Assembly: GCA_003218415.1 (NCBI GenBank)
Contig: QHNK01000033.1
Span: 1 to 33,495, forward strand
Direction of reading: 5' to 3'
Length of the DNA stretch: 33,495 bases
Origin: Verrucomicrobiota bacterium
GTDB lineage: Bacteria; Verrucomicrobiota; Verrucomicrobiia; Chthoniobacterales; UBA10450
Under the pieces are notes generated by a model. That model saw nothing but the letters and a program-made list of their open reading frames with translations. It made no database searches and had not been told where the DNA came from. The translations under genes were made by a program, and so were the position numbers. Positions within the stretch are counted from its first letter, which is position 1, and every line of letters starts with the position of its first letter. Below are positions 1 to 33,495 of this stretch, in pieces.

Positions 1-157
1 GGTTCGGCAAGCGCAGCGACTCGTCACTAACATTCATCGATTCATCGCACGGCACCATGCAACGCGCATCGAGCGGTTTTTCCAAGCAAAAATGATGAAG
101 TGCTGTCCGGCGCTGGATGTTGAACATTGAGCGTTGGGCGTTGAACGTTGGTGTCTC

Positions 158-823
158 ATGCTAAAAGCGATCTTTTTCGACGCAGTCGGCACGCTCTTTA
201 GGTTAACAAAGACTGTAGGCGATCATTACGCCTATGTCGGCCGTGAGGTCGGATTAGATATTAATCCCCAAAATCTCGAGCGCGCATTTCACACGGCTTG
301 GAAAAAGATGCCGCAACGCGCCGCCATCGATGGACCGCGTGAAAACGACGATAAAGGCTGGTGGCGTGAGCTTGTCGATCTCGTCCTCGAGCAAGTCGCG
401 CCCGCATTGAGCGAATTCGATCGGGACAATTTTTTCGAGATCGCTTACGAACATTTTGCCGAAGCCGGCGTTTGGGAGCTTTACCCGGAAGTTCCCGGCG
501 TGTTGGAGAAATTACAGGCGCGCTTTGAACTCGCCGTGATTTCAAATTTCGACGGACGTTTGCGCTTGATCCTCGGGCACCTGGGCATCTCGAAATTTTT
601 CCGTCACGTTTTCGTTTCCAGCGAGCTCGGCGCGGACAAACCTGACCCGGAAATTTATCGGCGCGCACTGAAGTTCGTCGATCTGAAGCCAAATGAGGTC
701 CTCCACGTCGGCGATGATCCGGAACGCGATTGGGAAGCGGCCAGCGCGGCTGGTTTATCGATCTTTCGTTTGGATCGACGAAAGAATTCGCTGCGCGATC
801 TGCTCGCGACGTTGAAATTGTAG
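158..823 (+). CDS. HAD family hydrolase
   Basis: Protein MLKAIFFDAVGTLF... with HAD motif I (FFDAVGT), VISNFDGR, and KPDPEIYRRAL...HVGDDPERDWEAA. ATG at 158 preferred over the ORF-track start. Confidence 0.88.
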   Translation: MLKAIFFDAVGTLFRLTKTVGDHYAYVGREVGLDINPQNLERAFHTAWKKMPQRAAIDGPRENDDKGWWRELVDLVLEQVAPALSEFDRDNFFEIAYEHFAEAGVWELYPEVPGVLEKLQARFELAVISNFDGRLRLILGHLGISKFFRHVFVSSELGADKPDPEIYRRALKFVDLKPNEVLHVGDDPERDWEAASAAGLSIFRLDRRKNSLRDLLATLKL

Positions 824-880
824 GGCAAGCGCGCCGCTTGGCGAACGTTGCATTGGCGGGCGAAGCGCCTGCCCTACAAT
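817..880. repeat. Inverted-repeat element, 16-bp arms (ATTGTAGGGCAAGCGC / GCGCCTGCCCTACAAT)
   Basis: Arms at 817-832 and 865-880 are near-perfect reverse complements. The left arm contains the TAG stop of the HAD gene. Confidence 0.8.
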
Positions 881-923
881 CTTGCGAGGATGTTCGATCT
901 GGATTAGAAAACGTTTCCGGCGC

Positions 924-977
924 GGGTCGGTAGCTCAATCGGTAGAGCAGCCCCGAAAGCTTTCGGGGTTGGTTCTG
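924..977 (+). pseudogene. tRNA-like fragment: 5' half identical to tRNA-Lys, then an 18-bp palindrome in place of the anticodon arm; T-arm degenerate
   Basis: GGGTCGGTAGCTCAATCGGTAGAGCAGC (28 bp) is identical to the 5' end of the tRNA at 1019. It is followed by CCCCGAAAGCTTTCGGGG, then TTGGTTCTGGATTG, which diverges. Confidence 0.8.
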
Positions 978-1018
978 GATTGAAAAATCTCCTCGCGGCC
1001 TCAAAATGAAGGCTGCAT

Positions 1019-1091
1019 GGGTCGGTAGCTCAATCGGTAGAGCAGCGCCCTTTTAAGGCGTTGGTTCCGGGTTCGAGTCCCGGCCGACCCA
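1019..1091 (+). tRNA. tRNA-Lys (anticodon TTT)
   Basis: Full cloverleaf: acceptor GGGTCGG/CCGACCC, D-arm GCTC/GAGC, anticodon stem GCGCC/GGCGT with loop CTTTTAA, T-arm CCGGG TTCGAGT CCCGG. No encoded CCA. Confidence 0.95.
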
Positions 1092-1099
1092 AATTTTCT

Positions 1100-1447
1100 A
1101 TGGCCTGGGTTTATATCCTCCGCGGTGTGCGCCGATATTACATCGGTGCCACCGAAAATCTAAGTCGCCGGATGGCTGAGCACAGGCGTGGAAGCAATCA
1201 CACCACACTCCGTTTCGGAGCAGAAGTCGTGCTCGTGGCAGCGAAACAACTACCTTCGATGGCCGAGGCGCGCGCACTTGAACGCCAACTCAAACGCAAG
1301 AAGAATCCTCAGCTAGCGATTTCTGCATTGAAGTCGACAGAGAACTCAAACCAACGAGAGCGGCCCCGAAGGCTTTCGGGGTTGGTTCCGGGTTCGAGTC
1401 CCGGCCGACCCATCATTCGCAGTTTGAGTGTCTCATCATCCACATGA
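1100..1447 (+). CDS. GIY-YIG nuclease family protein whose C-terminus is encoded by a tRNA 3' fragment
   Basis: MAWVYILRGVRRYYIGATENLSRRMAEHRRGSNHTT... has the GIY-YIG motif (VYIL...YYIGAT). ATG lies 9 nt after the tRNA end. The C-terminal LVPGSSPGRP is translated tRNA T-arm and acceptor sequence. Confidence 0.85.
   Translation: MAWVYILRGVRRYYIGATENLSRRMAEHRRGSNHTTLRFGAEVVLVAAKQLPSMAEARALERQLKRKKNPQLAISALKSTENSNQRERPRRLSGLVPGSSPGRPIIRSLSVSSST
1356..1412 (+). pseudogene. tRNA 3'-half fragment preceded by an imperfect CCCCGAAGGCTTTCGGGG palindrome
   Basis: 1381-1412 (GTTGGTTCCGGGTTCGAGTCCCGGCCGACCCA) is a 32-bp exact copy of 1060-1091. The palindrome at 1364-1381 matches that of the 924 fragment with one change. 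Confidence 0.85.
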
Positions 1448-2709
1448 AGCGACTTTTGATCTTGCACGTATTCGGCGCGTTAAGCGTCACCATGATGCAG
1501 GGAGCTACAAACTTCGATGTGGCGGCAAAGGCGACGAACGAGCTCGGGGTCGCTCTTCACCGTCAGCTCGCCACAGGCGACGAGAATCTTTGCATCTCTC
1601 CCTATTCAATAGAGAGCGCGCTGGCGATGACTTTCGCTGGCGCCGACGGCGAGACACGCACCGAGATGGCGCGTGTTCTGCATCTCACCAACGACGGCAC
1701 CGTGCCCGCCTCGTTCGCAGCGCTTCAGCATTCACTTGAAGAGATGAGCGCGAAGACAGCTGAACTGGTAAAACAATCAAAAAAATTCGGTGGCCCGAGT
1801 GAACCAATCACATTGAACATCGCCAACAGGCTCTTTGCGCAAAAAGGCTATGCGTTTCGCGACGCTTACCTGTCGCTGGTGAAACAAAATTTCGGCGGGG
1901 CGTTTGAGCCTCTCGATTTCATTGCCAATCCTGCAGGAGCTACACAGCGCATCAATAAATGGGTCGCAGACCAGACGCACGACCGAATTCGCGACCTGAT
2001 TCCCGGAGGGGCACTGGATAAAACAACGCGCCTCGTCCTGGCGAACGCGCTTTATCTGAAGGCGCCATGGGCGAGTGAGTTCTCCGAGAATGCGACGCAG
2101 CGAGAGCCGTTCTTCGTTCACGGCGGCGCGCCCCTGGATGTCCCGATGATGCAGAAAAGAAGTGATCACTTCGGTTATGCAAGGCGCGAAGGATTCACGG
2201 TCGTGAGCCTTCCCTACGCAGGCAACGACTTGCAGTTTCTCGTTCTTCTTCCCGACGACGTAAACGGTCTGCACCCGCTTGAGTCAAAACTAACCGGCGA
2301 ACTGCTGGCTCAATGCGCAAAACTCCAAACGCGCGACATCGATCTTCATCTGCCAAAATTCAAGCTCGAGCCGCCCACGATGGCTTTGGCCGAAAAGTTT
2401 GAAGCGCTCGGGATGAGGACCGCGTTCGATAAGCCGCAGGGAAGCGCGAATTTCGACAAGATCGCGCCACGAAAACCGAACGATTATCTCTACATCTCCC
2501 AGATCTTTCACAAAACATTCATCGCGGTGGACGAAAAAGGAACTGAAGCAGCGGCCGCAACCGCCGTGGCGATGCTGGCAGGCGCGGCTCTTAGGTCACC
2601 TCCGCCGCCGCCGATCGAAGTGAAAGTCGATCGCCCATTTGTCTACGCAATTCAGCACATGCCGAGTGGCGTGTGCCTTTTCCTCGGTCGCGTGAGCGAC
2701 CCGCGCTGA
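1444..2709 (+). CDS. Serpin family protein (secreted serine protease inhibitor)
   Basis: N-terminal signal-like segment, N-[L/M]-C-ISPYSIESALAMTFAGADGETRTEM, hinge EKGTEAAAATAVAM, and C-terminal RPFVYAIQHMPSGVCLFLGRVSDP. Confidence 0.95.
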   Translation: MKRLLILHVFGALSVTMMQGATNFDVAAKATNELGVALHRQLATGDENLCISPYSIESALAMTFAGADGETRTEMARVLHLTNDGTVPASFAALQHSLEEMSAKTAELVKQSKKFGGPSEPITLNIANRLFAQKGYAFRDAYLSLVKQNFGGAFEPLDFIANPAGATQRINKWVADQTHDRIRDLIPGGALDKTTRLVLANALYLKAPWASEFSENATQREPFFVHGGAPLDVPMMQKRSDHFGYARREGFTVVSLPYAGNDLQFLVLLPDDVNGLHPLESKLTGELLAQCAKLQTRDIDLHLPKFKLEPPTMALAEKFEALGMRTAFDKPQGSANFDKIAPRKPNDYLYISQIFHKTFIAVDEKGTEAAAATAVAMLAGAALRSPPPPPIEVKVDRPFVYAIQHMPSGVCLFLGRVSDPR

Positions 2710-2711
2710 CT

Positions 2712-3221
2712 ATGGACATCAGCACGCTCGCAAATTCGATCAATGCAATTGCCGTCACGGCAGGTGTGATCTTTGCCGCGGCGCAAATCAGTTACTATCG
2801 TCGGCGGCGGCGGCGCGATGCGATGCTCGAGCTCGTCCGTTCGTTTCAGAGCCCAACGTTTTCAAAAGCACTGCGTCGCGTCATGGAATTGCCGGATGAG
2901 GCAAGCGCGTACGAGATCCGAAAAATTCTAGGACCAGAAGGTGAAGATCTGCTCGTTCATCTTACTGCCACATGGGAGACGATTGGGATCTTGCTTTTTC
3001 ACCGAGAATTCAGCATCGACGTGGTCGATGATTTCTTTAGCGGCCCGATCCTGATTTCATGGCGTAAACTGCTGCCTTACACCACCGATCTCCGGCAGCG
3101 TTATCAACGCGAGACGTGGTCGGAGTGGTTCCAATGGCTGGCAGAACGCATGATGGAGCGCGAGAGCAAATCGCCGCCAATACCGTCGTACGTTGCACAT
3201 CGCGAATGGAAAAAAATGTAG
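2712..3221 (+). CDS. Hypothetical protein with one N-terminal TM helix (DUF4760-like)
   Basis: ATG just after the serpin stop. N-terminal TM segment followed by YYRRRRRRDAMLELVRSFQSP. Confidence 0.7.
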   Translation: MDISTLANSINAIAVTAGVIFAAAQISYYRRRRRRDAMLELVRSFQSPTFSKALRRVMELPDEASAYEIRKILGPEGEDLLVHLTATWETIGILLFHREFSIDVVDDFFSGPILISWRKLLPYTTDLRQRYQRETWSEWFQWLAERMMERESKSPPIPSYVAHREWKKM

Positions 3222-3274
3222 CCGCGCTCTATGAGCGCCGAAGAAAGATTCGGCGGCCACAGACCGCCGCTACA
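3217..3274. repeat. 58-bp TGTAG...CTACA palindromic element with two internal hairpins
   Basis: TGTAG at 3217 and CTACA at 3270-3274. Internal GCGCTCtatGAGCGC and CGGCGGccacagaCCGCCG. The TAG stop of the upstream ORF lies inside TGTAG. Confidence 0.75.
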
Positions 3275-3806
3275 GCAGCGACTCGCGTTCATAGCTCAAT
3301 CTGCCGTTCACAATGCGAGCCGCCGAGGTGAATGGGTGCGGCTCGGTTTTGTTGGCGTCTAGGATATGCATGACTGCGATGCCGCGCGATTTCAAATAAT
3401 CGGAAATGAGTGAACGATGGCAGCGCCACCAGACTGCTTCTGCGCACATGATCGCAGTTGACCCGGCTTCACCATTAAGATCGAGAAGGCGCTCAACGCC
3501 TTTCCGGAATTCCTCGGTCTCCATGTGATCGGCGTAACCGCGAAACGACGCGCTGCGCCATGCGCTGTTACGCGAGTCAGGTTTCGGTTTTCGTCTTCCG
3601 CCAAGCTCGGGGAAATGTTCGTAGCATATTCCGCGGGCGTTCAGCGATTCCGCTAGGGCTTCCCTGTTGAACTGCGGATAACGCTTCGACCCGGGCCACG
3701 ATCGCACGTCGGCTAACAACTTGATTCCGTTCTCTTCCAGTAACGAAATAAAGACGTCGATCTCGCGCGTTGAATGCCCAATCGTCCAGATTCGCACCGA
3801 TATCAA
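3270..3806 (-). CDS. DUF488 domain-containing protein
   Basis: IWTIGHSTREIDVFISLLEENGIKLLADVRSWPGSKRYPQFN...MCAEAVWWRCHRSLISDYL is typical of DUF488. Overlaps hflC by 4 bp. Confidence 0.92.
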   Translation of the reverse strand: MISVRIWTIGHSTREIDVFISLLEENGIKLLADVRSWPGSKRYPQFNREALAESLNARGICYEHFPELGGRRKPKPDSRNSAWRSASFRGYADHMETEEFRKGVERLLDLNGEAGSTAIMCAEAVWWRCHRSLISDYLKSRGIAVMHILDANKTEPHPFTSAARIVNGRLSYERESLL

Positions 3807-4840
3807 CGCGCCGGTTTTGGTGGAGCAACGGCTTCGGCCATGGACTTCAACATTCGGCCCAGATCGCTGTTGGTCGAAATGACTGCGGTTGTATCTTTTT
3901 CAAACGCCGCGCGCATTACGTCGAGGCTGCGAAGAAATGAATAAAACTCTTGCGCATCAGGAGGATTGAATGCTGCGGCATAGATGGAAGCCGCCTCCGC
4001 GTCGGCCTTCCCTTCAGTCTCCAACGCATTCCTGGTTGCGGTGGAACTGATTGAGGCCACGTCACTTTCCTTTTGGCCGTTGATATTTGCGGCCTCACCG
4101 CGGCCCTCGGATCGAAAGCGTGCAGCGATCTGATGTCGCTCGCTCGACATGCGTTCAATGATTTTCTCCGCGACGGCGGGATTGTATTTGCTGCGCTTGA
4201 AACGTTCGTCGAGGAGTTCAATCCCGAAATCGGAAATCTTTTGGCGGGTGCGTTCGGTGATTTGTTTTTCGATCTCACCGCGACCGAGTTGGATTTCCGG
4301 AATCGTGCTGGGTAACAGGGTGCCGCTTTTTTCCAGCTCCTCGTCACGCTGCGGTTTTCGGCCTTTGGTAACGCGGATAATCTCTACCAGATCGTGCGCA
4401 GCGACAGCGGTCCGCGTTTCGCTCCCCAAGATGTCATCCAGACGTGAGAGCGCACTGCGCTCGTCATTGAGCCGATTGTAGTAGAGGAACGGATCGCTGA
4501 TACGCCACCGGGCGAAACAATCGACAATAATGTAGAGCTTGTCTTTGGTCGGACATTCGGTCGGCGGGCCGTCCCAGGCGAGGATGCGCTTGTCGAAGCG
4601 GTGCACTTGATCGATGACCGGCAGCTTGATCTTCAATCCGGGGTTTGTGACCGTGCGAACGATTTTACCGAAACGCGTGATGATCACAGTTTCGTATTGA
4701 TGGACAACGAAGAGTAGCGTTCCCCACTTAAGCGCGGTCAAAATAAAAAGAATTCCCAGGGTCGACATCAACCGGCTCTGCAAAAAGCGCACAATAGCCG
4801 AGACGGCCGCCGGGCGAGGAGTGACATCGATCACGTTCAT
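3803..4840 (-). CDS. hflC: Protease modulator HflC (SPFH/band 7)
   Basis: N-terminal TM, VIITRFGKIVRTVTNPGLKIKLPVIDQVHRFDKRIL, IVDCFARWRISDP, DFGIELLDERFKRSKY. Follows hflK with a 4-bp overlap. Confidence 0.92.
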   Translation of the reverse strand: MNVIDVTPRPAAVSAIVRFLQSRLMSTLGILFILTALKWGTLLFVVHQYETVIITRFGKIVRTVTNPGLKIKLPVIDQVHRFDKRILAWDGPPTECPTKDKLYIIVDCFARWRISDPFLYYNRLNDERSALSRLDDILGSETRTAVAAHDLVEIIRVTKGRKPQRDEELEKSGTLLPSTIPEIQLGRGEIEKQITERTRQKISDFGIELLDERFKRSKYNPAVAEKIIERMSSERHQIAARFRSEGRGEAANINGQKESDVASISSTATRNALETEGKADAEAASIYAAAFNPPDAQEFYSFLRSLDVMRAAFEKDTTAVISTNSDLGRMLKSMAEAVAPPKPAR

Positions 4841-5820
4841 GGGGATGCCTTGGTTTGTTCGGCCGGCAGTAGCGGCAACGTCTGAAGAATGTTCTTCAAG
4901 CTGTCATCGACGATGATTTTCTTTTGCAAATTGGGCAGAATCGCTTGCATCGCCTCGAGATAAAGACGGCGCCGCGTTATCTCAGGTGCTTTCCGGTACT
5001 CGGCCAGCAACAACGAAAATTTTTGCGCTTCGCCCTTTGCCTCATTCACCCGGCGGAAAGCGTATGCTTCGGCCTGTTTCTCGCGCTCCTTCGCCTGGCC
5101 GCGCGCGTTCGGCACGGCATCGTTGTAGACCGCCCACGCTTGATTAATCGCAGTCTGCTTTTCCTGTTGCGCCTGGTTGACCTCGTTAAAGGCAGCCTGC
5201 ACGGCTGGCGGTGGACGCACCGTCGCGAGTTGCACTTGCTGGATCTGAATTCCCAGGCCGTACTGCGAACAAAGGTCGGCCAGACGTTTCAAAGTCGATG
5301 ATTCAATGTCGTGTCGCCCAATCGTGAGCACTTCGTCCACTGTGCGGTCGCCGATCACCTCGCGCATCACGCTCTCGGAAAGATCCCGCAACGTTTTCTC
5401 CGGTTCACGTGCCCCGAACAGGTACGTTTTCGGATCAGTAATTCGATACTGCACGACCCAAGGCACCAAGGCGGTGTTGAGATCGCCCGTGATCATGGTC
5501 TCGGTTTCCTGTGGTTCCACGTCGCCTTGGTAAATATTAGTCGCGTTGGGCGAGGTAAAACCGAACTCGAGTTTCAACAAACGCTGCGTCGGCACGATGT
5601 GAATCTCGTCGATATAGGGAATCGCATAGGCGAGTCCGGGGTTAACAATATCGTGATAAGCGCCAAAGCGTGTCTTTACCCCAACGGAATTTGCCGGGAT
5701 GGAGGCGAAGCCGAACAATAGCGTCGCGAACGTGAAGACAAGCCCGAGACAGGCAATCAAGCCGAGAATCAGTCGGACTGGTTTAATCGGAAGACTTTCG
5801 GCAACCATCGGCCTTGCCAT
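4837..5820 (-). CDS. hflK: Protease modulator HflK (SPFH/band 7)
   Basis: SVGVKTRFGAYHDIVNPGLAYAIPYIDEIHIVPTQ, MITGDLNTALVPWVVQYRITDPKTYLF, GIQIQQVQLATVRPP. Confidence 0.92.
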   Translation of the reverse strand: MARPMVAESLPIKPVRLILGLIACLGLVFTFATLLFGFASIPANSVGVKTRFGAYHDIVNPGLAYAIPYIDEIHIVPTQRLLKLEFGFTSPNATNIYQGDVEPQETETMITGDLNTALVPWVVQYRITDPKTYLFGAREPEKTLRDLSESVMREVIGDRTVDEVLTIGRHDIESSTLKRLADLCSQYGLGIQIQQVQLATVRPPPAVQAAFNEVNQAQQEKQTAINQAWAVYNDAVPNARGQAKEREKQAEAYAFRRVNEAKGEAQKFSLLLAEYRKAPEITRRRLYLEAMQAILPNLQKKIIVDDSLKNILQTLPLLPAEQTKASP

Positions 5821-5906
5821 AGACGGCCTTTATTGACTCAAACCTGCTGCCGAACGCAAGCTTTCAATTCGCGCACGCAACCAAGGAATGGTGGTTTCCT
5901 TTTGGC

Positions 5907-5930
5907 TCGCCGTAGCCTTGGCGGAGGCGG
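5907..5930. repeat. Short repeat TCGCCGTAGCCTTGGCGGAGGCGG (also at ~26003-26025 and ~30920-30942)
   Basis: Near-identical 23-24 nt string at three separate loci in this window. Confidence 0.75.
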
Positions 5931-6013
5931 AAGCCGTCAGGTTTTGATTGGACGGTGCCGAAACGGTCATTCCTTGACTAGCTGCCCTTGCACTCGAAAA
6001 CTGGAAGATGACT

Positions 6014-6541
6014 ATGAAAAACATGATCTTGTCAGCACTTGTCAGTCTTGGCACGTTCGCGTTGATGGCAGCAACGCAAATACAACCCGAAGTCGGCAGA
6101 CCGGCGCCGGATTTCAGTTTAACGACCAGCGACGGGTCGCAGGTGAGTTTGAAAGATTATCGCGGTAAATGGGTGGTGCTCTATTTTTATCCGAAAGATT
6201 TTACCAGCGGCTGCACCATGGAAGCGCATAATTTCCAGCGCGACCTCGTCAAGTATCAGGAAACGGGTGCGGTAATTCTTGGCGTAAGTGTGGACACCGC
6301 TCAGTCGCACAAGGATTTCTGCGCGAAGGAAGGACTCAATTTCAAATTGCTGGCCGATCCGGATGCGAAAGTCTCGACCGAATACGGGTCGATCATGGAT
6401 TACAAAGGTAGCAAACTCGCCGCGCGCAACACGTTCATCATTAATCCCAAAGGCGAAATCGCCAAGGTGTACACGGGCGTGAAACCGGCCGAGCACAGCG
6501 AGCAAGTCTTGAAAGACTTGGCTGAACTGAAGAAAAGCTGA
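6014..6541 (+). CDS. Peroxiredoxin (AhpC/TSA, BCP/PrxQ-like) with N-terminal signal peptide
   Basis: VGRPAPDFSLTTSDGSQVSLKDYRGKWVVLYFYPKDFTSGCTMEAHNF...GVSVDTAQSHKDFCAKEGLNFKLLADPD. Confidence 0.94.
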   Translation: MKNMILSALVSLGTFALMAATQIQPEVGRPAPDFSLTTSDGSQVSLKDYRGKWVVLYFYPKDFTSGCTMEAHNFQRDLVKYQETGAVILGVSVDTAQSHKDFCAKEGLNFKLLADPDAKVSTEYGSIMDYKGSKLAARNTFIINPKGEIAKVYTGVKPAEHSEQVLKDLAELKKS

Positions 6542-6561
6542 AGTCGTCCGACGACGAGCCG

Positions 6562-6806
6562 ATGCCGAAATATTTGAAAAGGACGGCTACAGATTTTTCT
6601 TCTACACGAACGAACATCCTCCCATTCACGCGCATGTTCGCTACGGCGGTGGCGAAGCTGTCTTTGACGTTGAAGAGTGCGTTGAGCTTCGGGAGTCATA
6701 CGGCTTGAAAGTTCAGGAGTTGGCCAAAGCGCAGAGGCTTGCAGAGGAACATCGCCAGCTTATTGTCGATAAATGGCATGAGAACATTGCTCGACACCGC
6801 CCGTAG
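6562..6806 (+). pseudogene. DUF4160 domain gene with an apparent 1-nt frameshift near codon 4
   Basis: From ~6570 one frame reads IFEKDGYRFFFYTNEHPPIHAHVRYGGGEAVFDVEECVELRESYGLKVQELAKAQRLAEEHRQLIVDKWHENIARHRP*, but it has no ATG/GTG start. ATG CCG AAA at 6562 would join it if one A were added. Confidence 0.75.
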
Positions 6807-7032
6807 CGCGTCGTATCGCGACGGTGAAATCGTGATCGTGATGCAAAGTGGCAGAAAGCTTCGCATCCCCGTCGCGGAAAACCCACGTTTGGCTAAAGGC
6901 ACGCCGGAACAACTAAACCATATCGAGCTTTCGCCCTTTGGAATTCACTGGCCCGATCTTGACGAGGATCTATCTTTTCGCGGTATCGCCGAAGGTGACT
7001 ATGGACAGCTAGATCTGAAAAGGAGCAAGTAA
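6739..7032 (+). CDS. DUF2442 domain-containing protein
   Basis: SASYRDGEIVIVMQSGRKLRIPVAENPRLAKGTPEQLNHIELSPFGIHWPDLDEDLSFRGIAEG is typical of DUF2442. The start may be later, at the ATG near 6778. Confidence 0.88.
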   Translation: MQRNIASLLSINGMRTLLDTARSASYRDGEIVIVMQSGRKLRIPVAENPRLAKGTPEQLNHIELSPFGIHWPDLDEDLSFRGIAEGDYGQLDLKRSK

Positions 7033-7220
7033 TGGCGCAGCGCAAATCGATCGATTGCAGAGATTATCCGAGCAAGAAAAATTGCTCGCTCAAAATTTCC
7101 GGTACGGAACAAGAGGTGCTCGACGCAGCGGTGCAGCATGCCGTCTCGGCGCACGGACACGAGAACACGCCGGAATTGCGGGAACAAATTAAATCAATGC
7201 TAAAGGACGCTAGCGATTGA
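7032..7220 (+). CDS. DUF1059-like small protein
   Basis: KSIDCRDYPSKKNCSLKISGTEQEVLDAAVQHAVSAHGHENTPELREQIKSMLKDA matches the DUF1059 pattern. Confidence 0.8.
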   Translation: MAQRKSIDCRDYPSKKNCSLKISGTEQEVLDAAVQHAVSAHGHENTPELREQIKSMLKDASD

Positions 7221-7259
7221 CGACCTCGTTGGCGCAGACCTGGCCGCCGCAAGGCGGGA

Positions 7260-8101
7260 TGCATAAAATCACTCGCCTTGTTATTGCATTTGCAATCTTA
7301 TTCTTCGCGCTGGTGATGTTTGCGCACCTGCCGGATCAACTCATTCTCTTCCCGAGTACGCAACCACTAGATGTACACGGCGCAACGCGAAGAACTTTGC
7401 CATTGGATCGCGGTGAGTTGGAGATCTGGACGGCCCAATCGCGTCGCGCGCAGCAACAGGGCGGCGCTGATGTTTTCGTCTTGCGTTTTTATGGCAATGC
7501 GGACCGCGCGGACCGCTGGGCAGCTGCCGAAGCGGAGATGTGGAACGATCGCGCGGTAGAAATCTGGGGAATGAATTATCCCGGATTCGGAGGGAGCACC
7601 GGACCAGCGCGGCTTTCCAAGATCGGGCCCGCAGCGCTTGCCGCCTTTGATGAATTGAAACGTCACGCGAGGGATAGCCCGATCGTGCCTTTCGGAGCGA
7701 GCATCGGGGCGACGGCCGCGCTCCACGTGGCTGCGTCCCGGCCTGCCGGGATCGCCGGCTTGATTCTGCATAATCCTCCGCCGCTGCGTGAAATGATTCT
7801 CCGCCAGTTTGGATGGTGGAACCTCTGGCTGTTGGCCGGTCCCGTCGCGTTGCAGATTCCGCGAGATCTCGACAGCATCGAGAACGCGAAAGCGATTCAT
7901 GCGCCGGCAATCTTCCTGCTGGCCGAAAGGGATGAAGTAGTCGCGCCTCGCTTTCACCGGCTGGTGGTTAACGCTTACGCCGGAGAAAAACGCGTGATCG
8001 CATTGCACGGCGCCTATCATAATGATCCGATCGAAGGCACCGCGCTGGCTGATTTGAATGACGGCCTGGGTTGGTTACTGGCAAAGTCGCGTTCTCTTTG
8101 A
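7260..8101 (+). CDS. Alpha/beta hydrolase with N-terminal TM/signal anchor
   Basis: NYPGFGGSTGPARL, nucleophile-elbow-like FGASIGATAALHVA, AERDEVVAPRFH, and GAYHND. Confidence 0.88.
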
Positions 8102-8102
8102 T

Positions 8103-8252
8103 GGGTAGCGCACGCGTCTCGCGTGTTGGTTTCGGCGTCGCGCCGAAACGATCTTTTTCTTGTCCTGCTCGGTGGAATGCTTGCAAAGCCGTCAAAAAAA
8201 ATTCGCGATCGCGAGGACGCGCTCGCCAGCACGCGGGACGCATGCGCTACCC
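8103..8252. repeat. ~150-bp inverted-repeat (MITE/REP-like) element
   Basis: 27-nt arms GGGTAGCGCACGCGTCTCGCGTGTTGG (8103-8129) and the reverse complement of 8226-8252 differ at 3 positions. Internal hairpin TTTCGGCG-TCG-CGCCGAAA at 8130-8148. Confidence 0.85.
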
Positions 8253-8310
8253 CGAACATGCCATTTGCCACTCGATTTTCGAGTTCGGTCCGCATTAAGC
8301 TCAGCGCGCC

Positions 8311-8907
8311 ATGCAGAACGCACAAAACCTGATGAGCAGTTTCGAATTCATTGCGGCGCTGATGTCAATAATCATCGGCCTGGGCGTGACCAACCTGCTC
8401 GCGGGTGCCGGGCGCGCGTTTTACAGGCGCAAAGAAAACCCGCTCGATGAGGTGCACATTGTGCTCACCATCGCGACCCTGCTGCTGCTGGTTTTGCAGT
8501 GGTGGGTCACATTCAGGTGGAACACAGAGGTTAACTGGACTTTCGACAAATTCCTGGTCCTGACTGCCTGGACCGTCACGCTGTACCTGCTCACAGTTTT
8601 CCTTTACCCGCCCGACCTCTCGGAAGCGGAAGAACACCAGGGCCGCTTCGAACGGAACCGCGCCGGTTATTATTCCACCTTCATCGCGATGTGTTTGCTC
8701 GACGTCGCGCAAACGGCAGTTCATGGCGAACTTTTTCAACCGGTGTGGTATGTGCCGTTCGCGGGGCAATATGCGCTGCTCGCCGGCGGCGGCCTCATTG
8801 CCAGCCGACGTAGTTACGATCGGTTCTTCGCGTGGTACCAACTTGTCACGCTGCTAGTATGGGCACTGGTGGTCAGAAGAGTTCTAGTGGGAAACGCGAT
8901 GATGTGA
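8311..8907 (+). CDS. Hypothetical integral membrane protein (~5-6 TM)
   Basis: Multiple hydrophobic segments (FIAALMSIIIGLGVTNLLAG, VLTIATLLLLVLQWWVTF, VTLYLLTVFLYP, LVTLLVWALVVRRVL). Confidence 0.75.
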   Translation: MQNAQNLMSSFEFIAALMSIIIGLGVTNLLAGAGRAFYRRKENPLDEVHIVLTIATLLLLVLQWWVTFRWNTEVNWTFDKFLVLTAWTVTLYLLTVFLYPPDLSEAEEHQGRFERNRAGYYSTFIAMCLLDVAQTAVHGELFQPVWYVPFAGQYALLAGGGLIASRRSYDRFFAWYQLVTLLVWALVVRRVLVGNAMM

Positions 8908-8908
8908 T

Positions 8909-9946
8909 TCAGGATTTAATCGCTACCCATTCATTCCGTGCACGAGAATCAGCGACAGCCTGCACGACGCGCATGTATCGAACGCCGTCCTCGAACGTCG
9001 GGTGAGGGCGCACGCGGCCCTTGGATTTCACCGCCGCCAGAAAATCTTCTTCCACACGCCATTCGCCTTCCAATTCTGGCGGGAGATCGACCACGTGCAG
9101 CGCACGATCGCCGAGCTTGCCCGCTTGCACGACGTCGGAAGTGAAATCGTACGTCAGAGTCCCGGCGCTGCCGTAAATCTCCAGCCGATCGCCCTGCCCC
9201 AGCGCATTGACACCGCTAAACTCCAGAACGCCTTCCGCGCCACTTTCGAAACTGCACAGAACCGTGAGCAAATCAGGAATGACCACCTCGTAACCTTCGC
9301 GAACTGGATAAATGATTTTCCCGCGCCCGAACACGCCGGTGATGTCGCCCAGCCAGCGTTGCAATACCTCCACGTAAATCCCCAGGGTTAGAGTATTGAG
9401 CCCGCTGATCTCGATCTTTTGCCGCCAATGCGTCGGGGCGCCGGGATCCAAATAATTGCTGGTGAAACTTTGCAGCCGCACATGATGCGGTCGGCCAATA
9501 TAATTTTCGGCCAGAATCTTTTTCACCATTAAATCGCCTCGTAGTCCAAATGGCGGCGGGCAAAGCATGGTCACCAGCTCGGGATAACGTTTGGATGCCG
9601 CCAGCATTTCTTCGGCCTCCGCCAAATCCATCGACATGCGCGCTTGGCAAAAGACATGTTTGCCCGCTTCAAGCGCGGAGATCGTCACCGCCGAATGCAT
9701 GTAAGGCGGTGTGCCGATCCAGATAATGTCGATGTCCGGCAGCGCCACCAGCTCAGGCCAATTTTTTATCGGCGTCGCTCCCGGCACATTTTCCCTGCAA
9801 AATTTCTCGGAGCTTTCGTATGCAGAATTGGAAACCGCTACGATCTCAACATCCGGGTGCTTCTTAAGACCGGGCAAATGGCGAGTGCGAACGATATTGC
9901 CCGCGCCGACGATCCCGATCCGCAGTTTTTGGTTATTTTTGTGCAT
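8909..9946 (-). CDS. Gfo/Idh/MocA family oxidoreductase
   Basis: LRIGIVGAGNIVRTRHLPGLKKHPDVEIVAVSN (Rossmann fold), IIWIGTPPYMHSAVTISALEAGKHVFCQ. Confidence 0.95.
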   Translation of the reverse strand: MHKNNQKLRIGIVGAGNIVRTRHLPGLKKHPDVEIVAVSNSAYESSEKFCRENVPGATPIKNWPELVALPDIDIIWIGTPPYMHSAVTISALEAGKHVFCQARMSMDLAEAEEMLAASKRYPELVTMLCPPPFGLRGDLMVKKILAENYIGRPHHVRLQSFTSNYLDPGAPTHWRQKIEISGLNTLTLGIYVEVLQRWLGDITGVFGRGKIIYPVREGYEVVIPDLLTVLCSFESGAEGVLEFSGVNALGQGDRLEIYGSAGTLTYDFTSDVVQAGKLGDRALHVVDLPPELEGEWRVEEDFLAAVKSKGRVRPHPTFEDGVRYMRVVQAVADSRARNEWVAIKS

Positions 9947-10048
9947 TGGCTTACGTGCGATAGCAATCTTGCAGACTCGACTGGCTGTGGTGCGAGCTAA
10001 ATTTGACCGCGAGGAGCAATGGCGCGTTCAACGTCAAAATATTGGTAG

Positions 10049-10070
10049 GGGCGGTTCACCAGAACCGCCC
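10049..10070. repeat. Hairpin GGGCGGTTC-ACCA-GAACCGCCC
   Basis: 9-bp perfect stem with a 4-nt loop, ~100 bp upstream of rpmB. Confidence 0.7.
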
Positions 10071-10168
10071 ATGGCGATTGAGGTCAATCTACCTAATGGC
10101 TGACGAACAAACGATTCGCTTGACCCGCGCGCGGAGACACGGGAGTTTACGCGGCTTTTTTTGAAAAG

Positions 10169-10429
10169 ATGAAAGTTTGCAACGTCACAGGATCAAGAGC
10201 AGGACGCGGCAGCGTTATTCACCGCCGTGGTCTGGCCAAGAAAAAAGGCGGCGTCGGCCGGCACATCACGAAAATGGTGCCGCGCATTTTCGCGCCCAAC
10301 TTGCGTCGCCAGCGGATTTGGGTTCCTGAGCTTAAGAAGTTTGTGCGGATCCGCGTCACGGCGCGCGGTCTTAAGACGATCAACAAACACGGTGCTTACA
10401 AGACGCTCAAGAAAGCTGGCGCAATCTAA
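10169..10429 (+). CDS. rpmB: 50S ribosomal protein L28
   Basis: MKVCNVTGSRAGRGSVIHRRG...RRQRIWVPELKKFVRIRVTARGLKTINKHG is the L28 core. Confidence 0.93.
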   Translation: MKVCNVTGSRAGRGSVIHRRGLAKKKGGVGRHITKMVPRIFAPNLRRQRIWVPELKKFVRIRVTARGLKTINKHGAYKTLKKAGAI

Positions 10430-10451
10430 AATAAAATTGGCGGGAGCCCCG

Positions 10452-11936
10452 CTACTGTTCGGGCCAGGTAAGCTGTAGAGGCGTTTGCATCCAGAGCTGC
10501 TCCATGGTCTTGGCCGCTAATCCAGTCGACAAACTCTGCGCAGGCTCCGCCGCCGGGGCGGTTTGCTGCGTAGCGCCTTTCGCTCGGGGCCGATCAAGCA
10601 AGCCATCGTTGAATTCGATCACGTAACCTTCGTTGATCAGCCAACGCAGGTCGGACGCGAGCGCCAGGCTGCGTGCCTCTGCATCTTCGCTCGCGCCATC
10701 CCCAATCAACTTTTCGAAAAGTTGTTTGCGACTGATTGTCGCCGTCCCTGACAGCGCTTGGAGAATTGCATTCACAGACGGAGACACACCGGCTTGTTCA
10801 TGAACAAATGCGCGGCCCCTGATTGGCGAGACAAACAACATCCCGCGGCGATGGCGGAAAACGTGCAGGCCGTTTTGTCGAAATCGACTGGCCAGCTCCT
10901 GCATCATGTTCGAAGGCGAGCGGGTCTCCCGCTCCCACGCCTCCTCGATTGCGCGGTTGAGTATCGGATGCGGCAAACGGCGGCTCATCGCCCCGCCAGT
11001 GGTCACTTCCTCCACGCTACGGATCAACCCTGGCAAATAATGCGAGCGAAAATGCCGTTCCGCTTCCACCGCAGAGGAAAACGTCAAAGGATTTTCTTCG
11101 CGTAGCGTTGTATAGCTCGTCACCTTTCGCGCTTCTTCTTTCCAGCGCTCGACTAACGCGGCATCGCTTACAATCTCGATTTGCCGCTGGTAATCGGTAA
11201 AACTCATTCGGCGGCTGAAACGTTGCTCGTAAAAGCTGCGCAGTTGCGGTTGATAACTGTGATGGTTAGTCGGGCCAAGAAGCGTCCCACTCAATCGGCA
11301 TCGCGCCACATTCGAGAAGTTTCCCTTGATCGGATCGGTCTCCGAAATGTCCATCTTGTAGAAATCAGGATGGGCGAATCGGAATGCGTTTCGCTCGAGG
11401 AATTCCCGATCCGCAGACACCATGCTGTTGTCCCCAAGCTGATAAAGCGGCGATTCCTGCGTGGCCTTGAGGCAGACCACATATCCCACCGGTTTTTCCA
11501 GGAACAAACGCGCCAGAGCAAATAGCGAATACGCAACTGAGCCGGACTTGATCTGCGCTACTACATTTTCGAATGCTGGTGGGTATGGGAGGAAACGGAT
11601 CGTAACTTGCGGCGTTTGCGTAATCGGAACATGCCGATTTAGCGACCGGCGATTTTTGTCCCCGTTCGAACGACGATCACTGCCGCCCGTTTTCTTCCGC
11701 AATCCCTCGCGCTGACCTCTGTCTCCCTTGGACGTTGGACGTTGGATGTTGCATGTTCGGCGTTTTGTTTTGCGGTGTTGCGGACGACCCTGCCCCTTTT
11801 TGGGGACGCCACTCTCTTCTTCGCCTGTATAATGCTCATAGTCCCTCGCCCCACCAGGTTCTTTCACCCAAGCAGGCAGCAGCTTTAGATCGAGCAGATC
11901 GGCAGTCTCGACAGGAGACGAGGTCATCAGTTTCAT
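10452..11936 (-). CDS. Conserved hypothetical protein with a repeat-derived low-complexity segment near the N-terminus
   Basis: Long ORF convergent with rpmB, ordered C-terminal ~370 aa. The N-terminal region contains RRTCNIQRPTSKGDRG, encoded by an intergenic-type repeat. Confidence 0.7.
   Translation of the reverse strand: MKLMTSSPVETADLLDLKLLPAWVKEPGGARDYEHYTGEEESGVPKKGQGRPQHRKTKRRTCNIQRPTSKGDRGQREGLRKKTGGSDRRSNGDKNRRSLNRHVPITQTPQVTIRFLPYPPAFENVVAQIKSGSVAYSLFALARLFLEKPVGYVVCLKATQESPLYQLGDNSMVSADREFLERNAFRFAHPDFYKMDISETDPIKGNFSNVARCRLSGTLLGPTNHHSYQPQLRSFYEQRFSRRMSFTDYQRQIEIVSDAALVERWKEEARKVTSYTTLREENPLTFSSAVEAERHFRSHYLPGLIRSVEEVTTGGAMSRRLPHPILNRAIEEAWERETRSPSNMMQELASRFRQNGLHVFRHRRGMLFVSPIRGRAFVHEQAGVSPSVNAILQALSGTATISRKQLFEKLIGDGASEDAEARSLALASDLRWLINEGYVIEFNDGLLDRPRAKGATQQTAPAAEPAQSLSTGLAAKTMEQLWMQTPLQLTWPEQ
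11727..11767. repeat. Degenerate CGTTGGA-type tandem repeat (locus B)
   Basis: CTTGGACGTTGGACGTTGGATGTTGCATGTTCGGCGTTTTG. Similar strings at 115-151, 25943-25996 and 28395-28433. Confidence 0.8.
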
Positions 11937-12145
11937 CTACTCGAACGACAAACGGAAGCAAACCTGAAGAATCTTGATAGGGAACGCGCTGGAGCGTCCG
12001 GACATCGCAACGCGATATTAGGACCCAAACCTGAAAATGATTGACAAGCCGCCCAATTCATTTACTTCCACATGCTGTGCCGGATAATCCCTAAGTTTTC
12101 CGGTGACTTACCCACGCGCGACTAACACAAACCGAACAAATTTTT

Positions 12146-12394
12146 ATGGCGGAAAAATCGATCGAAGAGAAGGTCAAGGACATCATCGTCGAGCAACTCG
12201 GCGTTAACCCGGAACAGGTCACACCGCAGGCCTCCTTCATTGAGGATTTGGGCGCAGACTCGTTGGATATTGTCGAACTGGTGATGGCTTTTGAAGAAGA
12301 GTTTGGGGTCGAAGTGCCGGACGAGGACGCGGAGAAACTGCAAACCGTCGGCGACGTCATCAAATACATCGAAGAGAAATCGTCCAAACAGTAG
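12146..12394 (+). CDS. acpP: Acyl carrier protein
   Basis: [59 protein letters not shown] contains the DSL phosphopantetheine motif. Confidence 0.98.
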
Positions 12395-12441
12395 CGCGAT
12401 TGCGATACCTGAAGCGGCTCGCTCATCTGCGAGACAGCGAT

Positions 12442-12468
12442 AAAACACGGACCGGGCCGTGTTTTTTG
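12442..12468 (+). terminator. Rho-independent terminator downstream of acpP
   Basis: AAAACACGG-ACCGGG-CCGTGTTTTTT: 9-bp stem followed by a T-run. Confidence 0.85.
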
Positions 12469-12513
12469 CTTATCGGTTGCGAAAGCGAAAGGCGCGCCTC
12501 AGACTAGACTCCA

Positions 12514-13635
12514 ATGAGATTTCCGCTGTTGGAAAAACCATTGTTCGAGGTAGGCGGACATTACGTCACTTTTTTGGGATTGATCGCCTTCGCAGCCCTG
12601 TTCGCAGCCGGCATCATCATCGCGCGGTTCCTACAAAGCGATCTGGTGCGCCGTCTTTTCAGCCGCTTCAAGATCGACACCAATTTCATTGCAATCGTCA
12701 CGACGATCCTGAGCCTGTCCGCGCTTGTCTTCTTCACGGTGAGCGCCGTGAACGCGGCAGGTATCCCGCTTTATTGGAACGCGCCCCTGCCAGGAGTGAC
12801 GCTGAGCCTTCTGCAAATTTTCCTCTTGATCGCGCTGCTCATCGCAGTTTTCTGGCTCTCATCCCGCACAAGGCATTTCCTTTTTAATCGTGTCCTGGTC
12901 AGAAGCGGCCTCGACCGCGCCCTGGGGCACGCCATTTCCCAAATAGTCGGCTACGCGGTGCTGATCATCGGGATTGTCATTGTTCTGGACAATGCCGGCA
13001 TCCATCTCGGGGCACTGACGGTATTCGCCGGCGCGGTCGGTGTAGGCTTGGGGTTTGGTTTGAAAAACATCGCCAGCAATTTCATCAGCGGGCTGCTCAT
13101 TCTCGCCGAACGCCCCATCGCCATCGGTGATCGCATCGAAGTCGCAGGCATCACCGGTCAGGTGCGGCAGATCCGCGCCCGGAGCACCCTGATTATGACT
13201 AACGATAACATCGCCATGATCGTGCCGAACGAGAAATTCATCGATTCGCCGGTCACGAACTGGACTTACACCGACCGGCGAGTGCGTTTTCGCCTTCCGG
13301 TGGGCGTAGCTTATGGCAGCGACGTGAACAAAGTGCGTGAGGCGCTCATCGCGGCAGCGCGCGAACATCCAGCCACACTGAAAGATCCCGCGCCGGATGC
13401 GTTCCTTGAGAAATTTGGGCACAGCACAATCGACTTCCAGCTCGTTGTTTGGAGCGAGGAAATGAGCCGGCGACCGAGCCGCTTCAAAAGCGACCTGAAT
13501 TATTTGATCTGCAAACATCTCGGCGCGGCGGGAATCGAAATTCCCAATCCGCAGCGCGATCTGCATATCCGAAGCGGCACGCTCAAAGTGGAAAGCGTAA
13601 CAAAGCAAGAAACGAGAGAGCGATCAGAGGGCTAG
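12514..13635 (+). CDS. MscS-family mechanosensitive ion channel
   Basis: LTVFAGAVGVGLGFGLKNIASNFISGLLILAERPIAIGDRIEVAGITGQVRQIRARSTLI...VPNEKFIDSPVTNWTY. Confidence 0.96.
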   Translation: MRFPLLEKPLFEVGGHYVTFLGLIAFAALFAAGIIIARFLQSDLVRRLFSRFKIDTNFIAIVTTILSLSALVFFTVSAVNAAGIPLYWNAPLPGVTLSLLQIFLLIALLIAVFWLSSRTRHFLFNRVLVRSGLDRALGHAISQIVGYAVLIIGIVIVLDNAGIHLGALTVFAGAVGVGLGFGLKNIASNFISGLLILAERPIAIGDRIEVAGITGQVRQIRARSTLIMTNDNIAMIVPNEKFIDSPVTNWTYTDRRVRFRLPVGVAYGSDVNKVREALIAAAREHPATLKDPAPDAFLEKFGHSTIDFQLVVWSEEMSRRPSRFKSDLNYLICKHLGAAGIEIPNPQRDLHIRSGTLKVESVTKQETRERSEG

Positions 13636-13672
13636 GGGCCGTTCGCAGCACTTCTTCCGCCTTGCTCTTCCC

Positions 13673-14836
13673 ATGCCGCCTGGCGACGCGATTCCGTTTC
13701 CGCAAGGTGCGGCGAAAGTGGTCACACTAGCTGAACTGCAAGACTGTGAAGCGTGGAAACGGGCGTTTCAGAATCAGTGTAAAGATCACCGTTACTACGA
13801 AATCGTCGAGGAGACGCTGCACTGCGGCTTCGAACATTATTATCTGCTGCTCGAGGACAATTCTGGCAACGTGCGCGCCATCCAGCCGATGTTTTTTGTT
13901 CGGCAAAATCTTGTCGAAGGCGTGCCGGGCAAAATTCGTTCCGTTGTCGATGTTGTTCGCAAAATTTTCCCGCGTTTCCTCACAATGCGGGTGTTGATGG
14001 TTGGTTGTGGGGCCGGTACTGGAGACCTGGGCGGATGCGATCAGAGCGACGAAGCATGGGTGGCAAGCGCGCTACTGGCGAGCCTTCTGACTTATGCCCG
14101 GCGAAACAAGGCTTCCCTGGTCGTTTTAAAGGATTTTCCGGCGAACTATCGCTCGGCGGTCGAAACGTTTGCCTTGAGCGGGTATAGCCGAATTCCAAGT
14201 ATGCCTATGACGCGGCTGCCGCTCCGTTATGAGAACTGGGATGAATATTTTCGCACGCTCAGCAAAGCGACCCGGAAAGATTTGCGCCGAAAATTCCGCA
14301 AAGCCGCGCGCGCGCCGAAGATCGAGATGGACGTCGTAACCGACATCGCGCCTTTCGGCGACGAAATCTATCCGCTGTATCTGGCGGTTCATGAGCGGTC
14401 GCCGTTAAAATTTGAGACGCTGACCAAAGATTATTTTCTGGCCGTCGCGGAACGGATGCCGGAACGCGCGCGTTTCTTCATCTGGCGACAAAGCGGCAAA
14501 ATCGTCGCATTCAGTTTTTGCCTAGTCTGTGGCGAGGCGATTTATGACGAATGCATCGGACTCGATTACAGCGTCGCGCTCGATCTGCACCTGTATTTTT
14601 ACACGCTCCGCGACATCATCTCATGGGCGCTGCAACAACGATTGAAATATTACTACAGCAATCCGCTTAACTACGAGCCGAAGCTGCATCTGGATTGCGA
14701 ATTGGTGCCGCTCGACCTGTATGTGCGCCACACCAGCGCTCTGTTGAATCCAATATTTTGTCACGTGATCAAATATCTCGGGCCGACGCGGCACGAACCT
14801 GTTTTGCAGCGCTTTCCAAACGCCGATCAGCTCTGA
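13673..14836 (+). CDS. GNAT/FemAB-like N-acyltransferase family protein
   Basis: LSKATRKDLRRKFRKAARAPKIEMDVV...IYPLYLAVHERSPLKFETLTKDYFLAVAERMPERARFFIWRQSGKIVAFSFCLVCGEAIYDECIGLDY. Confidence 0.8.
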   Translation: MPPGDAIPFPQGAAKVVTLAELQDCEAWKRAFQNQCKDHRYYEIVEETLHCGFEHYYLLLEDNSGNVRAIQPMFFVRQNLVEGVPGKIRSVVDVVRKIFPRFLTMRVLMVGCGAGTGDLGGCDQSDEAWVASALLASLLTYARRNKASLVVLKDFPANYRSAVETFALSGYSRIPSMPMTRLPLRYENWDEYFRTLSKATRKDLRRKFRKAARAPKIEMDVVTDIAPFGDEIYPLYLAVHERSPLKFETLTKDYFLAVAERMPERARFFIWRQSGKIVAFSFCLVCGEAIYDECIGLDYSVALDLHLYFYTLRDIISWALQQRLKYYYSNPLNYEPKLHLDCELVPLDLYVRHTSALLNPIFCHVIKYLGPTRHEPVLQRFPNADQL

Positions 14837-14847
14837 TGGCGGCGTTC

Positions 14848-14918
14848 TGTAGCCACGGCCCTGCGGACCGTCCGTTAGTCCCAGCGCTCTTCTAACCGGC
14901 CACAGGCCGGTGGCTACA
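14848..14918. repeat. 71-bp TGTAG...CTACA palindromic element
   Basis: TGTAGCCAC ... GTGGCTACA outer arms. Internal perfect hairpin ACCGGCC-ACA-GGCCGGT. Confidence 0.8.
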
Positions 14919-14968
14919 AGCCTCTGCGAATTAGGTTGCGACGCCGTTATGGCGCGCTAGAAAAGCGG

Positions 14969-15373
14969 ATGCAAAATCGCCCCTCCGGTTTCGGCAACCC
15001 TTGGCTGCAGCTCGGCCTGAGTGTGGTCTGTGTAATCGTGTCCGAGTTTCTTTTGAAGCGCGGCGCAACGGATATCGCGGAACCTGACAGCGCTTTCTCC
15101 TGGACGGGAATCAACGGTCTCGCTTCGCCGCTGGTGTGGTGGGCAATTCTTCTGATCATCGCCAGTTTCATTAGCTGGCTGTATGTGCTCCGGTACGTTC
15201 CTCTCACCGTCGCTTATCCGCTATCGCGAATAGTCGATGTTCTGGTGCCGCTCGGCTGTTGGATTTTTTTGGGCGAATTGATCTCGGCTCTTCGCTGGTG
15301 CGGTATTGCGCTGGTGATTATCGGATTAGCGCTGGTGGCAAAACCAATTGCACAAATCGAGGAACGCCTGTGA
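14969..15373 (+). CDS. EamA/SMR-like 4-TM transporter subunit
   Basis: Four TM segments. YVPLTVAYPLSRIVDVLVPLGCWIFLGELISALRWCGIALVIIGLALV is SMR/EamA-like. Confidence 0.85.
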   Translation: MQNRPSGFGNPWLQLGLSVVCVIVSEFLLKRGATDIAEPDSAFSWTGINGLASPLVWWAILLIIASFISWLYVLRYVPLTVAYPLSRIVDVLVPLGCWIFLGELISALRWCGIALVIIGLALVAKPIAQIEERL

Positions 15374-15714
15374 GCATTCTCGCCTTCTTCTTCATCGTCG
15401 TTTCTTTGCTGAGCTTTGTTTTGGCCCAGCTCATTCTTAAAAGAGCGATGGAATTTTCGGCGACGAACGGTCTGCGCAACTCTCGCTTCGTTTCGCTCGC
15501 CGCTACCGGCATAGCTCTAATGACAGTTTCCTTTTTCCTCACTCTTGGGCTGCTCCAGCGATTCGACCTTAGTTATCTCTATCCATTTCAGGGCTTGAGC
15601 GTGATTTTCATCACCTTGCTCGCGGCAATGGTGCTGAAGGAAAAACTAAGCGCGCGACTTACGCTTGGCGCGCTCCTGATTACCGCCGGGATCGTGTTGG
15701 TTTCAATGAGCTGA
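15370..15714 (+). CDS. EamA/SMR-like 4-TM transporter subunit (second of pair, GTG start)
   Basis: GTG overlaps the upstream stop. DLSYLYPFQGLSVIFITLLAAMVLKEKLSARLTLGALLITAGIVLVSMS. Confidence 0.85.
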   Translation: MSILAFFFIVVSLLSFVLAQLILKRAMEFSATNGLRNSRFVSLAATGIALMTVSFFLTLGLLQRFDLSYLYPFQGLSVIFITLLAAMVLKEKLSARLTLGALLITAGIVLVSMS

Positions 15715-15738
15715 ACTCATTTCGTAAATAGCGTTCTC

Positions 15739-15828
15739 ATGTTGAGCGAAGCGAAACATCTCGATTTTTTCCGTGAACGAATCCCTCCGGAAATGATCTG
15801 AGATTCTTCGCTTCGCTCAGAATGACAT
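15739..15828. repeat. GAGCGAAGCGA-type inverted-repeat element, copy 1
   Basis: Left GTTGAGCGAAGCGAAACATCTC, right GAGATTCTTCGCTTCGCTCAGAATGACA. Confidence 0.85.
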
Positions 15829-15869
15829 TATGCGACGCCGGTCTCGCGCGGAGGCCGCCCATGCAAACA

Positions 15870-16715
15870 TCATGTGCCAACGACTGTTGGCCAGAGTTTT
15901 TCCAGAGTCGTTAGATTGATTGCACGAATCTTGTCTTCAGCAGGCAACCCGATTTTCGGGTGATCAAATTCCGCGGCGAAACGCTGTTTGCGCCGCGCAT
16001 ATTTCGGCGGCGAATACGCGCCGCAAATATCGCCGCCGATGATCCGGCAAGATTCGCGCAGCTTTCCGAGCGCCCACTCAAGATCGACGACCGAAAACCG
16101 GCCGCTCTCCCAGTTTGTCACCGCCTCTTCGATGCGCAGACAATCAAGATCGATTGTGACGTAGATATTTTCGCTGGCGAGACCATTTACAAATTGCTCA
16201 AAGCGCTGGCGCCAATTTTCGCGGAGGATGGCGCCTTTTCGTTGTCGATCTTTCACCGGTCGATCGTCTGCCCACGGGTGTACTTCAAGAATTCCGGCGC
16301 GTTCCGCACGACGGTTCCCAAAGATTTGGTGCGGCCACCAACATTCGAAATTGCCGCAGCCCCAAACTGCCACATGCTTGATGTGCGGAAGTTCCAGTGC
16401 GCGATTGACCCAACCACCGCATCCCCATTTCGGAGGGCGCACGTCCCAATCCGGATGGTTGTCGAACGAAACGAGCACGACCGGTTCAGCGACGCGGCGC
16501 AATCGAAGCGCGGTTAAATAATGAAAGTCGCCCGACCCGTAAAGGAGGAAAGGCACCGCGAGATTCGTCTCATGCTCCCGATAAAACTCGGCAATCAAAC
16601 GCGGCGGCGCAGAGAAGCGCAGTTGCGGCCCCCATGCGCGCGCGTCAACCACAGGCAGGGCGAACGGCTCATTCCGCCACGCGTCATCTAAGTTCAGATG
16701 TTTGAGATGTTCCAT
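15870..16715 (-). CDS. Arginase/ureohydrolase-fold-like protein, divergent
   Basis: GSGDFHYLTALRLR, SFDNHPDWDVRPP and VTIDLDCLRIEEA resemble GGDHS, DAHxD and SxDxD metal-ligand motifs. Confidence 0.65.
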   Translation of the reverse strand: MEHLKHLNLDDAWRNEPFALPVVDARAWGPQLRFSAPPRLIAEFYREHETNLAVPFLLYGSGDFHYLTALRLRRVAEPVVLVSFDNHPDWDVRPPKWGCGGWVNRALELPHIKHVAVWGCGNFECWWPHQIFGNRRAERAGILEVHPWADDRPVKDRQRKGAILRENWRQRFEQFVNGLASENIYVTIDLDCLRIEEAVTNWESGRFSVVDLEWALGKLRESCRIIGGDICGAYSPPKYARRKQRFAAEFDHPKIGLPAEDKIRAINLTTLEKLWPTVVGT

Positions 16716-16835
16716 CCGCGGAACAAGTCTTCGCTACCTCTCCGCGAGTATCAACGGTTCGCTTATGCAATCATTGCGATCCGATCAAGCTTATGCGCGC
16801 AGTTGCCGCATTGGGCGCGAAGCTAAAGTGATATT

Positions 16836-17312
16836 GTGGAAGAGACTCAACTCGAAAAACTAAAAGAGCACGAAAAAGAACACGCTTTCCTTTGCGTAGT
16901 TAGCAATGCGTTTCGTGTTTTCGCCCACCGCTCCTCAATCATGCTCGGCAGCGCCTGGGCATTCGCCGGGGCTGTGCTCGTCATCCTTGTTTGGATTCTT
17001 ACTGGCCCCACCTTTCATTTTTCCGATACCTGGCAACTGATCATCAACACCGCCACAACCGTTGTCACCTTCCTGATGGTGTTTCTTATTCAGAACACAC
17101 AAAACCGCGACGCAAAGGCCGTGCAGTTGAAGTTGGATGAACTCATTCGCGCCATCAGGAGCGCGCGCAACGAACTTGTCGATCTGGAAGATCTTTCCGA
17201 TGAGGACCTGAAAAAACTCGAAGAGCAATTTCAACAGCTGCGCAAAAAGGCCGAGCACGACGGCAATCAGCGCGCTCATCGCGAGCAAGATCGGGCCGTT
17301 GCACAAGGCAAA

Positions 17313-17321
<9 letters not shown>
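16836..17321 (+). CDS. Low affinity iron permease family protein
   Basis: FAHRSSIMLGSAWAFAGAVLVILVWILTGPTFHFSDTWQLIINTATTVVTFLMVFLIQNTQNRDAKAVQLKLDELI. GTG start. Confidence 0.93.
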
Positions 17322-17975
<654 letters not shown>

Positions 17976-18005
17976 AGGCTTGTTCCTATCAACATTCTTT
18001 GCGTT

Positions 18006-18112
18006 GTCATCCTGAACGAAGTGAAGGACCTCACAATCGATGATCGATTACTCAATGAAACTTGTGTATTCAAATCTTCGATTGTGCGGTCCCTCGCTCT
18101 GGTCGGGATGAC
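18006..18112. repeat. GTCATCCTGAACGAAGTGAAGGAC-type inverted-repeat element, copy 2
   Basis: GTCATCCTGAACGAAGTGAAGGACCTCACAATCGA ... TCGATTGTGCGGTCCCTCGCTCTGGTCGGGATGAC. Confidence 0.88.
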
Positions 18113-18125
18113 CGGTCATTGGCTA

Positions 18126-18808
18126 TGGATTTAAAGCAACGAATTATGCGGGAGCCTGCTACGCAAGCAATGGATCGTCGCCCGATCGCCACCCGCAATC
18201 GAAAATGGGCACAGGCAGCGACGACTTGGCTCGCCGCACGAAACGTTTCGCCGAACACAATTTCGATTGCCGGCATGTGCGCTTGCATTGTCGCAGGCAT
18301 TGCCCTGGGCGTGACTTCAATTGCCGACTATCGAATCTTGTGGCTCATCGCCGCGCTTGGCGCGCAATTGCGGCTGACGGCAAACATGCTCGACGGGATG
18401 GTTGCGCTCGCGTCCGGTCGCGCCTCAAAAGTGGGCGAACTTTACAACGAAATTCCCGACCGCGTTTCCGACGCGGCGGTATTCATCGGCGCAGGGTTCG
18501 CGCGGGGCGGAAACATTGCGCTTGGCTACATCGCGACAATCTTGGCAATCTTCACTGCTTACATCCGGGCAGCGGGAAAAATCGCCGGCGCGCAGAACGA
18601 GTTTTGCGGACCGATGGCAAAACAACATCGGATGCTGATCATCACGCTAATCTGTTTGTATTCCGCAGTGACTCCGCGTTCCTGGCAGATCATTTCGTTT
18701 AACGATTCACAGATCGGTCTGATGAGTTTTGGGCTTGTAATCATCATTGCTGGCTGCGCATTCACCGTTATTCGCCGAGTTAGCCGAATCGGGCGTGCGC
18801 TGAAATGA
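18126..18808 (+). CDS. CDP-alcohol phosphatidyltransferase family protein (YnbA-like)
   Basis: RLTANMLDGMVALASGRASKVGELYNEIPDRVSDAAVFIGAGFA, a divergent CDP-OH-P signature, plus multiple TM segments. Confidence 0.82.
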
Positions 18809-19815
18809 GCCAAGTTACACGCGAACGACTCTTTGGGTTCCGTCACGCCTTTGACGATCGCGTGACCGTTGTTCTGACGCTGACGGCTCTCATTCTTCTC
18901 CTGTTAGCACCGCTTCTGATTTTCGTTGTGACCCGGGCAGCCAACAGCACCAGCGATAAGAGAAAGGAACTCTGGGATCGTTATCGGTCCTGGATTTGGC
19001 TGGCTCTGTTCATCCTCATTCCCATTCTCGCAGGCGCTTTCTGGACGATCCTGGGCGTGGCCACCCTGAGTTTTCTTTGTTATCGCGAGTATGCCCGCAT
19101 TACCGGCTTGTTTCGGGAACGAACCATCAGTCTCATCGTGGTCATCGGGATTCTCTTCATCACTTTCGCCGCGCTGGATAATTGGTATCGACTCTTTGTT
19201 GCATTGTTTCCCCTGACCGTCGCGTTGATTGCCACAGGTGGCTTGATTCCGGATCAACCGAAGGGCTACATCCAGCGCGTCGGTCTGGGTGTGCTCGGGT
19301 TCGCTCTCTTCGGAAGCGCGCTCGGTAATCTCGGCTACATGGCGAACGATTGGAATTATCGGCCGATCCTTTTGCTGATCATCTTCGCCGTGGAGCTCAA
19401 TGACATCTTTGCTTACATCTGTGGCTATTTATTCGGTCATCGAAAATTTGTCCCCAACACCAGCCCGAACAAAACAGTCGCCGGGGCGCTCGGCGCAATC
19501 GTGCTGACTACGCCACTCTTTGCGCTCGGCGCGCATTTTGTCTGGTTCGGCACGGCGCTCGACACGCCTGTCCGCTTGCTGGGCCTCGGCGTCATCGTCA
19601 GCGTGGTTGGGCAATTCGGTGATCTGATGCTTTCCTCCATTAAGCGTGATCTCGGTCTGAAGGACACGGCAAAACTCATTCCCGGGCACGGCGGCATTCT
19701 CGACCGGTTCGATAGTCTGATTCTTGTCGCGCCCGCCATGTTTCATTACGTCAATTATTTTGTCGGCTTCGCCGCGGGGCAACCGCAGCAAATTTTTAGT
19801 GGATGGGAAATCTAA
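18805..19815 (+). CDS. Phosphatidate cytidylyltransferase family protein (CdsA/YnbB-like)
   Basis: Multi-TM. VELNDIFAYICGYLFGHRKFVPNTSPNKTVAGALGAIV...VSVVGQFGDLMLSSIKRDLGLKDTAKLIPGHGGILDRFDSLI is the CTP_transf_1 signature. Confidence 0.95.
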   Translation: MSQVTRERLFGFRHAFDDRVTVVLTLTALILLLLAPLLIFVVTRAANSTSDKRKELWDRYRSWIWLALFILIPILAGAFWTILGVATLSFLCYREYARITGLFRERTISLIVVIGILFITFAALDNWYRLFVALFPLTVALIATGGLIPDQPKGYIQRVGLGVLGFALFGSALGNLGYMANDWNYRPILLLIIFAVELNDIFAYICGYLFGHRKFVPNTSPNKTVAGALGAIVLTTPLFALGAHFVWFGTALDTPVRLLGLGVIVSVVGQFGDLMLSSIKRDLGLKDTAKLIPGHGGILDRFDSLILVAPAMFHYVNYFVGFAAGQPQQIFSGWEI

Positions 19816-20543
19816 TGGAGCCCTGGAAACTTGAGCCTGCCCGCGACACGGGTCTGACGCCCAGCGAGCGGTTTCGCAGCGTGCGGCGCGAAAGCGGACT
19901 TCTCGAAAGCCTCGCGCATCACGTTTGCTTTTCGATGCTGCGAAGTTATTTCGCGATCGCACATCGACTCACGATTATCGGCCGCGACAAGCTGCCGGCG
20001 CACGGGCCGTTCGTGCTCGCCGCGAATCATTGCAGTCATCTTGACGCGCTGATTCTTGGAGCCGCCCTAACTCCCCGCCATCGTGAACGCGCTTTCCCCA
20101 TCGCGGCGGGGGACGTCTTCTTTCAAAGCAATGTGACCAGCACGTTCTCGGCAATCATGCTCAACGCGCTACCAATGTGGCGAAAAAATTGCGGACCGCA
20201 CGCCCTGGCCGATTTGCGCCGGAAATTACAGGAAGAAAAAGCCATCTTCATCATCTTCCCGGAAGGCGGCCGCAGTCGCACAGGCTCGATGATGCCGTTC
20301 AAGCACGGACTCGGGATGCTCGTCGCGCAAACGAATGTGCCCGTTGTTCCTTGCGGTCTCGTTGGAACCTTTGAAGCTCTTCCGCCACATCGAAGGCTAC
20401 CGCAACCAGTGGCGATCAAGTTGGTTCTCGGAGATGCGCTCCAGTTTGCATCAACAGCCAATGATCGGACCGGCTGGTCGCAGATCGCAGCCCAGGTCGA
20501 ATCCTCTGTCGGAGATTTAGTTACTCAATCCCGCACTGCGTAA
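19815..20543 (+). CDS. 1-acyl-sn-glycerol-3-phosphate acyltransferase (PlsC family)
   Basis: NHCSHLDAL (HX4D) and FPEGGRSRTG. Start overlaps the previous stop (TAATG). Confidence 0.93.
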   Translation: MEPWKLEPARDTGLTPSERFRSVRRESGLLESLAHHVCFSMLRSYFAIAHRLTIIGRDKLPAHGPFVLAANHCSHLDALILGAALTPRHRERAFPIAAGDVFFQSNVTSTFSAIMLNALPMWRKNCGPHALADLRRKLQEEKAIFIIFPEGGRSRTGSMMPFKHGLGMLVAQTNVPVVPCGLVGTFEALPPHRRLPQPVAIKLVLGDALQFASTANDRTGWSQIAAQVESSVGDLVTQSRTA

Positions 20544-21799
20544 TCAGCCAATTTCTGTTCCAAATGCGGTGGAACATGGGCGACGATCACGGCGTCGCTG
20601 CCTTCATAGCGCAGCTCCAACACGTGACCGACTCGATGAATCTCGGCAATCAGGGCAGATTCATTCGATGGAACTCGAAAACGCGAGCGCAGCCGCCAGG
20701 AACTCAGCGCTTCTTCCAAAGCCCGCACAAGCTTGTTAACTCCTTCTCCCGTGCGCGCGGAGATTGCGACGCTGCCGGGAAAACGTTTCGTGTAAGACTC
20801 AGCTAGTTCGCGATTCGGCAAATTATCGATCTTGTTGAAAACGATCAGAGTCTGCTTGCCGAAAGCGTCCAGCTCTTTGATCACGCCATCGACCGCTTCC
20901 ATCTGCTCGTCCACGCGCGGATGGCTAAGATCGACAATGTGAATGAGCAGATCGGCTTCGCTGACCTCCTCGAGCGTCGCCTTGAACGATTCGATCAGTG
21001 TATGGGGAAGTTTTCGTAAGAAACCGACCGTGTCGGTAAGCAGCACCCGCTGTTTATTAGGCAAAACAAAGCTGCGCGTGGTGGGATCGAGCGTCGCAAA
21101 GAGTTTGTTCTCGGTCACAACATCGGCGCCGGTAAGCAGATTCAACAGCGTCGATTTGCCAGCGTTTGTGTAGCCCACCACAGCGGCGACGGGCCATTGA
21201 TGTCTTTTGCGACTTTCGCGCTGTATCGCGCGCGTTTTGCGCACGGCTTCCAGCTCGCGTTCGAGCCGCGCGATCCGTTCCTGCACGCGGCGGCGATCAA
21301 CTTCCAATTGCGTTTCCCCCGGCCCGCGCGTCCCGATCCCGCCCGTCTGGCGCGACAAGTGATGCCACATTCGGGTGAGACGCGGCAAAAGGTACTGCAA
21401 TTGCGCCAGCTCGATTTGCAATCGGCCCTCCCGGCTACGGGCGCGCTGCGCGAAAATATCCAGAATCAATTGTGTTCGATCCAGAACCTTGCGCGCGAAT
21501 AAATTTTCCAGGTTGCGCCCCTGCGCGGGCGAAAGTTCATCATTAAAAATGACGGAGGTCACCCGTTGATTCTGACATGATTCTTTAATGGACTCCGCTT
21601 TGCCGCGACCGATGTAGTATGGAGCGGTCGGCTTCTGCAATTTCTGCGTCACGGTATCGACAACCTCGGCGCCCGCGGAGTTCGCGAGCTCGCGCAATTC
21701 TTCGAGGGAATCGTGCAAGTCCCACTTCGAGACGCCTTTCTTTTCCAGGCCAATCAGGAGCGCGCGCTCTTGTGTTTTTTGCGGACGCGTTTCAATCAT
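20525..21799 (-). CDS. hflX: GTPase HflX
   Basis: GRGKAESIKESC, FNDELSPAQGRNLENLFARKVLDRTQLILDIFAQRARSREGRLQIELAQLQYLLPRL, GETQLEVDRRRVQERI, GYTNAGKST. Confidence 0.98.
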   Translation of the reverse strand: MIETRPQKTQERALLIGLEKKGVSKWDLHDSLEELRELANSAGAEVVDTVTQKLQKPTAPYYIGRGKAESIKESCQNQRVTSVIFNDELSPAQGRNLENLFARKVLDRTQLILDIFAQRARSREGRLQIELAQLQYLLPRLTRMWHHLSRQTGGIGTRGPGETQLEVDRRRVQERIARLERELEAVRKTRAIQRESRKRHQWPVAAVVGYTNAGKSTLLNLLTGADVVTENKLFATLDPTTRSFVLPNKQRVLLTDTVGFLRKLPHTLIESFKATLEEVSEADLLIHIVDLSHPRVDEQMEAVDGVIKELDAFGKQTLIVFNKIDNLPNRELAESYTKRFPGSVAISARTGEGVNKLVRALEEALSSWRLRSRFRVPSNESALIAEIHRVGHVLELRYEGSDAVIVAHVPPHLEQKLADYAVRD

Positions 21800-22724
21800 C
21801 CCTTGTGCGAACCTCCGAAAGCATCCGGAGCAGGATCCATTTCACGGCTTCGTTGTGACTAAGAAGCGACAAGTTCAGCGGTAAAAAACTAGTTTGCCGC
21901 CGAAACCAGGTCAACTGTCTTTTGGCGTAACGGCGGGTCGCTTGCTGAATCTGAGCGATACATTGCAAGAGCGACATCCTTCCTTCGAGCAGTTCGCGAA
22001 TCTCACGCAAACCGATCATCTGCGACGCAGTCGCGCTCGTTGCCCCGGCGGCGCGCACTTCTTCGATCACCCCATGTTCGAACATTGCTTCCACCCGCTG
22101 ATTGATTCGGGCATAAAGCTCCTCGCGGCCGCGAAAAACAAACACACCTGTAGCCGGGATCGGCGATCCCGGCAGGCCGGGGTCATCCCGACGTCTCGGG
22201 ACTACAACTTCCGAGGCAGGTTTCCCAGTGAGTAAACAAATTTCAAGAGCGCGCACGAGGCGACGGCGATTTTTTGTGTCGATCTTCCGCGCCGCTTCCG
22301 GATCGCGTTTCAGCAATTGCAAGCGCAATTCGTCCAAGCTCATCGCGTTCAATTTTTCGCGCAGCTTTGGATCAGCCCCGGGCAGAGGCGCCAGCCCGTG
22401 GGTGAGCGCCTTGATATAAAGTCCGCTTCCTCCAAGAATGATCGCGAGTCTGCCGCGTGAATTAATTTCATTAATGGCGTGTGTCGCGGCGCGGCGATAT
22501 TTTTCCGCATTCACCTCTTCGTAGAGCGGCATCGTGCCGATCAGGTGATGCGGCGCGTTCGCAAGCGTTGAAGCATCCGGCTTTGCCGTCAGCAGATCGA
22601 GGCCGCAATAAATTTGAAACGCGTCCGCGCTGATAATTTCCGCGTTTACCTCGCGCGCAACGTCGGCCCCCAGCTCAGACTTCCCGGTTGCAGTTGGGCC
22701 GACGATAAAGAACGCACGCCTCAT
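21792..22724 (-). CDS. miaA: tRNA dimethylallyltransferase
   Basis: FIVGPTATGKSELGADVAREVNAEIISADAFQIYCGLDLLTAKPD, NRRRLVRALEICLLTGKP, REELYARINQRVEAMF. Internal repeat-encoded insertion. Confidence 0.95.
   Translation of the reverse strand: MRRAFFIVGPTATGKSELGADVAREVNAEIISADAFQIYCGLDLLTAKPDASTLANAPHHLIGTMPLYEEVNAEKYRRAATHAINEINSRGRLAIILGGSGLYIKALTHGLAPLPGADPKLREKLNAMSLDELRLQLLKRDPEAARKIDTKNRRRLVRALEICLLTGKPASEVVVPRRRDDPGLPGSPIPATGVFVFRGREELYARINQRVEAMFEHGVIEEVRAAGATSATASQMIGLREIRELLEGRMSLLQCIAQIQQATRRYAKRQLTWFRRQTSFLPLNLSLLSHNEAVKWILLRMLSEVRTRDD
22149..22206. repeat. 58-bp TGTAG...CTACA palindromic element inside miaA
   Basis: TGTAG (22149-22153), GCCGGGATCG-g-CGATCCCGGC, CCCGA-cgtc-TCGGG, CTACA (22202-22206). 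Confidence 0.82.
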
Positions 22725-22744
22725 CAATTAGACCGAGCGGCGCC

Positions 22745-23509
22745 CTATCTTTCACGCGCGGCCTTGACGATTTGGACGAAGCTGCGCGGGTCCAGGCTGG
22801 CGCCGCCGACGAGTGCGCCGTCGATATCCGGCTGGCTCATAAGTTCGCGCGCGTTCTCTGGTTTCACGCTGCCGCCGTACTGAATGCGTACTCGCTCGGC
22901 GGTTGCGTCGTCGGCCACCTCGCCCAAAATGTGGCGCACAAAAGCGTGCGCTTCCTGCGCTTGATCAGGCGTGGCATTGCGCCCGGTGCCGATCGCCCAG
23001 ACCGGCTCGTACGCGATCACCGTTTCCTGTAATTCTTTTGGACTCAGACCGGCGAGACTGCCGCGCATTTGGATTGCCAGTATTTTTTCCACATTCCCCT
23101 TGTCGCGCTGCTCGAGTGTTTCTCCGATGCAAACAATCGGACGCAGTGTTGCCTCGTGCGCGGCGCGCACTTTGCGATTGACGATTTCGTCAGTCTCGCC
23201 AAACAAAGTACGGCGTTCGCTATGTCCGAGCACGACGTAGTGCACAAATAAATCTCGCAACAGCGGACCGCTGATCTCGCCGGTAAAAGGGCCGTTCTTC
23301 TCCCAATACATGTTTTGCGCGCCCACCTTAATGTTCTGCGCTCTGCCAAGCGCTTCCATCACTTTCGCAATTGCTGTGAACGGCGGCACGATGACCACTT
23401 CCACATCGGTGATCTCATCCAGATCCAAGAGCATTGACTCGATGAATCGTGCCGCCTCGGCCTGAGTCATGTTCATTTTCCAATTGGCGGCTACGATTTT
23501 CTTTCTCAT
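22745..23509 (-). CDS. tpiA: Triosephosphate isomerase
   Basis: KKIVAANWKMNMT, VVLGHSERRTLFGE, VIAYEPVWAIGTG, IQYGGSVKPENA, GALVGGASL. Confidence 0.98.
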   Translation of the reverse strand: MRKKIVAANWKMNMTQAEAARFIESMLLDLDEITDVEVVIVPPFTAIAKVMEALGRAQNIKVGAQNMYWEKNGPFTGEISGPLLRDLFVHYVVLGHSERRTLFGETDEIVNRKVRAAHEATLRPIVCIGETLEQRDKGNVEKILAIQMRGSLAGLSPKELQETVIAYEPVWAIGTGRNATPDQAQEAHAFVRHILGEVADDATAERVRIQYGGSVKPENARELMSQPDIDGALVGGASLDPRSFVQIVKAARER

Positions 23510-23520
23510 CTCATCCAATT

Positions 23521-23613
23521 GTCATTCCGAGCGAAGCGAGGAACCTCCCGGCTTATCGAGGGCGTGGCAAATCTCTCACAACTTGTGAGATCCCTCGTTA
23601 CACTCGGGATGAC
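23521..23613. repeat. GTCATTCCGAGCGAAGCGAGGAACCTC-type inverted-repeat element, copy 3
   Basis: GTCATTCCGAGCGAAGCGAGGAACCTC ... GAGATCCCTCGTTACACTCGGGATGAC. Confidence 0.9.
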
Positions 23614-23643
23614 AAACTGCGCGGGTACGATTTTTTTGGCGCA

Positions 23644-24855
23644 TCAATTTTTATCCGTTAGTGCGGCGACACCGGGCAATTCTTTGCCTTCCAGTAATTC
23701 CAGCGATGCGCCGCCGCCGGTGGAAATAAACGTCATTTTGCCGGCAAGCCCAGCCTGTTTGACCGCCGTCACTGAGTCGCCGCCGCCGATGATCGTCGTC
23801 GCTCCCGACTGCGCCAGTGCTTCCGCGATTGCGATCGTCCCTTCGCCGAACTCAGGAATTTCGAAGACACCCATTGGTCCGTTCCACAAAATTGTTTCAG
23901 CCTTGGCGATTTCCTCCTGGTAAAGCGCGATCGTCGCCGCGCCGATATCGACTGCCTGCCATCCATCACTGATTCCGTGCTGCGGCGAGAGGCGGCTCGT
24001 GTTTCGCATGGACGCGCCGGCTTGGATTTCATCCGCTTCCACGACGTCGATCGGGAGCAAAAATTTTACTCCGCGTTCCTTCGCCAAATCGAGAAGTTCG
24101 CGCGCAAGATCGACCTTGTCGGATTCGACCCGGCTTGCCCCGACGGGAATTCCCTGCGCTTTTAAGAAGGTGTTCGCCATGGCGCCACCGATCAGAATGA
24201 CGTCCGCCTTTCCCATCAGCGCTTTTAGAACGCCGATCTTATCGGAGACCTTGGCTCCGCCTAAAATAACGACGAACGGCCTGGCCGGGTTCTCAAGGCC
24301 CTCGCGCAAATGTTTCAGCTCTTTCTCCATCAAAAAACCCATCGCCGATTGCTCCACGAATTTCGTGATGCCCACGGTGGATGCATGTGCCCGGTGCGCG
24401 GCGCCAAACGCGTCGTTAACGTAAAGATCGCCCAAATCGGCAAGTCCTTTGGCAAACTCCGGATCGTTTGCCTCTTCGCCCGGCTGGAAGCGGACGTTCT
24501 CCAGCAGAGCAGCGTCGCCGTTCTCCATGTGTTCAATAATTTTGGCGGGAACCTCTCCGATAGTGTCGTGACTGAAAATGACCGGTTGATGGATGAGCGA
24601 GTGCAAATACTCGCCGATCGGTCTAAGTGAATATTTTTCCACCGGCTTTCCTTTCGGCCGGCCAAAATGCGACATTAAAATGGTTTTCGCGCCGTGCTCG
24701 CGCAGGTAGTTGATCGTCGGCAAGCTCTCCCGGATTCGCGTGTCATCAGTAACGCGAGTTTTGCCGCCGCGCACTTCTGTTGGCACATTGAAGTCCACCC
24801 GAACCAGAACGCGTTTCCCGCGCACGTCGAGATCGCGGAGTGAAAGTTTCGCCAT
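23644..24855 (-). CDS. pgk: Phosphoglycerate kinase
   Basis: LRDLDVRGKRVLVRVDFNVP, LMSHFGRPKG, VILGGAKVSDKIGVLKALM, WNGPMGVFE, TIIGGGDSVTAV. Confidence 0.98.
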   Translation of the reverse strand: MAKLSLRDLDVRGKRVLVRVDFNVPTEVRGGKTRVTDDTRIRESLPTINYLREHGAKTILMSHFGRPKGKPVEKYSLRPIGEYLHSLIHQPVIFSHDTIGEVPAKIIEHMENGDAALLENVRFQPGEEANDPEFAKGLADLGDLYVNDAFGAAHRAHASTVGITKFVEQSAMGFLMEKELKHLREGLENPARPFVVILGGAKVSDKIGVLKALMGKADVILIGGAMANTFLKAQGIPVGASRVESDKVDLARELLDLAKERGVKFLLPIDVVEADEIQAGASMRNTSRLSPQHGISDGWQAVDIGAATIALYQEEIAKAETILWNGPMGVFEIPEFGEGTIAIAEALAQSGATTIIGGGDSVTAVKQAGLAGKMTFISTGGGASLELLEGKELPGVAALTDKN

Positions 24856-24899
24856 TGTCTACTCGTGCTCCTGCTCGTGATGGTAATTGTTACGAGCCG

Positions 24900-25901
24900 C
24901 TATTCTCCCAGCAGTTCCATTAGTTCCACGCAGCGATTGCTGTAGCCCCACTCGTTATCGTACCAGCCCACGACTTTCACAAAGCGGTTACCAAGCATGA
25001 GCGTCAACTGGCTGTCGAAAATGCAGGAGTGCGGATTGCCAACGATGTCCGCGGACACAAGCGGTTCGTCACTGTATTCGAGGACGCCTTTATAGCTTTG
25101 GGCTGATGCAGCTTCCTTGAACGCAGCATTGACGGCGTCAACTGTCGCGTCTTTGTCGAGCACCGCGGTGAAATCCGTGACCGATCCATCCGGCGTCGGC
25201 ACGCGGAAGGCGCCGCCGTTCAATTTCCCTTTCAATTCTGGAATCACTTCGCCGATCGCCTTGGCCGCGCCGGTTGTGGAAGGAATGATGTTGATCGCCG
25301 CGGCGCGCGCGCGCCTCAAATCTTTGTGCGGAAAATCGAGTATGCGCTGGTCGTTTGTATAACTGTGGATCGTGCTCATGAACCCGTGCGCGACGCCGAA
25401 TTTGTCGTTCACGACCTTGGCCATGGGCGCGAGACAATTCGTCGTGCAGCTCGCGTTGGAAACGATTTTGTGTTTCCCAGGGTCGAAGACGTTGTCGTTG
25501 ACGCCGACGCAAATCGTCACGTCCGGATCTTTTGCAGGCGCGCTGATGAGCACACGCTTTGCGCCCGCCTTGCTCAGGTGCAGCTCGGCCTTCCCGCGGC
25601 TGGTGAACAACCCGGTCGATTCCAGCACCACATCGACCTCCAGTTTTTTCCACGGCAAGTTCGCTGGATCGCGCTCCTTCAGGATTCTAATTTTGTGACC
25701 ACGCACGATGATGTTTTCCTCATCGTAACCGATCTCGCCGTCGAATTTGCCATGCACCGAATCCCATTTGAGGAGATGGGCCAGGGTGTGCGTGTCAGTG
25801 AGATCGTTGATCGCGAGAACGCGCTCGACTTGTTTTTGTGACATGGCGCGAAGGACATTGCGCCCGATGCGCCCGAAACCGTTGATAGCGTAATTTGCCA
25901 T
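24900..25901 (-). CDS. gap: Glyceraldehyde-3-phosphate dehydrogenase
   Basis: MANYAINGFGRIGRNVLRAM, SNASCTTNCLAP, STTGAAKAIGEVIPELKGKLNGGAFRVPTPDGS, WYDNEWGYSNRCVEL. Confidence 0.98.
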   Translation of the reverse strand: MANYAINGFGRIGRNVLRAMSQKQVERVLAINDLTDTHTLAHLLKWDSVHGKFDGEIGYDEENIIVRGHKIRILKERDPANLPWKKLEVDVVLESTGLFTSRGKAELHLSKAGAKRVLISAPAKDPDVTICVGVNDNVFDPGKHKIVSNASCTTNCLAPMAKVVNDKFGVAHGFMSTIHSYTNDQRILDFPHKDLRRARAAAINIIPSTTGAAKAIGEVIPELKGKLNGGAFRVPTPDGSVTDFTAVLDKDATVDAVNAAFKEAASAQSYKGVLEYSDEPLVSADIVGNPHSCIFDSQLTLMLGNRFVKVVGWYDNEWGYSNRCVELMELLGE

Positions 25902-25942
25902 AGTAAGATCGAATAGTTTGAGAGTTGAATCGTTAAACCGAA

Positions 25943-25996
25943 AACGCCCAACGCTCAACGTTCAACTCAGAATCATTGAGCGTTGGACGTTCGGCG
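25943..25996. repeat. Degenerate CGTTGGA/CCAACG-type repeat (locus C), inverted arrangement
   Basis: AACGCCCAACGCTCAACGTTCAACTC ... GAGCGTTGGACGTTCGGCG, between gap and the esterase. Confidence 0.8.
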
Positions 25997-26048
25997 CTTG
26001 TCGCGCCGTAGCCTTGCGGAGGCGGATTGGGTGTTAGACGTTTTCTCA

Positions 26049-26714
26049 ATGAAGCGCGCTATCGTAGCGTTCCTGGCCATCTCGTCGACCGTGCTCGCGC
26101 AAGTGGCCTCTGCTGCCGAAATGAAAACCATTCTCGTCTTCGGCGACAGTTTATCGGACGGCTTCATGCTCCAACGAACCGAAGCCTATCCGGCTTTACT
26201 TGCAAAGAAGCTGCACGCCGCCGGCCTGAACTTTCAAGTGACCAACGCGAGCGCAGCCGGCGGCACCACCGAAGGCGGCTTGGACCGGTTGCCTCCCCAC
26301 TTGAAACACAGAATCGATATCTTCATTTTGGAACTTGGAATCAACGATGCCTTCCGTGGCCTGCCGGTCGATCAAATCCAAAACAATCTTCAGCAGATCA
26401 TCGACAACGTGAAAGCGCGAAACCCGAATGTGCGCGTTGTGATCGCAGGAATGCAGTTGCCCAATTACGGAGCGGAGGACTATGTGTCGGCGTTTGGCAA
26501 AATGTTCAGTGATCTGGCGACGAAGAACAACACCGCTCTAATTCCGTACCTGCTGCAAGGTGTGGCAGGCGATCCCTCATTGAATTTACCGGATGGCATC
26601 CATCCCAACGCCGCCGGGCAAAAAATTCTTGCCGAAAACGTCTGGCGCGTGCTCGAACCAATCGCTCGCGAGCTTGCAGTCATCCCGAGCCCAAGCGAGG
26701 GACCTCACCGATGA
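26049..26714 (+). CDS. GDSL-type arylesterase / lysophospholipase (TesA-like), secreted
   Basis: Signal peptide, ILVFGDSLSDGFML, ELGINDAFRG, DGIHPNAAGQKILAENVW. C-terminal VIPSPSEGPHR comes from a repeat. Confidence 0.93.
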   Translation: MKRAIVAFLAISSTVLAQVASAAEMKTILVFGDSLSDGFMLQRTEAYPALLAKKLHAAGLNFQVTNASAAGGTTEGGLDRLPPHLKHRIDIFILELGINDAFRGLPVDQIQNNLQQIIDNVKARNPNVRVVIAGMQLPNYGAEDYVSAFGKMFSDLATKNNTALIPYLLQGVAGDPSLNLPDGIHPNAAGQKILAENVWRVLEPIARELAVIPSPSEGPHR

Positions 26715-26785
26715 TCCTCGATCACACAGGTAAGCTTGTGTGATCCACAGTCGAGCGTGAGATCCTTCACTTTGTTCAGGATGAC
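26679..26785. repeat. GTCATCCCGAGC..CGAGGGACCTC-type inverted-repeat element, copy 4
   Basis: GTCATCCCGAGCCCAAGCGAGGGACCTC ... GAGATCCTTCACTTTGTTCAGGATGAC, with internal CACACAGGTAAGCTTGTGTG. Confidence 0.88.
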
Positions 26786-26845
26786 AGCATGCAACAGGCG
26801 ACCGCTGCGCGTCTGTCGCACGTTAGATAAGTAAAATAAGAAACG

Positions 26846-27136
26846 ATGGACCCCGCACGACCAAGCGATCCTGATCCAGCCGATCCCTTTTTCCCGGAAC
26901 GCGCCGATCACGCGATCCTGGAAACCATCGAAATCGCTACCGAAGGCGAGAGTCACCATCAGGCTGTGCGAAAGCTGCGCGGGCCGCTCATGAAAATTAA
27001 AGGCGTGCACGATGTGAGAGTTGATCTTGTGCACGAGCGCGTGATTGTCACGTTCGATGCACGCAAAACGCATCCGCCCGATCTTCACGACGCAATATTG
27101 AAGAGCGGTTACAAACCCGGGCCGCGGGCGGAGTGA
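26846..27136 (+). CDS. HMA-like domain protein lacking CxxC
   Basis: HHQAVRKLRGPLMKIKGVHDVRVDLVHERVIVTFDARKTHPPDLHDAILKSGYKPG resembles the HMA fold after its metal-binding loop. Confidence 0.7.
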   Translation: MDPARPSDPDPADPFFPERADHAILETIEIATEGESHHQAVRKLRGPLMKIKGVHDVRVDLVHERVIVTFDARKTHPPDLHDAILKSGYKPGPRAE

Positions 27137-27141
27137 AGAAT

Positions 27142-27192
27142 GTGGGAGTGGCCTTGGCGCCGCGGCAGTCGGGACACCAAGGTCCCTCCCAC
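27142..27192. repeat. 51-bp inverted repeat between convergent genes
   Basis: GTGGGAGTGGCCTTGG ... CCAAGGTCCCTCCCAC, 14/16 complementary. Confidence 0.8.
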
Positions 27193-27197
27193 CTTTG

Positions 27198-28388
27198 TTA
27201 CACAGCCGGTTGTTGCTGCGTCAGGCAATGAAATGTGCCTAGCCCCCAGATTAATTCGCGGCAATCGATCCCGATAACGCGGCGCTGCGGAAAGCATTCG
27301 CGCAGGATGGATAATGCAGCCTCGTCGGCAGGATCGGCGAATGTGGGCACAAGCACGCAAGTATTTGCGATGTAGAAGTTCGCGTAGCTCGCCGGTAACC
27401 GCAGCCCTTCGCGCACGATCTTCTTCGGCATCGGCAGCGTAATGATGTCGATCCCTTGCTCGCGACGACTGTCGGAGTTGCGACCAGCGATTTTGATCTC
27501 GCGCAGACGCACGAGATTTTCCTGGAGCGGCGCGTAATTTTCGTCGTCGCGATTTTCTTCAACGACAGTCACGACGGTTCGTTCTGAGACAAAACGCGCG
27601 AGATCGTCGATGTGGCCATCGGTGTCGTCGCCGGCAATGCCGGCGCCGAGCCAGAGAATTTCGCGCACGCCGAGAAAATCCCGGAGCCGCTGTTCGATTT
27701 CTTCGCGGCGCAAATTCGGATTGCGATTGGGATTAAGCAGACATGATTCGGTCGTGAGCAGCGCGCCAGCGCCATTCACATCGATCGCGCCGCCTTCCAA
27801 AATCATGCGCGGATAAAAAATCGGGACATTGAGGATTTGCGCGAGATGCGTCGGCACAACTTCATCGAGATCGAACGGCGGATATTTGTTTCCCCAAGCG
27901 TTGTAATCCCAATCAACAATTGCGAGTTTCGGATCGATCCGCTCCGCGCCCGAAGGGCAGCCGGTTCCTTGAACCGGCTGGATCGCCCACCCCCTTCCGC
28001 GAGTATCGTTGCTCCTCTCGGGTGGCTGCACTTGAAGGGGCTGCCCGCCGGAGACGGGTGTGGCGAGAGCGCGTGTGAGAAAAACCGGTCCGTGATCGCG
28101 ACACCACGGTTCGTTTGTGGGAATAGAATGAAACGAGATTCGTTCCATCGGTAACCCGCGCAGAACGTCCCGGGCCTCGGATTCATGCGCGTCATTGCAA
28201 ACATTGATACAGACCTGTTCCGATTCGATCAGCGCTTCGATCATTGCCCGCAACGCCGGCATGACCCGGTCGAATGAATCGGGAAAACTGATCCCCTCGC
28301 GTCGCGGCCAAGAGAGCCACGTGGCCGCGTGCGGTTCCCATTCCGCTGGCATGCGATAGCCGAGCGCCGCTGGAGCTTGTGCGGTCAT
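27198..28388 (-). CDS. aguA: Agmatine deiminase (agmatine iminohydrolase family)
   Basis: MPAEWEPHAATWLSWP, NEPWCRDHGPVFLT, LAIVDWDYNAWGNKYPPFDLD, LEGGAIDVNGAGALLTTESCLLNPNRNP, GDDTDGHIDDLARFV, YANFYIANTCVLVPTF. Repeat-like insertion after FLTRA. Confidence 0.95.
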   Translation of the reverse strand: MTAQAPAALGYRMPAEWEPHAATWLSWPRREGISFPDSFDRVMPALRAMIEALIESEQVCINVCNDAHESEARDVLRGLPMERISFHSIPTNEPWCRDHGPVFLTRALATPVSGGQPLQVQPPERSNDTRGRGWAIQPVQGTGCPSGAERIDPKLAIVDWDYNAWGNKYPPFDLDEVVPTHLAQILNVPIFYPRMILEGGAIDVNGAGALLTTESCLLNPNRNPNLRREEIEQRLRDFLGVREILWLGAGIAGDDTDGHIDDLARFVSERTVVTVVEENRDDENYAPLQENLVRLREIKIAGRNSDSRREQGIDIITLPMPKKIVREGLRLPASYANFYIANTCVLVPTFADPADEAALSILRECFPQRRVIGIDCRELIWGLGTFHCLTQQQPAV

Positions 28389-28394
28389 CGGACA

Positions 28395-28433
28395 AACGTC
28401 CAACGCCGAACGCTCAACGTCCAACGCCCAATT
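28395..28433. repeat. Degenerate CCAACG-type repeat (locus D)
   Basis: AACGTCCAACGCCGAACGCTCAACGTCCAACGCCCAATT, directly upstream of aguA. Confidence 0.82.
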
Positions 28434-28448
28434 GCCAGATCTCGACCG

Positions 28449-28859
28449 CTAAGGCGTTCGGACAGACGCAGGTTTGTAGATTGCGCCGACAATTGCGCCC
28501 ACGATTACCATTTCGATCAGGCCGCTCACGCTCCCGTAAAGGATCAACTTTCCGGGAAGCGGTTGCACTGCGTAAATGACGAGACGCATACCGATCGCTG
28601 CAATTTCAAGCAGGACACCAAGCCGAATGCCCGCCATCACGCCGCCGCCGGCGAAACCGCTCGCATAGATCATTACGAACGCAAGAATGATGAGTGCCTG
28701 GCCGATAATGATCCAGTGAAACAAGCTCTTCGTTTCATCTTTCGGTCGCCACAAATTTGGTGCTTGCGTGTAAACATCTTGAAGAACGCCGCCAAGCAGC
28801 CATCCCCATAAGAATATGAAAACGTACGCGGCGATGAATGCGAAGATGAATCGCTTCAT
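28449..28859 (-). CDS. Small membrane protein, 4 TM (paralog of the next gene)
   Basis: MKRFIFAFIAAYVFIFLWGWLLGGVLQ...VSGLIEMVIVGAIVGAIYKP. Confidence 0.8.
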   Translation of the reverse strand: MKRFIFAFIAAYVFIFLWGWLLGGVLQDVYTQAPNLWRPKDETKSLFHWIIIGQALIILAFVMIYASGFAGGGVMAGIRLGVLLEIAAIGMRLVIYAVQPLPGKLILYGSVSGLIEMVIVGAIVGAIYKPASVRTP

Positions 28860-28882
28860 AAATTTAAGTCTGAAGTTAGGAT

Positions 28883-29290
28883 CTAACTAGTCGCCGGTGG
28901 GCTGGGCTTATAAATCGCGCCAACGAGTGCGCCGGCAATCGCGAATTGGATCACGCCGCCCACGATCCAGCCACAAAGGATTTTGGTCGTCAATGGCTCC
29001 ACTGCGAACGAGATCACATGCGGCCCTGCATATACTAATCCCACTAGAATCCCCAGTGTTGCGCTGGCGCCTGCGCCGCCGGCGGGAATGAAGCGGACAC
29101 AAAGCATGGTGAAAAAGAATGCCATGACGATATGACCCAAAATCAGCCATGGAAAATCAGGTTTGGTCCGAAAAAGCGCCTGCACTTCTTGATGCGCGCC
29201 GCTCATTAGCGTGCCGTACCAAAGGAAGCCAAACACGAAGAGGAAAATGAAGGCTCCGATGAATGCGGTGAAGAATTTTTGCCAGTTCAT
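28883..29290 (-). CDS. Small membrane protein, 4 TM (paralog of the previous gene)
   Basis: MNWQKFFTAFIGAFIFLFVFGFLWYGTLM...VGGVIQFAIAGALVGAIYKP. ATG at 29290 preferred over the long ORF-track start. Confidence 0.8.
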   Translation of the reverse strand: MNWQKFFTAFIGAFIFLFVFGFLWYGTLMSGAHQEVQALFRTKPDFPWLILGHIVMAFFFTMLCVRFIPAGGAGASATLGILVGLVYAGPHVISFAVEPLTTKILCGWIVGGVIQFAIAGALVGAIYKPSPPATS

Positions 29291-29432
29291 AATTTCTTTC
29301 TGTTGAGGTTTTTGTTGAATTCCATCACACCCGGAAACTTTCGTCGCAAAACCGCCTTCCGTTGTCCATCTAAAAATTGTATTGCTAAAGACAGGGAACG
29401 CCGCCTTCTCATCCGTCGTGGCTTCCTGAGCG

Positions 29433-29771
29433 CTAACAAGTCGTCGCTCGCTGGTTTGCTTCAATGTGCAATCCAAGTTCGCGCAAGAGAGCAACATCGA
29501 CATCAGCCGCGGGATTTTTTGCGGTAAGAAGTTTGTCGCCGTAAAAAATCGAATTCGCGCCGGCAAAAAAGCAGAGTGCCTGACCTTCGCGCGACAGCTT
29601 GGTGCGTCCTGCGGCGAGGCGAACGCGGGCCTTCGGCAGCGCGATGCGCGTGACAGCAATCAGCCTCACCAACTCGAAAATATCGACGGGCGGTCGATCG
29701 GCCAGCGGCGTGCCCAGCATCGGCATCAAACAATGCTGATGATACAGCGCGCTGAGTTCGGCAAACTTCAT
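29433..29771 (-). pseudogene. bioB: Biotin synthase C-terminal remnant; radical-SAM core missing
   Basis: [82 protein letters not shown] is the BioB C-terminal third. No CxxxCxxC region upstream, and an in-frame TGA lies just 5' of the ATG. Confidence 0.88.
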
Positions 29772-29773
29772 CG

Positions 29774-29820
29774 CAACGCGCGACGTTCAATCGCCAATCG
29801 AAAATCGGCAATCAAAAATT
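29774..29820. repeat. AATCGCCAATCGAAAATCGGCAATC-type repeat (locus E)
   Basis: CGTTCAATCGCCAATCGAAAATCGGCAATCAAAAATTAATT, iterated CAATCG / AAAATCGGCAATC words. Confidence 0.75.
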
Positions 29821-30532
29821 AATTAACCCACTTGCCGCCTTCGGAAATGAGGATCGGCAGCTCTTCCATCATGAACTGCGTTTTTCCGATTGCACCGATC
29901 ATGTGCGTGCCGGTGGCACGATACCACTTCTTCGACATGCTCTCGCCGGTATGGCAGCCCCAGCTCCTCACGTAGGCGCCGTGCGCGAAATCGCGCCGGT
30001 CAATCCTGGTCAGCTCGTTTTCGTGCAGCCACGCTTTGCATGCGCTGTCGATGAAATTGCTGTAATCGAACATGAAACAGGCGCGATTCGAGTGCCCGAA
30101 ATATTCAAAGCCGGTAATCTTCACCTGGTTTCGTGGTTGGCCGTTGTTCAGGTAGTTGAACACCTCCGAGCCGGCATTGAACCAAACAAGTTTCAGATTG
30201 AATTTTTCGCGCACCGTATCGATCAAGGCGATCAGGTCCTGATTTTCTTGTTTTGCCCGATCGATGTAGCCCTGCTTATAAACCAGCCAGGTAATCTGCT
30301 GGTCTGGGCCAAGCTGTGTGCGCAACTGTTCCGTGCGCAAACGCGCGGCGCGCACAAAGTTCGCCCACCAATGATCGTGCGGATAAAGCTTGTATTTTTC
30401 CCATTGATACAAGGAAGGCCCACCGACCACGACGATGTATTCGCCGTTGGCAGCGAGAGCGCTGCCCGCCACCACCAGCAACAGTAAAAGCAACAAAGAG
30501 AGCCGACGAATACCACCCATAAGCAGGAGCAC
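29819..30532 (-). CDS. Secreted hypothetical protein, possibly caspase-fold
   Basis: Leu-rich signal peptide ending ALAA. Contains VKITGFEYFGHSNRACFMFD and SWGCHTGESMSKKWYRATGTHMIGAIGKT. Start may be internal (MGGIRR). Confidence 0.75.
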   Translation of the reverse strand: MLLLMGGIRRLSLLLLLLLVVAGSALAANGEYIVVVGGPSLYQWEKYKLYPHDHWWANFVRAARLRTEQLRTQLGPDQQITWLVYKQGYIDRAKQENQDLIALIDTVREKFNLKLVWFNAGSEVFNYLNNGQPRNQVKITGFEYFGHSNRACFMFDYSNFIDSACKAWLHENELTRIDRRDFAHGAYVRSWGCHTGESMSKKWYRATGTHMIGAIGKTQFMMEELPILISEGGKWVN

Positions 30533-30566
30533 TATTTACGCGCAGCGCGAAGCTGCGCAAGCGGCA

Positions 30567-30587
30567 GCCGCTTCGCTGTGCGAAGCG
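30567..30587. repeat. Palindrome GCCGCTTCGCTGTGCGAAGCG downstream of lysA
   Basis: CGCTTCGC-tgt-GCGAAGCG. Near-identical copy at 31999-32019. Confidence 0.8.
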
Positions 30588-30638
30588 AACCCTGACGCTT
30601 CTAAACACGTCCGGTGTGCGCCGCCCACAGGGCGGCGG

Positions 30639-31988
30639 CTACAGCAGTTCGACTTCATCACGAAACAAGTCCTCCCAAGTTTGGCGTCTCCGAACCAACG
30701 AGACTTTGTCGCCGCGAACCAGTGCTTCCGCTGGCAAGGGACGCGAATTGTAATTCGACGCCATCACAAATCCGTAAGCACCCGCGCTCATAATCGCCAG
30801 CAAATCCTCTTCATGCAGTTCTGGCATCTCGCGATCGAGTGCGAAAAAATCGCCCGATTCGCACACCGGCCCAACGATGTCGATCTTCTCTGTCTTATTC
30901 TTACTCGTGCTCGCTTGCCTCGCCGTAGCGGCGCGAAGGCGGGTGCTCGTAATCGGCTCCTTCACCGGCACGATCTCGTGATAGCTGTGATAGAGCGCCG
31001 GCCGAATCAGATCGTTCATGCCAGCATCGACAATCGCGAATTTTTTCTCGGCGGTGTGTTTGATGTAACGGACTCGGGTGAGCAAAACACCCGCGTTGCC
31101 GACAAGAAAACGACCAGGCTCAACCAGGATCCGAATGCCCAGGTCAGACAACGGTGGCACAATCGCCTCCGCGTAATCGCGGATACTAAACGCGGATCCC
31201 GCGCATGCGGGACCGTGGTCGTGCCACCATTTGCCTGATCCGCTCTCCAGTGCGCGTCGGTAAATGATTCCCATGCCACCGCCGATGCTGAAAAACTTGA
31301 TCCCGTATTTGGATTTTAACTGACGAACGATAGGCGCCACTTTCCTAATGGCGCTGGCGAACGGCTCAGCCTCGGTGATTTGCGAACCAATATGCATTTG
31401 CACGCCGACGATCTCGATGTTGCGCATTTTCGCTGCGCGTTCGTAAACGGCGGGAAGCTGGTCAAGCGCGATGCCGAACTTGTTCTCGCGTGAGCCGGTC
31501 GAAACGTACTCGTGCGTGTGTGGATCGACATCGGGGTTGGCACGTAATGCGATCGGCGCGCGCTGGCTTTTAGCGCTTGCGATCCGATCGATGTAATCCA
31601 GCTCCACTTCACTCTCGACATTGAAGCTGTAAACGCCTTGCTCGAGCGCGAACTCGATTTCCTCACGCGATTTGCCGACCCCGGCGAACGTGCAACGCGC
31701 TGGAGCGCCCCCGGCTGCTATCACGCGATAAAGCTCGCCGCCGGAAACGATGTCGAACCCCGCGTCCGCGTCTGCGAGCAACTTCAGGATTGCGCGATTC
31801 GAGTTCGCTTTGACCGCGTAACAAATCAGGTGATCCAGCGGTGCGAGCGCCGCGTCGAGGCGCGTGTAGTGATCGAGGATGGTCTCGGTGCTGTAAACGT
31901 AAAGTGGCGTGCCAAATTTCTCCGCCACGCGCGCAAGATCGACATCTTCGCAGTGCAGCTTGCCGTCGCGATAACGAAAAAAATGCAC
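30639..31988 (-). CDS. lysA: Diaminopimelate decarboxylase (GTG start)
   Basis: YAVKANSNRAILKLLADADAGFDIVSGGELYR, NPDVDPHTHEYVSTGSRENKFGI, IGSQITEAEPF, EPGRFLVGNAGVLLTRV, GPVCESGDFFA, GAYGFVMASNYNSRP. Confidence 0.96.
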   Translation of the reverse strand: MHFFRYRDGKLHCEDVDLARVAEKFGTPLYVYSTETILDHYTRLDAALAPLDHLICYAVKANSNRAILKLLADADAGFDIVSGGELYRVIAAGGAPARCTFAGVGKSREEIEFALEQGVYSFNVESEVELDYIDRIASAKSQRAPIALRANPDVDPHTHEYVSTGSRENKFGIALDQLPAVYERAAKMRNIEIVGVQMHIGSQITEAEPFASAIRKVAPIVRQLKSKYGIKFFSIGGGMGIIYRRALESGSGKWWHDHGPACAGSAFSIRDYAEAIVPPLSDLGIRILVEPGRFLVGNAGVLLTRVRYIKHTAEKKFAIVDAGMNDLIRPALYHSYHEIVPVKEPITSTRLRAATARQASTSKNKTEKIDIVGPVCESGDFFALDREMPELHEEDLLAIMSAGAYGFVMASNYNSRPLPAEALVRGDKVSLVRRRQTWEDLFRDEVELL

Positions 31989-31998
31989 CAGTGACTGT

Positions 31999-32019
31999 GC
32001 CGCTTCGCTACGCGAAGCG
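31999..32019. repeat. Palindrome GCCGCTTCGCTACGCGAAGCG upstream of lysA
   Basis: Differs from 30567-30587 at two central positions. Sits in the short gap between the ZIP gene stop and the lysA start. Confidence 0.8.
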
Positions 32020-32031
32020 CAACGCAACACG

Positions 32032-32790
32032 TTAGCCAAGGACTCTCAAGCCAATATTCAGAAGCGCGATCAATGCGACGCCCACCGAAAAGCTTGTCAG
32101 AACAAGCTTCCTTCCATGCTTCAACATTTCTCCGAGAACCGCGTGCACCGCCAGATAGATGAACCCGCCACCCACGTGCGCCATGATTAAGCCGAGCCAA
32201 AAGGTCGAAATGTTCGCCAGGAAAAAATAGCCGATCACCCCGCCGAGCAGCGTGGTCGCTTCAACCGCGGTAACCCACCCAAGCGCAGCGCTGCGATGCA
32301 ATCCAGCGCCGATCAAAAGACTGCCGAGTGCAAGGCCTTCGGGAACCTTGTGAATGCAGAGAGCGGAGAACAGTGACCATTTCGTCGCATCCATCGCCGG
32401 AATTTCCCCTTGAATCCCCAAGGCTAACCCGTCGGTCGTACTATGAATCGCCAGTGCGATAATTAGCGCTGTAGCGATTTCACTAAAATGTCGCGTTGCA
32501 TCCGCGTCAAAGTGGCTGGCGGCGCAAGCGGGGCAAACATGATGGACATGTTTGCTGATGAAGAAAAACAGCGCATATCCAGTGGCCAGCCCCAGTATGA
32601 CACCCCACCACGGACAGGCGCCCAAACTTTCGGGCAAGATGGCAAAGAGCGTGACGCCCAGAAGGGTTCCGGCTGCGAAACTAATCAGCGCACAAAGCGG
32701 CTTGTGCTCCAACCGCAGAGACGTGCTGACGGCTCCGCCGGCAAGGGCGAAAACGTAAGCCGCGACGACCTGCCAGAGTGCGTTGGCCAT
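32032..32790 (-). CDS. ZIP family metal transporter
   Basis: LISFAAGTLLGVTLFAILPE, ALIIALAIHSTTDGLALG, LCIHKVPEGLALGSLL, MAHVGGGFIYLAVHAVLGEM. Confidence 0.95.
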   Translation of the reverse strand: MANALWQVVAAYVFALAGGAVSTSLRLEHKPLCALISFAAGTLLGVTLFAILPESLGACPWWGVILGLATGYALFFFISKHVHHVCPACAASHFDADATRHFSEIATALIIALAIHSTTDGLALGIQGEIPAMDATKWSLFSALCIHKVPEGLALGSLLIGAGLHRSAALGWVTAVEATTLLGGVIGYFFLANISTFWLGLIMAHVGGGFIYLAVHAVLGEMLKHGRKLVLTSFSVGVALIALLNIGLRVLG

Positions 32791-33495
32791 TCAGGAACTC
32801 GCGACCGATTTGTGATCTTCGCGGCAGTGTTGCGTCTCGATGGTGACGTGAACCAGTTCGTTGTGCCCCCTGAGCAACGCCCGATAGGCATCGCAGCTCT
32901 TCGGCTCGTGTGCCACCACAGAGATCATTGCCGCAAATTTCCCAATGCCGACCTGCCAGACGTGCAGATCGCTCACGAGTGAATCGCCATCGCTCTCCAC
33001 AGCTCGGCGAATTTGGTCGGGCAAATCAGAAGACGCAGGTGTGCGATCGAGCAAGATGCCGCTGGTATCCCGCAAAAGTGTGTAAGCCCACGAGAAAACA
33101 ACGCCGCTTCCGACAACTCCTACAACCGGATCGAGCCACGCCCAACCGAAGAACTTGCCGCCGGTTAACGCCATAATCGCCAGCACCGAAGTAAATGCGT
33201 CGGCCAGCACATGCAGGTACGCAGCGCGCAAATTTAAATCTTCACGATGAGAGCTCCCACCGCCGCTTTCGCGATGCCGATCGGCGAGCAGGACGGCGCA
33301 ACCCAGGTTTACCAGCAGCCCAACGCAAGCAATCCCGATTGCCTCGTTAAAATGAATTTCAAGTGGAACAAACAGCCGGTGGACAGATTCCCCTGCCATC
33401 AAGAGCGCCACAATAGAGAGCACCACGGCGCTGGTAAACCCACCAAGCACCCCAATTTTTCCCGTGCCGAAACTGAATCGCGCGTTCGCGGCATT
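32791..33495 (-). CDS. Cation diffusion facilitator (CDF) transporter, N-terminus beyond window edge
   Basis: Frame stays open to the edge (NAANARFSFGTGKIGVLGGFTSAVVLS). HVLADAFTSVLAIMALTGG...WLDPVVGVVGSGVV; C-terminal SDLHVWQVGIGKFAAMISVVAH. Confidence 0.93.
   Translation of the reverse strand, partial: NAANARFSFGTGKIGVLGGFTSAVVLSIVALLMAGESVHRLFVPLEIHFNEAIGIACVGLLVNLGCAVLLADRHRESGGGSSHREDLNLRAAYLHVLADAFTSVLAIMALTGGKFFGWAWLDPVVGVVGSGVVFSWAYTLLRDTSGILLDRTPASSDLPDQIRRAVESDGDSLVSDLHVWQVGIGKFAAMISVVAHEPKSCDAYRALLRGHNELVHVTIETQHCREDHKSVASS

Follow-up and report, generated by a model that had tools for sequence, protein, structure and literature searches.

A putative minimal GIY-YIG mobile element in the anticodon arm of tRNA genes of Verrucomicrobiota

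In the genome of a verrucomicrobial bacterium (Chthoniobacterales, UBA10450; assembly GCA_003218415.1, contig QHNK01000033.1, forward strand), an intact tRNA-Lys gene is followed closely by an ORF for a GIY-YIG nuclease and then by a second copy of the tRNA 3' half. How did a nuclease gene come to lie between two copies of tRNA sequence, and which tRNA belongs to the host? We addressed this question in the window, by which we mean the whole stretch of 33,495 nucleotides that was analysed. A preliminary description had reported an exact 32-bp repeat of the tRNA-Lys 3' half with a spacing of 321 bp and a GIY-YIG ORF 9 nt after the tRNA, and both were confirmed: 1060-1091 is identical to 1381-1412, 321 nt apart, and the ORF starts with the ATG at 1100, 9 nt past the tRNA, and matches Pfam GIY-YIG (PF01541, E=2.9e-11). 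The intact tRNA-Lys(TTT) occupies 1019-1091 (ARAGORN; Rfam tRNA, 75.7 bits). Repeat, tRNA and ORF had thus been read correctly, but the description had missed an upstream partial tRNA-Lys, both palindromes and an inner promoter-like site. A longer form of the 3' repeat, starting at 1057 and 1378, extends over 35 bp at 97% identity. The upstream partial tRNA-Lys lies at 924-954 (31 bp, 97%), and its first part, 924-950, is identical to tRNA nucleotides 1-27. In all, tRNA-Lys is present in the window three times, in part or whole: as nucleotides 1-27 (924-950), as the intact gene (1019-1091) and as nucleotides 43-73 (1382-1412). The anticodon arm of both partial copies is replaced by an 18-bp palindrome, CCCCGAARGCTTTCGGGG (951-968 and 1364-1381); together with their tRNA borders, the palindromes form a 38-bp direct repeat (89% identity, 413-bp spacing). 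The features of the locus are listed below, where G062 and G066 are relatives in which the site is empty.

878..923, + strand: native leader/promoter of the original tRNA-Lys (leader score against empty type-1 loci; contiguous with empty G066 and G062)
924..950, + strand: 5' half of the original, split tRNA-Lys (equals tRNA nucleotides 1-27; unbroken alignment to empty G062 and G066)
951..968, + strand: left terminal palindrome CCCCGAAAGCTTTCGGGG, replacing the anticodon stem-loop (direct reading; family pattern scan)
951..1381 (about), + strand: whole mobile element including both palindromes (absent from G062 and G066)
980..1007, + strand: element-borne promoter-like site TTGAAA-16-CAAAAT for the internal tRNA (consensus scan)
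1019..1091, + strand: intact, element-borne replacement tRNA-Lys(TTT) (ARAGORN, Rfam; internal tRNA of other type in L020/L027 and L082)
1100..1447, + strand: GIY-YIG nuclease ORF, conserved part about 1100-1345 (Pfam PF01541; invariant catalytic positions)
1357..1363, + strand: AGAGCGG, remnant of the 3' side of the tRNA D-stem, left of the right palindrome (one change versus tRNA AGAGCAG)
1364..1381, + strand: right terminal palindrome CCCCGAAGGCTTTCGGGG (direct reading; folds as a hairpin)
1382..1412, + strand: 3' half of the original, split tRNA-Lys (exact tRNA nucleotides 43-73; unbroken alignment to empty G062)

With its ends the element measures about 430 bp, and in many lineages a complete unit takes up 300-430 bp. 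A consensus scan found two promoter-like sites in the region where 0.2 were expected. The distance from the left hairpin to the tRNA is similar in most elements, and the D-stem remnant occurs in target-specific variants (L048, L054). No Rfam intron family was detected in 800-1500, even at E<=1, and a group I or group II intron was rejected on this ground. An integrase is absent from the unit, since 300-430 bp with GIY-YIG as the conserved ORF leave no room for one; an HUH Y1 transposase is likewise absent, the element protein being GIY-YIG by Pfam and by fold. As a separate observation, 1379-1411 (the 3' tRNA half with the hairpin end) can fold as an acceptor stem and T-arm (GGGTTGG/CCGACCC) and resembles mascRNA below the Rfam threshold (25.6 bits, E 0.0077). 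It might be where RNA is processed downstream of the GIY mRNA.

To identify the original gene, we compared the locus with its counterparts in relatives, where a HAD hydrolase, tRNA-Lys and a serpin (Pfam) lie side by side and the same neighbours are found where the site is empty. The empty G062 aligns to window 1-839 at 90.7% identity, to 914-954, which comprises the leader and the first 31 nt of the tRNA, and on the serpin side to 1378-2912 at 96.2%, starting within the tRNA. The empty G066 aligns to 162-954 and to 1378-2898, each contiguously. In both genomes an intact tRNA spans the junction between the counterparts of window 954 and 1378, and further empty sites with the same synteny include L096, L098, L110, L111, L114, L120 and L130. 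This unbroken alignment identifies 924-950 and 1382-1412 as what is left of the original tRNA-Lys, its 5' and its 3' half with the anticodon loop lost, and 951-1381, including the intact tRNA-Lys, as the insert. Taken together, the alignments show an element inserted in the anticodon arm of the original tRNA-Lys, splitting the gene. The preliminary description had placed the insertion behind the tRNA, with the 3' end regenerated, and had taken the intact tRNA-Lys for the host gene. Both were misreadings: the halves flank the element, and the intact gene lies inside it. At other split tRNA genes across Verrucomicrobiota the break is also always within the anticodon arm. Nearly every genome has a single place where a full-length tRNA-Lys(UUU) was found, so splitting this gene without a spare should be lethal. 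Almost all of the genomes compared appear to be draft assemblies, many of them metagenome-assembled.

The origin of the spare can be followed where the tRNA types differ. In G016 (L027) and G013 (L020) the halves that flank the element belong to type A (GGGTCGG...CCGACCCA), which prevails in their genus and is seen, for example, at the empty L102, whereas the intact internal tRNA is of type B (GGGTTGG...CCCAACCCA) and closely resembles its counterparts in other genera of the family. The T-stem of G041 (L082) reads CTGGG/CCCAG in the internal tRNA; the 3' half has GTGGG/CCCAC, like the congeners G042 and G044. Since the halves in G013, G016 and G041 are of the host type and the internal tRNA is of another, the spare was brought by the element. 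It is these three chimeric loci that point to a foreign origin of the cargo tRNA; most internal tRNAs have the host's own sequence. The outer leader in the window (46 nt before the 5' half) scores 38/46 against native leaders of empty type-1 loci (L120), and the inner leader, in front of the internal tRNA, has no match to native type-1 leaders. The inner leader was accordingly rejected as a copy of the host promoter, its best scores in the window not being to native type-1 leaders. At four 'empty' loci with type-2 tRNA-Lys (L104, L105, L108, L119), the leaders (TTGAAAAATCTC...) resemble inner leaders of some elements. This resemblance suggests that the tRNA and promoter of an old element may have taken over at the type-2 loci after loss of the rest.

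A protein search of 83 genomes of the family, made regardless of tRNAs, was used to fetch the loci of the 30 best GIY homologues, and 28 of these start directly behind a tRNA (15 tRNA-Lys(UUU), 13 CAU tRNA). The CAT tRNA is called Met by ARAGORN and may be tRNA-Ile2. The 13 strongest matches of an order-level search are all of the tRNA-element type, although two do not lie directly behind an intact tRNA, one being second in a tandem pair and the other a separated copy in G040. Weaker order-level matches include copies behind tRNA-Asn and initiator Met with hairpin-bearing tRNA 3' parts. When 388 Verrucomicrobiota genomes were scanned for VY[IVM]L no more than 45 nt after a T-arm, 36 matched versus one reversed-pattern hit; some matches are not real GIY genes, and a GIY gene was confirmed by HMM at 23 of the phylum-scan loci read. 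The same anatomy was seen at tRNA-Ala(GGC), Arg(CCG, CCT), Ser(TGA), Thr(TGT), His(GTG), Pro(TGG) and initiator Met. An arrangement that recurs in dozens of genomes is far beyond chance.

These results bear out the proposal of the preliminary description that a tRNA-targeting mobile element uses a GIY-YIG protein instead of an integrase, which is well supported by the empty sites, the other tRNA targets and the chimeric tRNAs. Its two suggested searches, in relatives for the locus without the unit and at other tRNAs for the ORF with matching 3'-half copies, yielded G062, G066 and further empty sites on the one hand and several tRNA types on the other. The pattern that it had set against mobility, namely no empty sites and homologues away from tRNAs, was checked and was not what we found. 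Mobility of the element is strongly supported by this comparative evidence. A near-identical element at two unrelated loci was not found, so no very recent transfer is documented.

Searches of plasmids found no relatives, and viral contigs contained no relative by protein and no GIY-YIG protein at E<=1e-3 among the tRNA-GIY pattern matches listed; a phage or plasmid origin was rejected on these results. In Actinobacteria, the tRNA-linked GIY pattern occurred in 3 of 150 genomes versus one control hit, which is about chance level. GIY-YIG homologues of another setting were observed there. In Mumia (L057, L058; G468 C1, about 1044-1048 kb), GGTTGAGCGAGCGAAGCGAGTCGAAACC occurs 87 times with up to 3 mismatches and is clustered in inverted orientation on both sides of the GIY gene, as REPs are around RAYT genes, and the actinobacterial homologues at L059 and L061-L063 likewise lie among REP-like palindromes. 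The actinobacterial set is possibly a second kind of GIY-YIG repeat mobiliser. The window's own genome has another GIY-YIG gene, at about 365-583 of L001 (G000:C49), among palindromic repeats of the GTCATCCCGAGC...GCTCGGGATGAC type.

The palindrome motif of the window was found in 32 of the 83 family genomes and in none with the reversed-pattern control. A tRNA-Lys or CAT tRNA (ARAGORN) stands beside it at every locus fetched except L093, and the idea that the palindrome is scattered through the host genome in the manner of REPs was rejected because the motif occurs only beside such tRNAs. At other tRNA genes the hairpins vary in sequence (CCCGACATGGTCATGTCGGG, CCCGGCTACCGTAGCCGGG, TCCTCCTTTGGAGGA, ATCCCGATATTATCGGGA, ATCCCGCAACTGCGGGAT and others), occupy the same tRNA position in every subfamily and all fold. 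Hairpins that are unlike in sequence and alike in place and fold indicate that the hairpin itself matters.

The encoded protein is usually about 80 aa long and consists of a bare single GIY-YIG domain. The copy in the window lacks the usual stop, so that its frame stays open through the 3' tRNA half to 1447. Positions Y5, Y14, G16, R24, H28 and E61, which are catalytic positions, are invariant in 24 sequences; the protein thus has the PF01541 domain and the conserved Tyr, Tyr, Arg and Glu of the GIY-YIG superfamily. The predicted structure (pLDDT 85) is nearest to the folds of UPF0213 BH0048 / 1zg2, Slx1 and the UvrC nuclease domain. Median dN/dS values of 0.22 for Lys elements and 0.11 for CAT elements, the latter from few usable pairs, indicate purifying selection. 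Lys and CAT forms are mostly separate in a tree with weak support, the best identity to the window GIY within the family is 74%, and frameshifted GIY copies exist in some genomes. In most elements only about 7-16 nt separate the end of the tRNA from the GIY start codon (window 1092-1099; linkers in L010-L060). With so short a linker, the mRNA would be nearly leaderless after tRNA 3' processing.

Several loci carry more, or less, than one complete unit. Tandem units are 100% identical in L168 (the first two) and L184, and 99.7/97.2% identical in L321, on a 6-Mb single contig. L011 holds two stacked GIY genes that are 65% alike, one of them 80% like a copy in another genome, which suggests that the pair may stem from two separate arrivals. 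ORF-less units are found at L018 and L178, loci with a 5' half and hairpin only or with decayed halves are common, the 5' half is missing in many copies, and the distribution of the element within genera is patchy. If the 27-bp 5' repeats or the 32-bp 3' repeats later recombined with each other, the left or right part of an element would be lost, which could give rise to the 5'-half-only, 3'-half-only and decayed forms, while tandem arrays could result from repeated insertion or unequal exchange. At L154/L155 (G040 C12:150.6-170.8 kb) the left end and tRNA are about 20 kb away from the right part and GIY-YIG gene of the same element; the interval holds many chromosomal genes, with an ORF resembling a TniB-type ATPase near the GIY gene. 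We read this as an element that was rearranged internally. Stand-alone 3' parts of tRNA-Lys, many of about nucleotides 28-74, occur in several genomes without GIY-YIG (L156-L163) and are probably attachment sites of ordinary integrase islands.

We consider it probable that the locus represents a minimal selfish mobile element that breaks a tRNA gene at the anticodon arm while providing an intact copy of that tRNA under a promoter of the element. As to how it moves, we tentatively propose, with close to an even chance of being right, a natural 'home-and-rescue' element: a nuclease cutting an essential single-copy tRNA gene, homologous repair and a rescue tRNA, with lineages in Verrucomicrobiota specialised on about ten tRNA types. 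The GIY-YIG protein, whose cutting of the target tRNA gene we infer, would act at the anticodon loop of this gene, present either as duplex or as a folded tRNA-like hairpin. The break would be repaired from an occupied donor, with the tRNA halves (about 27 + 31 bp) as homology arms; since these halves are conserved, they would offer enough homology even in distantly related hosts. The terminal hairpins would mark the ends, disable the old halves and perhaps make them uncuttable, and the spare tRNA with its own promoter would let the host survive loss of the target gene. One point counts against this scheme: as the anticodon arm of the internal tRNA equals that of the target, the nuclease should cut its own element unless flanking sequence matters. 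Entry by a hairpin-guided copy or paste is an alternative, to which we prefer homologous repair across the tRNA halves.

Such a hairpin-guided route could make the element a transposon whose terminal palindromes are the substrate of GIY-YIG, much as REP and IS200/IS605 hairpins are that of HUH transposases. The nuclease would cut out or copy the element as a single strand or circle with one AGAGCAG-hairpin-TTGGT, to be pasted into the folded anticodon arm of a tRNA gene. The occurrence in all subfamilies of quite different hairpins at one and the same tRNA position, element ends that are direct repeats, the ORF-less, MITE-like units in L178 and the likeness of the fold to Slx1, a cutter of branched DNA, are all in keeping with it, and it gains some weight from the actinobacterial homologues that lie off tRNAs among palindromic repeats. 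However, those proteins are just 29-37% identical, no excision product or circle is known, and the tRNA halves at both ends are equally usable as arms for ordinary repair. We regard this mechanism as possible but somewhat doubtful.

The patchy occurrence within genera and the frameshifted and decayed copies also bear on whether the locus serves the host. A regulatory or defence unit, in which the GIY-YIG protein and the hairpin tRNA halves act on a tRNA or transcript, would fit the purifying selection, the ORF so close behind the tRNA (7-10 nt) as to suggest co-transcription, and the many uses of GIY-YIG folds; given that patchiness and decay, the stacking of divergent copies and unrelated tRNAs as targets, it seems improbable. 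A local tandem duplication without mobility, by which tRNA-Lys was duplicated, its copies decayed and a GIY-YIG gene trapped between them was inherited, would account for the tandem arrays and for internal tRNAs that are mostly of the host type, but is very hard to reconcile with empty sites in close relatives, elements at many different tRNA genes, chimeric internal tRNAs and inner leaders unlike the native outer ones. Least credible of all is that an integrase island once entered the 3' end of tRNA-Lys and left this remnant, the repeat being its attR. In its favour, the 3' halves of tRNA genes are well-known places of attachment, and isolated ones (about nucleotides 28-74) do occur elsewhere without GIY-YIG; here, though, the 5' half is duplicated as well, a hairpin stands in place of the anticodon arm, and the unit lacks an integrase yet is complete at 300-430 bp in many lineages. 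The split original tRNA-Lys contradicts an integrase island, and the isolated 3' halves elsewhere carry no GIY-YIG.

If the preferred reading, a selfish element carrying its own rescue tRNA, is true, the element would be among the smallest autonomous mobile elements known and a natural counterpart of engineered cleave-and-rescue gene drives, directed at essential tRNA genes. Fragments of tRNAs, exchanged promoters and the horizontal replacement of tRNA genes in bacteria would thereby be explained, and some single-domain GIY-YIG (UPF0213-like) proteins would gain a function. The origin of split and intron-bearing tRNAs, whose break likewise lies at the anticodon loop, would become easier to approach.

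No published GIY-YIG element of this kind was found in the open-access literature, subscription papers and preprints lying outside the search. The element matches no known mobile-element family that we found, so that we regard it as provisionally novel. It resembles a homing element equipped with a rescue gene, or else a hairpin transposon, yet none of the intron, integrase and HUH families tested fits it, since a defining part of each is absent. With group I introns in tRNA anticodon loops it shares the site of insertion; unlike them, it has no intron match and holds a whole tRNA between the halves, and splicing does not restore the old tRNA. Tyrosine-recombinase integrative elements share tRNA targets and a repeat of the tRNA 3' part, whereas our element lacks an integrase, has entered the anticodon arm at the cost of the old gene, and includes a complete tRNA. 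In Caldiarchaeum, tRNA-Thr is disrupted by a 1.8-kb recombinase mobile element, with a fragment near the intact tRNA (PMC3293823); in contrast to the present element, that is a single archaeal case of an intron-containing tRNA and a recombinase element. In CPR rRNA genes, one report describes GIY-YIG coding insertions unlike group I/II introns, with most insertions at the top or base of stem-loops (PMC11270868). Those insertions are in rRNA rather than tRNA and are not known to come with a replacement gene. Like REP/RAYT (TnpA-REP) and IS200/IS605 elements, ours is hairpin-bounded, with palindromic hairpins at both ends, very small, and made up of a nuclease gene and ORF-less relatives; it differs in having GIY-YIG rather than HUH Y1, ends that are tRNA halves and strict anticodon-arm targets. 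GIY-YIG homing endonucleases of the I-TevI type share with it the GIY-YIG core, a conserved host gene as target, and occupied and empty alleles at a conserved site, here the window versus G062 and G066. In contrast to these, the element has no intron or intein and encodes a protein of about 80 aa without a visible added DNA-binding domain, and it breaks an essential gene, brings a spare copy and ends in hairpins.
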